From NCBI GenBank assembly GCA_019358835.1, contig JAHHIH010000007.1, positions 1 through 64,000 on the forward strand: a stretch of DNA of 64,000 nucleotides, written 5' to 3'. This document shows positions 1 to 64,000 of this stretch, in pieces. Below the pieces are notes generated by a model. It was not told the origin of the DNA. It worked only from the letters and a program-made list of their open reading frames with translations, and did no database searches. The DNA comes from Tildeniella torsiva UHER 1998/13D (GTDB taxonomy: Bacteria > Cyanobacteriota > Cyanobacteriia > Phormidesmidales > Phormidesmidaceae). Within the stretch, counting starts at the first letter, position 1, and each line of letters opens with the position of its first letter. The position numbers and the translations under genes are program-made.

Positions 1-129
1 GGGGGGCCTCTAAATCGGCCTCTGGCACTACCTCTGCCTCGTTCGCTGACGGGTACTCGCCGTCAAGGGCAGAGGAGGTTGAGTCCAGATGGCACTGGTT
101 AACGCTGACGCCAAAGCGCTTCACCGCTA
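1..129 (-). pseudogene. Truncated transposase fragment, IS1634/DUF4277-like
   Basis: On the minus strand one frame is open from the IS630 boundary to the window edge. It encodes about 43 residues including VKRFGVSVNQCHLDSTS and LDGEY. This resembles the segment around the HLDSTSF...GEY motif of DUF4277-type (IS1634-related) transposases. The 5' part is absent: the frame abuts the end of the IS630 element, and the right flank of that element does not continue a recognisable transposase. The 3' part runs off the window. I infer an old transposase gene interrupted or replaced by the IS630 insertion. The family assignment rests on a short match. Confidence 0.5.
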
Positions 130-131
130 TA

Positions 132-1086
132 GCTGTGGCCATGTAGGTTAGGACGCGGCTTGCTTGAGGACGGCTTCGATAGCCGTGCGTAAGCCGTCGG
201 TATGGGGAAGGTGTTTGCGAATCCGGCTTTTCAACCACCCCCAGCACTTTTCAATACGGTTGAGGTCTGGGGAATAGGGTGGGAGGTAAACAACCTGACA
301 GCCTGCGGCCTCAATCAGCTGAACAATCCGGCCACCGTGGTGAAAGGTGGCATTATCGAGAATCACGCCATCACCCGGATGCAAGGCGGGAATCAAGCAG
401 GTCTCAAGCCGTAGTTCAAAGACCGTCCGGTTGCAGGCCCCAACGACTGTAAACGGGGCAATCAATTGATGCCCAGGGTATCCGGCGATCATATTCACGC
501 GCCCTTGCCGCCGTCCCGACTTGAGGTCATAGCACCGCTCGCCAGCAGGCGAGTAGCCAAACCCATAATTGTCTCGCTCATCCATCCCAGACTCATCGAC
601 GTAGACCCAATGAGGTGCTTGGGGGTCAGCGACTTGAGCTACAAACGCGCTCCGTTTTGTGTCATCGCGCTGGCGGTAGCCGTAGGTCTTTTTTTTCGCG
701 TCCAGTCAATCCGCTTCAGCGCGCGTGAGATCGTCCGTCGGCTGACATCGCTGGGCCAAAGCTCGGCCATCTCGGCCTGGGTTTGGGAGCAATGCTGCTC
801 AGCAAAGGCTCGAAACGCTTCCCAGTTCTGGATCTTCCCCTGAGCAGTAGACACCGCCCTGACGGTTGGTTCAAGGCAACCGGTCGCCGCTTTGCGCTTC
901 AGCCACAAGTCGATGGTGTTACGGCTGATTTGAAACAGCGCACTGGCTTCACTCTTCTTCAACCCATCGAGTTCTATCGCATCGATGACCTTCTGACGCA
1001 GATCAAGGCTATAGGGTTTGGCCATGTCACTCGCACACAATGAGACTCCCTCATTTAGTCTATGTCCTAATCAACTTGGCCATAGG
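132..1086 (-). mobile_element. IS630-family insertion sequence, about 955 bp, complete
   Basis: Imperfect terminal inverted repeats bound the element. The left end reads GCTGTGGCCATGTAGGTTAG from 132 and the right end, read inward on the minus strand, reads CCTATGGCCAAGTTGATTAG from 1086. Both continue into GGAC. Both ends are flanked by TA (130-131 and 1087-1088), the target duplication expected for the IS630/Tc1-mariner superfamily. The interior is filled by one transposase gene in two overlapping frames on the minus strand, and the transposase stop codon (148-150) lies inside the left inverted repeat. Size, TA target and DDE transposase all fit an intact, possibly active copy. Confidence 0.85.
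148..1025 (-). CDS. IS630-family DDE transposase, two frames joined by a -1 frameshift
   Basis: The first frame (about 1025 to 639) starts at MAKPYSLDLRQKVIDAI and holds the N-terminal helix-turn-helix DNA-binding domain. The second frame ends at 148 and carries the catalytic core: D in WVYVDESGMDE, D in GVILDNATFHH and E in LNRIEKCWGWLK, which is the DDE triad. The frames meet at a run of eight A residues on the coding strand (complement of 689-696). A -1 slip there turns the frame-one reading RKKRPTAT into KKKTYGYRQRDD, which is the expected continuation to the first catalytic Asp. Such frameshifting is known in IS630 elements. The position fits a programmed slip rather than decay, but a homopolymer indel is not excluded. 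A start at 1040 is possible but less typical. Confidence 0.85.
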
Positions 1087-1273
1087 TATACCTGCACTCA
1101 AAAAGTACTACTTCTCAGCTCATAGTGACACTAGGTGCCACGATTTTTACCCCAATAGCCTGTCTAAACATGTCCAAACATGCTCAAAACAGAAACGGCG
1201 AGCGCTGCACCGAAGTGCTGCACTCGCCGTCTGAAGGGGCCTCTGGGGGCTGAATCTAGCGGTTTACCGTTAA

Positions 1274-1344
<71 letters not shown>

Positions 1345-1457
1345 GCCTTGTCAGTTTATGAGTATAGCAAACTCCAGGAGCGCAATCTGGCAATGAATCA
1401 CGCCCGTTGTGGAGCACATGCTCGATCGCGCCCTCTGCGATCGCCCCCAGATAGTTT

Positions 1458-2267
1458 TCAGGCCGGGTTGGTCTGGGGCTGACGAAATCGATAGATGTCT
1501 TCCAGGGCGATCGCCCAGCTAGTCGCCAACGATTCTAAAAGCTGCTCCCCCTTTTCAGCCGTGGCCACGGTCGGATCGCCCAAAACGCCGCTGGCGCTGA
1601 GATCGCGGGTTACCCAGGCAAAGGGCAAAGCCCCCTCCATAGTTAGCCAACTCTCCGTCGGCAAATTTTGGGGAAACTCGGCCTTGGCCTGCTCCATACG
1701 CACCTGATCGGGCATGATCGACAGCATAAGGCTAGTTTCAGCGTCGCCGGCATGAATGCCTAGCTCCATCTCTTTAGGCGTGAGCAAATCGCCAGCGCAG
1801 TTGGGCACCGCCCAAACAAATAGAGGGAATACCAGCAAATCGCTGTGGATTTGGTGTAGATCCCGCGCGGCAATCTCTAGCACCTGGGGCTGGCCACCAT
1901 GGGCATTGAGCAACACCAGCTTACGAAACCCGGCCCGGTAAAGACTCTCGGCCACTTCGTGGATTACCCGCAGCAGGGTCTCAGCTGACAGGGTAATGGT
2001 GCCCGGAAAGTGCCAGTGCTCGTTTGATTTGCCATAGTACAGGGGCGGCAGGCTATAGACCGGCACCGCCGGATCTAACTGCGCCAGTGCCTTACCCAAC
2101 ACCATGGTACAGATAGCGCTATCAACCACTAGGGGCAGGTGGGGGCCGTGCTGTTCGATCGCCCCCATGGGCTGCACAATGACCACGTTTTCGCGATCCT
2201 CCATGGCCTCAATCTCCGTCCAGGTCAGATAGGGAAAATAGCGGTGGGGCGGAATCGGCGTATGCAT
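1458..2267 (-). CDS. Creatininase-family amidohydrolase-like protein
   Basis: A 269-residue protein with the metal-binding signature of the creatininase/ArfB superfamily. PMGAIEQHGPHLPL near residues 33-46 supplies Glu and His, VVDSAI follows, then LLNAHGGQ around residue 120 and HAGDAETSLML around residue 174. These enzymes are cytosolic metal-dependent amidohydrolases, and substrates vary between creatinine, formamides and peptide-modification intermediates. Cyanobacteria that do not metabolise creatinine commonly carry one copy of unknown substrate. No neighbour suggests a pathway. The family assignment is firm and the substrate unknown. Confidence 0.85.
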   Translation of the reverse strand: MHTPIPPHRYFPYLTWTEIEAMEDRENVVIVQPMGAIEQHGPHLPLVVDSAICTMVLGKALAQLDPAVPVYSLPPLYYGKSNEHWHFPGTITLSAETLLRVIHEVAESLYRAGFRKLVLLNAHGGQPQVLEIAARDLHQIHSDLLVFPLFVWAVPNCAGDLLTPKEMELGIHAGDAETSLMLSIMPDQVRMEQAKAEFPQNLPTESWLTMEGALPFAWVTRDLSASGVLGDPTVATAEKGEQLLESLATSWAIALEDIYRFRQPQTNPA

Positions 2268-2345
2268 AGGTCAACAGGCCACAGATAAGGAATACGAACG
2301 GTGGACAGGGGAGTTTTACAAAACTTTTCTAACAGAGAAATAGAC

Positions 2346-2374
2346 TTGACAGTCACAGGATAAACAGTAACAAT
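2346..2374 (+). promoter_or_regulatory. Predicted sigma-70-type promoter of the glutamine-riboswitch/DUF4278 unit
   Basis: A perfect -35 box TTGACA (2346-2351) is followed after 17 nt by AACAAT (2369-2374), a 4/6 match to TATAAT. Transcription would begin near 2381, just before the riboswitch aptamer. That spacing is what makes the call credible. Confidence 0.5.
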
Positions 2375-2385
2375 GAATACAGAAA

Positions 2386-2448
2386 CAAATCGTTCATCTC
2401 TCTCACAAGAGACGGAAGTAGAGCACTAGCTCGAAGGAACGCGCCTCT
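2386..2448 (+). promoter_or_regulatory. Glutamine riboswitch (glnA / Downstream-peptide class)
   Basis: The segment carries the conserved blocks of the glnA/Downstream-peptide RNA motif in order: ATCGTTCATCTC, GACGGAAGTAG and CGAAGGAACGCG. A three-way junction can be drawn. P1 is CGTTC (2391-2395) with GAACG (2437-2441), P2 is TCTC/GAGA closing an ACAA loop (about 2399-2412), and P3 is GAGC/GCTC (2421-2432). This class is known to bind L-glutamine and in cyanobacteria lies upstream of glnA, the gifB-type inhibitor gene or short ORFs. Here it precedes a 56-codon ORF. The nucleotides CGCCTCT (2442-2448) just 3' of P1 can pair with AGAGGCG (2474-2480), which overlaps the Shine-Dalgarno, so ligand-dependent control of translation is inferred. 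Confidence 0.85.
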
Positions 2449-2484
2449 GTTTACCCACCTTCATTTATTAAGGAGAGGCGAAAG

Positions 2485-2655
2485 ATGTCCTTGAAGTATC
2501 GCGGCGTTGATTACGAACCGGCTACTGCTCAAGTAACCATATCTGAAGAAGTTATTGGTCGCTATCGCGGTGCTGTTGCCACTCGCCACGTGGCACCCCA
2601 GGCTAAAGCTGATCATCCCCAGGGTCTCAAGTACCGCGGAGCGGCTGTTCGATAG
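2485..2655 (+). CDS. DUF4278-family small protein under riboswitch control
   Basis: A 56-residue ORF starting MSLKYRGVDYEP and ending LKYRGAAVR. The KYRG-type motif at both ends is characteristic of DUF4278, a short cyanobacterial family of unknown function. AGGAG (2471-2475) lies 9 nt before the ATG. The protein has no cysteine, membrane segment or signal peptide and is basic. A glutamine-riboswitch-type leader directly upstream and a terminator 100 nt downstream make this a monocistronic unit. By analogy with glutamine-induced small inhibitors of glutamine synthetase it may act in nitrogen assimilation, but that is inference because DUF4278 is not the IF17/GifB family. Confidence 0.85.
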   Translation: MSLKYRGVDYEPATAQVTISEEVIGRYRGAVATRHVAPQAKADHPQGLKYRGAAVR

Positions 2656-2756
2656 ACTGAGTTTGCCCGGTTAGGCTAAGAGGTAGCTTCGTCCGCAAGG
2701 TCGGAGCTACTGCTCATTTCTAAGGGTAGGAGTTTGCCTGAGTCGTTATTTTACTG

Positions 2757-2783
2757 AAGCACCTCTGTGGGGGTGCTTTTTTG
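2757..2783 (+). terminator. Rho-independent terminator after the DUF4278 gene
   Basis: AAGCACC (2757-2763) pairs with GGTGCTT across a short loop and runs directly into a six-T tract. A second inverted repeat, GTAGCT...AGCTAC near 2683-2710, lies between the stop codon and this terminator and may stabilise the short mRNA. Confidence 0.85.
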
Positions 2784-2829
2784 TGCGATAGGCTTGGACA
2801 AGACTTAATCGCTGCGGCCAGGGAAAAGG

Positions 2830-4176
2830 TTGACTATTTTTGCGTATCTGCTGGGTCTAGCTACGGGGGCGCTACTGTTGTTTTGGCAGCAGGGGCGGCA
2901 GCGGTACCGCGAGCGGCGTTTAATTAAGACCCTGCAAGCCACTGACTGGCCTACGGCCCTAGGGCAGGTTGAGCAATTGGTAAAAACCCAGCCGCAGCAG
3001 CAGCGGCAGCTGCGATCGCTAGGCACCAGCCGCGATACCCTAGAGCGCATTTTACAAACGGCTCCCATCGGCTACCTACAGGTCGACGAAGAAAACCAGC
3101 TGATCTGGTGCAACGACCAGGCCAACCGCCTGCTCAAGATGAACCAGCCTCTGACCGGGCCTGTACAGCGTCGCCGCCTGCTGCTAGAGGTGGCCCGCTC
3201 CTACGAACTCGACGCGCTGATTGAAGAAACCCGCGAAAAGCAAGCCCACTGCCAGCGCGAGTGGATGCTCTATCAAATTTCCCCAGACCCGCTGCACCCT
3301 AAAGAAGAACCAACCTTTCCCCTGCGGGGCTATGCTATCCCTCTCGATAGCGGTGAAGTCGGCGTGTTTTTAGAGAACCGCCAAGAGGCGGCGTTGCTCG
3401 TGCAGCAGCGCGATCGCTGGACCTCTGACGTGGCCCATGAACTCAAAACCCCCCTTACCTCTATTCGCCTAGTGGCCGAAACCCTCCAGCCCCGCGTTGA
3501 TGAGAGCCAGCGCCGCTGGCTTGACCGCCTAGTCAACGAAACCATTCGTCTCAGCAATTTGGTCGAAGACCTCCTGAATCTCAGCCGTCTCCAGGGGGAT
3601 CAGTTCCAGGGCCTGAGCCTCAAACCTGTCGATTTGCCCCAGCTGGTGCAGCGAGCGTGGGTAAGCCTAGAACCTCTGGCCCAGGTCAAAGCGCTCAATC
3701 TAGACTACGGCGGCCCTTCCCACTGCCTGGCCAATCTCGATGAACCGCTGTTTCATCGGGTGCTGCTGAACCTGATCGACAATGCCATTAAACACAGTCC
3801 CAGTCGCGCCACCGTCTATGTTCGGCTGTTAGATCCGGGGTCTGCCCTAGGCGAGGGGCACGATACCAAACCAGAGCCAGATACCATCATTCTCGACGTG
3901 ATGGATATGGGGCCGGGCTTCGACGCCAAAGATCTGCCCTATATCTTTGACCGTTTCTACCGGGCCGATCCCTCGCGCACTCGCACTGACCCGCTGGTTG
4001 ACCTAGTCCCTGTAGACGCCGGTACTGCTGCAGAAGTGGGTCGGGGCACAGGGTTGGGCCTGGCCATTGTGAGCCAAATTATTGAGGCCCACAATGGCAC
4101 GATTACCGCCGCCAATCACCCTGATCTGGGCGGTGGCTGGCTGCGGCTGCGGCTGCCGACTACCCAGACTGAGTAG
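2830..4176 (+). CDS. sphS: Sensor histidine kinase, SphS/PhoR-like
   Basis: A 448-residue membrane-anchored kinase. A single N-terminal hydrophobic segment (about 4-19) is followed by a PAS-like domain (about 70-135). HisKA has the phosphoacceptor His203 in VAHELKTPLTS, and the ATPase domain has the N box LLNLIDNAIKHSP (312-324), G1 DMGPGFD, F box IFDRFYRAD and G2 GRGTGLGLAIV. This layout matches SphS, the phosphate-starvation sensor of cyanobacteria. The start is TTG at 2830: an in-frame stop lies at 2806, no ATG lies between, and AGGGA sits 6 nt upstream. The cognate regulator SphR is not adjacent, so the symbol is tentative. A stretch of about 20 residues (DPLVDLVPVDAG...) is inserted between the F and G2 boxes. 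Confidence 0.75.
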   Translation: MTIFAYLLGLATGALLLFWQQGRQRYRERRLIKTLQATDWPTALGQVEQLVKTQPQQQRQLRSLGTSRDTLERILQTAPIGYLQVDEENQLIWCNDQANRLLKMNQPLTGPVQRRRLLLEVARSYELDALIEETREKQAHCQREWMLYQISPDPLHPKEEPTFPLRGYAIPLDSGEVGVFLENRQEAALLVQQRDRWTSDVAHELKTPLTSIRLVAETLQPRVDESQRRWLDRLVNETIRLSNLVEDLLNLSRLQGDQFQGLSLKPVDLPQLVQRAWVSLEPLAQVKALNLDYGGPSHCLANLDEPLFHRVLLNLIDNAIKHSPSRATVYVRLLDPGSALGEGHDTKPEPDTIILDVMDMGPGFDAKDLPYIFDRFYRADPSRTRTDPLVDLVPVDAGTAAEVGRGTGLGLAIVSQIIEAHNGTITAANHPDLGGGWLRLRLPTTQTE

Positions 4177-4362
4177 CCGAGTTAGTAGAGGCGTTTTGGC
4201 GCCCGTTGCCCTCAGCCTATTGGCCGAGTTGAGCATCCCTACTTAATCCTTACTTAATGGTATTAGTAAGAACTTATACTCAGATACCCTAGATTGCTGC
4301 CATAATTGTTAAGCAGGTTTACTTAACCCTGTCGGGGTCACCTATCTACGCGTCACCAGGTC

Positions 4363-5130
4363 ATGGCAGAACGGCTACAAAAAATTCTTGCTCAGTATGG
4401 GGTTGCCTCCCGGCGGCAGGCCGAGCAGATGATTGAAGCGGGGCAGGTGCAGGTTAACGGAGTTGTGGCTCACTTAGGGCAGCGGGCCGACCCCAGTTGC
4501 GATCGCATTGAAGTCAATCAGCAACCCCTCCAGCCCCATCACCGACCGACCCAGCACTACCTGCTGCTGCACAAGCCCCTCGGCATGGTATCTACCTGTG
4601 CGGATCCTGAAGATCGTCCTACTGTCCTCACTGTTTTACCCCCTGAGCTACAGACTGTTGGCATACACCCCGTTGGGCGACTAGATGCCTACACGACCGG
4701 AGCGCTGCTGCTCACCAACGATGGTGACTTCACGTTTCGGCTCACCCATCCCCGTCACGACGTCTCTAAAACCTATCGGGTACGTCTCGACGGTCAGCTG
4801 TCCCCCTCAGCCCTTGACGCCTGGCGACAGGGCATCTGGCTCGATCGCCAGCTGACCCGCCCTGCTCAGGTTCAAGTCATCGCCACTAACTCAAACCATA
4901 CCCAGCTTGAGGTTATTCTTCAGGAAGGGCGCAACCGTCAAATCCGTCGAGTTGCCAAGGCCCTAGGGCATCGGGTGATAGACTTACACCGAACCGCAGT
5001 GGGTTCAGTCACGCTAGGCAACTTAGGTGTGGGGGCTTACAGGGCTTTATCATCTGCCGAAATTGAGGCATTATTAGCTGAGTCATCGGTTCAATCAACC
5101 CCTCAGCAAACTGCCTCCGTCATTCGTTAG
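4363..5130 (+). CDS. rRNA pseudouridine synthase, RsuA/RluB family
   Basis: A 255-residue enzyme that isomerises uridine to pseudouridine in ribosomal RNA. The N-terminal S4 RNA-binding domain (about 2-60, RLQKILAQYGVASRRQAEQM) precedes the catalytic domain with the nucleophile Asp108 in GRLDAYTTGALLLTNDGD. The C-terminal LQEGRNRQIRRV motif is typical of the RsuA/RluB/RluE/RluF branch. The exact rRNA site cannot be read from sequence. The gene lies 32 nt before a RodZ-like gene on the same strand, so the two are probably co-transcribed. Confidence 0.9.
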   Translation: MAERLQKILAQYGVASRRQAEQMIEAGQVQVNGVVAHLGQRADPSCDRIEVNQQPLQPHHRPTQHYLLLHKPLGMVSTCADPEDRPTVLTVLPPELQTVGIHPVGRLDAYTTGALLLTNDGDFTFRLTHPRHDVSKTYRVRLDGQLSPSALDAWRQGIWLDRQLTRPAQVQVIATNSNHTQLEVILQEGRNRQIRRVAKALGHRVIDLHRTAVGSVTLGNLGVGAYRALSSAEIEALLAESSVQSTPQQTASVIR

Positions 5131-5162
5131 CTGTTCGCCGTCTTGAGCTAGATTTTCCCTGT

Positions 5163-5942
5163 ATGAAGACAAAAGAGTTGGTTGATCCTAATGCCCTCTA
5201 CCGAGAACAGCTCTCGGAGCTTGGTATGCTGCTGCGCTCGGCTCGCCAGCAGCAGGAACAAAGCCTAGAGGTCATGGCTGAAAAAACGTTGATTCGTCCT
5301 AGCTTGTTGGCCGCCATCGAACAGGGTGATCTAGATGGATTGCCTGAACCCGTCTATATCCGTGGCCTGCTGCGCCGCTACGGCGATGCCCTCAACCTCG
5401 ATGGCGAGACCTTAGCCAGTCAATTTTTTACCCCACCGCGCATTCAGCGGCCCTCCTGGAAAGAGACTCCAGCGGCACAGTTGCGCCCTTTGCACCTCTA
5501 CGGTGCCTATTTTGTGTTACTGGTGGCGGCTATCAGCGGACTGTCCTACGTGCTGCGGCAGACGGCCCCAGAGGTGACTGTGCTGCCTCCTTTAAACCCC
5601 TTAGAGGGAGTCGAGGCACCCGCTAACCCAGTCTCAAATAGTACTCCCGCCCCGGCTGCCGCCGAGCCTGAGGATCCCCAAGCTCCGATTAAGGTCAAAA
5701 TGACGCTTACGGCCCAGTCTTGGCTGCGCATCACCTCCGACGGTAAAACTGAGTTTGAAGGTATTTTGCAGCCGGGGGATACCCGCCTGTGGACCGCAGA
5801 TCAGGCCTTAACGGTGCGGGCGGGCAATGCTGGTGCGGTTATGGTCAGCTACAACGACAAACAGGCTGAAGCGCTGGGCCAGCCCGGAATGGTGCGAGAA
5901 ATTACCTATTCCCCCATCGAGGCCATTAGTCTAGCCTTGTAG
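5163..5942 (+). CDS. RodZ-like membrane protein with HTH and DUF4115 domains
   Basis: A 259-residue bitopic protein. The N-terminal HTH_25 domain (about 16-80, including RPSLLAAIEQGDLDGLPEPV) is followed by a basic linker and one transmembrane helix (about 111-131). A Pro/Ala-rich periplasmic spacer (about 140-172) and a beta-rich DUF4115 domain (about 176-259, with SWLRITSDGK) complete it. The order matches RodZ, which links MreB to the envelope in rod-shaped bacteria. Cyanobacterial RodZ-like proteins are poorly studied, so a role in cell shape is inference. A very strong hairpin follows the stop codon. Confidence 0.75.
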   Translation: MKTKELVDPNALYREQLSELGMLLRSARQQQEQSLEVMAEKTLIRPSLLAAIEQGDLDGLPEPVYIRGLLRRYGDALNLDGETLASQFFTPPRIQRPSWKETPAAQLRPLHLYGAYFVLLVAAISGLSYVLRQTAPEVTVLPPLNPLEGVEAPANPVSNSTPAPAAAEPEDPQAPIKVKMTLTAQSWLRITSDGKTEFEGILQPGDTRLWTADQALTVRAGNAGAVMVSYNDKQAEALGQPGMVREITYSPIEAISLAL

Positions 5943-5965
5943 AAACCTGTTCTGACAGAGGTTGA

Positions 5966-5999
5966 CCCTGCTTGCTCCGCTACAGCGGAGCAAGCAGGG
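5966..5999. terminator. Bidirectional terminator hairpin between convergent genes
   Basis: A perfect 16-bp stem (5966-5981 with 5984-5999, CCCTGCTTGCTCCGCT and its complement) with a minimal loop lies between the convergent RodZ-like and prohibitin genes. On the plus strand it is followed after a few bases by ATTTTT. Confidence 0.8.
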
Positions 6000-6022
6000 T
6001 TCAACATTTTTAGGCCACTGGG

Positions 6023-6985
6023 TTAGCCTGGCTGATCCGCCTCGTCATTGGCGACTTGTTGCAGGTCAAAGAGGAGCGGCACGGTGCTGCCTTGGCCCAT
6101 GACCAAGACTCGGGGTACTTGAGCACCCCCGCCTTTCCACGCCTCGATCGCCTCTTTTTGCAGGACAAGCTGACCGCCCTTGGCCTTGAGGGTTTCAGCA
6201 ATCAGGCGCTGAGCTTCGGCTCGACCCTTAGCCCGGTTAATTTCGGCCTGGGCCTCCTGCTCTGCCTCTTGGGCGATGTAAACGGCGCGGCGGGCGCGCT
6301 GTTCGGCAATTTGCTTGTCTTCTACAGCCTTGGCAAACTCGGTCGAAAAGGTTAGGTCAACCACGCTGGTATCCAGCACTAGAATGCCGTACTTGTCGAG
6401 CCGCATCGTGAGAGCGTCGTCAAAGTCTTGCTTAAGCTCAGACCGCTGGGTAATCGCTTCTTCTACGGTGCGGCGGGCGGCGGCAATCTTAAACGATTCC
6501 TGGGTTTGGGGCGCGACAATTTTAGACACGATGTTTTCTAGGGTGCCTTGGGTGCGACGAATAGTCACGACCTCGGTGGGGTCAAGGCGAAAGTTAATGG
6601 CAAAGCGGCCAGAGAGATCTTGCAGGTCTTTGGTTGAGCTTTGGGCTGGCACCTCAAACTTCTGCACCGTTACGTCATACACATCGACCGTAGACACCAG
6701 GGGTGGCTTCAGGTGAATACCCTCTAGCAGCACCCCATCCTGAGACTTACCCAGAATGCTCAGCACCCCGGCTTGACCTGGGTTAATAATGACAAAACTA
6801 CTGGTTACCAGAGCTAGGCCCACAATCGCGAGAAAGCTCAGCACCACTGGCTGCCAGTTCAGAGTCGAAGATTTCAACGGACGTTCCCAATTATGCTGCC
6901 CTTCTACGGTATCGGCTATTGAGCCAGAAGGGGGTAGTTCTTCAGCAAGGCTTCGGATCGGAGTTGTTTCTAGGGGCGAGAGCAA
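6023..6985 (-). CDS. Prohibitin-family (SPFH/Band 7) membrane protein
   Basis: A 320-residue protein. A polar N-terminus (1-44) is followed by one transmembrane helix (about 45-66) and an SPFH domain starting at INPGQAGVLSILGK (about 67-230). An Ala/Glu-rich coiled coil (about 218-270, QIAEQRARRAVYIAQEAEQ) and a C-terminal tail with VPLLFDLQQV complete it. The architecture is that of bacterial prohibitin homologues, which form large membrane rings; their function in cyanobacteria is unresolved. The gene starts 26 nt after the purM stop on the same strand, so read-through from purM is likely. Confidence 0.9.
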   Translation of the reverse strand: MLSPLETTPIRSLAEELPPSGSIADTVEGQHNWERPLKSSTLNWQPVVLSFLAIVGLALVTSSFVIINPGQAGVLSILGKSQDGVLLEGIHLKPPLVSTVDVYDVTVQKFEVPAQSSTKDLQDLSGRFAINFRLDPTEVVTIRRTQGTLENIVSKIVAPQTQESFKIAAARRTVEEAITQRSELKQDFDDALTMRLDKYGILVLDTSVVDLTFSTEFAKAVEDKQIAEQRARRAVYIAQEAEQEAQAEINRAKGRAEAQRLIAETLKAKGGQLVLQKEAIEAWKGGGAQVPRVLVMGQGSTVPLLFDLQQVANDEADQPG

Positions 6986-7011
6986 AGGGGACTCAGCCAG
7001 GGGCTAGGGAA

Positions 7012-8064
7012 CTACTCAGGTAGGCCAGTGACCTGACCCGACCCAGAGGTCACTTCGCCCACCAGGTAGGCCTCGACCTGATGTTGGGCGAGCCAATCGA
7101 GGGTGCGATCGCTCTCCTGAGGCGGCACCACCAGAGCAAAGCCCAGACCCATATTAAAGGTGTTGTAGAGATCGACGGCAGGCACCTGACCCGCCTCTGC
7201 TAGCCAGCCAAACACCGCAGGTACTGGCCAACTGCCGACATGGAGGTGAATGTCCTGATCTGGCCCCAGGCAGCGGGGCAGGTTTTCGGGCAGACCGCCG
7301 CCGGTAATATGGGCCATGCTGTGGATGGTGAGCCCCTCGCGGCGAGCCTTGAGGATGGGCTCTACATATATGCGGGTAGGGGTGAGCAAGATTTCCCCCA
7401 GGCTGTGGTTGCCTAGGGCCGGCACGGTTTCATCCCAGCTATAGCCCGTAGTAGCGGCGTCAGCCCGCTGGCCCTCGGCCACCACCTTGCGCACCAGGCT
7501 ATAGCCGTTGCTGTGTACCCCGCTGCTAGCTAGACCAATGATGCGATCGCCCACCTCTACCCGGCTGCCATCTAAAATCTGAGACTTCTCAACTACACCG
7601 ACGCAGAAACCCGCCAGATCGTATTCACCAGGGCCATAGAAGCCAGGCATCTCGGCGGTTTCGCCCCCCAAGAGAGCACAGCCCGCCAGACGGCAGCCCG
7701 CCACAATGCCCTCTACAACTTCTGCCAGGGCAGCGGGCTCAAGCTTTCCCGTGGCCAGATAGTCGAGAAAAAACAGCGGTTCGGCCCCGCTGGTGAGAAT
7801 ATCGTTGACGCACATGGCTACCAGATCAATGCCAACGGTGCTGTGGCGCTGGGTAAGCTGGGCAATTTTGAGCTTGGTACCCACGCCGTCGGTACCCGAC
7901 ACCAGCACAGGTTCGCGGTAGCCACTGGGTAACTCGCAGAGTCCGCTGAAGCCTCCTAAGCCCCCCAACACCTCTGGACGGCGGGTGCTGTCAACCAGAG
8001 TGCGAATGCGCTGCACAAAGCCACGCCCCGCTTCTACATCTACACCAGCGTCCCGATAGTCCAT
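7012..8064 (-). CDS. purM: Phosphoribosylformylglycinamidine cyclo-ligase
   Basis: A 350-residue AIR synthetase, step 5 of purine synthesis: ATP-dependent closure of FGAM to aminoimidazole ribonucleotide. Family landmarks are [13 protein letters not shown] near residue 58, [37 protein letters not shown] and [12 protein letters not shown]. Length and start ([13 protein letters not shown]) match the family. The ATG lies at 8062-8064. The long non-coding region to rlpA lies upstream, and the prohibitin gene follows closely downstream. Confidence 0.97.
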
Positions 8065-8683
8065 GGGGTCAACTTCTCCTGTATGGCCAGTCTCTTACCT
8101 TAGAAACGGCGGTGAGCTTCGTCAATGGGCCAGGGGGGGGCAGCAGCGGCGATCGCCCTGATTGGCGCTTTAATCTGCTGGATATTGGATCCAAATAATG
8201 ATATTTTTGGTGCAACTGCCTCAATCGTTAGGGGGCAGTGCTGACCGCGATAGTCCCCTATCAGCAGAAAAATGGAGTAGCTGAGAGCACAAACAGAGTT
8301 CCGGAAACTTTACCTTTCGTTGACAGAAATCTGCAAAACGGTGAATGGACTGATTAATCTTACCTAACTCAGTTGACTCTATCCATAAATAATTTGAAAG
8401 TTGACCGAGGTGAGCTGAGACCCGGCAAGCCCAGTTACAGTAGTGGATTCAGCTAATTGTGTGAGGTCAGCTACAGTTTTATTTTGTGACCGAAGGTTAC
8501 ACCTACGGGTACATGCCCGGATTCGCAATGCCGTCCGAACGTGCTAGGTTACATTTCGTCAAAAACCGAAGACCAATTTGCAATGGGTACGGGATTTAAG
8601 GCAATTCCTGTGTTGCCTGTTCTGCGCAATTTCTACCGCCAGAATCTATCCCCTGCTCTTTCTGTTGAATTCTTTTGGTGTAA
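8065..8683. other. 619-bp non-coding region between divergent purM and rlpA
   Basis: No convincing ORF is present. The right half, upstream of rlpA, has several inverted repeats: AGCTGA...TCAGCT around 8413-8455, GGTCA...TGACC around 8465-8490, and CGGGTACATGCCCG around 8507-8520. GGTTACA occurs twice (near 8495 and 8548). A TTGACA lies at 8320. This looks like a long structured leader or a small RNA locus, but no known family is recognised. Confidence 0.4.
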
Positions 8684-9799
8684 ATGAAACATCATGTATT
8701 GGGCGGACTGACGGTTGCCGTCGCTATGTCCGTTTTTGGAGCACCCCTGCCCACTCAAGCCCAGGATAAAGGCGATAATAGCCTTTCCCTGGATCCCGAG
8801 ACAGCGCATCATGCTGATATTCTGTCTCATCTCCCTGAAGCAGGTTCGCTTGCGGACTCTGACCCTTCAACCTTTGAGCCTAGCCAACCTGACTCAGCCT
8901 TATTGCTTCAGCCCCCTGATTCCACCGACAACACGCTCGAGACCGCTACTGTCTTTCCCCAGGCCCAAGAGATCCCCAACGCTGAGGCTGCCGCACCTGA
9001 GTCAGCGCCTTTGCCTCAGCCCGCTGACTCCGCTAGCGATACGCTCGAGACAGCTACCGTATTTCCCCATCCCCTAGACTCTCGCCAGGCAGCTACGGTC
9101 TACATTCGCTCGATTCCGGTTTTGACCCTGGTGGGGGGTGAGCTTGAAACCCTTAGTGCCAGTCGTGGCACGGTCGCGGTAGCCTCAGATGCCCAAGAAC
9201 CCCAGCGCCGAGCAGATGCTGTTGTAGCTCGTCTGCAATCGCTAGCGGCTAACGGTGACGCTGATGCTATCGTGGCCCGCTGGGACAGCGAAGATGAGGC
9301 CTTTGTGGTTGCTTGGGGCGACGAACCCCTGATCACCCTCGATGACCAAACTATTTTGCCCGATACCACCGACAACCCTGGAGAAGATGCCCTCCATATC
9401 GCAAATCGGCTGCGGCGGCTGCTGGGCGACGCCCCTCCCATAGCCCGCATTGAGGGCCTGCCTGAGCCTGCGGCGGCGGCAGGGCAAGTCGGTATCGTGA
9501 CCTCCACGCTTACCGGTATGGCCTCTTGGTATGGGCCTGGGTTCCACGGACGACGTAGTGCCAGTGGCGAGGTATTTAACCAAAACGACCTGACAGCTGC
9601 CCACCGCACTCTGCCCTTTGGCACTCGGGTGCGAGTCACTAACCTGTCTACGGGCCAGTCGGTGGTGGTGCGCATCAACGATCGCGGGCCCTTTGGCCAC
9701 GGTCGGGTGATTGACCTCTCCGCAGCGGCGGCCGGCAATATTGGCATCAGGGCCAGCGGAGTGGGCCGGGTGCAGCTAGAGGTGCTGTCGGCTGAATAG
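8684..9799 (+). CDS. RlpA-like protein with C-terminal double-psi beta-barrel
   Basis: A 371-residue exported protein. The signal peptide (about 1-26, cleavage after PTQAQ) is followed by a long acidic, Pro/Ser-rich region containing a near-duplicate of 22 residues (71-92 and 107-128, both ending LETATVFP). A middle region resembles the domain preceding DPBB in cyanobacterial RlpA proteins. The C-terminal RlpA/DPBB domain (about 272-371) has [24 protein letters not shown] and the catalytic-type INDRGPF. RlpA proteins are septal or outer-membrane proteins, some with lytic transglycosylase activity on denuded peptidoglycan. Activity here is inferred from the conserved NDRGPF motif only. A terminator follows, so it is monocistronic. 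Confidence 0.85.
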
Positions 9800-9813
9800 T
9801 CGCTTTGGCCAAC

Positions 9814-9860
9814 GTCGATGCCCTGGGGGTTGACGCCCTGGAGGTTGATGCTCCGGGGAT
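9814..9860 (+). repeat. Degenerate 15-bp tandem repeat (about three units)
   Basis: Units of the form GTTGACGCCCTGGAG follow each other directly after the rlpA stop codon, with 2-4 differences between units. No coding or structural role is evident. Confidence 0.5.
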
Positions 9861-9869
9861 TGAAGCTAG

Positions 9870-9902
9870 CCCTCTCCAACCCAACTGGTGGAGAGGGTTT
9901 TT
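9870..9902 (+). terminator. Rho-independent terminator of rlpA
   Basis: CCCTCTCCA (9870-9878) and TGGAGAGGG (9889-9897) form a 9-bp stem followed immediately by TTTTT. Confidence 0.9.
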
Positions 9903-10086
9903 GATGGTCTGCCCTAGCCTTAGAGCTGCAGAAGCGCTGAAGTAAAGTCATGGCAGAGCAGGGCATTGGGCGATATGCCCACGACTTTAAATCTGGTACG
10001 GTATTACTTTTGGTGTGAGGTGGCCAGAATGTCAGCTGTCACACCCGTGCACATCAAGAGGGCACGCAGTAGAGGATGGGGAGATT

Positions 10087-11658
10087 GTGCGAGTACTCAA
10101 GACGGTTGAAGGGGTAAAACGATATTTAGCCCAAGCACGCCAGGATCAGACTACAGAAGATGGCGTAGCAGTCGGGCTGGTACCCACTATGGGCCATCTG
10201 CACCCAGGTCATCTGAGCCTGATCGAGCGGGCACGGGTGGAGAATGCGGTGGTTGTGGTCAGCATTTTCGTCAATCCCCTCCAGTTTGGCCCCCAGGAAG
10301 ATTTGGCCCGCTACCCTCACACCCCGGAGCAAGACCTGCGTCTGTGTGAACAGGCTGGAGTTGATGCAGTGTTTATGCCCACTCCCGCTGCCTTCTACGG
10401 CGCTGCTGACCCGCAGGCAAACGCCACGACCCAGGTGACTCCTCCCCAAACGATGATGGCGGTGCTGTGCGGCCCTCACCGGCCAGGCCATTTTGAGGGG
10501 GTGGCTACGGTGGTGACGAAGTTGCTGAGCCTGGTGGCCCCCGATCGCGCCTACTTTGGCTATAAAGATGCTCAACAGCTGGCAATTTTGAAGCGCCTGG
10601 TGCGCGATCTCAATCTGCCCGGCCAGCTGGTGGGTTGCCCAACAGTGCGAGAGGCGAGTGGTTTGGCCCTCAGCTCTCGCAATAGCTACCTGAGTGAGGC
10701 CGAGCGTCAGCAGGCAGCCGTGCTCTATCGGGGTCTGATGGCAGCCCAACATTGCTTTCAGTCTGGTGAGCGGCTGGGCACGGAGCTGGCGGCGGCTGTG
10801 TATGCAGAACTGGCCCAGGAGCCCGCCCTGAGGCCCCAATACGTCGAACTGGTGCACCCTGAAACGCTACAATCCCTTGAGCGAGTGGAGACGTTGGGGA
10901 TGCTGGCGGTGGCGGCCCATCTGGGCAATACTCGGCTGATTGACAATGTGTTGCTGCGCGATCGCCAGCCCATTGTGGCCATTGATGGGCCTGCCGGGGC
11001 CGGCAAATCAACCGTGGCTCGCCAGGTAGCCCAGCGCCTCAACCTGCTCTACCTCGACAGTGGCGCGATGTACCGGGCGGTAACCTGGCTGGCCCTGGAG
11101 CAGGGTCTTGATTTGCAGGACGAGGTTGCGATCGCAGAACTCGTGCAGGACTGCGACATCCGGCTAGAGGCCTCGGGCGATGACTCTGCCTTTGCCGCCT
11201 ACCCCAGCCGCATTTGGCTCAACGGCCAGGAAGTGACCCAGGCCATTCGCAGCCCTGCCGTGACGGCTCAGGTCTCGGTGGTGTCAGCCCAGCCCACCGT
11301 GCGCGAGACCCTCCTGTGCCAGCAGCAGCAGTACGGTATCTGCGGCGGTGTTGTGATGGAAGGCCGCGACATTGGTACCCAGGTGTTTCCCCAGGCGGAG
11401 CTGAAAATTTTTCTCACCGCGTCGGTGGGTGAGCGGGCCCGCCGACGCCAGCGCGACCTAGCTGCCCAGGGGCAGGCCGCAGTATCCCTCAGTGACCTGG
11501 AGCAGGCCATCGACGATCGCGATCGCAAAGATAGCAGTCGCCGAGTGTCGCCCCTGCGCCAGGCCGACGATGCGATCGCCCTCAACACCGATGGCCTCTC
11601 TATCGAAGATGTGGTGAACAAAATAGTTCAGCTATTTGAATCGAGGGTAAGGCCATGA
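10087..11658 (+). CDS. panC/cmk: Bifunctional pantothenate synthetase / cytidylate kinase
   Basis: A fusion of two enzymes. The N-terminal PanC (about 1-285) condenses pantoate and beta-alanine with ATP and has VPTMGHLHPGHLSL with the HxGH motif. The C-terminal Cmk (about 298-524) phosphorylates CMP/dCMP and has IDGPAGAGKSTVARQ and MEGRDIGTQVFP. This fusion is characteristic of cyanobacteria. The start chosen is GTG at 10087 (MRVLKTVEGVKRYL), matching the family N-terminus and preceded by GGGGAG. An upstream GTG at 10015 would add 24 residues unlike the family. The stop overlaps the aroE start as ATGA, so the genes are translationally coupled. Confidence 0.95.
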   Translation: MRVLKTVEGVKRYLAQARQDQTTEDGVAVGLVPTMGHLHPGHLSLIERARVENAVVVVSIFVNPLQFGPQEDLARYPHTPEQDLRLCEQAGVDAVFMPTPAAFYGAADPQANATTQVTPPQTMMAVLCGPHRPGHFEGVATVVTKLLSLVAPDRAYFGYKDAQQLAILKRLVRDLNLPGQLVGCPTVREASGLALSSRNSYLSEAERQQAAVLYRGLMAAQHCFQSGERLGTELAAAVYAELAQEPALRPQYVELVHPETLQSLERVETLGMLAVAAHLGNTRLIDNVLLRDRQPIVAIDGPAGAGKSTVARQVAQRLNLLYLDSGAMYRAVTWLALEQGLDLQDEVAIAELVQDCDIRLEASGDDSAFAAYPSRIWLNGQEVTQAIRSPAVTAQVSVVSAQPTVRETLLCQQQQYGICGGVVMEGRDIGTQVFPQAELKIFLTASVGERARRRQRDLAAQGQAAVSLSDLEQAIDDRDRKDSSRRVSPLRQADDAIALNTDGLSIEDVVNKIVQLFESRVRP

Positions 11659-12515
11659 GCATCACTGGAACCACCCAAATCCTCGGCATCATTGGCGACC
11701 CGGTTACCCACTCCCTGTCGCCGGTGATGCACAACGCTGCTCTGGCAGAACTTGGGGCCGACTATGTCTATGTACCCTTTCCGGTGCTGGCAGAGGGGCT
11801 TGAAGCGGCGATCGCTGGCTTTGCCGCCACTGGGGTGCGAGGATTTAGCATCACCATTCCCCACAAGCAGGCCATTCTGCCTCTGTTGGCAACGGTTACT
11901 GACGAAGCCCAAGCCGTTGGTGCAGTTAACACGGTATGGCGCACCGAGCAGGGTTGGGCAGGCACCAATACCGACGTAGCTGGGTTTGTGGCCCCGCTCA
12001 AAGCATCAAAATCCTGGACTGGGAGCACCGCGCTGGTCTTGGGCAACGGGGGGGCGGCCAGGGCTGTAGTGGCGGGTTGTGCCCAGCTGGGATTTAAATC
12101 GGTGCAGGTGGTGGGTCGCAGATCTGAAGCTCTGGCTGTCTTTCAGCAGGGCTGGGTCAATTCGCCCCTGCAAACTCCGCTCACGGTTCATCCTTGGGAA
12201 GCGCTACCGACCTTGCTGCCCACCGCCGATTTAGTTGTCAACACAACTCCCCTCGGTATGCACACCACTGCCGGGCAAACTCCCTTGACGGCAGAAGATC
12301 TAGCTTTGGCTCCGTCCCATGCCCTGGTCTATGACTTGATCTATACACCGCGACCTACCCGCCTGCTGACTTTGGCCGACCAGCGGGGGCTAAAGACCCT
12401 AGACGGACTAGAAATGCTGGTGCAGCAGGGGGCTGCTGCTCTGGAGATTTGGCTGAACTGCCCGGTGCCGGTCGCTACGATGCGACAGGCGTTAGTCGAT
12501 TGGTTGGCGCGGTAG
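11655..12515 (+). CDS. aroE: Shikimate dehydrogenase
   Basis: A 286-residue NADPH-dependent enzyme that reduces 3-dehydroshikimate in aromatic amino-acid synthesis. Visible motifs are GDPVTHSLSPVMHNAAL at the shikimate-binding N-terminus, the catalytic Lys in ITIPHKQAILPL, NTDVAGF with the paired Asp, the nucleotide loop LGNGGAARAVV and NTTPLGM. The ATG overlaps the panC/cmk stop by 4 bp. An 8-bp inverted repeat (CTGGATTC/GAATCCAG, 12572-12601) lies in the gap before the convergent next gene. Confidence 0.97.
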   Translation: MSITGTTQILGIIGDPVTHSLSPVMHNAALAELGADYVYVPFPVLAEGLEAAIAGFAATGVRGFSITIPHKQAILPLLATVTDEAQAVGAVNTVWRTEQGWAGTNTDVAGFVAPLKASKSWTGSTALVLGNGGAARAVVAGCAQLGFKSVQVVGRRSEALAVFQQGWVNSPLQTPLTVHPWEALPTLLPTADLVVNTTPLGMHTTAGQTPLTAEDLALAPSHALVYDLIYTPRPTRLLTLADQRGLKTLDGLEMLVQQGAAALEIWLNCPVPVATMRQALVDWLAR

Positions 12516-12613
12516 CTAAAAGTCTGTGGCGGCTTTCCTGCTGGGTAGAGCGGTTAAAAGGCTCGACTTGCCTGGATTCTGTTAGATTCTACTGAATCCA
12601 GAGGCGATCGCCC

Positions 12614-13969
12614 CTAGGGCAAGAACGTTCTAGGGCGGGTGGCTACCTCCTCAGCTCTGTCTGCCTCGGGCTCAAAGCCATCGTGGGTGAGCAGGTGTTG
12701 ACTGACCCCGGCAACGATCGATCGCATGGCCGCTTCGTTGCCGCTGTAGTCGAGGGTAGCGGTGATGATGTAGCGCTGGCTGCCCACGCTAATGGCTGTA
12801 GTTGTGCCCAGTACCTTAGAATTGCGGCCAGTCTTTTCGCCCAACCAGTCGTTCGGGGAATGCACAGCCGCGTGGCCCAGGTTGCGATCGCGCTGGTCAG
12901 CCAGCGCCGCTTCAATCAAGTCAGCTCCCGGAAACTCCCCGTTATAAATGGCCACCATCATGTCGGTTAGCTCGTCGGTGGTGATGCGGTTGGGGGTGTT
13001 ACCGGCGTTGGCGGGATAGGTCGATTCGCCCACCAGTTTTTTAGTGACGCGAGTGGCCTGGTATCCGTGACTTTGCAGACTTTGCTGGATGCCCTCCCAC
13101 CCGATGTAGTCGATCAGCTGGTTGGTAGCGATATTACCGCTGGCGCTAATCATGTCGGCCATGATCTGCTCTGCGGGATATTCGGTTCTGACCCAGATAG
13201 AACCGGCATCCTCCGTCCAATTGCTGGGGCTAACCCAGATAGTAGTGCTGGGGACAGTGCCCTCTTGGTGAAGCTTGGCCATGAGCGCGATCGCAACCGG
13301 CACTTTAATCAGGCTGGCGGGGCTAGCTGGCGGTAGGTGGCCCTGCCACCGTCGGCATTCTCGCTGTAGCGAGCACACCGTTAGGCGCACCCGCGAGGCT
13401 AGGCCCGTCTGTTCCACAATGGGCTGTAAAAATGCCGAGCGGGCGGTGTCGTAGTGGTAAGCCGCGATCGCCCGCTGCTGTTCATACTGCTGTTTTTTGG
13501 CCGCTGCCTGGGCCTCAGCGAAGGTGTTAGGTGGAATTTGGTTCAGCGCTGCTACAGCTTGATCCCAGTGGGTGTAGGCGGTAGCCAGTTCTGAGGCAGG
13601 TAGGGTGGCCGGGTTGCCCAGGGCGATCGCCGCGGCGGCGGCCTGCTCGGCTCGCTGCTGAAGCTGTCGGGCGATTTCTTCCTGCTGCAGACGATAGTTA
13701 ATTGTCCCCAGCTGTGTCAGCACATCGGCAGGTGGTGGCCCTACCCCGGAGCGAGTGGCCACCATTACTGTGGGGTAATGGCTGAGTTCAATCCCTAGGC
13801 GATCGCGCAGACGATATAGCTCTGCCAGGGTCTCAACCTTGGGCACGGCGACCATGGCCTGGGAGTTTTGCTCAGGTGCTGCCACCGGAAACTTGGGTAG
13901 CGCCACATTGGCCATCAAAATTCCCACTATCACCGTGGGCTTCAACAACTGCAACCAGACAGAATGCAT
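12614..13969 (-). CDS. Exported beta-lactamase-fold serine hydrolase
   Basis: From the start at 13969 (MHSVWLQLLKPTVIVG) the protein is 451 residues with an N-terminal signal or anchor helix. An Ala/Gln-rich helical region follows, then a class A beta-lactamase-like domain. That domain carries SxxK in PASLIKVPVAIALM, SGN in SASGNIATNQLIDYIG and KTG in LGEKTGRNSK, the three active-site motifs of penicillin-recognising enzymes. Cyanobacterial proteins of this type are annotated as serine hydrolases and may act on peptidoglycan. Resistance to beta-lactams cannot be inferred. An upstream ATG at 14068 would add 33 residues and spoil the signal sequence, so it is disfavoured. Confidence 0.8.
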   Translation of the reverse strand: MHSVWLQLLKPTVIVGILMANVALPKFPVAAPEQNSQAMVAVPKVETLAELYRLRDRLGIELSHYPTVMVATRSGVGPPPADVLTQLGTINYRLQQEEIARQLQQRAEQAAAAAIALGNPATLPASELATAYTHWDQAVAALNQIPPNTFAEAQAAAKKQQYEQQRAIAAYHYDTARSAFLQPIVEQTGLASRVRLTVCSLQRECRRWQGHLPPASPASLIKVPVAIALMAKLHQEGTVPSTTIWVSPSNWTEDAGSIWVRTEYPAEQIMADMISASGNIATNQLIDYIGWEGIQQSLQSHGYQATRVTKKLVGESTYPANAGNTPNRITTDELTDMMVAIYNGEFPGADLIEAALADQRDRNLGHAAVHSPNDWLGEKTGRNSKVLGTTTAISVGSQRYIITATLDYSGNEAAMRSIVAGVSQHLLTHDGFEPEADRAEEVATRPRTFLP

Positions 13970-14088
13970 TGTTCCCCGATCCTGAGTACGGTATCGAGGT
14001 TGCCTAGGGCAACCGGATAGTAGGCAATTTAAGCCCTCTCTGGGGGCAAAAAATGCCAGCCAGAGCACAAAAGCTTGGATTTTGGCTC

Positions 14089-14460
14089 TTAGCTGAGGGT
14101 TGGTGCCAAGTTTCGCTGTAAAATCGCCTGCCAGCTAGCACTCAGGTCGTCATCGCTGCGGTGGGCCTCCCATAGGCCGGTATCGAAACCGGCGATACTC
14201 CACTGCCCGGCAATATGATCCCCGTCTTCAGACACCGTTCCTGTGTAATCGATGGGCGATTGCCCCCGGCCCAAATAGCGTTTGACAAACTGTACCTGGC
14301 GACCTGTTACGGTGCCGCTCAACTGGGCTTCGCCCAGATAACCACTATCGAGAATGCTGCCGCTTAGGGCATTGCCCCCCTGCACCAGGGTGGCTTCAAA
14401 TCGAGTTGGGGTGTCCCGTTGCCAGTAAGTGCCCAGCCACATACCGCTCAAATCTGCCAT
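14089..14460 (-). CDS. Conserved hypothetical beta-rich protein
   Basis: A 123-residue protein I cannot assign to a named family. It begins MADLSGMWLGTYWQ and shows alternating hydrophobic strands (RFEATLVQGGNALSGSILD, QLSGTVTGRQVQFVKRYL, HIAGQWSI), suggesting a small lipocalin- or avidin-like beta-barrel. It has no signal peptide or cysteine. It is divergent from recR with 69 bp between the two starts, so they share a promoter region. The reading frame is well formed and is taken as real. Confidence 0.6.
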   Translation of the reverse strand: MADLSGMWLGTYWQRDTPTRFEATLVQGGNALSGSILDSGYLGEAQLSGTVTGRQVQFVKRYLGRGQSPIDYTGTVSEDGDHIAGQWSIAGFDTGLWEAHRSDDDLSASWQAILQRNLAPTLS

Positions 14461-14529
14461 TGCTCACCTTACATTCACAGCCTTACACGTACAATTTAAA
14501 TACTGAACAACCCCTAGGAGTCTGTCCCC

Positions 14530-15123
14530 ATTTACACCCGTCCCCTGGCTCGACTGATTGAAGAATTCCAGCGGCTGCCGGGGGTTGGCCCTAAATCGGC
14601 CCAGCGCCTGGCGCTGCACATTCTTAAGCGCCCTCAAAACGAGGTGCAGGCCCTTGCCCAGGCGCTCCTAGATGCCAAAGCCCAGGTAGGGCAGTGCTCG
14701 GTGTGCTTTCACCTGTCCGCTGACCCAGTGTGCGACATCTGTCGGGCTACCAACCGCGACCCCCAGACCCTCTGCGTGGTGGCCGACTCGCGCGACGTCA
14801 TCGCCATTGAGAAAACCCGCGAATATCGAGGCCGTTACCACGTGCTGGGCGGGCTCATCTCCCCTATGGATGGCATTGGCCCCGAGCAGCTCAACATTGG
14901 CCCCTTAGTCCACCGGGTTAGCAAAGAGGGCACCCAAGAGGTGATTATGGCGATTAGCCCCAGCATTGAGGGCGACACCACGACCCTCTATGTGGGCCAA
15001 TTGCTCAAGCCCTTTACTCGGGTAACGCGCATCGCCTTTGGCCTGCCCATGGGGGGCGACTTAGAATATGCCGACGAGGTCACCCTGGCGCGCGCGTTGG
15101 AGGGACGCCGAGACCTGGAATAG
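14530..15123 (+). CDS. recR: Recombination protein RecR, apparent ATT start
   Basis: RecR works with RecF/RecO to load RecA at gaps. The 198-residue reading has the expected N-terminus [13 protein letters not shown] and the helix-hairpin-helix [17 protein letters not shown] (about 17-33). The Cys4 zinc motif C-VC...CDIC (about 57-72) and the Toprim domain [15 protein letters not shown] follow. The first ATG/GTG/TTG in frame is GTG at 14644, which would delete the HhH domain, and an in-frame TAG lies at 14515. Between them the only codon at the family start position is ATT (14530), 9 nt after AGGAG (14516-14520). ATT is a rare but known initiator (infC), so I place the start there. A point mutation or sequencing error is the alternative. 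Confidence 0.85.
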
Positions 15124-15288
15124 GCCAAGATTTAGCTCGGCCTTATACAATTCTGAACCTGTTTTGGGTTCTCTAGCCCGTAGGTTAGATTAGGGATGAC
15201 GAGCCCTTTGCCGTGGGTTGAGCGTTCTAGGGCTGCTGGTAGAAGGTGGTTCCGAGGAACTATCGCGATTGTTTACCGCCAGGCACCA

Positions 15289-15933
15289 ATGGGAGTTTTT
15301 CTCTATTTTTTGCGTCACGGCCAAACGGCCTACAGTCTTACGGGGGGCTACTGCGGCACCCCCGAAAACGACCCTGGTCTGACCTCCGAGGGCGTGGCCA
15401 TGGCCCAGGAGTTTGCTGAAACCTACGCCCATTTGCCCTGGAGCGCCGCCTACGTCAGCCCTCTGCGGCGGGCGGTAGAAACGGCTCGACCGCTGTGCGA
15501 TGGGCTGAACTTAGAGATGCGGCTGCGCGACGGGCTGCGGGAGGTCATGTACGGCCGCTGGGAAGGCATGCACCCGACCGCCGTTGACCGCGAGCACCAC
15601 GACGAGTACGTGGCTTGGCTGACTGACCCGGCCTGGTATGCCCCGGTGGGGGGCGAACGAGCCGTCGATATCGCCCGTCGATCGGCCCAGGTGCTCGACG
15701 AAATTGAGCGCACCCATGCTGGTGGCCATATTTTGCTCGTGTCTCACAAGGCCACCATTCGCATTATGCTGTGCACCCTGCTGGGCATTGATGTGGGCCG
15801 CTACCGCGATCGCATGGATATGCCCGTTGCCGCTGTGAGTGTGGTCGAGTTGGGGCCGCGCGGGCCGTTGTTCCACACCATTGCCGATCGCTCCCACCTG
15901 AGCGACCAGCTGCGATCGCTCCCCTCCACCTGA
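15289..15933 (+). CDS. Histidine phosphatase family protein, intact catalytic motif
   Basis: A 214-residue protein from ATG 15289 (MGVFLYFLRHGQTAY) of the phosphoglycerate-mutase-like histidine phosphatase superfamily. The phosphohistidine motif RHG is at residues 9-11, LREVMYGRWEGM supplies the acid, and the second His is in LLVSHKATIRIML. Substrates of cyanobacterial members are mostly undefined. A start at 15196 would add 31 residues before the first strand and is unlikely. It is followed after 13 nt by a paralogue about 50 percent similar on the same strand, clearly a tandem duplication. Confidence 0.88.
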   Translation: MGVFLYFLRHGQTAYSLTGGYCGTPENDPGLTSEGVAMAQEFAETYAHLPWSAAYVSPLRRAVETARPLCDGLNLEMRLRDGLREVMYGRWEGMHPTAVDREHHDEYVAWLTDPAWYAPVGGERAVDIARRSAQVLDEIERTHAGGHILLVSHKATIRIMLCTLLGIDVGRYRDRMDMPVAAVSVVELGPRGPLFHTIADRSHLSDQLRSLPST

Positions 15934-15946
15934 GGTCAATTGCCCT

Positions 15947-16600
15947 ATGCCCCTGAGGCTTTACCTACTCCGCAATGCCGAAACCGAGTACTGCCGCACG
16001 GGTCGCTACTGTAGCCAAGATGGGGTAGCGCTGACGGCCCAGGGCCAGCAAATGGCCGACTATTTTGCCAAGGCCTACCACCACCTCGACTGGAAGGCGG
16101 TTTTCTGTAGCCCCCTCAGCCACGCTGCCGCCACGGTGCAGCCCCTGTGCCAGATTACGGGTCTGGCGGTGCAGCGTCGTGACCATCTGCGAGAGCTGTC
16201 CTTTGGCCAGTGGGAAGGGATGGCCCCCGCCGAGGTCAACACCGCCTTCCACGACGACTACATCCGCTGGCTGGCTGACCCCGCCTGGAACACCCCCACC
16301 GATGGCGAAAAGGCGATGCAGGTGGCCCGGCGCAGCTCCGACGTGCTGGCTGAAATCGAAGAGACCTACCCCGATGGCAATGTGCTGATTGTGTCCCACA
16401 AGGCCACCCTGCGGATTATGCTGTGCACGCTGCTGGGCATTGATGTCGGTCGATATCGCGATCGCCTCGCCATGCCCGTCACCGCCGTGTCGCTGGTAGA
16501 GCTGATGGAGTACGGCCCCTTTGTGCGCCAGCTCAACGACTGTGCCCATTTGCCCCTGCACCTGCGCCGTCCCTGGGCTGGCAACGGCTCTGACGGCTGA
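15947..16600 (+). CDS. Histidine phosphatase paralogue lacking the catalytic His
   Basis: A 217-residue tandem paralogue of the preceding gene. It shares long blocks such as LLGIDVGRYRDR, SHKATLRIMLCT and the fold-defining GQWEGM. The nucleophile motif RHG has become RNA (MPLRLYLLRNAETEY), replacing the phosphorylated His with Asn. The second active-site His (VSHKAT) is kept. In this family the first His forms the phospho-enzyme, so the protein is probably catalytically dead or altered and may be regulatory. The codon reads AAT in clear sequence with no frameshift. The 13-nt gap suggests co-expression with the active copy. Confidence 0.85.
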   Translation: MPLRLYLLRNAETEYCRTGRYCSQDGVALTAQGQQMADYFAKAYHHLDWKAVFCSPLSHAAATVQPLCQITGLAVQRRDHLRELSFGQWEGMAPAEVNTAFHDDYIRWLADPAWNTPTDGEKAMQVARRSSDVLAEIEETYPDGNVLIVSHKATLRIMLCTLLGIDVGRYRDRLAMPVTAVSLVELMEYGPFVRQLNDCAHLPLHLRRPWAGNGSDG

Positions 16601-16735
16601 GAGATGATCGCTGGAACCGCCAGCTCTGTCTGTGGGTAGATGGCGCTGGCTGTAGACCCCAGCGAGATTAGGCATAGATGGCGGTCAAGGCGATCGCCCC
16701 TAGTCCTTAGTCTTGTCAAAAACGTTTCGGTACTT

Positions 16736-17953
16736 ATGGTGTTTACTCGGTTTACCGCAATTTTGGTGCCCGGCCTCATTCTGCTTGCCGTGGGCAGTTG
16801 CGCTTCAGCCCCCAGTCCCACAGCCCAGACTTCCAGTGACACCGCCCAAGTCGAATCCCCTGCTCCTGAGGATCCACCTACCGAGGCAGTGGTGAACAAC
16901 GTCGAGCCGGTCACCGTTGTAGACGGCCTAGAGCATCCCTGGAGCATGGTCTGGCTGCCCGACGGCGACATGCTGATTACCGAGCGCCCTGGACGGCTGC
17001 GCCGGGTCAGCAACGGCACCCTAGACCCCACTCCCATCGCTGGGGTGCCTGAGGTGCTGGCCTTTCGCCAGGGGGGGCTGCTAGACATTACTCTGCACCC
17101 TGAGTTTGAAGACAATGGTTTGATCTACCTGGCCTACGCCGATGGCACTCAGCAGGCCAACCGCACCCAGGTGGCCAGGGCGCGGCTAGACGGCAACACC
17201 CTCACCGACTGGACAGTGATTTTTACCAACAACCGCGACAAATCAGACGGCCAGCATTTTGGGTCGCGCCTACAGTGTTTGCCCGACGGTACCCTGCTAG
17301 TGGCTTTAGGCGACGGCGGCAATCCTCCCTTGCAGCTCGACGGGGAGCTGATTCGTAACCAGGCCCAAAATCGTCAGAGCCTGCTGGGCTCGGTGGTGCG
17401 CATTACTGACGAGGGCGAGACTCCTGCGGACAATCCCTTTGTCGATGATGCGGACGCTAACCCGCTGATTTGGAGCTATGGTCACCGCAACATTCAGGGC
17501 CTGGCCCTTGACCCTGAGACCAGCCAGGTCTGGTCTACGGAGCACGGCTCTCGGGGCGGGGACGAACTCAACCGCCTGGAGCCTGGCGAAAACTATGGCT
17601 GGCCCGTGGTGAGCTACAGCGAAGAGTATTCCGGTGGCCCGGTCTCTACCGAGCGATCGCGCCCAGATATGGTTGACCCGCTCACCTACTGGACGCCTTC
17701 GATCGCACCCTCGGGGCTGGCGGTGTATCGGGGCGATCGCTATCCCCAGTGGCAGGGACAGCTATTTGCTGGCGGGCTAGTCTCCCAGGATGTGCGCCGG
17801 ATTGAGGTCGATGCCAATGGCACCGTGGTCGATCAAGTTTCGATTCCCATTGGCCAGCGGGTGCGCGATGTGCGCCAGGGCCCCGACGGCTTTCTCTACG
17901 TGCTGACCGACGACCCCAACGGTCGCCTCGTTCGTCTAGAACCATCCTCCTAA
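16736..17953 (+). CDS. PQQ-type glucose/sorbosone dehydrogenase-like lipoprotein
   Basis: A 405-residue protein from ATG 16736 with a lipoprotein signal (MVFTRFTAILVPGLILLAVG then Cys). A Pro/Ser/Thr spacer follows, then a six-bladed beta-propeller of the glucose/sorbosone dehydrogenase family: GLEHPWSMVWLPDGDMLITE, GGLLDITLHPEF, YGHRNIQGLALDP, WSTEHGSRGGDELN and FLYVLTDDPNGRLVRLE. Members such as YliI/Asd are soluble PQQ-dependent aldose dehydrogenases. Cyanobacteria generally lack PQQ synthesis, so the apoprotein may need external PQQ. This is inference. A strong terminator follows. Confidence 0.88.
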   Translation: MVFTRFTAILVPGLILLAVGSCASAPSPTAQTSSDTAQVESPAPEDPPTEAVVNNVEPVTVVDGLEHPWSMVWLPDGDMLITERPGRLRRVSNGTLDPTPIAGVPEVLAFRQGGLLDITLHPEFEDNGLIYLAYADGTQQANRTQVARARLDGNTLTDWTVIFTNNRDKSDGQHFGSRLQCLPDGTLLVALGDGGNPPLQLDGELIRNQAQNRQSLLGSVVRITDEGETPADNPFVDDADANPLIWSYGHRNIQGLALDPETSQVWSTEHGSRGGDELNRLEPGENYGWPVVSYSEEYSGGPVSTERSRPDMVDPLTYWTPSIAPSGLAVYRGDRYPQWQGQLFAGGLVSQDVRRIEVDANGTVVDQVSIPIGQRVRDVRQGPDGFLYVLTDDPNGRLVRLEPSS

Positions 17954-17980
17954 GGGGCCTCAACCCGTAGATTCTGCTAA

Positions 17981-18016
17981 CGCAAAAGGGCATCCCATCT
18001 GGGATGCCCTTTTGCG
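17981..18016 (+). terminator. Terminator hairpin after the sugar dehydrogenase
   Basis: A perfect 17-bp stem (CGCAAAAGGGCATCCCA at 17981-17997 and its complement at 18000-18016). The A-tract/T-tract is within the stem, so it would function on either strand. Confidence 0.85.
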
Positions 18017-18070
18017 ACTTTAAACTTTGAGCTGGCTATTCTTTGAGCGTGACTCCGACCAGCTTCTATA

Positions 18071-18191
18071 GCCGTCGCCAGATCGGTTAGGACATTCTGC
18101 ACAATCCCTTGGAGCGAGTGTTATACGCCAGTGCGCTGCCCCAATTTTTGCCCATGGTAGTGACTTATGTCCTAAGCGCAGTAGCCAACGC
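18071..18191. mobile_element. IS630-type MITE, about 121 bp
   Basis: The left end GCCGTCGCCAGATCGGTTAG followed by GAC (18071-18093) matches the left terminal repeat of the IS630 element at 132-1086 in 18 of 23 positions. The right end, read inward, is GCGTTGGCTACTGCGCTTAG followed by GAC (18191-18169). Both ends are flanked by TATA, giving a TA duplication. There is no ORF inside. A non-autonomous derivative mobilised by an IS630 transposase is the simplest reading. The rest of this 361-bp gap (to 18314) shows nothing further. Confidence 0.7.
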
Positions 18192-18314
18192 TATAAACCC
18201 TGCGCAACGACCGCTATGGTGCAAGGGGTAGGCTGAAATGCTCCAATTCAATCGCCGCTCTCTTCAACGAGAACCTATCCTGAAACGGCCTCATCGCCAA
18301 GGCTCCCAGCGAAG

Positions 18315-18545
18315 CTAGGCGGCGTAGTCAAATACGGCGTCCAGATAAAGGCGGTTAATGCGGCGATCGCTAATGCCGTTTTGCATCAGAAACAGCGATA
18401 GCGCTGCACAGAACACTCGATGCTGACTCCACGACGGGTGAGTCTCCACATAGTCGCGCATCGCCTCAAACAGCTCCTCCGGCACCTCCACACTCAGGCT
18501 AATTCTCGACGCCATAGCCGCCATTGATTGCTCACTCATCTCCAC
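18315..18545 (-). CDS. DUF2811-family small protein
   Basis: A 76-residue protein containing ISLSVEVPEELFEAMRDYVE and HPSWSQHRVFCAALSLFLMQ, the conserved core of DUF2811, a small cyanobacterial family. The pattern resembles a ribbon-helix-helix-like or coiled helical fold, but function is unknown. It is isolated between a MITE and a long non-coding region. Met4 (MAAMASRISL region) or the first ATG could be the true start. Confidence 0.8.
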   Translation of the reverse strand: MEMSEQSMAAMASRISLSVEVPEELFEAMRDYVETHPSWSQHRVFCAALSLFLMQNGISDRRINRLYLDAVFDYAA

Positions 18546-19063
18546 TTCCCCAATCTGAAACTAGACAGCAAAACACGACCCCCATCAACGGCCTAAACAA
18601 GCTGGATCCCTTGCTAGAAGGGAACTGAGAGCCTGCAAAACAGTTGAAACAGAAGCGCTGTGTAAGCTGGTCGCACCATTGTCACCACAGGGCAGGGGGA
18701 TGTCAATCTTGCCAACTACCCCCCAATCCGCTAGTCCCTATTTCCTGCAAACGAGGCTTCAAGGGTTTCAGCGATCCCCGCTGGGACTATCTGTAGCTGC
18801 CGACACATCAGGGATCTGATGTACCTGTGAAGAACCCCAATCCCCAACCTGGGGCTAAACCACCACTCCCTGGTTACTCTCTGGGGAAAACGTGGCCAAA
18901 ACTGGGGAAAACCCTGGGGAAAACTCCAAAAGAAAAGGAAGAAAATATAAAATCCGGCAGGATTTCGAAGTTTTAATAGTTTCTTTGAATGCACTGCCGC
19001 TGTGATGGGGCAAGACCTGCCAATTATCTAGACAGCCATCCCCAGAGGCTAGAAATTTTATGG
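18546..19063. other. 518-bp non-coding region with short repeats
   Basis: No supported gene. It contains three copies of TGGGGAAAAC (18882-18924), a 7-bp hairpin ACATCAG-GGAT-CTGATGT (18805-18822) and an A-rich tract near 18920-18955. An 87-codon minus-strand ORF (18731-18994) is low-complexity and its composition is set by the repeats, so it is not called. Confidence 0.5.
18882..18924 (+). repeat. Three direct copies of TGGGGAAAAC
   Basis: Copies start at 18882, 18903 and 18915 and are followed by an A/G-rich, AT-rich stretch. On the minus strand each reads GTTTTCCCCA, one mismatch from a DnaA-box-like TTTTCCACA. No origin genes are nearby, so a protein-binding cluster is possible but unproven. 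Confidence 0.6.
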
Positions 19064-20221
19064 CTAACTCTCGTCCTCAGACCAACCCTCGGTACTGGGC
19101 TGCGGGTCGCTGGCATCACCGGATCCATCCAGATCATAGCGTAGATAATCAAGGCGTTGTTTCTGATGGCGGCGCGACGGGCGGCGATATTTTTTAGCCT
19201 GAAGCCTCGGTTCTTGCTGCTGCTGGCCCTGATCCCCCATTCTCAGTTTGAGGGCCGCGTCAGGGTCACGCTGGCGCTGGCGGTTTTCTTGGTACGCCAG
19301 CGCCTCTTCCAGCAGGGTGAGGTAAAAGTCGTAGCGCGGCCAATGGGAGTCCACGGCACAGCCCGGTGCATCCCGATGCAGGCAGTCGTTGAACTGACAG
19401 TCACCCTTAGCCAGACGCAGCCGAATTTCTGGAAAGCACTGCCCCAGGGCTAACGGAGTCAGGGCCAGATCGGGCTGGTTAAAGCCGGGAGTATCCGCCA
19501 GAAAACCACCCCCCGGTAGCTCAAACAGCTCCACATGGCGAGTGGTGTGTCGCCCCCGTCCTAGCTTGCCTGACACCGTGCCTGTCCTCAGGCTAGCTTG
19601 AGGAATGAGCCAGTTAATTAAGCTCGACTTACCTACCCCAGAAGGCCCAGAGACGATGGTTGTGCGGCTCTGTAGCAGGGGCAGCAGCGTGTTTAAGGTG
19701 TCTTCTTCTCGCAGACTCATCATCGTGACTGGATAACCCCACTGACGGAGTTGCTCCTGCCAATAGCGGCGAGTGTCGGTACTGACTAAGTCCTGTTTGT
19801 TGAGGCAGAGGCTAACAGGTACCCCAGTCGATTCAGCCTTAACTAAAAATCGCCCTAGCTGTTGGGGGTCAAGGTCGGGCTCGGCCAGGGCAAAGACCAG
19901 CAAAATTTGATCAGCATTGGCCACGGGCGGGCGGTCTAGCATCGACTGGCGGTGACTGACTTCAGCGATCGCGCCCCGTCCATCGGCCCAGTCGATGGCC
20001 TCTACCCGCACGCGATCGCCCACCATCACCTGCTGATTGGTTTTTTTCAGTCTTGCCCGGCGGGTGCACAGCAAGGTTTGATCCAAACCCTCACCGTTAG
20101 GCAGCGCACTACCTGGGTCTAATCTCACTCGATAGTAGTTGGCCTGGGTCGCTACTACCAGGCCCCAGAAGTCTGCTCCCAAATCGGTCGGCACTGCGCC
20201 GTTAGACCCAACGAATGCCAC
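19064..20221 (-). CDS. rsgA: Ribosome small subunit-dependent GTPase A
   Basis: A 385-residue circularly permuted GTPase that assists late 30S maturation. An N-terminal OB fold is followed by G4 SLCLNKQDLV, G1 SGPSGVGKSSLINW and G3 LADTPGFNQ. The C-terminal zinc knuckle is C-FPEIR...CQFNDCLHRDAPGC. The tail beyond residue 320 is rich in Gln, Arg and Lys and longer than in E. coli. The start is GTG (20219-20221), directly abutting the TusA-like stop. It is the last gene of the grpE-dnaK-dnaJ-tusA-rsgA run, an order common in cyanobacteria. Confidence 0.95.
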   Translation of the reverse strand: MAFVGSNGAVPTDLGADFWGLVVATQANYYRVRLDPGSALPNGEGLDQTLLCTRRARLKKTNQQVMVGDRVRVEAIDWADGRGAIAEVSHRQSMLDRPPVANADQILLVFALAEPDLDPQQLGRFLVKAESTGVPVSLCLNKQDLVSTDTRRYWQEQLRQWGYPVTMMSLREEDTLNTLLPLLQSRTTIVSGPSGVGKSSLINWLIPQASLRTGTVSGKLGRGRHTTRHVELFELPGGGFLADTPGFNQPDLALTPLALGQCFPEIRLRLAKGDCQFNDCLHRDAPGCAVDSHWPRYDFYLTLLEEALAYQENRQRQRDPDAALKLRMGDQGQQQQEPRLQAKKYRRPSRRHQKQRLDYLRYDLDGSGDASDPQPSTEGWSEDES

Positions 20222-20464
20222 CTAAACGGGACGACGCACGTGGAGGACAAAGTAGTCAGCGCAGTCCTCCAGATGCTCTACTCCGTAGCCTTCCATAGTG
20301 AGACTGTCTGGTACCTGCTCAACGGGTTCCCCAGCATCGAGCCACACCTCTAAAAGGGCTCCGGGAGCCATTCTCTCCAGCTGAAGCTTGGTTCTCACAA
20401 AATTAATGGGGCAGGGAGTGCCCCGCAAATCTAAACGCTCATCGGCTGCCGTAGAATAACTCAT
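20222..20464 (-). CDS. TusA/SirA-like sulfurtransferase-family protein
   Basis: An 80-residue protein with [18 protein letters not shown], the CPxx-helix signature of TusA-family sulfur carriers, and a C-terminal strand FVLHVRRPV. TusA passes persulfide sulfur to tRNA 2-thiolation or molybdenum cofactor systems. In cyanobacteria the copy next to dnaJ is conserved but its partner is not established. Its ATG overlaps the dnaJ stop by 4 bp. Confidence 0.88.
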
Positions 20465-21582
20465 CCGCGAAACAGCCCCCCTAAAAAGCCTTCAATGCCG
20501 CCCCGGTTAACTTTCTCACCCCGAATTTCTGCCAGTTTCTCAATCAGCTCTCGCTCCTCTGGCTTCATGCGGGTAGGAATATCGACCTGCACGGTAATCA
20601 GATGATCGCCCCGGCTGACAGGATTGCCCAGCTTGGGCACACCCCGATTGTCGAGGGTGAGCACGGTGCCGGGTTGAGTGCCCGCAGGCACGTCTAGCTC
20701 TTCCGGGCCGTCAACGGTGTCAATAGTCAGCTTGCAGCCCAAAATCGCTTGGAGATAGCTGATCTTAAGGTCGGAGAGAATGTTGATGCCATCGCGCTTG
20801 AAGGCGGCATCTTCGGCCACAAATAAGTAAACGTACAGATCTCCGGCAGGGCCGCCTCGCAGCCCTGCATCCCCTTCGTTCGACACTCGCAGCCGGGTGC
20901 CATTGTCGACACCGGCCGGCACGGTAATTTTGAGTTTCTTCGTTTCCTGGGTCTGACCGCTACCGCCGCATACGTCACAGCGGTCTTCAATTACCTCACC
21001 GGTGCCGTTACAGGTAGGGCAGGCCGACACTTGGGTAAAGCTGCCAAAGGGGGTGCGCGTGGCCCGACGAACCTGGCCGGTACCGCTACAGGTGCCGCAG
21101 GTGGTTGGGCGGGTTCCTGGCTTTGCCCCACTGCCGGTGCAGGTACCACAGGTCTCTAGGTGGCTGATCTTGATTTCTTTTTCGCCCCCAAACACCGCTT
21201 CCTTGAAGTCAAGCCTCAAGTCAAGGCGGAGATCATCGCCTCGGGTTGGCCCTCGACGCCGGGTACCCTGGCCCATGCCCCCTGAGAAGCCGCTAAAAAA
21301 GCTCTCAAAGATGTCAGCAAAGCCACCCATGTCGCCAAAGTCTTGGTAGCCGCCAGCAGCAGTTCCCAGTCCGGCCTCGCCAAAGCGATCGTAGCGAGCA
21401 CGGGTTTCGGGCTCTGAGAGCACTTCGTAGGCTCGATTGATCTCTTTAAAGGTATCTTCAGCCCCAGGATCCTTGTTGACATCGGGGTGGTATTTGCGGG
21501 CTAAGCGTCGGTAAGCTCGCTTAATGTCATCTTGGTCAGCGTTGCGCGAAATACCGAGCATGTCATAGAAATCACGGGCCAT
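20461..21582 (-). CDS. dnaJ: Chaperone DnaJ, type I
   Basis: A 373-residue Hsp40. The J domain (about 4-68) carries YHPDVNK, and a Gly/Phe-rich linker includes [12 protein letters not shown]. Four zinc-finger repeats follow ([32 protein letters not shown]), then the substrate-binding beta domains. All features of a full type I DnaJ are present. It delivers substrates to DnaK and stimulates its ATPase. The gene sits 97 nt after dnaK on the same strand, the canonical order. Confidence 0.98.
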
Positions 21583-21679
21583 AGGGGGCTACCTAGACAA
21601 CTCCAGCAACAATCAAACATTAAACCATTTTAAAAGGAGTGCCCACCTTGGCTAGGTGGGAATACCCGCCCCCTTGGTC

Positions 21680-23635
21680 TCAGTCGATGGCTTCGTAGTC
21701 GGCGGTAACGGTGGCATCTAAGCCCATATCATCGTCGTAGTCGGGGTCATAGGCCTCATCGTCGCTAGCTTCAACGCTTGAGTAAGCCGCCGCCGGAATT
21801 CCCATATCGACATCTGCTCCGGTGTCTACATCCCGGTAGACGTTTGTTCCGACTGCAAAGATGGCCGATTGCAGGGCATCAATATATCCCTGGAAGGTAT
21901 CGACATCAATGCTAGGGGTCTGGGTGGCGACACGCAGCTGGCCCACTTTTTCATCTAGGTCGGCCCGGGTAGCCTCGTTCAGCAGGCTACCGTGGTCGCG
22001 CAGGGTGGCCTCATAGCTATAAAACAGGTTGTCAGCTCGGTTGGTCAGCTCTGCTAGCTGTCGTCGCCGTCCATCCTCATCGGCGTAGGTCTCTGCTTCC
22101 AGGCGCATGCGATCAACCTCGCTGTCGGTTAGACCGCCGGTATTTGTAATGCAGATACTTTGAGCACGGCCTGTGCCTTTGTCGAGAGCCGCTACTTTGA
22201 GAATGCCATCGGCGTCTATTTCAAAGGAGACTTCGATTTGTGGCACTCCCCGAGGAGCCGGAGGGAGACCAGTGAGCTCAAACTTGCCCAGGCTTTTGTT
22301 GTCCTTAGCCATCGCTCGCTCGCCCTGGAGAACGTGAATTTCTACAGAGGTTTGGCCGTCGGTGGCGGTCGAAAATACCTGAGACTTACTGGTGGGAATT
22401 GTGGTGTTGCGCTCAATAATCTTGGTGAAGACTTCTCCTAGGGTCTCAATCCCGAGGGAGAGCGGGGTAACATCGAGCAGCAGCAGATCTTTGACCTCGC
22501 CCCCTAGCACGCCTGCCTGAATTGAGGCTCCTAGGGCCACAGCTTCATCGGGGTTTACAGAGCGGTCGGGAGCTTTGCCGTTGAAGTAGGCGCTAACTGC
22601 CTGCTGCACGGCCGGGATGCGGGTAGAGCCGCCTACCAATAAGATGCGATCGATCGCATCAGGGCTCAAATCTGCATCTTTGAGGGCCTGCTTGACGGGG
22701 TCTAGGGTAGCCTGCACCAGTTCTGCCGCAAATTGCTCGAACTGAGCCCGAGTCAGCGTCATTTCTAAATGCTTCGGCCCAGACTCGTCGGCGGTAATAA
22801 AGGGAAGGTTGATAGAAGTCGAAGGCATGCTCGACAACTCGACCTTGGCTTTTTCGGCTGCTTCTCGGATGCGCTGCAGGGCCATGCGATCGGCAGATAG
22901 GTCAATCCCTTCCTGTTCGCGAAAAGCAGCGGTCATCCATTCGACGATACAGTTATCAAAATCGTCGCCCCCCAAATGGTTGTTGCCAGCGGTGGCTTTG
23001 ACTTCAAAGACGCCATCCCCCAGCTGTAAAATAGACACATCAAAGGTACCGCCGCCTAGGTCAAAGACCAGGACAATCTGATCCTGATCTTGTTTGTCGA
23101 GACCGTAGGAAAGGGCTGCGGCAGTAGGTTCATTGATGATGCGCAGGACTTCGAGGCCTGCAATGGTACCTGCATCTTTAGTGGCTTGGCGCTGGGCATC
23201 GGTGAAGTAGGCTGGCACCGTGATAACAGCCTGGGTTACTTCTGTGCCTAGGTATGTCTCGGCATCCTGCTTGAGCTTTTGCAGGATCATGGCAGAGATT
23301 TCCTGGGGCGTAAACGCCTTGCCGCGAATCTGCACATCTACAGTGTTATCACGACCGCTAACGCAGACGTAAGGTACGCGGCTGCGCTCCGCCTCGGTGT
23401 CTTCCCAGCGGCGACCAATAAATCGCTTGATACTGTAAACCGTATTTTCTGCGTTGGTGACTGCCTGGCGTTTGGCCAACTGGCCTACCAATCGTTCGCC
23501 GTTTTTACCAAAGCCAACGATGCTGGGTACCGTACGGCCCCCCTCGGTGCTGGCGATTACAGCCGGTTTGCCGCCCTCTAGGACAGCGACACAACTGTTG
23601 GTTGTGCCTAGGTCAATGCCGATTACTTTACCCAT
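21680..23635 (-). CDS. dnaK: Chaperone protein DnaK (DnaK2-like)
   Basis: A 651-residue Hsp70 with phosphate-1 [13 protein letters not shown], connect-1 [13 protein letters not shown], phosphate-2 [14 protein letters not shown] and the adenosine motif [14 protein letters not shown]. The linker [16 protein letters not shown] precedes the substrate-binding domain. The lid ends in an Asp/Glu-rich tail without EEVD, as usual for bacteria. Linkage to grpE and dnaJ suggests this is the DnaK2-type housekeeping and stress chaperone among the several Hsp70s of cyanobacteria. No CIRCE element is seen upstream. Confidence 0.97.
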
Positions 23636-23810
23636 AGCCCACGGTGCTCAACTTAATCGTTCGCTGTACCCTTCGAAATTGGCCCAGGCCTAGGGCGGTC
23701 CGAGCTAATTGTGATTAGGTTGCCCGCTTATGCCAGGGAAGTTATCGTCTGCTGCGGTAATTTGTTGTGCACTGCTTAGATGCGGGATTTTAGTAGAACT
23801 CAGAGTGGAT

Positions 23811-23833
23811 AGAGATACAACCGCTGTATCTCT
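23811..23833. repeat. Hairpin between grpE and dnaK
   Basis: AGAGATACA (23811-23819) and TGTATCTCT (23825-23833) form a perfect 9-bp stem with a 5-nt loop in the 243-bp gap. There is no T tract on the minus strand, so an operator, attenuator or mRNA-processing site is more likely than a terminator. Confidence 0.6.
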
Positions 23834-23878
23834 TCTAAGAGCCTGCACGAGTGCACCCAGCTTGACCCTGAGGAGAGG

Positions 23879-24613
23879 CTAGTCGGAGGAGCCAGGACTC
23901 TCAATATCTGGGTTGTTAGAGTTATCCTCTGGGGGTGCAGCCACTTTCACCATAGCGTGGCGCAGCACCCGATCGCCAAGCTGATAGCCCCGCACAAACT
24001 CTTCAATCACGGATCCCTCGGCATGATCGGCGGTCGGTTCGCGCATGACGGCTTCGTGCAGCAGGGGGTCAAACTCCTGCCCTTCGGCCCGCATAGCTGA
24101 GACCCCTAGGCGCTTAAGGGTCTCTACTAGCTGCTTATAAACGCTCTGATAACTTTTGTGAATGGTCATCTCGGCTTCGGTTTGGGGCTTAATCTGCGAT
24201 CGCGCCCGCTCAAAGTTGTCAACCACTGGCAGCAGCTCAATGACGGTATCGCCCTTGATCTGGGTGGCCAACTCGTCTTTTTCTTTGCTAGTCCGCTTGC
24301 GGTAGTTCTCAAAGTCGGCTGCAATCCGCATCGATTGGTTCGCCCGATCTTCAAGCTGGGCTTTTAGCCCAGCCACTTGGCGCTCTAGATCAGCGACGGC
24401 AGCCGAATCCAAGCCATCGTCGCCGAGGGGTGGGGCTGCTTCAGCGGCTTCAACGGTCGCTGCAGCTGCTTCGACCACGTCGTCAAAGTCAATATCCACA
24501 GCATCTTCCTCAAGAATCTCTTCAATGGCTTCGGGGTCAGAAGCGGGCTCGTGGGCCGTGTGGTGAATGTCGTCAACCATGCTGATATGTAACTCGACGG
24601 GTGAATGCAACAA
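23879..24613 (-). CDS. grpE: Nucleotide exchange factor GrpE
   Basis: A 244-residue GrpE that releases ADP from DnaK. A long acidic N-terminus (1-75, many Glu/Asp/Ala) precedes the dimerising coiled coil (about 75-120, NYRKRTSKEKDELATQIK). The beta-wing domain contains LKRLGVSAMRAEGQEFDPLLHEAV and VIEEFVRGYQLGDRVLRHAMV. The acidic extension is typical of cyanobacterial GrpE. It is first in the chaperone operon and divergent from pilB, with 298 bp between the starts. Confidence 0.96.
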   Translation of the reverse strand: MLHSPVELHISMVDDIHHTAHEPASDPEAIEEILEEDAVDIDFDDVVEAAAATVEAAEAAPPLGDDGLDSAAVADLERQVAGLKAQLEDRANQSMRIAADFENYRKRTSKEKDELATQIKGDTVIELLPVVDNFERARSQIKPQTEAEMTIHKSYQSVYKQLVETLKRLGVSAMRAEGQEFDPLLHEAVMREPTADHAEGSVIEEFVRGYQLGDRVLRHAMVKVAAPPEDNSNNPDIESPGSSD

Positions 24614-24911
24614 CTCTGTCTAGGCCCAAGTCTATCTCAGCGACTTGCCCTTAGCAGTGCTTCCAATTCTATCGTGGAATGTGGGTTTGACTTTGGCAGG
24701 TTGAGGCGTTATCCCACCTGATGGATTCACAAGCCACTGCCCTGCCGTGGTGCAGATAAATTAGATAAGGGTATTATCGACACTACGGGGTCAATGCGGG
24801 TGGGGCTTGCGATCGCGCTAGCTTAGTGGGTACAGCCCCCCGTTTAGGGCATACTGCCTGCATACGATTGGGTTTAAGCCTGTTTTACACCAGCACTTTG
24901 GCATCAGCGCT

Positions 24912-26915
24912 ATGACTAATTCCTCCTCCCGGCGAGCTCTAGTACTTCAGCGGAGTTTTTCGCCCTTTGGCAACAAGCTCATTCAAGCGGGCTATGTTGA
25001 CTCCGAGCAGATGCAGAAAGCCCTGGCGGAGAGCCGCAAAAGCGGGCAGTCGCTAACCGATGTACTTGAGTCGCTCACTGGTCAGCAGCTCTCTCCTGAG
25101 CTGCTGCGGCAGTATAAAAAACAGCAGCTCTTTGAGCTCAAAATTCTTTACGGGGTTGAATCCCTCGATCCCGAACTCAACGATATCTCCCCGGCTCAAA
25201 TCGGGCAGCTGATCGATACCCTAGTGCCAGTTGATATCTGCCGGCGTCACCGCTTGGTGCCCCTCTCTAAAGATCAAGGGGAGACCCCCTCGGTGCTCGT
25301 TGCCATGGTCGATCCAGAGAATCTGGAAGCTCAGGACGACCTCAACCGTATTTTGCGGGCTCAGGGCCTTTCACTGCGGCGCATGGTCATCACCGTTGAA
25401 GACTATCAGCGGCTGATGTCTACCTACCTAGACGACGCGGTAGCCAAGCAGAAGAAAGAAGAACTAGATGCCGCCGTTGATGTTAACACTAGCTTAGAAG
25501 AGCTCGATTTCGGCGAAGGCAGCTTAGAAGATGTCATCGACGAAGAGGCTGACCTGGGCATGGCCCTCAAGGATGCCGGTGCGGCTCCGGTCATTGCCTT
25601 AGTCAACAAAATTTTGGCCAAAGCTCTACAAGAGGGCGTTTCTGACATCCACATCGAACCTCAAGAGGAATATCTGAGGGTGCGCTTCCGCAAAGACGGG
25701 GTGCTCAAAGAAGCTCTGCCGAAGATGCCCAAAAAGATTATTCCGGCGGTTACCGCCCGCTTCAAAATCATTGCTGAGCTAGACATCGCCGAGCGTCGAG
25801 CTCCTCAGGATGGTCGTATTCGGCGGGTATTTCAGGGGCGCAAGGTTGACTTTCGGGTCAATACCCTGCCCAGCCGCTGCGGCGAGAAGGTAGTACTGCG
25901 GATTTTGGATAACTCAGCGACTCAGCTAGGGCTAGACAAACTCATCACTGACCCCGACTCTCTGCGCATTGTGCAGGAGATGGCCTCCCGTCCCTTTGGT
26001 CTCCTCTTGGTGACTGGGCCAACCGGCTCAGGGAAGACCACTACCCTCTACTCGGTGCTGTCAGAGCGAAACGACCCCGGCATCAATATCAGCACGGCCG
26101 AAGACCCAATTGAGTACACGCTGCCCGGTTTAACCCAGGTGCAGGTGATTCGCGAAAAGGGTATGGATTTTGCGTCGATTCTGCGCGCCTTCTTGCGCCA
26201 AGATCCCGATGTGATTCTGGTGGGGGAAACCCGCGATCGCGAGACGGCTAAGACGGCGATCGAAGCTGCCTTGACGGGGCACCTGGTGCTAACGACGCTG
26301 CATACCAATGACGCTGCCGGGGCGATCGCCCGTCTCGATGAAATGGGCGTAGAGTCATTCATGGTTTCCAGCGCCTTAATTGGAGTGCTGGCTCAGCGCC
26401 TGGTGCGGCGCGTTTGCACAGACTGCCGTATTTCCTACAGCCCTACACCCGAAGATCTGGCCCACTTTGGGCTGAGTTCTTCCTCTGAATCAGACATAAC
26501 TTTCTATAGGGCCAATACCCTTACCGTAGAAGAACTTGTAGCCGCTAAGGATAGCAATACCCTCTGCCCAAAGTGCCAAGGCGGCGGCTACAAGGGCCGG
26601 GTCGGGGTATACGAGGTTCTGCGCGTCACCGAGCGGCTGCAAAAGCTGATCTCCGAAGGGGCCCCTACTGAGCTGATCAAAGAGGCAGCCGTGGAAGAGG
26701 GCATGCAGACGTTGCTGTCCTACAGTCTAGATTTAGTGCGCCAGGGGTACACCACCCTCGACGAAGTGGAACGGGTAACCTTTACGGATACAGGCTTAGA
26801 GGCAGAACTAAAATCTAAGCGCAAGGCCTCGCTGACGTGCGCCAGCTGCGCCGCTGAGCTTCAGCAAGATTGGCTCGACTGTCCCTACTGTCTCACCCCC
26901 CGCTTCCACGATTAG
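24912..26915 (+). CDS. pilB: Type IV pilus assembly ATPase PilB
   Basis: A 667-residue cytosolic motor ATPase that powers pilus extension for motility and DNA uptake. An N-terminal MshEN/T2SSE_N domain (about 15-170) precedes the ATPase with Walker A TGPTGSGKTTTLYS, the Asp box, Walker B DPDVILVGETRD and the His box TTLHTNDA. The zinc-binding C-M subdomain appears as CTDC and CPKCQGGGYKGR. The extreme C-terminus adds another zinc-ribbon-like CASC...CPYC. pilT and pilC follow on the same strand, a conserved cyanobacterial order. Confidence 0.96.
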   Translation: MTNSSSRRALVLQRSFSPFGNKLIQAGYVDSEQMQKALAESRKSGQSLTDVLESLTGQQLSPELLRQYKKQQLFELKILYGVESLDPELNDISPAQIGQLIDTLVPVDICRRHRLVPLSKDQGETPSVLVAMVDPENLEAQDDLNRILRAQGLSLRRMVITVEDYQRLMSTYLDDAVAKQKKEELDAAVDVNTSLEELDFGEGSLEDVIDEEADLGMALKDAGAAPVIALVNKILAKALQEGVSDIHIEPQEEYLRVRFRKDGVLKEALPKMPKKIIPAVTARFKIIAELDIAERRAPQDGRIRRVFQGRKVDFRVNTLPSRCGEKVVLRILDNSATQLGLDKLITDPDSLRIVQEMASRPFGLLLVTGPTGSGKTTTLYSVLSERNDPGINISTAEDPIEYTLPGLTQVQVIREKGMDFASILRAFLRQDPDVILVGETRDRETAKTAIEAALTGHLVLTTLHTNDAAGAIARLDEMGVESFMVSSALIGVLAQRLVRRVCTDCRISYSPTPEDLAHFGLSSSSESDITFYRANTLTVEELVAAKDSNTLCPKCQGGGYKGRVGVYEVLRVTERLQKLISEGAPTELIKEAAVEEGMQTLLSYSLDLVRQGYTTLDEVERVTFTDTGLEAELKSKRKASLTCASCAAELQQDWLDCPYCLTPRFHD

Positions 26916-27059
26916 CGGTTGTTTGACAGCATTTTGTGCCCAAGTGGGCATCTTGTTAGCAGCAACGGGCCTTAAGGCACCAATTGTTTTATCGGCTTAG
27001 CCTAAGCTTTTCTAACGCTGGATTCTCTCGACGTTTCTCAACTCCCATGAGGTAGCCCT

Positions 27060-28184
27060 ATGGAACTGATGATCGAAGACTTGATGGAAGAGGTAATTGA
27101 GCGGGGTGGCTCTGACCTGCACCTGTCTGCGGGCTTGCCTCCCTACATCCGTATTAGCGGCAAACTCACCCCCACCGAGCACGAGCCGATGACTGCCGAG
27201 TCGTGCCAGCGGCTGATCTTTAGTATGCTCAACAACACCCAGCGTAAACAGCTGGAGCAAACCTGGGAACTGGATTGCTCCTATGGGGTGAAGGGGTTGG
27301 CTCGTTTTCGGGTCAACGTCTACAAGGATCGAGGCACCTACGCGGCCTGTTTGCGAGCGCTGAGCTCCAAAATTCCGAGTATGGAGACGCTGGGGTTGCC
27401 CAATATTGTGCGGGAGCTATCAGAGAAGCCTCGGGGTCTAATTCTGGTGACCGGCCCCACCGGCTCTGGGAAATCAACCACCCTGGCCTCGATGATCAAC
27501 AACATCAATCTCACGCGGCCTGAGCATATTCTCACGGTTGAAGACCCGATTGAATTTGTCTATGAGCCCATCAAAAGCCTGATTCACCAGCGTCAGATTG
27601 GGGAAGACACCAAGAGTTTTGCCAATGCCCTACGTGCCGCCCTGCGGGAAGACCCCGACGTGATTCTGGTGGGTGAGATGCGCGACCTGGAAACTATCTC
27701 TCTGGCTATTTCGGCCGCAGAAACGGGGCACCTCGTCTTTGGTACGCTGCACACCAGCTCAGCGGCCCAAACCGTTGACCGGATGATCGACGTGTTTCCG
27801 CCTGAGCAGCAGCAGCAGATTCGGGTGCAGTTATCAGGTTCGCTAGTGGCGGTGCTCAGCCAAACTCTCGTACCAAAGGCTAATGCTAAACCCGGTGAGT
27901 TTGGCCGCATCATGGCCCAGGAGATCATGGTGATTACCCCAGCGATCGCCAACATGATCCGGGAAGGTAAAACCCCTCAAATCTACGGCGCTATCCAGAC
28001 CGGAGGTAAGCTGGCAATGCAGACCCTAGAGAAGGTTTTGGCCGATCTCTACAAAGCGGGCACGATTTCCTTTGAGGCAGCCATGTCTAAGACCTCTCGC
28101 CCCGACGAGCTGCAACGGCTAATTGGGGGAGCGCCAGCACCCAATGCGGCTGCCCGCCAAGGGGCGGCCGCCGGACGCCACTAA
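27060..28184 (+). CDS. pilT: Type IV pilus retraction ATPase PilT
   Basis: A 374-residue retraction motor. An N-terminal PAS-like domain starts with LMEEVIERGGSDLHLSAG. Walker A is TGPTGSGKSTTLASM, Walker B DPDVILVGEMRD, the His box FGTLHTSSA, and the retraction signature appears as ANMIREGKTPQIYGAIQTG. The Ala/Gly-rich tail is dispensable in appearance. It lies 144 bp after pilB. Confidence 0.97.
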   Translation: MELMIEDLMEEVIERGGSDLHLSAGLPPYIRISGKLTPTEHEPMTAESCQRLIFSMLNNTQRKQLEQTWELDCSYGVKGLARFRVNVYKDRGTYAACLRALSSKIPSMETLGLPNIVRELSEKPRGLILVTGPTGSGKSTTLASMINNINLTRPEHILTVEDPIEFVYEPIKSLIHQRQIGEDTKSFANALRAALREDPDVILVGEMRDLETISLAISAAETGHLVFGTLHTSSAAQTVDRMIDVFPPEQQQQIRVQLSGSLVAVLSQTLVPKANAKPGEFGRIMAQEIMVITPAIANMIREGKTPQIYGAIQTGGKLAMQTLEKVLADLYKAGTISFEAAMSKTSRPDELQRLIGGAPAPNAAARQGAAAGRH

Positions 28185-28432
28185 GACCTTAGGTAAACGA
28201 CCCCATGTAACTAAATAGGGCGCTCAGGGAAATTTAAACTGGGTGCCCTACTCTAGAGAGGGAGCGCAGATTTCCACTCCTGCTACTGGTTTGGGGTTAG
28301 ACCTAGGATCGAAGTGACCGTGCGGCTAGAGCAAGACACGCACCACGCGAGTTCGGGTAGATTTAGCGGGTTCGGTAAGCTGAACCCGTCGCTATAATTG
28401 CAGTACTTTTCAGCCGTTGAGCTAACAGAGCC

Positions 28433-29653
28433 ATGCCTACCTACGTTGCCATTGGTCGCGATACCAACGGAGCCCAGCGCAAAGAACGGATCTCCGCTGA
28501 GACTCCTAATGAGGCCCGCAATCTTTTAAAAGATCAGGGCCTCTATGTAATGGATATAAAGGAGGAAGCCGGGTTCAATATTGACCTGGAGAGCATTAAA
28601 ACCTCCATGACCAAGGTGACGGTTAAGGATAAGGCAATCTTTTCCCGTCAGTTTGCTGCTCTAGTTAATGCTGGTGTTGCTCTGGTACGGGGGTTGGGGG
28701 TACTGGCAGATGACTGCTCCAACCCCAAGCTCAAGAAGGCGCTGATGGCCATTAATGCTGATGTGCAGCAGGGCACCAACCTGTCTGACGCGATGCGTAA
28801 GCACCCGGCCTGTTTTGACAACCTCTACGTGGCGCTAATTCAGGCGGGTGAGGTGGGCGGTGTACTCGATGAAGTGCTCAATCGTCTGGCTAAACTACTG
28901 GAAGATTTAGCTCGGTTGCAGAACCAAATTAAGTCAGCCATGGCGTATCCGGTGACGGTAGGATTCTTGGCGGTGATTATCTTTGTCGGTATGACAGTAT
29001 TCTTGCTGCCGATCTTTGCCGATATGTTTGAGGACTTGGGGACTGACCTACCACTGTTCACCCAGGTCATGATGATGATCAGCCGGTTTTTGCGCCAGCC
29101 CTTGAACTGGGTGTTTATGGTGGCAGCAATATCAGCTTTGTCTTTTGCCTATAAACGTTACTACGCAACTCTTAATGGGCGGCGGGTGATTGACCGTTTG
29201 TCTCTCAAGATGCCTCTGTTTGGCGACTTGATTCAAAAAACGGCTACTGCTCGGTTTTGCCGCACCTTTGGTTCTCTTTCAAAGTCTGGGGTACCAATTC
29301 TAACGGCGTTGGAGATTGTGCGGGACACGGCGGGTAACCAGGTGATTGCTGAGGCGGTGGATGAGGCCCGTAAAGATGTACAGGGTGGGGGCATGATCAG
29401 TCTGGCTCTCCAAAAGCACGCGGTGTTCCCTGGTATGGCGATTCAGATGATCAGTATTGGGGAAGAGACGGGGGAACTAGACTCGATGCTGATGAAGGTG
29501 GCCGACTTCTATGAGGATGAAGTAGAACAGGCCGTGAAGGCTCTGACTAGCATCATGGAACCAATCATGATTGTGGTGCTCGGGGGCATGGTGGGGTCGA
29601 TTCTGGTGTCGATGTACTTGCCAATGTTCAAGATTATGGATGCGATTGGTTAG
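28433..29653 (+). CDS. pilC: Type IV pilus inner-membrane platform protein PilC
   Basis: A 406-residue polytopic protein with two repeated T2SSF domains (about 65-190 and 270-395) and three predicted transmembrane helices, around 170-195, 218-238 and 377-398. Motifs include FSRQFAALVNAGVALVRGL and FCRTFGSLSKSGVPILTALE. PilC couples PilB/PilT rotation to pilin insertion. It lies 248 bp after pilT, followed by a strong bidirectional terminator. Confidence 0.96.
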   Translation: MPTYVAIGRDTNGAQRKERISAETPNEARNLLKDQGLYVMDIKEEAGFNIDLESIKTSMTKVTVKDKAIFSRQFAALVNAGVALVRGLGVLADDCSNPKLKKALMAINADVQQGTNLSDAMRKHPACFDNLYVALIQAGEVGGVLDEVLNRLAKLLEDLARLQNQIKSAMAYPVTVGFLAVIIFVGMTVFLLPIFADMFEDLGTDLPLFTQVMMMISRFLRQPLNWVFMVAAISALSFAYKRYYATLNGRRVIDRLSLKMPLFGDLIQKTATARFCRTFGSLSKSGVPILTALEIVRDTAGNQVIAEAVDEARKDVQGGGMISLALQKHAVFPGMAIQMISIGEETGELDSMLMKVADFYEDEVEQAVKALTSIMEPIMIVVLGGMVGSILVSMYLPMFKIMDAIG

Positions 29654-29694
29654 AAGCCATTGCCCCCTGGAGTTTGATTCCTGACAATCGTCTA

Positions 29695-29734
29695 CACAAA
29701 AAAGCCAGGGCATCTTTGCCCTGGCTTTTTTGTG
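29695..29734. terminator. Bidirectional terminator between pilC and the reductase gene
   Basis: An 18-bp stem (29695-29712 with 29717-29734) closes a TCTT loop. It includes AAAAAAGCCAGGGCA/TGCCCTGGCTTTTTT, so each strand ends in a U-tract. Confidence 0.92.
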
Positions 29735-29752
29735 CCTAGGGGCCCAATGGAG

Positions 29753-30907
29753 CTAAGACAATAGCCCTTTGTTGAGCCGTTGGATAGCTTTGTGGACAAC
29801 CTCACCATAGCTGACCTCACCACAGAACACCTTCACCATGGTTAGCGTACTAGAGGGACGTCTTACCCCAACCCGATAGGCTAGGGCTGGGGCACTATAG
29901 ACGAGGCGGGCCAGGCGTCTGGCCCAGCGCATTTCTTCTCCCCATTCTGTATTCATGATCTGGCTATAGTTTGCTAGGGCTTGATGCCCCTTCGAAGCTG
30001 GGAGTTGATGATTGTCTTCTTTGAGAGCTTGGGCGATCGCATCTGCTGCCTTTAACCCACTGAAGATCGACGGCCGAATGCCTTCTGCCGTAAAGGGATC
30101 GACCACGCAGGCGGCTTCTCCCGCTAGCACGGCCCGGTGAGTGTGTAGATTCTGGAAACCATCCCAAATGTAGATGGGGTGGCCAAAGTGCTGCACGGTA
30201 CTAGCGTCCACGCCAAAGGCGGCAGCATAGTCCCCGACTGGCGATCGCAGGTCTTGCTTGCGCTGGGCTCCAGAGCGAAATACACCCCCACCGATGGAGT
30301 AGCCGTCGGCCTTGGGAAAGTTCCACAGGTAGCCCTGCTGCATGAGGCCCAGGTCAAAATGCACCACGGGTTCGTCGGGCACCTCTAGCCGTGGCTCGGC
30401 TTCTAGGGCTGCGGCCAGTTTGTATCGCCGTTGGGCAAAGCCCAACCACTTGGCCATTTGCCCGCGCGCTCCGTCTGCCGCAATTAAAAAACGGCCCTGA
30501 ACAGGGCCTTGGGAGGTATTGACCTGCCAAAAATCTCCCTGGTTTTCGATGCTTTGGGCTTTGGTGCCGTCCCAGAGGGTAGCTCCCTGCTTTTGGGCCT
30601 GCTGCACGATGAAGTAGTCAAACTCGTCGCGCCGCACCATCCATAGGGCTTTTTCGGCGGGCAGTTCGGCTTCAACGGGGTCGGCCATGTTGAAGGTGTA
30701 GCGCACCTTGCGCACCTTAACCGAGATGGCGGGGGCAAAGTCAAAGTCAAACCACTGGGCTACCTGGGGTGAGACGCCGCCGCCGCAGGGCTTGTAACGA
30801 GGCAGCTTGGCAGCATCGAGCAGCAGGACTTGGTAGCCCGCTTTGCTGAGGTGATAGGCGGCTGTGGATCCGGCAGGGCCAGCACCGACAATGACGCAGT
30901 CGTACAT
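29753..30907 (-). CDS. Geranylgeranyl reductase-family FAD oxidoreductase
   Basis: A 384-residue flavoprotein. The FAD-binding VIVGAGPAGSTAAYHLSKAG at the N-terminus, YKPCGGGVSP, AADGARGQMAKWLG and the second FAD motif GEAACVVDPFTAEGIRPSI place it in the geranylgeranyl reductase/ChlP superfamily. ChlP reduces geranylgeranyl groups for chlorophyll and tocopherol. This protein may be that enzyme or a paralogue, since residue-level discrimination is not possible here. The neighbouring phytyltransferase gene on the same strand, 49 bp away, favours a prenyl-lipid role. Confidence 0.8.
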   Translation of the reverse strand: MYDCVIVGAGPAGSTAAYHLSKAGYQVLLLDAAKLPRYKPCGGGVSPQVAQWFDFDFAPAISVKVRKVRYTFNMADPVEAELPAEKALWMVRRDEFDYFIVQQAQKQGATLWDGTKAQSIENQGDFWQVNTSQGPVQGRFLIAADGARGQMAKWLGFAQRRYKLAAALEAEPRLEVPDEPVVHFDLGLMQQGYLWNFPKADGYSIGGGVFRSGAQRKQDLRSPVGDYAAAFGVDASTVQHFGHPIYIWDGFQNLHTHRAVLAGEAACVVDPFTAEGIRPSIFSGLKAADAIAQALKEDNHQLPASKGHQALANYSQIMNTEWGEEMRWARRLARLVYSAPALAYRVGVRRPSSTLTMVKVFCGEVSYGEVVHKAIQRLNKGLLS

Positions 30908-30955
30908 GGGTTTACTATCCTTTATGCTAGGCCCTTTACGCTAGGTTGTTTTACT

Positions 30956-31942
30956 CTAGGCCAGCCAGCAGGCTAGGGGGAACATCAGGTATTGCAGGAA
31001 AAAGAGCTTCCAGATGAATTGGTAAAACCGGGGATAGGCCAGGTTCTTTTGAGCCGTTGCGCCCTGGCTATAGTGGGGTACGCGCCGACTCATCCACCAC
31101 AGGATAGCTAGCACTAGCAGGTGCGACCCGGCTAAAAACAGGTGATTGACCCCGGTCAAGAAGGGTGCGACTAGCGCTATGCCTAGGTAGCAGGTGGTGA
31201 GAATATACAGGGCGAGGTTAAAGACGGTGCGCTGCCCCAGGCTGACTGACAGGGTGCTGATGCCATAGCGGCGATCGCCTTCAATATCGGGAATATCCTT
31301 AAACAGCGCAATGGCGATGCTAAACAGCAGAATGAACGCCGTCAGCGCCCAAACGCGCCCTGGAATAGTGAGGGGAAGCCCAAGGCGATCGCTAAAGTGC
31401 AGAAACAGCCCCAAATTTACGATGGTGCCTCGCACCGCCAAAATGCACACGGATGCCCAAAACGGAAATCGCTTGAGCCGCGCCGGGGGCAGGGAATAGG
31501 CGGTGCCGATGATCAGGCTCAGACCCACCGTCGCCAATAGCCAAGGGCCTCCTAGGATAGCTAGACCGATAGCCCCTAGGCCAGCTAGACCCACGATCCA
31601 GCGGCCATCGGAGACAGAAAATTCTCCAGCGGCCAGGGGCAGGTGGGGTTTGTTAATGCGATCGATCGCAATATCTTCAAGCTGATTGAGCCCAACGATG
31701 TAGAGGTTGCCCAGGAGACAAGCGACTACAGCTATCCCCACTGGCCCGAGCAGCGTTTCGAAGAGGGAAGAGTGATTGGCCAAAACGATGGCAGCAATGC
31801 CTACCACGCTGAGGCTGGTGCCAATGACGGTATGGGGACGCCAGAACTTCCAGAGGGCGTAGAGCCAGGGGCGGGGGGCTTGGGTAAAGCGCAGTCGCTT
31901 TCCCTGGGGAATAGAGGAGTTTGACGGGGCAGCGTTGGACAT
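30956..31942 (-). CDS. hpt: Homogentisate phytyltransferase
   Basis: A 328-residue integral membrane UbiA-family prenyltransferase with eight or nine hydrophobic helices. The first prenyl-diphosphate motif is LNQLEDIAIDRINKPHLPLA (NxxxDxxxD) and the second is FKDIPDIEGDRRYGI. These match the Slr1736/VTE2 enzyme that joins homogentisate to phytyl diphosphate, the committed step of tocopherol synthesis. A homogentisate geranylgeranyl- or solanesyltransferase is less likely in cyanobacteria. Confidence 0.85.
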   Translation of the reverse strand: MSNAAPSNSSIPQGKRLRFTQAPRPWLYALWKFWRPHTVIGTSLSVVGIAAIVLANHSSLFETLLGPVGIAVVACLLGNLYIVGLNQLEDIAIDRINKPHLPLAAGEFSVSDGRWIVGLAGLGAIGLAILGGPWLLATVGLSLIIGTAYSLPPARLKRFPFWASVCILAVRGTIVNLGLFLHFSDRLGLPLTIPGRVWALTAFILLFSIAIALFKDIPDIEGDRRYGISTLSVSLGQRTVFNLALYILTTCYLGIALVAPFLTGVNHLFLAGSHLLVLAILWWMSRRVPHYSQGATAQKNLAYPRFYQFIWKLFFLQYLMFPLACWLA

Positions 31943-32036
31943 AAATCAATCAAACCTTATCGCCAGGGGTTCAGTGTTCTAGCTTATCGGCTGATGGCCG
32001 ATTTATTGGCTTACTGGGTCGAGCCTGGGCTATTTT

Positions 32037-33122
32037 TTAGTCCTGAGTTGGTTTCCCCCGCATCGCTTCAATGTCCAGCCAGGTAACGATCACCCCGGCT
32101 ACCGGCACGGCCAGAAACAGCCCCAGCACTCCGGCTACTGTAGCCCCTACAATCAGCGCAAAGAACATGATCACCGGGTTGATATCCAGAGAGTCTTTCA
32201 TGATGTAAGGTAGCAGCAAGTTTTCTTCAACCTGCTCCACAGCAATACAGACGACAACGGCCTGAATGGCTAGCCACACCCCTTGGGATAGCAGCAGCAA
32301 GGAGACAATCCCTATCCCAAGGGTGGCCCCGATGCCCGGAATTAAATTGAATAATCCGGCAATAACGGCGAGCACCAGAGGAAAGGGCATGCCTAGAACT
32401 GCAAATACTGCAAAGGTGGAGGCGATAGAAAAGACGCCTAGCAGCAGGCGGCCCCAAAAGAAGCCCAGCAGGTTGTGCTGAATTACGGTATTAAACCGCA
32501 GCTTATTGCGAATGGGCAGATGGTTGAGCACCCACCACCAAATCTTGGCCCCATCCAGCATCATAAACAAGGTCACAACCGCAATGAGAATCCCGAGCAC
32601 CAGGTTGGCCAGGGTCGATTGCAGTAGCCCGAGCCCTGTCGTCAAAATGGCCACGGCCTGGTTCTGGAGCTGGGGCTCTAGACCCTGCAAATTGACGGGT
32701 AGATTAAACGTTTCTAGCAACTCTTCGGCACTGCTGAGCCAGGGGATGACGGAGTCAGAAAAATTTTGCACGCTGGCCGAGAGCTGCTGCCCCTGGCTCA
32801 GCACCGCCATGCCCAGGGTGAGGGAGAGGCCGACAATAGTGGCCAGGCATGTGACAAATACGGCGATCGCCGCCACCCCGCGCGGTAGCCACCGGCTGAG
32901 CCAGGTAACCGGATGGTTGAGTAAAAACGCCAGAATCGTGGCGGTGACAAACACCACGATGAGCACTTCAAAGTAGGCCAGCAGCTGAATGGCGGCCCAG
33001 CCGCTGGCAAATAGCAGCAAGAACCGCACTAGAGTGCTGGTGCTCAAAGCGGCCCAGATCGTGTCTCTGCTCCGAGGCGGTAGCCCTGGGGTAGTCTCTT
33101 CCTGGGGATGCTCAGTTTTCAT
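32037..33122 (-). CDS. AI-2E/PerM-family membrane transporter
   Basis: A 361-residue polytopic protein from ATG 33122 (MKTEHPQEETTPG). The start upstream at 33161 would extend into the neighbouring gene. It has about seven or eight hydrophobic segments and the family region IAGLFNLIPGIGATLGIG near the C-terminal half, followed by VEENLLLPYIMKDSLDINPVI. PerM/TqsA proteins have been linked to autoinducer-2, permease and Na+/H+ functions. The substrate here is unknown. It overlaps the DUF2288 gene by 11 bp. Confidence 0.85.
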   Translation of the reverse strand: MKTEHPQEETTPGLPPRSRDTIWAALSTSTLVRFLLLFASGWAAIQLLAYFEVLIVVFVTATILAFLLNHPVTWLSRWLPRGVAAIAVFVTCLATIVGLSLTLGMAVLSQGQQLSASVQNFSDSVIPWLSSAEELLETFNLPVNLQGLEPQLQNQAVAILTTGLGLLQSTLANLVLGILIAVVTLFMMLDGAKIWWWVLNHLPIRNKLRFNTVIQHNLLGFFWGRLLLGVFSIASTFAVFAVLGMPFPLVLAVIAGLFNLIPGIGATLGIGIVSLLLLSQGVWLAIQAVVVCIAVEQVEENLLLPYIMKDSLDINPVIMFFALIVGATVAGVLGLFLAVPVAGVIVTWLDIEAMRGKPTQD

Positions 33123-33417
33123 AGGCTGGAGCTTCTTGCACAAGCACGAAGGGTTGCACAATCAACGACTGAAATTGTTTCTTGGCCGCCTGATCCCACG
33201 CTTCTAGCTGTAGGGGCGAGGGCTTGGTGATGAGAGCCTCGGCAATCCAGCGGTTGACGGCGGCGGTATTGTCAGTGGCGATCGCCATCCCCACCTCAAC
33301 TAAATTTAACTGTGGATCGACCACCACTACGGCCCCCCGATTGGCGTGGGGGCTAATCCAGGCCCAGTCGGCGGGGGCGAGCATATCGGTGAGTTCTTGT
33401 TTGAGGTCTTGGGACAT
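33112..33417 (-). CDS. DUF2288-family protein
   Basis: A 101-residue protein from ATG 33417 (MSQDLKQELTDMLAPADWAW). It has the DUF2288 core RGAVVVVDPQLNLVEVGMAI and the C-terminal FQSLIVQPFVLVQE. The open frame extends upstream through 63 residues of Pro/Ser/Thr encoded by a G/C-rich repeat, which is not taken as coding. Function unknown. The short overlap with the transporter gene suggests translational coupling. Confidence 0.85.
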   Translation of the reverse strand: MSQDLKQELTDMLAPADWAWISPHANRGAVVVVDPQLNLVEVGMAIATDNTAAVNRWIAEALITKPSPLQLEAWDQAAKKQFQSLIVQPFVLVQEAPAYEN

Positions 33418-33469
33418 GGGCTGGGGAGGGGCGATCGCGAGCTTGTTACAGGCTACCAGATGGGGCTGG

Positions 33470-33520
33470 GGGGAGGGGGATGGGGTGGGGAGTGGGATGG
33501 GGTGGGGAGTGGGGGGTGAA
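33470..33520 (+). repeat. G-rich tandem repeat, related to a repeat in radA
   Basis: A 16-bp unit GGATGGGGTGGGGAGT is tandemly repeated (about 33478-33509) and followed by GAGTGGGGGGTGA (33507-33519). The same 13-mer recurs inside radA (42443-42455) and at 49479-49491. Runs of four or more G allow G-quadruplex formation on the plus strand. Confidence 0.8.
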
Positions 33521-33563
33521 GAAGTAGGTGAGTAGGTGGGGTGGGTAGGGATATGAAAAGAGG

Positions 33564-34202
33564 TTAGCGGCCAAGGTCGTGGAGGCGGTGGATTTCGGCG
33601 GCGCACTGGGTGGTGATGGCTTCTAACCCCTCGCGGGCGGTGGAGGGGGGTGGGGCGATGGGAGCACCGATGCGAATGGTGAGGGGAGTGGGTCGAGGGA
33701 TAGACGCCCCCTTGGTGAAAATGCGCTGGGTGCCCCAGAGGCTGACGGGCAGCAGCGGCACCTGGGCTTTGGCGGCAATCAGCGCCGCGCCGATTTTGGG
33801 GTCGGGAATGCGGCCATCGGGGGTGCGGGTGCCCTGGAGAAAAATACCGACGGCCCAGCCCTGCTCTAGCTGTTTGAGGGCTTCGCGAATGGCGCTGCGA
33901 TCGGCGCTGCCCCGCTTGACGGGGTAGGCCCCGTAGAGGCGAATGGCCTGGCTGAGCACCGGCACTTTAAACAGCTCTTCTTTGGCCATATAGGAGACGG
34001 GGCGGCGCACGGCGGCAGAGAGCAGCGGCGGGTCAAAGTCACTGGCGTGGTTGGCGACCACCACCAGCCCGCCGGTTTTGGGCACCTGGTTAGTGCCGTA
34101 AACCCGACCCTGAAAATACAGGCCCAGCATGGGGCTGACCACTGACCATTTGAACAGGTGGTACCACAGCAGGTTTACGGGGGGTTCGCGATCGCGGCTC
34201 AT
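33564..34202 (-). CDS. plsC: 1-acyl-sn-glycerol-3-phosphate acyltransferase
   Basis: A 212-residue LPLAT-family enzyme that makes phosphatidic acid. The acyltransferase box is NHASDFDPPLL (HX4D). Motif III reads FLQGTRTPDG, with Gln where many family members have Glu. The proline-rich block LPVSLWGTQRIF follows. It has one weak hydrophobic N-terminal segment. It lies downstream of fabD on the same strand, consistent with an acyl-ACP to phospholipid pathway cluster. Confidence 0.9.
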   Translation of the reverse strand: MSRDREPPVNLLWYHLFKWSVVSPMLGLYFQGRVYGTNQVPKTGGLVVVANHASDFDPPLLSAAVRRPVSYMAKEELFKVPVLSQAIRLYGAYPVKRGSADRSAIREALKQLEQGWAVGIFLQGTRTPDGRIPDPKIGAALIAAKAQVPLLPVSLWGTQRIFTKGASIPRPTPLTIRIGAPIAPPPSTAREGLEAITTQCAAEIHRLHDLGR

Positions 34203-34315
34203 CGGAGTAATCTTGGATTTTGGATAGGCGATTTTGGCTTCAATCCCTGACTGGCAAAGACGTTTAACCCCGCTGATTGAAATAGGACGCCATCCTCAAT
34301 GGGCTTAACTCCTTA

Positions 34316-34353
34316 CTTCCCGGTGCCTGAGCGGAGTCGAAGGCACCGGGAAG
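34316..34353. repeat. Intergenic hairpin repeat CTTCCCGGTGCCT...AGGCACCGGGAAG
   Basis: A perfect 13-bp inverted repeat with loop GAGCGGAGTCGA. The loop-side sequence TTCGACTCCGCTC (minus strand) is a widespread dispersed bacterial intergenic repeat motif. It sits just downstream of fabD and could also act as a terminator or mRNA stabiliser. Confidence 0.6.
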
Positions 34354-34361
34354 CATTATTT

Positions 34362-35252
34362 TCAGCCTGCGAAACCGTCTACCTGCTCCAGATTGCCGAC
34401 ATTCGCCAGCGCCAGTGTTTTGCAGGTGCGCTTGGTGAGCCCGGTAAGCACGTTCCCCGGCCCCACCTCGACCACTGTATCAATGCCCAGTTCGGGTAGC
34501 GCCAGGGTAATTTCGCGCCAGCGCACAGAGCCGGTCATCTGCTGGACTAGCCGCTGCTTCAGCACCGATCCATCGGTGGAAGGGGTCGGGTCTACGTTAG
34601 AGAGCACGGGCACTTGGGCGGTTGCAAAGGGGATTGGCTCTAAGACTGCCTGAAATGTGGCGGCGGCATCGGCCATCAGCGGCGAGTGGAAGGCTCCGCT
34701 GACGTTGAGTTTCACTGCCCGCTTGGCTTTCACTCCTTCCATAACCGTGGTGACGGCCTCGGGGGTACCCGAGATCACCACCTGACCAGGATTGTTGTCG
34801 TTGGCCAGCACGACCCCTGGGGTGGCCTCAAGCTTGGCGGCGAGTTCGTCAGCATCGAAGCCCAGCATAGCGGCCATCATGCCATCAGAGGCTTGGGACA
34901 TCAGCTCGGCACGGCGCTGCACCAGGGTCAGCCCGTCGGCAAAATTAAAGACGCCAGCGGTGTAGAGAGCAACGTATTCGCCCAGGCTGTGGCCCGCGAC
35001 AACCGCTGGTCTGTGGCCCTGCTCCTTGAGCAAATCGACCAGAATGCTTTCGATAACGTAGAGACAGGGCTGGGTGTAGAGGGTGTTTGACACCTTATCG
35101 TCAGCGTCTTGAACCACATCGAGCACTGACCAGCCCAGGATGGTCGCGGCTTCGGCAAAGCGCGCTTGGGCCAGGGCCACGGTAGCGAGGTCTGTCCCCA
35201 TGCCGATTGCCTGGGAACCCTGCCCAGGAAACACCCATGCTGCGTTGGTCAT
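34362..35252 (-). CDS. fabD: Malonyl-CoA:ACP transacylase
   Basis: A 296-residue enzyme loading malonyl groups on acyl carrier protein. The N-terminus is WVFPGQGSQAIGMG, the nucleophile Ser is in VAGHSLGEYVALY, and the His is in VSGAFHSPLMADA. Length is typical. In cyanobacteria fabD commonly follows plsX-fabH directly, whereas here 3.6 kb of ABC-transporter genes separate them. Confidence 0.97.
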   Translation of the reverse strand: MTNAAWVFPGQGSQAIGMGTDLATVALAQARFAEAATILGWSVLDVVQDADDKVSNTLYTQPCLYVIESILVDLLKEQGHRPAVVAGHSLGEYVALYTAGVFNFADGLTLVQRRAELMSQASDGMMAAMLGFDADELAAKLEATPGVVLANDNNPGQVVISGTPEAVTTVMEGVKAKRAVKLNVSGAFHSPLMADAAATFQAVLEPIPFATAQVPVLSNVDPTPSTDGSVLKQRLVQQMTGSVRWREITLALPELGIDTVVEVGPGNVLTGLTKRTCKTLALANVGNLEQVDGFAG

Positions 35253-35504
35253 GCCTCTACCTTCCCGACTTGCGTGGCGATCGCGACCAGCCCCAATCCC
35301 TGCTATCCCGCTATCCCTAATTGGGGATAACTAGCAAAGCCACTGGCGCTGCCCAGAACTACACAAGATACTGTCTCACAAAACGTTCCTTGAAACCGCC
35401 GTGGAGAGGAGCGCTAGGGTAAGGAGAAACCCAATCGCAGCATCCCGATTTGACTCGAATCGGCTGGGTTACGGGGACATCAGTTTATGCGGCCCTGGAT
35501 AGCG

Positions 35505-36299
35505 CTAGTGCAAAATTTGGGATAGGAACTTCTTGATGCGCTCTTCTTTGGGGTTGTTGAAGAAGTCGTCGGGGGTGGTGTCGGCTACTAGATGGCCCTC
35601 GGCCAGAAAAATAATGCGATCGGCGACCTCGCGGGCGAATCCAACCTCGTGGGTGACGCACACCATGGTCATCCCTGACTCTGCCAGGTTGCGCATCACG
35701 TCCAGCACCTCCCGCACCATTTCGGGGTCGAGGGCCGAGGTGGGTTCATCAAACAGCATCACCTTGGGGCGCATGGCCAGGGCGCGGGCGATCGCCACCC
35801 GCTGCTGCTGACCCCCCGAGAGCTGCCCAGGATACTTGTTGGCCTGGTGAGAAATGCCGACGCGATCGAGCAGTTCCATGGCCTGCTCTTCGGCCTCATC
35901 CTTAGAGAGCCCGCGCAGGTGAATGGGCCCCAGGGTGACGTTTTTGAGAATGGTCAGGTGGGGAAACAGGTTGAACTGCTGAAACACCATGCCGACCTCG
36001 CGCCGCACCAGCTCAATCCCCCGCTTGTCGTGGGAAATTTCGATACCGTCGATTTCGATGCTGCCGCTTTGGTAGGGCTCTAGACCATTAAAGGCGCGAA
36101 TAAAGGTCGATTTCCCTGACCCCGATGGCCCCATGAGCACTACGACTTCGCCTTTGTAGACGGTAAGGCTGACCCCTTTGAGCACGTGAAAGCCGTTGTC
36201 ATAGTGTTTCTCGACATCCTTGGCCACGATCACCGGCTCTAGACCCAGGGTCGCTGTACCGGCCTGGCTGGCGTTGGGCTGAGAGTAAGCCATGGTCAA
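35505..36299 (-). CDS. Polar amino-acid ABC transporter ATP-binding protein
   Basis: A 264-residue GlnQ/HisP-type ATPase with Walker [16 protein letters not shown], signature [18 protein letters not shown], Walker [16 protein letters not shown] and H-loop CVTHEVGFA. It energises the two permeases encoded just upstream. Substrate is probably a polar amino acid such as glutamine or glutamate; specificity is set by the binding protein. Last gene of a four-gene cassette. Confidence 0.93.
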
Positions 36300-36416
36300 G
36301 TCCTCAGTAGGGTTTTGGGGAAGGGACGGGTAGCGGTGGGTTGGAGGCTGTAGCGATGATTGGTGACTTTGGGCGATTCTGGGACGGATTGCTGCGCGAA
36401 TTGCCAGGCGTTTAGC

Positions 36417-37328
36417 CTAGGATGCCGCTAGTTCCTCGGGCAGGGGTTCGCCGAACCAGGCCATAGAGATCTCATCTAAACGGCCCGATTGCTTCAGGTC
36501 AGCGATGATGGCGTTAACTTCCTCCAGCAGCGGCTGGTCGCCCTTGCGAACGCCCACGTAGCAGGGCGAATTCTTCAAAATAAACTTGCTCTCGATCTGG
36601 CGATCGGGGTTATCGCGAATTAGCTTGGCGGCCACCACGTTACCCGTGGCAATCACATCCACCTGCCCCGACACCAGAGACGATGCGGTGAGGCTGTTGT
36701 TAGCAAAGCGCTGAATATCGACATTGACCCCAGACTCTTCCACTAGCTTAGAAATCTCCAGATCTTCCAGTGCCCCTTGGGCAACCCCCAGGGATAATCC
36801 TTCAAGATTTTCAATCGCTTCAATGTCTAGGTCTGGGCCACCATAAATGCCCGAGAAAAACGGTGCATAGGGTTCAGAAAAGTCGATGATCAAGGCGCGC
36901 TCGTCGTTTTTGCCCAGGCTAGAAATGATCAGATCTACCCGGCCAGTTTGCAAAAAAGGAATGCGATAGTTGCCCACTACTGGAATCACCTCAGCTTCGA
37001 CCCCCAATCTTTCTGCCACGGCGTTGGCCATGTCGATGTCGTAGCCAATCGGCTGCATGGCCGTATTCACAAAGCCAAAGGGGGCAAAGTCGGCAGGCAC
37101 CGCAATTTTGACCTTGCCCGCAGCCTGAATTGTGGCCAGGGCCGATTCGTCGGGGGTAATGTCGGCAACATCGGCGGCGGTGACGCGGGTCTTTAAACTT
37201 GGAGGACTGGCCTCTGGATTTGAACAGGCGGCGATGCTGACCGTTAAAAAGAGGCTGAGGCAAAATAGCGCTGCCAGGCGAGGCCAGCCTCGGGGAAACA
37301 TCGCTTTTAATAAATCAGCTGCGGTCAT
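36417..37328 (-). CDS. Polar amino-acid ABC transporter substrate-binding lipoprotein
   Basis: A 303-residue type II periplasmic binding protein with a lipoprotein signal (LSLFLTVSIAAC then SNPEASPP). A SBP_bac_3 domain includes VKIAVPADFAPFGFVN, GYDIDMANAVAERLG and VDLIISSLGKNDERA. An internal ATG at 37301 (MFPRGWPRLAALF) is an equally good start. It captures the ligand for the two downstream-acting permeases; amino-acid identity is not readable. Confidence 0.92.
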   Translation of the reverse strand: MTAADLLKAMFPRGWPRLAALFCLSLFLTVSIAACSNPEASPPSLKTRVTAADVADITPDESALATIQAAGKVKIAVPADFAPFGFVNTAMQPIGYDIDMANAVAERLGVEAEVIPVVGNYRIPFLQTGRVDLIISSLGKNDERALIIDFSEPYAPFFSGIYGGPDLDIEAIENLEGLSLGVAQGALEDLEISKLVEESGVNVDIQRFANNSLTASSLVSGQVDVIATGNVVAAKLIRDNPDRQIESKFILKNSPCYVGVRKGDQPLLEEVNAIIADLKQSGRLDEISMAWFGEPLPEELAAS

Positions 37329-37376
37329 TAGTTCTGTTCCTCATCATGCAGTTGACAGCAATATTGCACGCTTGCG

Positions 37377-38030
37377 CTAGCTGGTGTAAGAAAGCCGCTT
37401 CTCAAGCCGCTGACTCCAGTTCGACAGAGGAAAACAAATGACAAAATAAATCAGCCCTGCCAGGCCAAAGATCAGCATGGATTGCAGCGTAACGTTGTTG
37501 ATCAACGCGGCTGCCCGAGAGAGTTCTGTAAAGCCAATGATGGAGGCCAGGGAGGTACCCTTAATCACCTGTACTAAGAAGCCGACGGTGGGGGCGATCG
37601 CCAACTTGAGAGCCTGGGGCAAAATAATTAGCTGAAGCTGCTTGAAATAGCCAAATCCAATGGCCGAACCAGCTTCCCATTGCCCCTGGGGAACAGCATT
37701 AATAGAGCCGCGCCAAATCTCCCCCAGAAAGGCGCTGGTGTAGGCAGTGAGCGCAATGGATGCGGCCTGCAAGGGCGATAGATTCACCCCAGTCAGTACA
37801 GACAGACCAAAAAAGGCTAGAAACAACTGTAAAAGCAGGGGCGTGCCCTGAAAAAACTCCACATAGACCCAGCTCAGGCTCCTGAGCCAGCGATTGGGAG
37901 AAATGCGCATCAGAGCAATGACAAAGCCCATAGTGCCGCCGCCAATAAAGGCAATGAGCGACAGAATTAGCGTCCACTTTGTAGCAATGAGTAAATTAAT
38001 GAAAATACGTGAAAGGGTGAATTCATCCAC
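37377..38030 (-). CDS. Polar amino-acid ABC transporter permease
   Basis: A 217-residue HisM/GlnP-type inner-membrane subunit with about five helices. The coupling loop EAGSAIGFGYFKQLQLIILPQA faces the ATPase. The motif GEIWRGSINAVPQGQWEAG is typical of the family. It pairs with the adjacent second permease, 26 bp away. Confidence 0.92.
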   Translation of the reverse strand: MDEFTLSRIFINLLIATKWTLILSLIAFIGGGTMGFVIALMRISPNRWLRSLSWVYVEFFQGTPLLLQLFLAFFGLSVLTGVNLSPLQAASIALTAYTSAFLGEIWRGSINAVPQGQWEAGSAIGFGYFKQLQLIILPQALKLAIAPTVGFLVQVIKGTSLASIIGFTELSRAAALINNVTLQSMLIFGLAGLIYFVICFPLSNWSQRLEKRLSYTS

Positions 38031-38056
38031 AATGCAAATCTCTCCTAGGACTAGGG

Positions 38057-38731
38057 CTACCTTCGATACTTAGCAAATTCAAAGAAGTGCAGCTCGATTA
38101 AATAGGCCAGCCCTTTGATGATCCAAACGATCGCCAAGTAAATCAGCGCAATAGTGAAATAAATCTCGAAACTGCGGAAAGTGCGCGAGTTCAAAAAGTC
38201 GCCAGTGTAGGTTAAATCTTGGGCGGCAATTTGAGATACTACGCTAGTAAACAGCACTGCCAAAATCACCTGCCCCACCAGGGCCGGATACACATTGGCC
38301 AGCGCCGGAGGCACCACGATGCGCCGAAAAACGGCTAGCTTACTGAAGCCAATGGCTAACCCCGCCTCAACTTGACCCTTGTCGATGCTCTCTACCCCGG
38401 CCCGCACAATTTCAGTAGAATAGGCCCCAAAATTAATCGCCAGCGACAGCACGGCGGCCTGCTCTGCGGTGAGTTTAAGCCCCAAACCGGGTAGGCCAAA
38501 GAAGATGAAAAAGAGCTGAATTAAGTAGGGCGTGTTGCGAATTACCTCAACGTAGGCGAGGACAATGCCGTTGAGAATGCGGTTGCCTGAAGTTCTCAGC
38601 AGCGAGCCAACAATGCCGATGATGAGACCAAAGGCGATCGCTAGCAGCGCCATTCTTAACGTTAGCCAAGCGCCCGCCAGCAGCAGCGGCCAATTTTCTG
38701 CAATGACTGAAAAATCAAAGGAATAATCCAT
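38057..38731 (-). CDS. Polar amino-acid ABC transporter permease
   Basis: A 224-residue HisM/GlnP-type permease, first gene of the transporter cassette. It has five hydrophobic segments, YVEVIRNTPYLIQLFFIFF, and the coupling motif STEIVRAGVESIDKGQVEAG. It is about 140 bp downstream of fabH. Confidence 0.92.
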   Translation of the reverse strand: MDYSFDFSVIAENWPLLLAGAWLTLRMALLAIAFGLIIGIVGSLLRTSGNRILNGIVLAYVEVIRNTPYLIQLFFIFFGLPGLGLKLTAEQAAVLSLAINFGAYSTEIVRAGVESIDKGQVEAGLAIGFSKLAVFRRIVVPPALANVYPALVGQVILAVLFTSVVSQIAAQDLTYTGDFLNSRTFRSFEIYFTIALIYLAIVWIIKGLAYLIELHFFEFAKYRR

Positions 38732-38870
38732 CGCTCCCCACGGAGTACTTGGGGAGTTTATACAGGGTATCTCTAGGAGGTTTTTGTATCTGATGTCACC
38801 GGTTCACGGGTGTCCTAACTTTTCAGAACTTTTCAGACACCAGAAAATCGGCACTCTCCTTAGGAATGGT

Positions 38871-39866
38871 CTAGCCCCACAGGATGATGGCAGAACCCCA
38901 GGTCAGTCCAGCCCCAAAGCCAGCGGTGGCAATTACATCCCCGGCTTTGACGTTCCCTGCCCGCACGGCTTCGTCGAGGGCGATAGGAATGGAGGCGGCG
39001 GAGGTGTTGCCGTGGCGGGCCATATTGCTGACCACCCGCTCGGCGGGCAGGCCCAGGCGTTCGGCTACCGAATCGAGAATGCGCTGGTTGGCCTGGTGGA
39101 GCACCAGCCAGTCAATATCAGAGGTGGTGAGGTTGGCGCGAAAGAGAGCCTTTTCGATCACCTCGGGAACGCGGTTGACGGCGAACTTGTAGACTTCGCG
39201 CCCATTCATGGTGATGGGGGCAAAGGTACCTTTCTGCACGGCAACGTCACCAACTAGACTCTCTGCTTCAGGTTGGTAAGCGAGGTTCAGGCAGTGGTTG
39301 AGGGAGCCATCGCTGCACAGCTCAAAGCCGAGCAGGCGATCGCGCTCTGCCGCCCGCAGCACTACGGCCCCGGCTCCGTCGCCAAACAGCACGCAGGTGG
39401 TGCGATCGTCCCAGTCCGTCCAGCGGGAGAGCACGTCGGCCCCAATCACCACCACGGTTTTAAACACTCCCGTGCGAATGTATTGCGCCGCTGTGACCAG
39501 GGCAAAGACAAAGCCAGAGCAGGCGGCTGTCAGGTCAAACGCCACAGCGCGAGTCGCCCCTAGGGCCACCTGTACCCGGCAGGCGCTGCCAAAGAGGTCG
39601 TCAGGGGTAGAGGTGGCCAACAAAATCAGATCGACCGCTTCGGCAGACACCTCAGCCATCTCTAGGGCATTGCGAGCGGCCTCCGTCGCCAAGACCGTGA
39701 GGGATTCGTCAGGAGCCGCAATATGGCGCTGGCGGATGCCGGTACGGGCCGCAATCCATTCGTCGGAAGTATCGACCCGCTGGCTGAGGTCGTCGTTGCT
39801 GAGCTTTACGGTTAGGCATGCCGAACCGCTGCCCACCAGTGACACACCGGGCATAAACTGTTCCAC
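38871..39866 (-). CDS. fabH: 3-oxoacyl-ACP synthase III
   Basis: A 331-residue condensing enzyme that starts fatty-acid synthesis from acetyl-CoA and malonyl-ACP. The catalytic triad is Cys in [13 protein letters not shown], His in [11 protein letters not shown] and Asn in [27 protein letters not shown] marks the N-terminus. Its ATG follows the plsX stop by 3 bp, so the two are coupled. Confidence 0.97.
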
Positions 39867-39869
39867 GGG

Positions 39870-40904
39870 TTATTCTCCGTCTGCTGCGGGTATGGCCACC
39901 CGCTGGTACTGCGCCTGAATGCGGTCTTGAACGCGGTTGTCAACCGCCTCCTTGGCCAGGCGAATTGCGTTAAACACTGAAGGCGCCTGGGAGCTGCCGT
40001 GGCTGATCACCGTCACCCCAGCCACGCCGAGCAGTAGGCCGCCGCCGTGCTCAGCATGGTCAACCCGCTGCTTTATGCGGCGCAGGTTGGGCTTGAGAAT
40101 GGATGCCCCAATCTTGCCGCGCACCCCCTGGGGCAGCTCTTCGCGCAAAATTTGCAGCACTGACTCGCCCACGGCTTCGGCAAACTTGAGCAGCACGTTG
40201 CCCACAAAACCGTCGCAGACCACCACATCGAACTGGCCAGAGAGAATGTCGCGACCCTCGGCGTTGCCCGCAAAGGGAATGTTGGGGTTTTCTTCGAGCA
40301 GCTGGTGAGCCTTCAAGGCTGCGTCGTTGCCTTTGCTAGGCTCCTCGCCAATATTGATTAACCCCACACGAGGGCTCTCAACTCCCAGCACGTAGCGGGA
40401 ATAGATGGTGCCCATGATGGCGAACTGTTCTAGATATTTGGGGCGACAGTCGACGTTGGCCCCCACGTCTAGAATAAGTACCGACTTGTTGGCAACCACG
40501 GTGGGGAACACCGCCCCGATCGCCGGTCGGTCAATGCCCTTAAGGCGTCCCAAACGCAGTAGGGCGGCGGCCATCGCTGCCCCCGAGTGCCCCGCCGAGA
40601 CGACGGCATCGGCCTCGCCCCGTTTGACCAAGTCCATGGCCACGTTGATGGAAGCCTGGGGCTTTTTGCGCAGGGCGCTGAGCGGCTCCTCGTGCATTTC
40701 GATGCTGCCCTCGGCGGGCACCAGTTTAATGCCCACTAGCTGCTCAGGGCTGGCCGTGGATGCCTTAATTTGATCGATATCGCCGACTAGGGCGACATCG
40801 ACATCGAGTTCGGCCTTGGCGCGGATGGCACCTGCAACGATCTCGCCGGGGGCGAAGTCTCCCCCCATGGCGTCAATAGCAATGCGTGCCCGGTTAAAAC
40901 CCAT
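39870..40904 (-). CDS. plsX: Phosphate acyltransferase PlsX
   Basis: A 344-residue enzyme making acyl-phosphate from acyl-ACP for phospholipid synthesis. It begins RIAIDAMGGDFAPGEIV, with AVVSAGHSGAAMAAALL and EEPSKGNDAALKAHQLL. It is first in plsX-fabH and lies 51 bp downstream of rpaB on the same strand. Confidence 0.96.
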   Translation of the reverse strand: MGFNRARIAIDAMGGDFAPGEIVAGAIRAKAELDVDVALVGDIDQIKASTASPEQLVGIKLVPAEGSIEMHEEPLSALRKKPQASINVAMDLVKRGEADAVVSAGHSGAAMAAALLRLGRLKGIDRPAIGAVFPTVVANKSVLILDVGANVDCRPKYLEQFAIMGTIYSRYVLGVESPRVGLINIGEEPSKGNDAALKAHQLLEENPNIPFAGNAEGRDILSGQFDVVVCDGFVGNVLLKFAEAVGESVLQILREELPQGVRGKIGASILKPNLRRIKQRVDHAEHGGGLLLGVAGVTVISHGSSQAPSVFNAIRLAKEAVDNRVQDRIQAQYQRVAIPAADGE

Positions 40905-40955
40905 CGGCTAAATCTATTAAAAACCTGAGGAAATTCTAGCAGACTACCCCACCGA

Positions 40956-41693
40956 CTATTCTTCGCCGGGTTCCACTATCCGCTGAAACAGGTAGCCGGT
41001 GCCCCGAGCCGTGAGAATCAGTTCGGGATTGCTGGGGTCATCTTCGAGCTTGGCCCGCAGGCGCGAGATGTGCACATCCACCACGCGGGTATCAACGTGG
41101 CGCTCGGGGGTGTAGCCCCACACTTCCTGCAAGATTTCGGAGCGCGAGAAAGGCTCCCCGGAGCGGCTAACCAGCAGTTCTAGAAGGCTGAACTCCATGC
41201 CGGTAAGGCGAATGCGCTCGTCGCCCTTGTACACCTGGCGCTTGTTGGTGTCGATGCGAATGGTGTTGACGGAGATGACGCCGGAGCTGGGGATGCCGGT
41301 CATGCCGGTTTTATCGACCCGGCGCAGCACGGAGCGAATGCGGGCTTCTAGCTCCTTAGGGGAGAAGGGTTTGACAACATAGTCGTCGGCCCCGAGTTCT
41401 AGGCCGGTGATGCGATCGGCCACATCGCCCAGGGCGGTGAGCATAATAATAGGTATATCTGACTCTTTGCGGAGCTCTTGGCAGACGCCGTAGCCGTCGA
41501 GCTTGGGCATCATCACATCGAGCACAACCAGGTCAGGAGCGGCATTGCGAAAGGTTTCTAGGGCCTCTTCACCATCGGCAGCGGTGACAACGTCGTAGCC
41601 AATCATTGATAGGCGGGTCTCGAGAATGCGCCGAATGCTGGCTTCGTCATCGACTACCAGAATTTTTTCTTTGTTGTTTTCCAAGGCTTTCAC
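40956..41693 (-). CDS. rpaB: Response regulator RpaB (Ycf27)
   Basis: A 245-residue OmpR/PhoB-family regulator. The receiver has phosphoacceptor Asp in LVVLDVMMPKLDGYG, Thr in IMLTALGD and Lys in DDYVVKPFSP. The winged-helix domain includes EILQEVWGYTPERHVDTRVV and LTARGTGYLFQR. The near-invariant central sequence identifies RpaB, the essential regulator of high-light and photosystem genes. Its kinase NblS/Hik33 is encoded elsewhere. It is divergent from radA. Confidence 0.96.
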   Translation of the reverse strand: MKALENNKEKILVVDDEASIRRILETRLSMIGYDVVTAADGEEALETFRNAAPDLVVLDVMMPKLDGYGVCQELRKESDIPIIMLTALGDVADRITGLELGADDYVVKPFSPKELEARIRSVLRRVDKTGMTGIPSSGVISVNTIRIDTNKRQVYKGDERIRLTGMEFSLLELLVSRSGEPFSRSEILQEVWGYTPERHVDTRVVDVHISRLRAKLEDDPSNPELILTARGTGYLFQRIVEPGEE

Positions 41694-41976
41694 GGCTCCC
41701 TACATAACGTCATATTCTATAAATAATCGCAACGTTTAATGATTAACTTTTGAAAGCTAATTAGTCGCGCAAACTATAAAAGGGCAGATATTGCCAGGGC
41801 AGTCTCCTGAAACGCTGCAAAACCAGGGTCTACGACGCCTGTCTATTCTATGTGTATTGATTCATGCTGCAAGCAAGGAACTCCTGTGCTTCAGGCTTTT
41901 TTAAGGTTTGTTGCAGATTGGTACCACGTTTCTAAGATTCCACAGCCTCCACGGCGTCACTCAGGCAGGGAAGGTC

Positions 41977-43512
41977 ATGGCTAAATCGCGCTCAATTTTT
42001 GTCTGCAACGAATGCGGGGCTGAGTCACCCCAGTATTTTGGCCGCTGCCCCGTGTGCAACAGCTGGAACGCTTTGGTGGAGCAGGCCCAACCGGCTAAGG
42101 AGACGACCGCTCGGGCCTCAGCTCTAGGGCGCAGCCGGGGCGGGTCTACCACCGCTAAGGCCAGCCAGCCGCGGCTGGCCATGACCCTTAGTCAGATTCA
42201 AGACCATCCCCAGGCGCGCCTGCCTTCGGGTTATGGGGAGCTTGACCGGGTGCTGGGGGGCGGCATTGTGCCGGGGTCGCTGGTGCTGCTGGGGGGTGAT
42301 CCGGGGATTGGCAAATCTACCCTACTACTCCAGGTGGCAAGCCAGATGGCGGCGCGGCAGCGGGTGCTGTATGTGTGTGCGGAGGAGTCGGGTCAGCAGG
42401 TGAAGCTGCGGTGGCAGCGGCTGGGGCCGGTGGGGAGTGGAGGAGTGGGGGGTGAGGGAGTAGGGAGTAGGGGGGAGAATTCTAAAGGGAAAAAGGGAAG
42501 AGGGAAGAGGGAAGAGGAAAAAGAAGTGGCGGAGCTGGAGGAGTTTGAGCCGGCTGGGGTGGAGGCGGTGGATTCGCAGTTGTTTTTGCTGCCGGAGATT
42601 GATTTAGAGACCATTTTGATGGAGTTGGAGTCGCTGAAGCCGACGGTGGCGATTATCGACAGTATTCAGGCGTTGTACTATGCGGCGCTGACCTCGGCCC
42701 CTGGTTCGGTGTCACAGGTGCGGGAATGTACGTCGGCGCTGATGCAGCTGGCGAAGCGGGCGAATATTTCGCTGTTCATTGTGGGTCACGTGACGAAGGA
42801 GGGGGCGATCGCAGGCCCCAAAGTCCTTGAGCACCTGGTAGACACGGTGCTGTATTTTGAGGGCGATCGCTTTGCCAGCCACCGACTGCTCAGGTCGGTG
42901 AAAAACCGGTTTGGGGCCACCCACGAGTTGGGGGTGTTTGAAATGGTCGATCGCGGCCTGGCAGAGATTAGCAATCCCTCGGCGCTGTTTTTGGGCAACC
43001 GCGATGAGCAGGTGCCCGGCATCGCCACCATCGTCGCCTGCGAGGGCACCCGCCCCCTGGTGGTGGAGCTGCAATCGCTGGTTAGCCCCACTAGCTACAG
43101 CTCGCCGCGCCGTTCCACGACGGGCGTGGAGTACAACCGGCTGCTGCAAATTTTGGCGGTGCTGGAGAAACGGGTGGGCATTCCCCTGTCTAAGTTAGAT
43201 GCCTATGTGGCATCGTCGGGAGGCTTGGCGGTGGGGGAACCGGCGGCGGATCTGGGGATCGCGATTTCGGTGGTGGCTAGCTTTCGCGATCGCCTCGTCG
43301 ATCCAGAACTCGTTCTCATTGGCGAAGTGGGACTAGGCGGCCAGGTGCGGCCCATCTCCCAGCTAGAGCTGCGGCTGAAGGAGGCGGCCAAGCTGGGCTT
43401 TAAGCGGGCGATCGTGCCTAAGGGACAGTCCGTAAAAGTAGATGGTCTGGAGATTGTAGAGGTGTCGCGGGTAGTGGATGCGATCGCCCACGCGCTGAAG
43501 GGGAGCGGGTGA
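41977..43512 (+). CDS. radA: DNA repair protein RadA with low-complexity insertion
   Basis: A 511-residue RecA-like branch-migration helicase from ATG 41977 (MAKSRSIFVCNECG); the frame upstream to 41908 is not family-like. An N-terminal Cys4 zinc finger (CNECG...CPVCNSW) precedes Walker A LLGGDPGIGKSTLLLQ. The RadA signature is VKNRFGATHELG and a Lon-protease-like domain is C-terminal. About 40 residues (roughly 150-188), rich in Gly, Lys, Arg and Glu, are inserted between LRWQRLGPV and the conserved LFLLPEIDLE. They are encoded by a G-rich repeat that also occurs elsewhere in the window. The frame is kept, so the protein may still work. Confidence 0.95.
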   Translation: MAKSRSIFVCNECGAESPQYFGRCPVCNSWNALVEQAQPAKETTARASALGRSRGGSTTAKASQPRLAMTLSQIQDHPQARLPSGYGELDRVLGGGIVPGSLVLLGGDPGIGKSTLLLQVASQMAARQRVLYVCAEESGQQVKLRWQRLGPVGSGGVGGEGVGSRGENSKGKKGRGKREEEKEVAELEEFEPAGVEAVDSQLFLLPEIDLETILMELESLKPTVAIIDSIQALYYAALTSAPGSVSQVRECTSALMQLAKRANISLFIVGHVTKEGAIAGPKVLEHLVDTVLYFEGDRFASHRLLRSVKNRFGATHELGVFEMVDRGLAEISNPSALFLGNRDEQVPGIATIVACEGTRPLVVELQSLVSPTSYSSPRRSTTGVEYNRLLQILAVLEKRVGIPLSKLDAYVASSGGLAVGEPAADLGIAISVVASFRDRLVDPELVLIGEVGLGGQVRPISQLELRLKEAAKLGFKRAIVPKGQSVKVDGLEIVEVSRVVDAIAHALKGSG

Positions 43513-43604
43513 GGAAGATGCCTGTCGAACTGTGGACGTAGCGGCAGGCCTGTGAAGACTAAAATAATGTAAAGAACCCTAAATATCGCCCCTGGAGGTG
43601 CGCC

Positions 43605-43874
43605 ATGACCCCTACCGTCGAAATTTACACCTGGAGAAGCTGCCCCTTCTGCATTCGGGCTAAGAAATTGCTCGATCAAAAAGGCATTGAATACACCGAA
43701 TACGCTATCGACGGCGATGAGGCGGCCCGCAGCAAGATGTCTGATCGGGCTAACGGGCGGCGATCGCTTCCCCAAATTTTCATCAACGACCACCACGTGG
43801 GCGGCTGCGACGACCTCTTTGCCCTGGATGCCAAGGGTGGCGTAGAACCTCTATTGAGCGGTTCCCCTGCCTAG
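43605..43874 (+). CDS. grxC: Glutaredoxin 3
   Basis: An 89-residue dithiol glutaredoxin with the active site WRSCPFCIRAKKLL (CPFC at about 13-16), cis-Pro in RRSLPQIFIND and glutathione-binding GGCDDLFALD. It uses glutathione to reduce disulfides. RBS GGAGG (43593-43597) lies upstream. Monocistronic. Confidence 0.95.
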   Translation: MTPTVEIYTWRSCPFCIRAKKLLDQKGIEYTEYAIDGDEAARSKMSDRANGRRSLPQIFINDHHVGGCDDLFALDAKGGVEPLLSGSPA

Positions 43875-43966
43875 CAAAAACGCTGAGAGAGAAAGCATCC
43901 AGGATGCTTCTGATTGAAAGATAACTCCCTGGATTGGCTCACCTCCCTGGGTTGTACCCATTACGA

Positions 43967-43999
43967 AAGCCCCAGATTCCTCTGTGGAATCTGGGGCTT
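43967..43999. terminator. Inverted repeat between convergent grxC and hibernation factor genes
   Basis: AAGCCCCAGATTCC and its complement form a 14-bp stem around TCTGT. There is no long T tract, but its position between convergent stop codons suggests bidirectional termination. A smaller repeat AAGCATCC/GGATGCTT lies at about 43891-43907. Confidence 0.65.
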
Positions 44000-44025
44000 C
44001 TGGTTGGAATGTAAGTCACCTAGGA

Positions 44026-44676
44026 CTAGCTGTGGGCAGCCGCTTCAGCCGGATGGGTGGCTTTGGTGCCGCTATGGCTGTGGCCGTTTTGATTGGGCTT
44101 GCGGGGCTGAATCAACCCATAGCCGCCGTGGTTGCGCTCGTAGATCACGTTGATTTCGTTGGTTTCTGCGTTGAGAAACATATAGAAATCGTGGTCGATG
44201 ACCGAGAGTTGCTCCAAGGCGTCTGTCACAGACATAGGCGACATCGCAAAGTACTTAGTGCGAATCACCTCCTCAGGCAGCTGGGGCTCGCTGGTGTTGA
44301 GCACGTGGGTGACATCGGTCAGCGGTGCCTCGTTGAGGTAAGCCTCGGTCGTTTTGCCCAGGGTGCCCTGCATGCGGGTGTTGCGCTTTTCTTTAAACTT
44401 GCGCAGCTGGCGGCTAATTTTGTCGGCTACCAGGTCGATGCTGGCATAGAGATTTTCGCTGCTTTCTTCGGCCCTAACAACGGCTCCGTCTACGAATAGA
44501 GTGACTTCAGCGGCCTGATTGGCCCCAATTCTGGGATTTTTGGCTACGGACAGGTGGACATCGACTTCGTTGGTGAGGTGTTTGAAGTGGCTCACCGCCT
44601 TGAGAATTTTTTGCTCTACATGCTCCCGAATCGCGTCTGTGATCTCAATGTTTCTGCCATGGATTACCAGCTTCAT
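44026..44676 (-). CDS. hpf: Long ribosome hibernation promoting factor (LrtA-like)
   Basis: A 216-residue protein. The N-terminal HPF/YfiA domain (about 1-105, MKLVIHGRNIEITDAIREHV) binds the 30S subunit. The C-terminal dimerisation domain (about 130-190) contains VIRTKYFAMSPMSVTDALEQ and DFYMFLNAETNEINVIYER. This is the long form that drives 100S ribosome formation; the cyanobacterial homologue LrtA is light-repressed. The His/Ala-rich tail is lineage-specific. Confidence 0.95.
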   Translation of the reverse strand: MKLVIHGRNIEITDAIREHVEQKILKAVSHFKHLTNEVDVHLSVAKNPRIGANQAAEVTLFVDGAVVRAEESSENLYASIDLVADKISRQLRKFKEKRNTRMQGTLGKTTEAYLNEAPLTDVTHVLNTSEPQLPEEVIRTKYFAMSPMSVTDALEQLSVIDHDFYMFLNAETNEINVIYERNHGGYGLIQPRKPNQNGHSHSGTKATHPAEAAAHS

Positions 44677-44829
44677 AAAGCGGACTCCTTGATACGTCGG
44701 CTTGGTTTCACCCTAACACCTTGTATTCTGCACGACAGCGTCCGTTAGAATCCTTTGCATGGGTTGATAATTCTTGATTGCAAAACCCTGAAAAATGGGC
44801 TATTTCCGCTAAATTTACGCTTGACAGGA

Positions 44830-45513
44830 ATGAATCAAAACCACTGGGAATCAACGCTCCTCTGCGATATTTACGAGTTGGGCGTCATGCCCTATGCCGC
44901 AGTTTGGACGTTGCAAAAGACGCTAGTACAGCTCCACCGTGAGCGGCCCCAGCCCGATCGCCTGCTGCTAGTCGAGCATCCCGGTGTCTATACCCTGGGC
45001 CAGGGTTCAACCCTAGATCACCTCAAGCTCCCGGCTGAGGAGTTGCCCTATCCGCTGTTTCGCACGGAGCGAGGGGGTGAGGTCACCCACCACTGCCCCG
45101 GTCAGCTGGTGGGCTACCCCATTCTCAACCTGAAGCGGCACCAGCCCGATTTGCACTGGTACCTGCGCCAGCTAGAGGAGGTGCTGATTCAAACGCTGAT
45201 GCAGTTTGGGGTGAGCGCGGGTCGGCAGGTGGGGCTGACTGGGGTGTGGGTGGGCAACACCAAGCTGGCGGCGATCGGCATTAAGGTGAGCCGCTGGGTG
45301 ACGATGCACGGCTTTGCGCTCAACGTCTGCCCCGATTTGAGCGGGTTTGAGGCGATCGTGCCCTGCGGCATTGCTGACAAATCGGTGGGTAGTCTGGCCC
45401 AGTTTTGCCCAGGCATTACCGTTGAGGCAGTGCGGCCAGTGGTGATCACGAGCTTTGCTCAGGTGTTTGGGGTGAAGCCCGTCATACAGAATGTCGCCCA
45501 ACTGGGCCTTTGA
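44830..45513 (+). CDS. lipB: Octanoyl-ACP:protein octanoyltransferase
   Basis: A 227-residue enzyme that moves octanoyl groups to lipoyl domains. Motifs are [34 protein letters not shown] and catalytic Lys in [20 protein letters not shown] with Cys in IVPCGI. ATG 44830 is chosen, with AGGA immediately upstream. A TTG at 44755 would add 25 residues not seen in the family. The 3' end overlaps the convergent DciA-like gene by 32 bp. Confidence 0.93.
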
Positions 45514-46069
45514 GCCCTTTGACAGCGCAAATGCTACACCGCCCCCAGCGTTTGAGTTCCCCGGTGGGGCAGTGGCAGTGGCACTGCGGGCAGAGGGGCT
45601 GCTGGGCAGCAAGCTGCTGGGTCAGGCCCGCCCAGCGCTCAAAGCTCTCTTCGGCAGTCTCGGGACGCTGGGGCGATCGCGGGATCGCGCGAGGCTCATA
45701 GCTGGGGTGCTGGCGCAACCACTCGGGCAGTTCTGCGGCGGCCGGGGGCGCAGTGGTTTTGCCGGATTTGTTTTGTCGGTACCAGTCGCCGCTCGAAAAG
45801 CGAATATCGCTCAGGTGCAGGTGGAGGCGATCGTTGAGCTTGGCGAGAATGCGCAGGCGCTCTAAGGTTAGGGTTTGCGCCCACATGGGGTTGACCACCG
45901 CCACATGGAGCACGTCTTGGTCGAGCCGCACCGGGGCAGCCTGGCGGGCAACGCCTTCCCCCACTACCGCCGCCCAACCGTTGAGCACCTGGCGAAACTG
46001 GCCCCGACTGCGCCAGCGAGGCTGTTGCTCGAACTGGTGAATGACATTGTGAATCGAGTCGAGGGGCAT
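45482..46069 (-). CDS. DUF721/DciA-like protein with C-terminal zinc-finger-like tail
   Basis: A 195-residue protein from ATG 46069. The N-terminal DUF721 domain (about 1-95) includes [20 protein letters not shown] and [22 protein letters not shown]721 members such as DciA can load the replicative helicase in bacteria lacking DnaC. The C-terminal third has [19 protein letters not shown] then SIC, a putative zinc ribbon that is not part of the core domain. Assignment as a helicase loader is inference. Tail-to-tail overlap with lipB. Confidence 0.8.
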
Positions 46070-46243
46070 GGGCGATCGCAATGTCCATCGCTGGAATGGG
46101 TTTAGCTTAGCCTGCGCCAGTTCAATGTGGCTGCGATCGCAGACTAGAGCCTCGGCAATTTTGGGGAAGTCAGATTACCCTAAAATAGGGCTCTTTTGCT
46201 TTGGGCCAGCCTTTTACCGCCGCGCAAACTTATTCGCAGACCC

Positions 46244-47824
46244 ATGGCTTCCATTCTTGACCCGCCCATTTTGACCAAAGTCGCCAAAATGAAGGAGCGG
46301 ATCTGCTGGCAGCATCCGGCCCTAAGGTCGCGCCACATCGACCAAACCCGCCTAATTTTGGACGATGGCCGCAGTGACGACCGAGAATTTTCGTTTTTAG
46401 TGATTGGCGACAGCGGCTCTGGCCCCCACACCGATCACCATCCCCAGCGGCGCATTGCCGAGCAAATGCTGCCCCACCTGCAAGACTGCCGCTTTTTGCT
46501 GCACACGGGCGATGTGGTCTACCAGGTGGGCTCTAGCGAGCAGTATCCAGACAATTTCATCAAGCCCTACCGGGAGTGGCTGGTGGGGGGCGATCGCCCC
46601 GATCGCATCGCCTTTGATGAGATGCTGTTTCGCTTTCCGTTTTTGGCGGTGCCCGGCAACCACGACTACTACAACCTGCCGAGGCTCTACAGCATTTTGG
46701 TGCAGCTGACCCGGCCCATTCGCAAGCTGCTGGGGCTCAACCTCAACCCCAACGTAGGCTGGCATGGTTCTGGGGTGGGCGATGCCTACGCCCGCGCCTT
46801 TCTCGATTATTTGCGGACTCTCTCTGACGACGAGCTAGAAGCGCACCTCGATCGCCACTACGGCCCTTGGGACGAGACCACCCTGGGGTTGCGCTACCAG
46901 CCAGGGCAGTTTACCCGACTGCCCAACCGCTACTACACCTTTTGCTACGGCGGCATCGACTTTTTTGCCCTCGACAGCAGCACCTTTAACGACCCGGCGC
47001 TGTCGCCCCAGCGGGCAAGCAGTGCGGCCCACCGCCAGCGGTTGCTGGCCCAGCGGGAGGAGATTCAGCGCCAGCAGCAGCAGGTGCGCGATGAGGCCAT
47101 GCACCTGCAACGCACCGACCCCCACGCCCAGGAGCGGCTGGACGACCTTCAGGCCAAAGTAGAGCAGCTCGATGAAATGCTGCTCGATATTGAGAAACAG
47201 GTGCACCCCAGACCTACCACTCTGGTCGATACGGAGCAGCTGCTGTGGCTGCGAGATGGGCTGATTGCCTCGTGGCGGGATCGGGCGGTACGGGGGCGCG
47301 TTTTGTTCTTTCACCACCCGCCCTACGTGACTGAGACCACCAAGTGGGGCCAGGGGCAGACGATGGCGATTCGGCAAAACCTGCGCTGGGTGCTCGATCA
47401 GGTGGCGGCGGCGGTGCCCGAGATTGGCACCGATCGCCCGCCGGTAAACCTAGTGCTCAATGGCCATGCCCACTGTTTTGAATACCTGAAAACCGAGGCC
47501 ACCGGCTATGCCGACAGCCACATGAACTGTGTGGTCTGCGGCGGCAGCGGCCTCAGCCTGCGGCGGCAGCGCCCCGAGGGCACCATGCTCTACGAGCCCC
47601 TGGGGGCCGACCCCGACGGGCAGATGGAGTTTAAGCTGGTGGCGAAGTCGCAGCTTTACATGGGCCTTACCGGCCACAAAACCGAGCGGCGACGGCCCTA
47701 TTCCTTTGTGCGCATTGATGTCACCGGGGATGACTCGCCCCAGTTTGTCTTGACGCCCCACATTTCGGAGCGATCGCACCAGGAGTGGAGCGATTATGCG
47801 CTGGATCCGCTGGTGCTGGAGTAG
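46244..47824 (+). CDS. Metallophosphoesterase (calcineurin-like) with coiled-coil insertion
   Basis: A 526-residue protein from ATG 46244. The phosphoesterase core has FLVIGDSGSGPH, LLHTGDVVYQVG, VPGNHDYYNLP, FFHHPPYV and LNGHAHCFEYL, the full set of dimetal ligands. A Gln/Glu-rich helical segment (about 262-322), predicted as a coiled coil, is inserted between the third and fourth motifs. No signal peptide is seen. The substrate is unknown. A DUF924 gene begins at the next base after the stop, so the two are translationally linked. Confidence 0.85.
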   Translation: MASILDPPILTKVAKMKERICWQHPALRSRHIDQTRLILDDGRSDDREFSFLVIGDSGSGPHTDHHPQRRIAEQMLPHLQDCRFLLHTGDVVYQVGSSEQYPDNFIKPYREWLVGGDRPDRIAFDEMLFRFPFLAVPGNHDYYNLPRLYSILVQLTRPIRKLLGLNLNPNVGWHGSGVGDAYARAFLDYLRTLSDDELEAHLDRHYGPWDETTLGLRYQPGQFTRLPNRYYTFCYGGIDFFALDSSTFNDPALSPQRASSAAHRQRLLAQREEIQRQQQQVRDEAMHLQRTDPHAQERLDDLQAKVEQLDEMLLDIEKQVHPRPTTLVDTEQLLWLRDGLIASWRDRAVRGRVLFFHHPPYVTETTKWGQGQTMAIRQNLRWVLDQVAAAVPEIGTDRPPVNLVLNGHAHCFEYLKTEATGYADSHMNCVVCGGSGLSLRRQRPEGTMLYEPLGADPDGQMEFKLVAKSQLYMGLTGHKTERRRPYSFVRIDVTGDDSPQFVLTPHISERSHQEWSDYALDPLVLE

Positions 47825-48421
47825 ATGGGGCAGCAGATGGAGAGGGCGGCGGATATTCTGCGGTTTTGGTTTGGTGACCCAGAGGATTCTGCCGGAGAGT
47901 ATGGCCAGCAGCGTCAGGTCTGGTTCAAAAAAGACCCGGCATTTGATGACAGGATTCGGCGATCGTTCTTGACGGACTATGAGCAAGCGGCGGCGGGTGC
48001 TCTGGCGACCTGGCGACATGCACCGCGCCCCTGCCTAGCCCTGGTGATTTTGCTAGATCAGTTTCCGCGCAATCTGTTTCGGGGTGACGCACGGAGTTTT
48101 GCCAGCGATCGCGCTGCCCGAGACACCGCTCACCACGCCCTGGCCCAGGGCTACGACCAGCAGGTTTTGCCCGTGGAGCGCATATTCTTTTATCTGCCGC
48201 TGGAGCACAGCGAAAATCTGGCCGATCAGGAACGCTCGGTGGAACTGGTGCGATCGCTCCACATGGCCCACCCCGGATTTGAGTCAAGCCTCGACTATGC
48301 CCTGCGCCATCGGGAGGTGATTCAGCGATTCGGTCGGTTTCCCCACCGCAACGCGATTCTTGGGCGAGAAACGACCGCCGCAGAAGCCGCGTTTCTAAAG
48401 CAGCCCGGCTCAAGGTTCTAG
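47825..48421 (+). CDS. DUF924-family protein
   Basis: A 198-residue alpha-helical protein of the DUF924 family. It shows ILRFWFGDPEDS, LALVILLDQFPRNLFRGDAR and VERIFFYLPLEHSENLADQE, the hallmark blocks. The predicted fold is TPR-like; the function is not known. The ATG directly follows the metallophosphoesterase stop, and a second in-frame ATG lies 15 nt on. Confidence 0.88.
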   Translation: MGQQMERAADILRFWFGDPEDSAGEYGQQRQVWFKKDPAFDDRIRRSFLTDYEQAAAGALATWRHAPRPCLALVILLDQFPRNLFRGDARSFASDRAARDTAHHALAQGYDQQVLPVERIFFYLPLEHSENLADQERSVELVRSLHMAHPGFESSLDYALRHREVIQRFGRFPHRNAILGRETTAAEAAFLKQPGSRF

Positions 48422-48576
48422 GCCGAATGGAGTTTGCGGGGGCACAACCCTGGTACTGGGCAAACGCCGTTCACCCTTTCGGTAGAGTCCACACCTCCTC
48501 CTTCTGGTAGTGGAGAGGCGTTTTTGCCTTGCTCTAAACTCCAATTGCTCGCTGCTACCGCATAGAGAATAACTCC

Positions 48577-48744
48577 ATGAACAACGCCGACTCGCTTACC
48601 CATCTTTTTCCCCCGGCCTCGACGGCTCAAAGCTCCTCTTCCGCAGAGTCAACCGAGCGGCCAGCGAAGGATAGCGATATTTATCTCGACCAGCTTGTCG
48701 ATCAAATTCTGGCGGTAGCAAAGCCAAAATCTGCCCATTCTTAG
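48577..48744 (+). CDS. Small hypothetical protein, 55 residues
   Basis: A 55-codon ORF starting MNNADSLTHLFPPAST. The Ser-rich N-terminal half is followed by a helix-like C-terminus, DIYLDQLVDQILAVAKPK. It has no recognised domain and no strong Shine-Dalgarno. It lies alone in a 360-bp gap, preceded by an imperfect stem (GCAAACGCC near 48460 with GGCGTTTTTGC near 48516) that may terminate the DUF924 transcript. Coding status is moderate. Confidence 0.5.
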   Translation: MNNADSLTHLFPPASTAQSSSSAESTERPAKDSDIYLDQLVDQILAVAKPKSAHS

Positions 48745-48781
48745 CTGCTCACCCTATCGGTAGGGCTTTGGTCATCTGGGG

Positions 48782-49459
48782 CTAACTGCCTAGGCGGTAG
48801 CCTTTGCCGTAGACCGTGTGAATAATCGGCGCGGTTCCTTTTGGCTCAATTTTGCGGCGCAGTAGGCGCATTTGGGCGGCGACGACGTTGCTGCTTGGGG
48901 TGTCTTGATCATCCCAAACGCCTCGATAGATTCGCTCATGGGTGAGCACCTGGTTGGCGTGGCGCAGGAGGTAGGCCAACAGGCGAGTCTCTTTTTCTGA
49001 AAGTTCGGCGGGTTGGCCTTGGCGGTGGGCTAGCTGGTTGGCTTCGTCGAGGGTGAGGTCGTCGTAGGTTAGGCGGGGCGGGGTGGAGGCTTCGAGGTTG
49101 GGCGATCGCCGCAGCAGCGCCCGCACCCGCGCCAGCAGTTCGCGCAGCTCGAAGGGTTTGACCAAATAATCGTCGGCTCCGGCATCAAGGCCATCGACGC
49201 GATCGTTGAGGGTGTCTTTGGCGGTGAGAAAGAGCACGGGGGTGTTGTCTTGGCGCGATCGCACTTGCCGACAGATCTCCAACCCGCTCAGCCCCGGCAG
49301 CATCCAGTCGAGAATGAGCAGGTCGTAGCCGCCTTGGCCCGCCAGATTGCAGCCCGCTTCCCCGTCAGTAGCCACATCCACGTCGTAACCTTCCCGATTG
49401 AGCAAGCGACTCAGCGGGTCGGCGAGTTCTACTTCGTCATCAACGAGCAGGATTTTCAT
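48782..49459 (-). CDS. OmpR-family response regulator, RppA/NrsR-like
   Basis: A 225-residue regulator. The receiver starts MKILLVDDEVELADPLSRLL, with Asp in LLILDWMLPGLSGLE and Lys in YLVKPFELRELLARVRALL. The winged helix ends VYGKGYRLGS. The receiver closely resembles RppA/NrsR, which control photosystem or nickel genes in Synechocystis. No histidine kinase is adjacent, so partner and regulon are unknown. A G-rich repeat element lies immediately upstream (49479-49491). Confidence 0.85.
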   Translation of the reverse strand: MKILLVDDEVELADPLSRLLNREGYDVDVATDGEAGCNLAGQGGYDLLILDWMLPGLSGLEICRQVRSRQDNTPVLFLTAKDTLNDRVDGLDAGADDYLVKPFELRELLARVRALLRRSPNLEASTPPRLTYDDLTLDEANQLAHRQGQPAELSEKETRLLAYLLRHANQVLTHERIYRGVWDDQDTPSSNVVAAQMRLLRRKIEPKGTAPIIHTVYGKGYRLGS

Positions 49460-49531
49460 GGAAACGGTAGAAGGTAAGGAGTGGGGGGTGAAGCGTCTTC
49501 AGTGTACGTTACGCCAGTGATGAGCCAGCCA

Positions 49532-50911
49532 TCACAGACAGTCGCGGATCGCTTGCTCCAGAATTGCGAGGCCTTCGTCTAGCTCTTCAAAGGTGACGGT
49601 CAGCGGCGGGGCGATGCGCCACACGCTGCCCATGCCGGGCAGGGCGGTGATGTTCATGCTTAGCCCTAGCTCTAGACAGCGGCGGGTAATGGCAGCCCCG
49701 GTTTCGGGGTCAGGTTCGCGGGTGGTTCGATCCTTCACTAGCTCCACTCCCAGCAGCAGGCCGCGACCGCGCACATCGCCGATCGCCTCGTAGCGATCCT
49801 TCAGCTTGAGCAATCCATCCTTCAAATAGGCTCCCATAGTTGCCGCCCGCTCCGTCAAGTTTTGGTGGGTCAGCACCCTCAGTACCGCTAGCCCCACCTC
49901 TGCGGGCATGGGGTCAGACACGTGGGAGGTGTAGAAAATAAAGCCTTTGTCGTAGCAGTCAGCCTCGATCGCCTCGCTGGTGACGGTCGCGGCAAGGGGT
50001 AGACCACCCCCCAATGTCTTCGACAGCGCCAGGATATCGGGCACGATACCTAGCTGCTCAAAGGCAAAGAAGCTGCCTAGACGGCCAAAGGCGGTTTGGG
50101 CCTCATCCAATATCAGCAGCATGCCGCGATCGTGGCAGTAGGTCTGCAACCGTTGAAAGTAGCCCGCAGGGGGCACGATCACCCCGCCAGAGCTAAGCAC
50201 GGGTTCTACAATTAGGGCGGCGTAGGCTCCTACCGACTGGCTATCGACTAGGTCAAAGCCCACCTCCAGACAGGTCATATCGCACTGGTCTTGGCAGTGG
50301 CGAATGGGGCAGCGGTAGCAGTTGGGCGTGGGCAGCGCCAGGTTGCCTGGAATGGTAGGGCCATAGCCCTTGCGGGCCGACACAAAAGTGCTGGCGCTGG
50401 CCCCGGCAGTCATGCCGTGCCAGGAGGCGCTGAGCCCGACCACCTCAAAGCCGCCAGTATGCAGTTTAGCCATGCGCAGGGCGGCTTCGTTGGCCTCGCT
50501 GCCGGTGTTGAGAAATAGGGCCTTTTGTAGGGTGGGCGGTAAGAGCTGGCAGAGGGAGTCGGCAAGTTCTACCACCGCTGGCGACAGCATGCCGCTGAAC
50601 AGGTGCAGCACGTCTTCGCAGGCTTTGTGGATGGCCTGCACTACTTCGGGATGGTTATGGCCTAGGGTGGCGCACATTTGCCCCGAGGTAAAGTCGAGAA
50701 TCTTGCGGCCCTGGCGATCGTAAACGTAGCTGCCCCGCGCTCGCTCGATCAGCCGGGGGGTAAAGTTGCCGCCGTAGCGCACTAGGTGGTGTTCAACAAC
50801 ATCCCACATTTCCTCGTCGGAGGGGGCAGTTGGTGCGTCTGGGAGCATCGAGTTGGCCTGTGAAACCGCAGGGGCAGGCGTGGCGCTGACATTGTGGGTG
50901 GAGTCGGGCAT
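49532..50911 (-). CDS. Class III PLP-dependent aminotransferase, dialkylglycine decarboxylase-like
   Basis: A 459-residue fold-type I PLP enzyme. Cofactor motifs are NTGSEANEAALRMAKL, SASWHGMTAGASA, LILDEAQTAFGRLG and the Schiff-base Lys in ALSKTLGGGLPLAA. The Cys-rich loop NCYRCPIRHCQDQC is common in the dialkylglycine decarboxylase/GABA aminotransferase branch. The first 34 residues are low-complexity; Met35 (MWDVVEHHLVRYGG) could be the true start. Substrate not determined. Confidence 0.82.
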   Translation of the reverse strand: MPDSTHNVSATPAPAVSQANSMLPDAPTAPSDEEMWDVVEHHLVRYGGNFTPRLIERARGSYVYDRQGRKILDFTSGQMCATLGHNHPEVVQAIHKACEDVLHLFSGMLSPAVVELADSLCQLLPPTLQKALFLNTGSEANEAALRMAKLHTGGFEVVGLSASWHGMTAGASASTFVSARKGYGPTIPGNLALPTPNCYRCPIRHCQDQCDMTCLEVGFDLVDSQSVGAYAALIVEPVLSSGGVIVPPAGYFQRLQTYCHDRGMLLILDEAQTAFGRLGSFFAFEQLGIVPDILALSKTLGGGLPLAATVTSEAIEADCYDKGFIFYTSHVSDPMPAEVGLAVLRVLTHQNLTERAATMGAYLKDGLLKLKDRYEAIGDVRGRGLLLGVELVKDRTTREPDPETGAAITRRCLELGLSMNITALPGMGSVWRIAPPLTVTFEELDEGLAILEQAIRDCL

Positions 50912-50980
50912 GGCGGTGGTGGGAAAAGGGAATATGCCCTTAGATTAGCGGGAATCTCAGGTTGCTTTAGAACCGTCCTG

Positions 50981-52495
50981 TTAGTCGGCCCAGCCCTTGG
51001 CCCGCTCGACCGCTTTCATCCAGAGGGTAAAGTTTTCCTGAGCCTCGGCCTGGCCAGTACCGGGTTCAAAGATGCGATCGATCGCACGGCTCTCCACCAG
51101 AGTGCGGTAGTCATCCCAAAAGCCAACCGCTAGACCTGCGGCAAAGGCGGCTCCCTGGGCGGTGACATCGAGCATCTGGGGCCGCTCGACGGGAATGCCC
51201 AGCACATCAGCCTGGAACTGCATAAGAAAGTCGTTGTTGCAGGCACCGCCATCGACTTTGAGCTGGCGAATGGGGGTGCCTGCGTCCTGGTTGACGGCAT
51301 CGACGACTTCTTTGACTTCGTAGGCGATCGCCTCCAACACCGCCCGCACCATGTGCTCTCGCTGGGCACCGCGTGTTAGGCCCAGAAAGGCACCCCGAGC
51401 GCTCATATCCCAGTGGGGAGCACCGAGGCCGCTGAGGGCGGGCACAAAGTAAACACCACCATTGTCGCGGGCGTTGCGGGCCAGAATTTCGGTCTCCGCT
51501 GCGCTGGAGATAATTTGCAGGCCGTCGCGCAGCCACTGAATGCAGGCCCCAGCGGTAAACATGCTGCCCTCGATCGCATAGCCGAGATGAGGCCGCAGCG
51601 GATCTAGCGTTGCTTCCGACCAGGCCACGGTGGAGAGCAAGTGGTTTTGCGATCGAGCTACGTCATCCCCGGTATGCGAGACCAGAAACGCCCCGGTGCC
51701 GTAGGTGCATTTGAGCAGGCCGGGGCGATCGCAGCCGTGGCCGTAGAGCGCTGCCTGCTGGTCGCCAAAAATTGCCGCAATGGGAATTTCGGCACCCAAA
51801 ATAGACGCATCTGTATGGCCAAACATCCCCACACTGGGCTGAATCGCGGGCATGATGTGGGGCGGAATGCCAAACAGATCCAGCAGCGTGTCGTCCCACT
51901 GGCCGCTGGCAAGGTTGAGCAGCATGGTGCGGCTAGCGTTGCTGTGATCGGTGGCGTGCACCTTCCGCCCGGTAAGGTTCCACAGCACCCAGCTATCGAT
52001 CGTGCCCGCTAGCACCTGGTCAAAATCAACCGGCGGATCCACTTCTTTCTTAGCCTGCTCCAGCAGCCAGGCTAGCTTAGTGGCAGAGAAGTAGGCGTCG
52101 AGGACTAGTCCGGTGCGATCGTAGATTTCCTCGGCCTTCCCCTCGTCTCGCAGCTGGTTGCACAGCGGTGCCGTGCGGCGATCTTGCCAGACGATCGCAT
52201 TGGCCAGGGGGCGGCCCGTGCGGCGATCCCACAGCAGGCAGGTTTCGCGCTGCACGGTGAGGCCAATGGCAGCAATATCGGTGGGCTGGAGGCTGGCTTT
52301 GGCGATCGCCGATTCCATGGCCCAGGCGATCGCATCCCAAATTGCGCGGGCGTCGTGCTCAACCCAGCCGGGCTGCGGGTAATACTGGGTGAGCTCGCGG
52401 TAGGCCTGACCGGCAATTGCCCCTTCCCGGTCAAAGACGATCGCTCGGTTGCCGGTGGTGCCCAGATCAAGAGCCATGATGTGTTTAGCAGTCAT
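50981..52495 (-). CDS. glpK: Glycerol kinase
   Basis: A 504-residue FGGY-family kinase from ATG 52495 (MTAKHIMALDLGTTGNRA). It phosphorylates glycerol to sn-glycerol 3-phosphate. Motifs are DLGTTGNRAIVFDREG, GWVEHDARAIWDAI, TVQRETCLLWDR, GTGAFLVSHTGD and DGGACNNDFLMQFQADVL. Length is standard. No glpD or glpF is adjacent. Confidence 0.95.
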   Translation of the reverse strand: MTAKHIMALDLGTTGNRAIVFDREGAIAGQAYRELTQYYPQPGWVEHDARAIWDAIAWAMESAIAKASLQPTDIAAIGLTVQRETCLLWDRRTGRPLANAIVWQDRRTAPLCNQLRDEGKAEEIYDRTGLVLDAYFSATKLAWLLEQAKKEVDPPVDFDQVLAGTIDSWVLWNLTGRKVHATDHSNASRTMLLNLASGQWDDTLLDLFGIPPHIMPAIQPSVGMFGHTDASILGAEIPIAAIFGDQQAALYGHGCDRPGLLKCTYGTGAFLVSHTGDDVARSQNHLLSTVAWSEATLDPLRPHLGYAIEGSMFTAGACIQWLRDGLQIISSAAETEILARNARDNGGVYFVPALSGLGAPHWDMSARGAFLGLTRGAQREHMVRAVLEAIAYEVKEVVDAVNQDAGTPIRQLKVDGGACNNDFLMQFQADVLGIPVERPQMLDVTAQGAAFAAGLAVGFWDDYRTLVESRAIDRIFEPGTGQAEAQENFTLWMKAVERAKGWAD

Positions 52496-52592
52496 CGTAC
52501 CTGTGCATTTGCAGCGCCCAAAGCGTAGCAAACTATATTAGATTCTGCTCTATTCCTAAGACGGATTTGGATGGAAAAACGGCCATATAGCG

Positions 52593-53012
52593 TTATTCTG
52601 CCAGCGTGAATTGGTTAACTACATCAGCGGTTGATAATACGATGAAGCTTACGTTCTGAAAATCGCCAACATCGCGAGTGACCACTGCATCAAGACCCTC
52701 AATCACGGCACAGGCAAGTTGCACGCCATCTTCAAAGTCGTACAAATTCGACTGTAGAGCCTGCTGAATTACCCGAGTTTCTACTGCACATAGATTTAGT
52801 CCCTGAAGTAGTCGGGAAATGGCATCTAGCGCCACTTCCCGACCTTTGAGCTTGCGCACAATATAGAAAATATTAGTGATGGTAGTCGCTGCAATATAGC
52901 CCTGAATTTTGCCTGCCTCAATCAAAGCAAAGAGGGCAACTGCTGTTTCTACAAAAGGCTCTCGTTCTAAAATAACGTCCAACACAACGTTGGTGTCGAT
53001 CAGAACTCTCAT
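52593..53012 (-). CDS. PIN-domain toxin, VapC-like
   Basis: A 139-residue PIN-domain ribonuclease candidate with acidic residues in MRVLIDTNVVLDVIL, LYDFEDGVQLACAV and VVTRDVGDF, matching the three or four metal-binding Asp/Glu of the fold. It overlaps the upstream small gene by 4 bp (ATGA), the usual antitoxin-toxin arrangement. PIN toxins cleave tRNA or rRNA; the target is not predictable. Confidence 0.85.
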   Translation of the reverse strand: MRVLIDTNVVLDVILEREPFVETAVALFALIEAGKIQGYIAATTITNIFYIVRKLKGREVALDAISRLLQGLNLCAVETRVIQQALQSNLYDFEDGVQLACAVIEGLDAVVTRDVGDFQNVSFIVLSTADVVNQFTLAE

Positions 53013-53245
53013 TGATATTTACGAATCAAGTAGTTAGTGTAGTCTGTTGCAACATCTAGGCCTGTAGAGAGAGCGTCTACTGGTTTGGCAATTCCTCTTA
53101 GCCCAGTCAAAGTGCCTAAAGGAAAGGTTTGAGAGGGATTTTGCCGGCCCTGCTGTTGAACAAACTGAGTGAAAACTAGTACCAAACTTGCCTGCTCTTC
53201 TGGCAATGTTTTCACAAGTTCATAGATGGCCTCAGCTGTACTCAT
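53009..53245 (-). CDS. Putative antitoxin of the VapC-like toxin
   Basis: A 78-residue protein beginning MSTAEAIYELVKTLPEEQAS. The N-terminal helix pattern resembles small cyanobacterial antitoxins paired with PIN toxins, but no ribbon-helix-helix or AbrB motif is evident. The call rests mainly on size and overlap with the toxin gene. The C-terminal half probably wraps the toxin, as in other VapB proteins. Confidence 0.7.
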   Translation of the reverse strand: MSTAEAIYELVKTLPEEQASLVLVFTQFVQQQGRQNPSQTFPLGTLTGLRGIAKPVDALSTGLDVATDYTNYLIRKYQ

Positions 53246-53417
53246 AGCGTCTCCATGCCTTCATCGCGCTCTTTCCATGATGCTCTAAACATTGAACTTC
53301 GGCCCAGCCCACCTAGAAGTACGGTATCCCCCTCCCCCGCTGGGTGGGCACTTGTGAAACAATCTTGATCAATCGACGAGATACTACCCCCTTGCTGTTG
53401 TGCGTCGAATTTGCGTT

Positions 53418-54587
53418 ATGAGGTCTGCTCCCTTGAAACAAGGACTCTGGATACCCCTAAGACGGCTGCTGGCAGCGATCGCAGCGGCGGTGATGATGTT
53501 GAGTGGTGCGATCGCAGCCCCAGCCGAGGCCCAGTCGGCGGCGGCGGCGGCAATCGGCAACGAAAGTTTTGTGGCCGCTGCCGTGCGCCAGGTTGGCCCA
53601 GCGGTGGTGCGCATTGACACCGAAAAAACCATCACTCGCCAGACCCGTGATCCGCTCTACGAAGACCCCTTCCTGCGCGATTTCTTTGGCGGCATGCCGC
53701 GCCAGCCTCAAGAAGAACTGCTGCGGGGCCAGGGTTCAGGCTTCATCATCGACGACACCGGCAACATCTTGACCAACGCCCACGTGATCAACGGCGCTGA
53801 CCGGGTGGTAGTCACCCTCAAGGATGGCCGCAGTTTTGACGCCGTCGTAGAAGGGGTAGACGAAGTCACCGACCTGGCCGTGGTCAAAATTGACGATGGC
53901 GAAGACGATGTGCTGCCCATTGCCACCCTGGGCGACTCTGACCAGATCGAAGTGGGCGACTGGGCGATTGCCGTCGGCAACCCCCTTGGCCTTGACAACA
54001 CCGTCACCCTGGGCATTGTCAGCACGCTCAAGCGCACTAGCAGCTCTGTGGGCATCCCCGGCAAGCGGCTAGAGTTTATTCAGACCGATGCCGCCATTAA
54101 CCCTGGCAACTCGGGTGGGCCGCTGGTCAATCAGCGGGGCGAAGTGATCGGCATCAATACCGCCATTCGGGCTGACGCCATGGGCATTGGCTTTGCCATC
54201 CCGATCAACAAGGCCAAGGAGGTCAAAGACATGCTGGCTCGGGGCGAAACCGTGGCCCACCCTTACATCGGGGTGCAAATCGCCAATCTCACCCCTGGGC
54301 AAGCCAAGCGCAGCAACGAAGACATTAACTCGGGTATGTTTCTCCCCGAAGTCGATGGTGTGCTCGTCATCCGCGTGCTCGAAGGCACCCCCGCTGCCGA
54401 TGCCGGTCTGCGCCGAGGCGATGTAATTGTGGCGGTTGATGGTACCCCGATTCGCAGTGCCGACGGGCTGCAAATCAAGGTCGAAAACACCAAGATTGGC
54501 AATACGTTGGAGCTTAAAATTCAGCGGGGCGATCGCCCCATGACGGTGCAGGTCAAAACTGCCGAACTCCGCGAGCAGGCAGAATAA
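53418..54587 (+). CDS. HtrA/Deg-family serine protease (HhoB/HhoA-like)
   Basis: A 389-residue exported protease from ATG 53418 (a GTG at 53400 would add six residues). The signal peptide ends near APAEA. The trypsin-like domain has His in ILTNAHVING, Asp in EVTDLAVVKID and Ser in INPGNSGGPLVN. One PDZ domain (about 290-380) contains VRVLEGTPAADAGLRRGDVI. Cyanobacteria have three Deg proteases (HtrA, HhoA, HhoB) in quality control of envelope and thylakoid proteins; which one this is cannot be fixed. Confidence 0.92.
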   Translation: MRSAPLKQGLWIPLRRLLAAIAAAVMMLSGAIAAPAEAQSAAAAAIGNESFVAAAVRQVGPAVVRIDTEKTITRQTRDPLYEDPFLRDFFGGMPRQPQEELLRGQGSGFIIDDTGNILTNAHVINGADRVVVTLKDGRSFDAVVEGVDEVTDLAVVKIDDGEDDVLPIATLGDSDQIEVGDWAIAVGNPLGLDNTVTLGIVSTLKRTSSSVGIPGKRLEFIQTDAAINPGNSGGPLVNQRGEVIGINTAIRADAMGIGFAIPINKAKEVKDMLARGETVAHPYIGVQIANLTPGQAKRSNEDINSGMFLPEVDGVLVIRVLEGTPAADAGLRRGDVIVAVDGTPIRSADGLQIKVENTKIGNTLELKIQRGDRPMTVQVKTAELREQAE

Positions 54588-54637
54588 AACCCACCCACTT
54601 ACCTTTCATCTATTTCCCTAAATTAAGGAGACTTTCC

Positions 54638-54982
54638 ATGCAATCCACTGAAGACGCTGGCACCCGCAAAATTCTCTCCGCCATTAGCCACGGCTCTATT
54701 TTCTTCAACGCTCTGATTCTGTCTATCGGCGTTCCCATCGCCATTCTGCTGGTTTCCAAAGATACAGTCATTAAAGAAAGCGCCAAAGAGGCAATCAACT
54801 TTCACCTGAATATGTGGTTTTGGTGGACTGTCGCTGGCATTTTGGCCTGGCTGTTGATCGGCATTCCGATGTTGTTTGTGCTGGGAATCGTGAACTTTAT
54901 CATGCCGATCTTCGGCATTTTTCACAGCATCACCAAGCCCGACACAGTGTTCCGCTATCCGCTGATTCTGCGCCTGTTTTAG
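54638..54982 (+). CDS. DUF4870-family membrane protein
   Basis: A 114-residue protein with about three transmembrane segments and the DUF4870 pattern RKILSAISHGSIFF, KESAKEAINFHLNMWFW and a C-terminal VLGIVNFIMPIFGIFHSI. A strong AAGGAG (54625-54630) precedes the ATG. It lies 50 bp after the protease gene on the same strand and may be co-transcribed. Function unknown. Confidence 0.88.
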   Translation: MQSTEDAGTRKILSAISHGSIFFNALILSIGVPIAILLVSKDTVIKESAKEAINFHLNMWFWWTVAGILAWLLIGIPMLFVLGIVNFIMPIFGIFHSITKPDTVFRYPLILRLF

Positions 54983-55033
54983 AGGGCTTTCCCGACAGGG
55001 GGTTATGGTATGTCATACCCCTGCTGAAACCCT

Positions 55034-56075
55034 TTACCCGCCAACCTTTTCCACCCAATCCAGCGCTCGGTTCCATGCCCACCAGGGGTCGCTATCCCCG
55101 GCTTGGCGTTGACCGGCGCTGCCGTTGTAGTAGCCCACGTGGCCGCCATAGTCGGTCAGCACTAATTTGATTTTGGGGTTGGCCGCACAGACATTTTTTA
55201 AGTCGGGGATGATCGCTGGGCTAAACAGCGGGTCATCGGAGGCGTAGAGAATTAGCGTCGGAATCGTTAAATCGGCCATAATAGGGCAGCGGGCTGCTGG
55301 CGTTGTAGTAGTCTTCGACTGAGGCAAACCCCAGGCGCGGAATGACCAACTCGTGGTCAAAGCCCCAAATGCTGTTGGCGCGATCGATCGCAGCGGGGTC
55401 AAAGTGGTCGGGGTGAGCCTGGTAAAGGCGCTGGGCTAAGTGCTTGAGTTCTTGGGCGATCGATCGTTCTAAAAATTTCCCCAGCGGATCGGCGCTCAGG
55501 TAGCGCAGCGATCGATTGGAGTCGAGGCTGGGGCAGACCGCCACGACTCCGGCAATGTCTCCCGGCACCAAACCGCTGTTGGCTGGCAGCTGCATGGCTG
55601 CTTTGGCCCCCCACAGTGCCAGCTGCCCGCTGAGGGAGTAGCCCACAAACCAGAAGGGCGGCGCACAGCCCAGTGCCTTGGCCTGGGCCGCCAGGGCCAC
55701 ATAGTCATCCCCCTCGTAGATGCCGTCGGAGGTGAGGGTGGGCGAAAGTTCGGCGGTTTTGCCGTGGGCGCGCCAGTCAAACACCACCAGGCCGTAGCCT
55801 CGATGGTGGGCTTTGCGGGCCAAAATTTCGAGCTGCCACTGGTCGTCGAGGCTGCCAGTAATGCCGTAGGTGGCAACGATGGTGCCTTTCGAGCGGTTGG
55901 GCACTGCCCAGCGCCCAAAAATCGGCACCTCCCCCTGGCCCGTGAAAATATGGTCTTGGTAGGCGATGGGCGGCAGGTCAATGCTCTGAGGCCAGGTTTG
56001 GCTCGACACCAGAGCAGTGTAGAGGGTCATGGCCAGGCCATTCTGCAAAAACCAGGGGGGCTCAAAAGGGGGCAT
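55034..56075 (-). pseudogene. Frameshifted alpha/beta hydrolase (YheT-like)
   Basis: Two overlapping frames make one hydrolase. The first, from 56075, starts MPPFEPPWFLQNGLAMTLY and has the nucleophile Ser in FVGYSLSGQLALWG. It leaves frame after YYNASSPLP and ends at 55233. The other continues IMADLTIPTLILYASDDPLF and has the catalytic His in DYGGHVGYYNG, ending at 55034. The break is near 55278-55290 (CCATAATAGGG); a 1-bp indel restores a protein of about 345 residues. Without the second frame, the acid and His of the triad are lost. Either a true inactivating mutation or a sequencing error. Confidence 0.8.
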
Positions 56076-56227
56076 AGGGGCGTGCGAATACTGCTTTCAG
56101 CATTCCAGAGAACCCGTTGCAGCACCATCCCCCCGCTGGAGAAAAATGTAGGATGCGATCGGAGTCGTAGGGGCAGACCCCTGTGTCTGCCCAGGGGTAT
56201 CGGGTGAGCACCAAGGACGAACGGTTA

Positions 56228-57277
56228 ATGACAGACCAAAAGATCGCTAACGATGTTGTGCGAGTTGGTATGGTTGGCACCGGGTTTGTGGCTCGCCTGC
56301 GGGCTGAGGCTCTACAGACCCATGAGAAAGCTTGTTTGGTAGCTGTTGCTGGCCGTGCCCAGGCCGAGACTGCTGCCTTTGCTCAGCAGTATGGGGCGAC
56401 AGCGGTAGACACTTGGCAAGACTTAATCCACCATCCTGACCTAGATCTGATCGTGGTCTGCCACATCAACCGCGACCACAGCACCGTCGCCGCCGCGGCC
56501 CTGGAGGCCAACCACCATGTGGTGGTGGAATATCCCCTGGCGCTGAATGCCGAACAGGCTCAGCCTTTGCTTACCCTGGCTCATGCCAAGCAGCGCTTGC
56601 TACACGTCGAGCACATCGAGCTGCTGGGGGGCACCCATCTGGCGGCTAAGGCTAATCTGGGGGCGATCGGTAAGCCCTTCTACGCCCGCTACTGCACCCT
56701 GGCCCCCCGCCCGCATGCTCTGCCCACCTGGACCTCTTGTCCAGAACTGTTTGGCTTTCCGTTAGTGGGGGCGCTGTCGCGCCTGCACCGGCTGATTGAC
56801 TGCTTCGGCCCGGTGGCGCGGGTCTACTGCCAAAACCACTACGGCAGCTTCACCCCTGGCCCGGAGGGGATGACCTGCTACCGCACCTGCCTCTGTACCG
56901 CCCAGCTCACCTTTACCTCGGGGCTAATCGCCGAGGTCACCTACGGCAAAGGCGAGGCTCTGTGGCAAGCGACGCGGCAGCTAGAGGTGATCGGCAGCGG
57001 CGGATCCCTCTGTCTGGACGGCGATCGGGGTACGCTGACCGATGCCCAGGGCACTCGCGCTCTAGAGGTCGGCTCGCGTCGAGGACTGTTCGCTGCTGAC
57101 ACCGCCCAAGTGATTGAGCACCTGCTGACGGGGCAGGCACTCTACTGCACGCCCGAGGCCAGTCTGTACAGCTTGCAGGTGGCCACTGCCGCCCAGCGAT
57201 CGGCAGCGACAGGGCGAGTGGTCGAGGTTGCCGGGCCTATGCCACCGTATAGCCCGCCTTCTGAATCGCTTCAGTAA
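56228..57277 (+). CDS. bvdR: Biliverdin reductase
   Basis: A 349-residue Gfo/Idh/MocA-fold enzyme from ATG 56228. The NAD(P) motif is VRVGMVGTGFVARLRAEAL. Further blocks characteristic of Synechocystis BvdR are LLHVEHIELLGGTHLAA, FYARYCTL, FGFPLVGALSRLHRL, AEVTYGKGEA and VGSRRGLFAADTAQV. It reduces biliverdin IX-alpha to bilirubin and influences phycobilin metabolism. An earlier in-frame ATG at 56183 is not family-like. The 3' end overlaps a convergent metallochaperone gene by 41 bp. Confidence 0.88.
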   Translation: MTDQKIANDVVRVGMVGTGFVARLRAEALQTHEKACLVAVAGRAQAETAAFAQQYGATAVDTWQDLIHHPDLDLIVVCHINRDHSTVAAAALEANHHVVVEYPLALNAEQAQPLLTLAHAKQRLLHVEHIELLGGTHLAAKANLGAIGKPFYARYCTLAPRPHALPTWTSCPELFGFPLVGALSRLHRLIDCFGPVARVYCQNHYGSFTPGPEGMTCYRTCLCTAQLTFTSGLIAEVTYGKGEALWQATRQLEVIGSGGSLCLDGDRGTLTDAQGTRALEVGSRRGLFAADTAQVIEHLLTGQALYCTPEASLYSLQVATAAQRSAATGRVVEVAGPMPPYSPPSESLQ

Positions 57278-57434
57278 GCGCCTCGGCGGTAACGCTGGCG
57301 GTAATGTCTACCGCCTTCGACCCCAGATCGGTTTTAACCTCGGCGCTGGGGTCAACGGCCTGCACGGCTTGGGTAATGGTGCTGACGCAGGCCCCGCAGG
57401 CCATATCGGGCACGGTTACAGAAAGGGTGGTCAT
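57237..57434 (-). CDS. Heavy-metal-associated domain protein, Atx1/CopZ-like
   Basis: A 65-residue ferredoxin-like copper-chaperone fold with the metal-binding MACGACVSTI (MxCxxC) near residues 11-16 and the C-terminal AIQKAGYTVA. Cyanobacterial Atx1 delivers Cu(I) to the thylakoid P-type ATPases. No ATPase is nearby. It overlaps the 3' end of bvdR on the opposite strand. Confidence 0.9.
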   Translation of the reverse strand: MTTLSVTVPDMACGACVSTITQAVQAVDPSAEVKTDLGSKAVDITASVTAEALTEAIQKAGYTVA

Positions 57435-57498
57435 GGGGAGTGAGTCTGAGAAATCGAGGACTCAACTACTCTAGGCGATCGCAACACCGCCACTACCC

Positions 57499-57640
57499 CA
57501 GGGCAAACGCATACTAATTCAGGGCCAACGAAGGAATCAGGAGTTCAACGATCAGCAGCCTGTAAAATGCCGATATTTTCGCAATAAGGTACTCCAAAGC
57601 GGGTCTTACTGCGAGAATATCGGAGTATGCGTTTGCCCTG
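57499..57640. mobile_element. MITE of 142 bp with 10-bp target-site duplication
   Basis: Perfect terminal inverted repeats (CAGGGCAAACGCATACT at 57499-57515 and its complement at 57624-57640) are flanked by an exact 10-bp direct repeat GCCACTACCC (57489-57498 and 57641-57650). A second internal inverted repeat (57570-57588 with 57605-57623, 17 of 19 matched) abuts the right terminus. There is no transposase. A CAGGG terminus and 8-10-bp duplications suggest ISAs1-like mobilisation, but this is inference. The rest of the 328-bp gap shows nothing beyond the gltA promoter region. Confidence 0.85.
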
Positions 57641-57762
57641 GCCACTACCCCCACTGGGTTGACAGCGGCGCTAAGGTTGATCAGATGATTTGGTAGCGTT
57701 GATGACGGCGGGGCGTTAACCCCCCTTGGAATCATAGGTCAGCGAATGGGAGTAACAACTAA

Positions 57763-58944
57763 ATGACCGTATGTGAGTACAGGCCCGGTTTAGAGGGTGT
57801 ACCGGCCACCCAGTCGAGCATCAGCTTTGTGGATGGCCAGGCGGGAATCCTCGAATATCGCGGTATTCCCATCGAAGAGTTGGCCCAGCGCGGTACGTTT
57901 CTCGAAACGGCCTACCTGTTGATCTGGGGCGGGCTGCCGTCAAAACAGGAGCTAGAGGCCTTTGAGCACGAAATTTGCTACCATCGCCGCCTTAAGTACC
58001 GCATCCGCGACATGATGAAGTGCTTTCCCGAGAGCGGTCATCCGATGGATGCCCTGCAAGCCTGCGCGGCGGCTCTGGGCTTGTTCTACTCGCGCCGAGC
58101 GCTAGACAATCCGGTCTACATCCAGCAGGCGGTGGTGCGGCTGCTGGCCAAAATTCCCACCATGGTGGCGGCGTTTCAGCTGATGCGCAAGGGCAACGAT
58201 CCGGTGCAGCCCAGGGATGACCTCAACTATTCCGCCAACTTTCTCTACATGCTCAACGAGCGCGAGCCCGACCCCCTGGCGGCGCGGATCTTTGACATTT
58301 GCCTCACCCTCCACGCCGAGCACACCATCAACGCCTCGACCTTTTCGGCCATGGTGACGGCCTCGACCCTCACCGACCCCTACGCGGTGGTTGCCTCGGC
58401 GGTGGGCACCCTGGCGGGGCCGCTCCACGGCGGGGCCAACGAGGAGGTGATCGACATGCTGGAGGAGATTGGCTCGGTGGAAAATGTGCGCCCCTACGTG
58501 GAGCGCTGCATTGCCGAAAAGTCTAAGATCATGGGCTTTGGCCACCGGGTTTACAAGGTCAAAGACCCCCGCGCCACGATTTTGCAGGGGCTGGCTGAGC
58601 AGCTGTTTGCCAAGTTTGGCCAAGACGAGTATTACGCGATCGCCCTGGAGATGGAGCAGGCCGTCTCCGAGAAGCTTGGCGCTAAGGGCATTTACCCCAA
58701 CGTTGACTTCTACTCGGGGCTGGTCTACCGCAAGCTGGGCATTCCAACCGATTTGTTTACGCCGATTTTTGCGATCGCCCGTGTAGCTGGCTGGCTGGCC
58801 CACTGGAAAGAGCAGCTCGGCGAAAACCGCATCTTTCGCCCCACCCAAATCTACACCGGCCCCCACAGCCAGACCTATATTGACCTGGCCAATCGTCCCC
58901 ACATCTGGGATAAGCAAGGTTTTTCGGTGTCGCTACCCTCCTGA
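57763..58944 (+). CDS. gltA: Citrate synthase
   Basis: A 393-residue TCA-cycle enzyme joining acetyl-CoA and oxaloacetate. FVDGQAGILEYRGIPIEEL marks the N-terminus; catalytic residues lie in LHAEHTINASTFSAMVTAST, GPLHGGANEEVI, MGFGHRVYKVKDPRA and NVDFYSGLVYRKLGI. Length fits the short, Gram-positive-like type. The MITE sits about 120 bp upstream of the ATG and could affect its promoter. Confidence 0.97.
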   Translation: MTVCEYRPGLEGVPATQSSISFVDGQAGILEYRGIPIEELAQRGTFLETAYLLIWGGLPSKQELEAFEHEICYHRRLKYRIRDMMKCFPESGHPMDALQACAAALGLFYSRRALDNPVYIQQAVVRLLAKIPTMVAAFQLMRKGNDPVQPRDDLNYSANFLYMLNEREPDPLAARIFDICLTLHAEHTINASTFSAMVTASTLTDPYAVVASAVGTLAGPLHGGANEEVIDMLEEIGSVENVRPYVERCIAEKSKIMGFGHRVYKVKDPRATILQGLAEQLFAKFGQDEYYAIALEMEQAVSEKLGAKGIYPNVDFYSGLVYRKLGIPTDLFTPIFAIARVAGWLAHWKEQLGENRIFRPTQIYTGPHSQTYIDLANRPHIWDKQGFSVSLPS

Positions 58945-59029
58945 TCGACCGCCTGATGGGTCAGACCCCCCTGGGCACTCTTCTCCCCTGCGCAGATTAT
59001 TGATCTAGTGACGATTTTCAGGAACTCCT

Positions 59030-59063
59030 GCCCCTCTGGCGCTTGCGCTGGGGGGCTTTTGTT
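59030..59063 (+). terminator. Rho-independent terminator of gltA
   Basis: GCCCC...GGGGGC with an inner GCGC-TT-GCGC stem is followed by TTTTGTTT. The rest of the 354-bp gltA-ndhA gap has no ORF; the ndhA promoter is presumably in its right half. Confidence 0.75.
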
Positions 59064-59298
59064 TGGGGATGTCATAGATGGCTTTCCAGGTGCAGAGGGA
59101 TACAGTGAACTGACTTTCACCTCGCACCGTACAGCTTGAACCCCTCACAGGCCACCCCAACCGGCTTTTCAATCCCTTCCCGCCAAAACTTCCTATGAAT
59201 CCCATCTGCCCGGCTCGGTGGATGGGGGAAGATGGCGGTAGAATCTAAAGTGTTTTCTCTTTGCCAGAGTTAACTGTACCGTTGCGAAGGACTGGCCC

Positions 59299-60417
59299 AT
59301 GACTCAAGGAATTGACCTACAGGGGAGTTTCGTCAATGCCCTCGTTGACCTGGGACTGCCCGCTGGAGCAGCGAAGGCTCTCTGGCTGCCCCTGCCCATG
59401 GTGGTGATTCTAATTGGGGCCACGGTCAGCATTTTTGTGACGGTATGGCTAGAGCGCAAGATTTCTGCCGCCGCTCAGCAGCGGATTGGGCCTGAGTTCG
59501 CCGGGCCTCTCGGCACCCTTCAGGCCGCTGCCGACGGCATCAAGCTGATCTTTAAAGAAGACATTACTCCCGCCAAGGCCGACCCGATTCTGTTTACGCT
59601 GGGGCCTGCGATCGTCGTAATCCCGGTCTTTTTGTCGTACCTGATTGTGCCCTTTGGCCAAAATCTGGTGATTACCGACATCGGCGTCGGCATCTTTCTG
59701 TGGATTGCCCTCTCCAGCATTGCCCCCATCGGCCTGCTGATGTCGGGCTACTCGTCTAACAACAAATACTCCCTGCTGGGGGGCTTGCGGGCGGCGGCCC
59801 AGTCGATCAGCTACGAAATTCCCATGGCGCTGGCGGTGCTGGCGGTGGTGCTGATGTCCAACAGCTTGAGCACCATCGACATCGTCAATCAGCAGTCGGG
59901 CTACGGAATTTTGGGCTGGAACATCTGGCGGCAGCCCGCCGGGTTCCTCATTTTTTGGATTGCGGCCCTGGCGGAGTGCGAGCGTCTGCCCTTTGACCTG
60001 CCCGAGGCGGAGGAAGAGCTGGTGGCGGGCTACCAGACTGAGTACACCGGTATGAAGTTTGGCCTGTTCTACGTGGGCTCCTACGTCAACCTGGTGCTGT
60101 CGGCGCTGATTGTCTCGATTCTGTACCTGGGCGGCTGGGAATCTCCCATCTCGGTGAGCTGGTTGGCGAGTCTGATTGGGGTCAGCGAAACTACCCCCTG
60201 GCTCCAGGTAATCACCGCTTCCCTCGGCATCATGATGACGCTGTTTAAGGCCTACGCCCTGGTGTTTATTGCGGTGCTGCTGCGGTGGACGATGCCTCGC
60301 ATTCGCATCGACCAGCTGCTCGACTTCGGCTGGAAGTTTTTGCTGCCTGTATCGCTGGTTAACCTGCTGTTGACCGCAGCCCTCAAGCTGGCGTTTCCGG
60401 TTGCCTTTGGTGGCTAG
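59299..60417 (+). CDS. ndhA: NAD(P)H-quinone oxidoreductase subunit 1
   Basis: A 372-residue thylakoid-membrane subunit of NDH-1 with eight or more hydrophobic helices. Landmarks are [39 protein letters not shown] and [21 protein letters not shown], the quinone-proximal loop. It joins the hydrophilic arm to the membrane arm in cyclic electron flow and respiration. First of ndhA-I-G-E. Confidence 0.98.
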
Positions 60418-60526
60418 CCCAGAAGCCTTGCCCTACTCTGTAGGTAAGCTCTGCCCCTGGCGACCCGCGTTTGCTTGACGCTCGACTACCCCCATTGACC
60501 ACCTGTACCACTGCGGAGGCTTTCCT

Positions 60527-61153
60527 ATGCTGGGTTTTCTCAAACAAGTCGGCGACTACGCCAAAGAAAGCTTACAGGCAGCCAAATATATAGGTCAGGG
60601 TCTCTCGGTGACCTTTGATCACATGAGCCGCCGCCCGGTGACGGTGCAGTATCCCTACGAAAAACTGGTGCCCTCTGAGCGGTTTCGGGGACGCATTCAC
60701 TTTGAGTTTGACAAGTGCATTGCCTGCGAGGTGTGCGTGCGGGTGTGCCCCATCAACCTGCCCGTGGTGGATTGGGAATTTGACAAGGCCACTAAGAAAA
60801 AAGACCTGAAGCATTACAGCATCGACTTTGGGGTTTGTATTTTTTGCGGCAACTGCGTGGAGTACTGCCCCACCAACTGCCTGTCGATGACTGAAGAGTA
60901 TGAACTGGCCACCTACGATCGCCACGAGCTGAACTACGACAACGTGGCTCTGGGTCGCTTGCCCTACAAAGTCACCCAAGATCCCATGGTCACCCCCCTG
61001 CGGGAGCTGGCCTACTTGCCCAAGGGCGTGATGGATCCTCATGATCTGCCGGTCAACGCTCGGCGGGCGGGCCAGATGCCTCAGGAAATTTTGGAGGCGG
61101 CTCAAAAGGAAGCTAAAGCGGCTGAAGACAGCGCACCTAAGGCCGAGGAATAA
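60527..61153 (+). CDS. ndhI: NAD(P)H-quinone oxidoreductase subunit I
   Basis: A 208-residue peripheral subunit with two [4Fe-4S] motifs, [16 protein letters not shown] and [16 protein letters not shown]. It carries electrons through the hydrophilic arm towards plastoquinone. The C-terminal Ala/Glu-rich tail is typical of cyanobacterial copies. GGAGG lies before the ATG. Confidence 0.98.
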
Positions 61154-61236
61154 TGCGTCCGTTAGGGTTCCGTGGTACATTCGCCTAAGCTAAGACCACG
61201 GCTGCGATCGCTCAATGTTTATCAGGAGTCAAAACT

Positions 61237-61854
61237 GTGACGCTAGCGGAAGGGGTACAACTCGTTGCCTTTGGCATACTGGTTGCAATGACGCTGGGGG
61301 GTGCCCTGGGGGTCGTGCTGTTAGATAACATCGTCTACTCGGCGTTTTTGCTGGGGGGCGTGTTTACCAGCATGTCGGGCTTGTATATCTTGCTGAACGC
61401 CGGGTTTGTGGCGGCGGCCCAGGTGCTGGTCTACGTCGGTGCCGTCAGCGTGCTGATTCTGTTTGGAATCATGCTGGTGAACAAAGAGCAGCCGTTCACC
61501 CCCATGAAGCAGGCTTGGGTCGGCAAGGTAGCCACAGGCGGCGTTTGCGTCGGCCTGTTCGCGCTGCTGACGGCCTCAACGCTGAATACGCCCTGGGCTA
61601 TTTCCACCGAGGTGCCCTCGGGTGAGATGGCCACGGTGGCCATTGGCATTCACTTTTTTACCGACTACCTGTTGCCCTTTGAGCTGGCTTCGGTGCTGCT
61701 GCTGATTGCGCTGATTGGGGCGATCGTGCTGGCCCGACGCGAGTTTATTCCTGATGTGGCCCCTGGGGAGGCTGAGTCGGAAGCCTTGCAGCTGCCAGAG
61801 CGTCCCCGTGAGCTAGTGTCTTCCGTTTCATCAGTTTCCGATACCGATAGCTAG
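61237..61854 (+). CDS. ndhG: NAD(P)H-quinone oxidoreductase subunit 6
   Basis: A 205-residue NuoJ-like membrane subunit with five hydrophobic segments. It shows NAGFVAAAQVLVYVGAVSVLI, the conserved proton-path helix, and ELASVLLLIALIGAIVLARRE. The start is GTG at 61237 (MTLAEGVQLVAFG) preceded by AGGAG. The C-terminal 25 residues are polar and poorly conserved. Confidence 0.96.
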   Translation: MTLAEGVQLVAFGILVAMTLGGALGVVLLDNIVYSAFLLGGVFTSMSGLYILLNAGFVAAAQVLVYVGAVSVLILFGIMLVNKEQPFTPMKQAWVGKVATGGVCVGLFALLTASTLNTPWAISTEVPSGEMATVAIGIHFFTDYLLPFELASVLLLIALIGAIVLARREFIPDVAPGEAESEALQLPERPRELVSSVSSVSDTDS

Positions 61855-61872
61855 CTCGAATGATATCTGTAG

Positions 61873-61889
61873 GGTGGGCACTGCCCACC
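61873..61889. repeat. Palindromic repeat GGTGGGCACTGCCCACC
   Basis: A short palindrome in the ndhG-ndhE gap, within TGTAGGGTGGGCACTGCC, a form of dispersed repeat often seen in cyanobacterial intergenic DNA. It lies inside the operon, so it is not a terminator. Confidence 0.6.
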
Positions 61890-61939
61890 GATTGACTCAG
61901 CACTGTGTGAACTAACTCCTAACGGTTTTTGCCCTAGCC

Positions 61940-62245
61940 ATGCAACTTGAGTATTTTCTACTGACCGCCGCTGCCCTGTTCTGTATTGGCATCTATGGCT
62001 TAGTCACCAGCCGCAACGTAATTCGGGTGCTGATGTCCATTGAGCTGATGCTGAATGCGGTCAACCTGAATCTGCTGGCGTTTTCAAACTACCTCGACCC
62101 GGTGGGCATCAACGGTCAGGTGTTTGCGGTGTTTGTAATCAGCATTGCTGCCGCCGAGGCGGCGGTGGGTCTGGCGATTGTGCTGTCGATTTACCGCAAC
62201 CGCGACACGGTAGATATGGAGCAGTTCAACCTGCTGAAGTGGTAG
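61940..62245 (+). CDS. ndhE: NAD(P)H-quinone oxidoreductase subunit 4L
   Basis: A 101-residue NuoK homologue with three transmembrane helices and conserved Glu residues in [16 protein letters not shown] and [20 protein letters not shown]. Last gene of ndhA-I-G-E and followed by a strong terminator. Confidence 0.97.
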
Positions 62246-62274
62246 CCCGTCTTCTAAAGTGTAAGAATGTCTGG

Positions 62275-62316
62275 ATTGTAGAGGGGGTGGCGATCGCTCC
62301 CTCTACAATTGTTTTT
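62275..62316 (+). terminator. Rho-independent terminator of ndhAIGE
   Basis: An 11-bp stem ATTGTAGAGGG (62275-62285) / CCCTCTACAAT (62299-62309), whose loop contains a HIP1-like GCGATCGC, precedes TGTTTTT. Confidence 0.88.
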
Positions 62317-62409
62317 AGGGGCTGGGATGTCGCTTTTCCCTAGAGATATCGTTGGGTGCGCGCCCTATCGTTCTGTCCCTATTCCCCTATTCACCCACGG
62401 CATTTTGTT

Positions 62410-63330
62410 GTGCAACTTGAGCAAGTCATTATTGTCCATAAGGCTGGCAATCGCCTGAGCCAAAAGTGGGCTGAGAAGTGCGCCCATCAGCTAGAAGCCC
62501 TGGGCAGCAAGGTCTTGCGCGGCCCCAGCGGGCCAAAGGATAACCCCTATCCGGTGTTTTTGGCCTCGGTAAGCCAGCCCATTGACCTGGCCATTGTATT
62601 TGGTGGCGACGGCACGGCGCTGACGGCGGCCCGCAATCTGGCTGCCGAGAATATTCCCATTCTGGCGGTCAATATTGGTGGGCACCTGGGGTTTTTGACC
62701 GAAAGCTCTGAGGAAATGGACGACACCGAGGCGGTGTGGGAGCGGTTGCTGAGCGATCGCTTTGCCGTGCAGCGCCGCATGATGCTGCAAGCCCGCATCT
62801 ACGAGGGCCACCGCACCAACCTCGACCCCCTCAGCGAGGTCTACCTGGCCCTCAACGAAATGGCCATCAAGCCCGCTTCCCCCGATCGCATGATCACTTC
62901 CATGCTCGAAATGGAAATCGACGGCGAAGTGGTCGATCAGTATCAGGGCGACGGTCTGCTGATCAGTACGCCGACTGGCTCAACTGGCTACACCGTGGCG
63001 GCGGGCGGCCCGATTATTCATCCCGGCATGGATGCGATCGTGGTGACGCCGATTTGCCCCCTCAGCCTGTCGAGCCGCCCGATTGTGCTGCCGCCGGGCT
63101 CGGTAGTCAGCGTGTGGCCTCTGGCCGACCCCGACCTCACCACCAAACTGTGGACTGACGGCGTCCTGGGCACCGCCATCTGGCCGGGGCAGCGGGTAGA
63201 TGTGCGCAGCGCCGAGGCCATGGCTCAGTTCATCATTCTGCGGCAGGATCACTCTTACTACGGCACCCTGCGCAACAAGCTAAACTGGGCCGGCACCCGC
63301 GTCAATTACGTGAACAACCACAGAAACTAG
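62410..63330 (+). CDS. nadK: NAD(+) kinase
   Basis: A 306-residue kinase from GTG 62410 (MQLEQVIIVHKAGN), the family-like start; a GTG at 62356 would add 18 atypical residues. It phosphorylates NAD to NADP. Motifs are VFGGDGTALTAAR (GGDG), NIGGHLGFLTE, LALNEMAIKP and STPTGSTGYTVAAGGPIIHP. Cyanobacteria often have two NadK proteins; this matches the group with VHKAGN-like N-termini. The 3' end overlaps the convergent gene by 4 bp. Confidence 0.95.
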   Translation: MQLEQVIIVHKAGNRLSQKWAEKCAHQLEALGSKVLRGPSGPKDNPYPVFLASVSQPIDLAIVFGGDGTALTAARNLAAENIPILAVNIGGHLGFLTESSEEMDDTEAVWERLLSDRFAVQRRMMLQARIYEGHRTNLDPLSEVYLALNEMAIKPASPDRMITSMLEMEIDGEVVDQYQGDGLLISTPTGSTGYTVAAGGPIIHPGMDAIVVTPICPLSLSSRPIVLPPGSVVSVWPLADPDLTTKLWTDGVLGTAIWPGQRVDVRSAEAMAQFIILRQDHSYYGTLRNKLNWAGTRVNYVNNHRN

Positions 63331-63956
63331 GCTGAAATCTGCTGCCCCAGCTGCTTCATCACCTGCAAGACTCGACCCAGAACGTTGCGCCCTGGCAAGA
63401 GCAGCATCACGTCAGAGACCTCATAGCGAGGTTCTGGGGTTTGAGTGAGCTTGAGAAAGGCAAAACTACTACCATTGGTCACCAGCCCATAGGTGAAGCG
63501 CTCTATTTGGGGGTTGGCGAGCATGTAACCTAGCGCTTGAGGAATGGCCGTATCAATACCCAGAGCTGAGTTCTTTGCTTCAATTACTAAAATCCAAAAA
63601 GAGTCCTTGATTACGAGGGCATCAATGCGGCCTCGCCACACCTCATTGGCTTCAGTTACTTCAACCTGGACAGATTCCTCTAGCCTGACCTCAAAGGGGA
63701 GGCGGTAAAACCCGGCCAGGTGCAACAGCGGCGATACAACAATCAGCTTGATCAGTCCTTCAGAAATTTGGCCGCTGCGGGTTTGATCAAAATACTCCCG
63801 CTGTACCTGATCTAAATAGCGCGTTTCCTCATCGTTCAGAGCGGGCAGATTTTGGTGCCATTCTGGGAAAAAGTCGGGGTTATCGGCTAGCTTTAGGTGC
63901 TTGGTTTCTTCCAACTCGGGCAGAGTCAGATTGCCGATCGCAATGCTTTGTACCAT
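63327..63956 (-). CDS. PD-(D/E)XK nuclease-like protein, HsdR N-terminal type
   Basis: A 209-residue protein with the nuclease-type core GRIDALVIKDSFWILVIEAK, where D...ExK fits the PD-(D/E)XK active site seen in the N-terminal domain of type I restriction HsdR subunits. It has no helicase domain and no methylase or specificity gene nearby. Such stand-alone proteins are abundant in cyanobacteria and their role is unknown. The gene appears complete. Confidence 0.72.
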   Translation of the reverse strand: MVQSIAIGNLTLPELEETKHLKLADNPDFFPEWHQNLPALNDEETRYLDQVQREYFDQTRSGQISEGLIKLIVVSPLLHLAGFYRLPFEVRLEESVQVEVTEANEVWRGRIDALVIKDSFWILVIEAKNSALGIDTAIPQALGYMLANPQIERFTYGLVTNGSSFAFLKLTQTPEPRYEVSDVMLLLPGRNVLGRVLQVMKQLGQQISA

Positions 63957-64000
63957 CCTCTGACTCCCTATAGTTGATTCTGACCGCGAGATGACTTGAG

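What the first reader, a model, noticed from the sequence alone, without database searches (positions are those of the whole stretch)
2346..2783. Glutamine riboswitch controlling a DUF4278 micro-protein as a self-contained unit
Promoter, glnA/Downstream-peptide-type aptamer, a 56-codon DUF4278 gene and a terminator lie in 440 bp with nothing else. The aptamer blocks (CGTTCATC, GACGGAAGTAG, GAAGGAACGCG) are directly visible. That the class binds glutamine and precedes short ORFs in cyanobacteria is established. The role of DUF4278 is not, so this locus suggests a nitrogen-status-responsive small protein, perhaps analogous to glutamine synthetase inhibitors.
Basis: partly seen in the sequence, partly recalled or inferred. 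Interest (0 to 1): 0.8.

Follow-up and report, generated by a model that had tools for sequence, protein, structure and literature searches.

The report
Nitrogen-surplus switch for a tiny protein
A cyanobacterial gene for a 56-residue protein sits behind an RNA sensor for glutamine and a likely nitrogen-repressor site, so it should be made only when nitrogen is plentiful; the switch is of a known kind, but what the free small protein does is still open.

Summary
Window 2389-2445 is a type-1 (glnA) glutamine riboswitch (RF01739, 57.9 bits; gathering score 35), followed by a 56-codon DUF4278 gene (PF14105, 47.8 bits) and a terminator. It is not the Downstream-peptide type. The pairing is known: DUF4278 is the N-terminal half of the glutamine synthetase (GS) inhibitor IF17. 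Added here: (1) an exact GTAN8TAC (NtcA-type) palindrome covers the -10 box, so expression should need both low 2-oxoglutarate and high glutamine; 75 of 107 parsed cyanobacterial leaders carry one. (2) A Shine-Dalgarno-sequestering helix covaries across the wider set of leaders, and its first base is the C60-equivalent that glutamine binding captures. (3) The protein is under purifying selection and lies in a standalone-only clade, so it is not a decayed IF17. (4) The genome has five such units: two IF17-type genes, its only detected PirA (fused behind DUF4278), this one, and a 38-residue membrane peptide. (5) Most genus members have a covarying 3'-UTR stem at this locus. Best reading: a doubly gated nitrogen-surplus gene whose free DUF4278 protein acts at the GS/PII node. 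Regulation is supported by sequence only; the protein's action is inferred. New member of a known kind.

The parts
2346..2374 (+). Sigma-70-type promoter: -35 TTGACA 2346-2351, 17-nt spacer, -10 AACAAT 2369-2374; transcription start inferred near 2381
   Evidence: consensus scan; start site inferred from spacing only
2367..2380 (.). NtcA-type palindrome GTA-N8-TAC over the -10 box, centred at about -7.5 from the inferred start, the value published for gifB
   Evidence: -7.5 for gifB from PMC6316151
2389..2445 (+). Type-1 glutamine riboswitch aptamer (RF01739); P1 = 2391-2395 with 2437-2441; C2442 is the C60-equivalent
   Evidence: P1 pairs checked; C60 role from PMC11477058 section 7; numbering mapped by me
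2442..2448 (+). Anti-Shine-Dalgarno arm CGCCUCU, directly after P1
2470..2480 (+). Shine-Dalgarno region; AGAGGCG 2474-2480 pairs with 2442-2448 (7 pairs)
2485..2655 (+). 56-codon standalone DUF4278 gene, three YRG motifs, no IF7 or PirA tail
2663..2725 (+). Structured 3'-UTR element of the genus: block TTGCCCGGTTAG, then a 14-pair covarying stem 2680-2693 / 2700-2713
2756..2782 (+). Intrinsic terminator: 10-pair stem 2756-2779 with T-run
   Evidence: not listed by the consensus scan

Best explanation
A nitrogen-surplus expression unit with two gates. Gate 1, transcription: NtcA, active when 2-oxoglutarate is high (nitrogen poor), sits on the -10 box and blocks the promoter. The product is the free form of the DUF4278 module that elsewhere heads IF17 (GS inhibitor) and a PirA form (PII-binding regulator of arginine synthesis). 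It most likely acts as a small protein-binding regulator at the GS/PII node during nitrogen excess, by contacting GS or a partner shared with the DUF4278 fusions. Shown here by sequence: aptamer, NtcA-type site, hairpin pairing with covariation in the wider set, purifying selection, dedicated clade, shared regulatory layout with IF17 and PirA genes. Inferred: glutamine binding, NtcA binding, the switch itself, and the protein's target.
For: Aptamer over threshold and present at 30 of 30 fetched ortholog loci. GTAN8TAC in 75 of 107 cyanobacterial leaders against a mean of 1.5 (max 7) in 100 shuffle sets; 38 of 44 standalone-DUF4278 leaders; 74 of the 75 start at -20 to -34 from P1 (many leaders are close relatives). 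Class-wide sample: 56 of 79, no shuffle control there. Helix: over 102 distinct leaders incl. proteobacterial ones, mean stem 5.67 against 5.10 when arms are swapped between leaders (max 5.32 of 300 swaps); the exact partner stands opposite CGCCT in 58 of 60, CATCT in 4 of 4, CACCT in 3 of 6. C60 linchpin: PMC11477058 section 7. Coding: pN<pS in 300 of 300 pairs among 25 equal-length orthologs, means 0.16 and 0.59. Standalone-only clade of 38 rows, SH-aLRT 97. Own genome: units for two IF17-type proteins, DUF4278-PirA and this one. IF17's N-terminal part adds stability and seems to improve GS inactivation (PMC6316151 section 9).
Against: No binding or expression data. On cyanobacterial leaders alone the arm-swap test shows no excess (5.79 against 5.76); the signal needs the more diverged leaders, and the exact partner stands opposite CGCCC in 0 of 8 and CGCTT in 1 of 3. 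Energy model: the free minimum-energy fold does not form P1, and forcing P1 costs 1.5 kcal/mol; with P1 formed and C2442 withheld the fold loses 2.2 kcal/mol but the ribosome site stays paired (mean unpaired 0.12), rising to 0.35 only if 2443 is withheld too. The leader is not unusually stable (z -1.5). GTAN8TAC alone is not rare in the window (6 found, 4.2 expected). The protein lacks the IF7-like part; in IF7 three arginines are essential for GS binding. Many DUF4278 genes lack the riboswitch: 63 of 150 listed have one. Standalone forms occur in gammaproteobacteria with no GS-like ORF seen beside them in the stretches held (by eye).
Confidence: 0.55

Rival explanations
1. Decoy or stability model: DUF4278 is a nitrogen-dependent stability tag on IF17 and PirA fusions. 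The free copy occupies the same protease or adaptor, or pairs with the fusions, and so protects or tunes them rather than acting on an enzyme.
For: IF17's N-terminal part contributes to its stability, and IF17 is degraded when ammonium is removed (PMC6316151 section 9). The same module heads two unrelated effectors in this genome and 12 PirA-tailed and 26 IF7-tailed proteins in 79 class-sample loci, behind the same type of riboswitch.
Against: Standalone DUF4278 is also found in marine picocyanobacteria, from which PirA and the IFs are reported absent (PMC8092223; PMC6316151), and in SAR86/Porticoccaceae, where a decoy for IF17 or PirA would have no client known to me.
Confidence: 0.25
2. The RNA is a main product: the 3'-UTR element is a locus-specific regulatory RNA (seed TTGCCCGGTTAG plus stem) made under the same double gate, with the protein secondary.
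For: In 18 aligned orthologs the stem changes sequence but stays paired: 96.4% of cells against 83.5% shuffled; 39 double-change cells against 12.3; covariation 0.664 against 0.370, each reached by 0 of 500 shuffles; pairs with a change on both sides 10 against 7.2, reached by 10 of 500. One copy in each of the 18 genomes that have it.
Against: The 18 were picked because they hold CCCGGTTAG, so those letters are invariant by choice, and the stem was read off these same sequences. Found in 18 of 23 genus genomes and 0 of 37 others searched; the 18 are the genomes the model was built from. The protein is far wider and under strong selection. No target was identified.
Confidence: 0.1
3. Remnant: a truncated IF17 that lost its GS-binding half and is drifting.
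For: Some other standalones sit inside the mainly IF7-fused part of the tree (L102, L272, L289-L291), so loss of the tail seems to happen.
Against: The window protein lies in a standalone-only clade of 38 rows, SH-aLRT 97, all 56-58 aa; 300 of 300 pairs pN<pS.
Confidence: 0.05

Closest known systems
gifB/IF17 with its type-1 glutamine riboswitch (Synechocystis PCC 6803; Klahn et al. 2018, not held, as reported in PMC6316151)
   Same: Type-1 aptamer, NtcA-type site at about -7.5, DUF4278 at the N terminus of the product
   Different: No IF7-like half; 56 aa only; extra structured 3' UTR
PMM1846-type standalone DUF4278 of Prochlorococcus (PMC6316151)
   Same: Small standalone DUF4278 protein behind a glutamine riboswitch, with an NtcA motif; function proposed but untested
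   Different: By the review the picocyanobacterial riboswitch is type 2 (Downstream-peptide); this one is type 1, in a genome that also has IF17-type proteins and a PirA fusion
[quoted passage not shown]
   Same: NtcA-repressed small nitrogen regulator; in this genome the one PirA match is fused behind DUF4278 and a type-1 riboswitch with an NtcA-type site
   Different: The window protein has no PirA part

Membership tests
Type-1 glutamine riboswitch (RF01739) | Covariance-model score over Rfam gathering threshold | tested here: met
   57.9 bits against 35
Type-1 glutamine riboswitch (RF01739) | P1 closed by C1:G59, with C60 and the junction GG present | tested here: met
   P1 2391-2395/2437-2441 all standard pairs; C2442 and the GG of CGGAAGUAG are in the sequence; the ligand-dependent pair itself is inferred
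Type-1 glutamine riboswitch (RF01739) | Binds L-glutamine and switches translation on | not testable with these tools
   Needs in-line probing and a reporter
Type-2 (Downstream-peptide) glutamine riboswitch | Hit to the Downstream-peptide family | tested here: not met
   No such hit at gathering threshold in the window
DUF4278 (PF14105) | Score over curated cut-off across the domain | tested here: met
   47.8 bits against 25.3, profile 1-56 of 57
GS inactivating factor IF17/IF7 | IF7-like C-terminal region | tested here: not met
   No NCBIfam hit at E 1 or below; the frame closes at 2655, four residues after the third YRG
PirA | NF050139 match | tested here: not met
   No NCBIfam hit; the genome's single match is on contig C30
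NtcA-repressed promoter | GTAN8TAC overlapping the core promoter | tested here: met
   2367-2380 exact; NtcA binding and repression not tested

The most novel reading that the evidence does not exclude
DUF4278 is a portable nitrogen-surplus control module. Cyanobacteria place the same NtcA-plus-glutamine-riboswitch gate and the same three-YRG module in front of different effectors (IF7 for GS, PirA for PII) and also make the module alone, as here, to set the level or lifetime of the whole set through a common binding partner, itself backed by a structured 3'-UTR RNA in this genus.
Probability: 0.25. Interest if true: 0.75.

Novelty: new member of a known kind. Interest (0 to 1): 0.5.

Why it matters
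The switch is established biology, so this locus mainly extends it. What makes it useful is that one genome shows the module free, fused to IF7-like tails and fused to PirA under one control layout, so the open question of what DUF4278 does can be tested by deleting the 56-aa gene and measuring GS activity, PII/NAGK control and turnover of the fusions. It also argues that PirA with an N-terminal extension, for which PMC8092223 could not exclude false annotation, is real.

Tried and rejected
Structure: AlphaFold2 with 39 sequences gave mean pLDDT 76.3 but pTM 0.35 (six strands, three hairpins with YRG at the turns); Foldseek against PDB gave nothing at E 0.001 or below (best E 5.1), and a sequence search of PDB chains had best E 1.3. 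No target follows from the fold.

Phage link: tblastn of the protein against 50,697 phage records gave no match; one scan of viral contigs with the SAR86 relative gave no relative.

Stop-codon readthrough into the 3'-UTR block: considered and rejected by my own reading. The block keeps its letters while its frame relative to the stop differs in L194, L201, L203 and L205, so it is conserved as RNA, not peptide.

First 3'-UTR stem as a plain terminator: not favoured by eye; no strong T-run follows it in the window, while the stem at 2756-2779 has one.

Motif copies: TTTGCCCGGTTAG with up to one mismatch occurs 19 times in the genome (2 exact) against 9 for the reversed-pattern control; of ten loci fetched I saw the stem only at the window copy (by eye).

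Outer pairing of the P1 3' strand with codons 2-4 in the ligand-free fold: the codons are TCCTTG in 18 of 28 parsed orthologs and variants in the rest, so it is not relied on.

An earlier NtcA count, 76 of 117, included some proteobacterial leaders and is replaced.

Klahn et al. 2018 (PMC6212724) is not held; statements about it come from PMC6316151. Its supplement may already list standalone type-1 genes like this one.

ORF picking in the census is rough: L253, L254 and L309 were mis-picked (DUF4278 follows), and L305/L307 have IF7-like tails by eye although counted as DUF4278 without tail.

Full report
Observation. RF01739 covers 2389-2445(+) with 57.9 bits. The 56-codon ORF 2485-2655 scores 47.8 bits with PF14105, DUF4278. 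A TTGACA/AACAAT promoter pair starts at 2346, and a 10-pair terminator stem lies at 2756-2779, although the consensus terminator scan did not list it. The class is type 1 (glnA); no Downstream-peptide hit reached threshold.

Known background. A review (PMC6316151; [quoted passage not shown] The primary paper (Klahn et al. 2018) was not held. The word DUF4278 occurs in two papers of the library. So the general finding is not new; the role of the standalone protein is still open in what I could read.

Promoter. GTAACAATGAATAC at 2367-2380 is an exact GTAN8TAC palindrome over the -10 box. With a start inferred near 2381 its centre is at -7.5, the value the review gives for the repressing NtcA site of gifB. 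By itself the pattern is not rare (6 in the window, 4.2 expected), but its placement recurs. Of 180 unique riboswitch instances parsed, 114 were cyanobacterial, 109 had a start codon 20-70 nt after P1, and 107 had 60 nt upstream; 75 of these 107 carry the palindrome, against a mean of 1.5 and a maximum of 7 in 100 shuffle sets. For standalone DUF4278 it is 38 of 44, for DUF4278 fusions 26 of 30, but for IF7-only genes 2 of 10 and for other small proteins 8 of 22. Many of these leaders are close relatives. In the broader class sample it is 56 of 79, without a shuffle control. In this genome the sites of the C36, C38 and C30 units are exact; C19 is exact and C43 has one mismatch by my reading.

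Translation switch. CGCCUCU 2442-2448 pairs with AGAGGCG 2474-2480 over the Shine-Dalgarno region. Across 102 distinct leaders including proteobacterial ones, the two arms of the same leader pair better than arms swapped between leaders: mean 5.67 against 5.10, the maximum of 300 swaps being 5.32. The exact partner of the first five bases is present for CGCCT in 58 of 60, CATCT in 4 of 4, CACCT in 3 of 6, CGCTT in 1 of 3 and CGCCC in 0 of 8. On the cyanobacterial leaders alone there is no excess, 5.79 against 5.76, because most share the same arms. PMC11477058 section 7 says that bound glutamine draws G23 into a linchpin pair with C60 at the base of P1. C60 maps to C2442, the first base of the anti-Shine-Dalgarno arm. 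This gives a direct competition, but a modest one in the energy model. The free fold (-29.4 kcal/mol) lacks P1; forcing P1 gives -27.9; withholding C2442 as well gives -25.7 and leaves the site paired (mean unpaired 0.12); withholding 2443 too raises this to 0.35. The switch is therefore plausible, not shown.

The protein. In 39 aligned DUF4278 sequences the first YRG is invariant, the third is at least 90% conserved, and so is the RG of the second. The model places each YRG at a beta-hairpin turn, with low global confidence (pTM 0.35). The gene is under purifying selection: 300 of 300 pairs among 25 equal-length orthologs (of 28 parsed) have pN<pS. The protein is matched in 25 of 26 genus genomes (table), with the riboswitch at all 30 loci checked. 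In a tree of 121 DUF4278 domains it falls in a clade of 38 standalone proteins, SH-aLRT 97. Standalone, IF7-fused and PirA-fused labels are strongly clustered, needing 7, 7 and 2 changes against 40.1, 38.0 and 18.0 shuffled. Only 60 columns support this tree, 64 of 118 inner branches are open, and near-copies add to the clustering. Rows without two YRG-like motifs, duplicate domains, proteins over 75 aa without a recognised tail, and proteobacterial proteins were not in it.

The regulon. The genome has five RF01739 hits. Four precede DUF4278: C38 and C19 carry IF7-like tails (NF052599 94.3 bits, over its cut-off of 70, and 61.7, under it), C30 carries a PirA tail (NF050139 61.4 bits, over its cut-off of 50) and is the only PirA match in the genome, and C36 is the window gene. 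A third, weak IF7 match lies on C32 (25.3 bits, under cut-off) without a riboswitch hit. The fifth unit, C43, precedes a 38-aa single-helix peptide. In 60 class-sample genomes, 63 of 86 riboswitch matches (three of the 86 under the gathering score) have DUF4278 within 200 nt downstream, while 63 of the 150 DUF4278 matches used have a riboswitch; the DUF4278 list was cut by the tool. Of the 79 of 86 loci fetched (left out: the five of this genome and two that lie next to a fetched one), my profiles DUF4278+IF7, 22 DUF4278 without either tail, 12 DUF4278+PirA (all 12 with the NtcA-type palindrome), 2 IF7 alone and 17 other (with the mis-picks listed under Tried and rejected). PMC8092223 (passages) could not exclude that N-terminally extended PirA are false annotations; the shared riboswitch, NtcA-type site and DUF4278 head argue that such proteins are real. 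I did not test the two strains that paper names.

3' UTR. From the eighth base after the stop codon, 18 orthologs share TTGCCCGGTTAG and then a 14-pair stem. The 18 were chosen from 28 parsed orthologs because they hold CCCGGTTAG, so those nine letters are invariant by choice. The stem covaries: 96.4% of cells paired against 83.5% shuffled, 39 double-change cells against 12.3, covariation 0.664 against 0.370, each reached by 0 of 500 shuffles; pairs with a change on both sides 10 against 7.2, reached by 10 of 500. Related sequences can exceed such shuffles, and the stem was read from these sequences; sliding it by 1-3 columns drops pairing to 32-49%. A model built from the 18 finds one copy in each of 18 of 23 genus genomes, the same 18, and none in 37 others, and only 2663-2725 in the window. 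Its function is unknown.

Reading. I take the unit as an AND gate for nitrogen surplus, with transcription released when NtcA lets go and translation released by glutamine. The free DUF4278 protein most likely works at the GS/PII node. Whether it touches an enzyme or sets the stability of the DUF4278 fusions cannot be decided by sequence. Occurrence of the module in gammaproteobacteria (L093 30.2 bits, over cut-off; L062 22.8 bits, under it) argues for a function of its own.

Noticed in passing
L004 (G000:C43:4986-5210); orthologs L160-L189: A 38-aa single-helix (by eye) membrane peptide follows the fifth glutamine riboswitch. It is matched in 34 of 57 relatives, with RF01739 over threshold at 16 of 30 fetched loci; similar peptides follow 8 of 79 class-sample riboswitches by eye. 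No Pfam or NCBIfam match.
   Followed up: partly
L076, L079, L084, L100, L104, L129, L292: A second family, by eye, of about 67-76 aa small hydrophobic proteins follows glutamine riboswitches in several cyanobacteria; no Pfam match over cut-off for the one tested (L100).
   Followed up: no
   Followed up: partly
L062:7396-7742, L093:4134-4364 and upstream: Porticoccaceae and SAR86 loci with tandem glutamine riboswitches before 56-60 aa triple-YRG proteins (PF14105 22.8 and 30.2 bits; cut-off 25.3).
   Followed up: partly
L217 (G002): Three consecutive riboswitch-DUF4278 units in one relative, each with its own aptamer over threshold.
   Followed up: no
window 148-1040 (-): Transposase-like ORFs split over two frames near the tRNA at 1274-1344; read by eye, not searched.
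   Followed up: no
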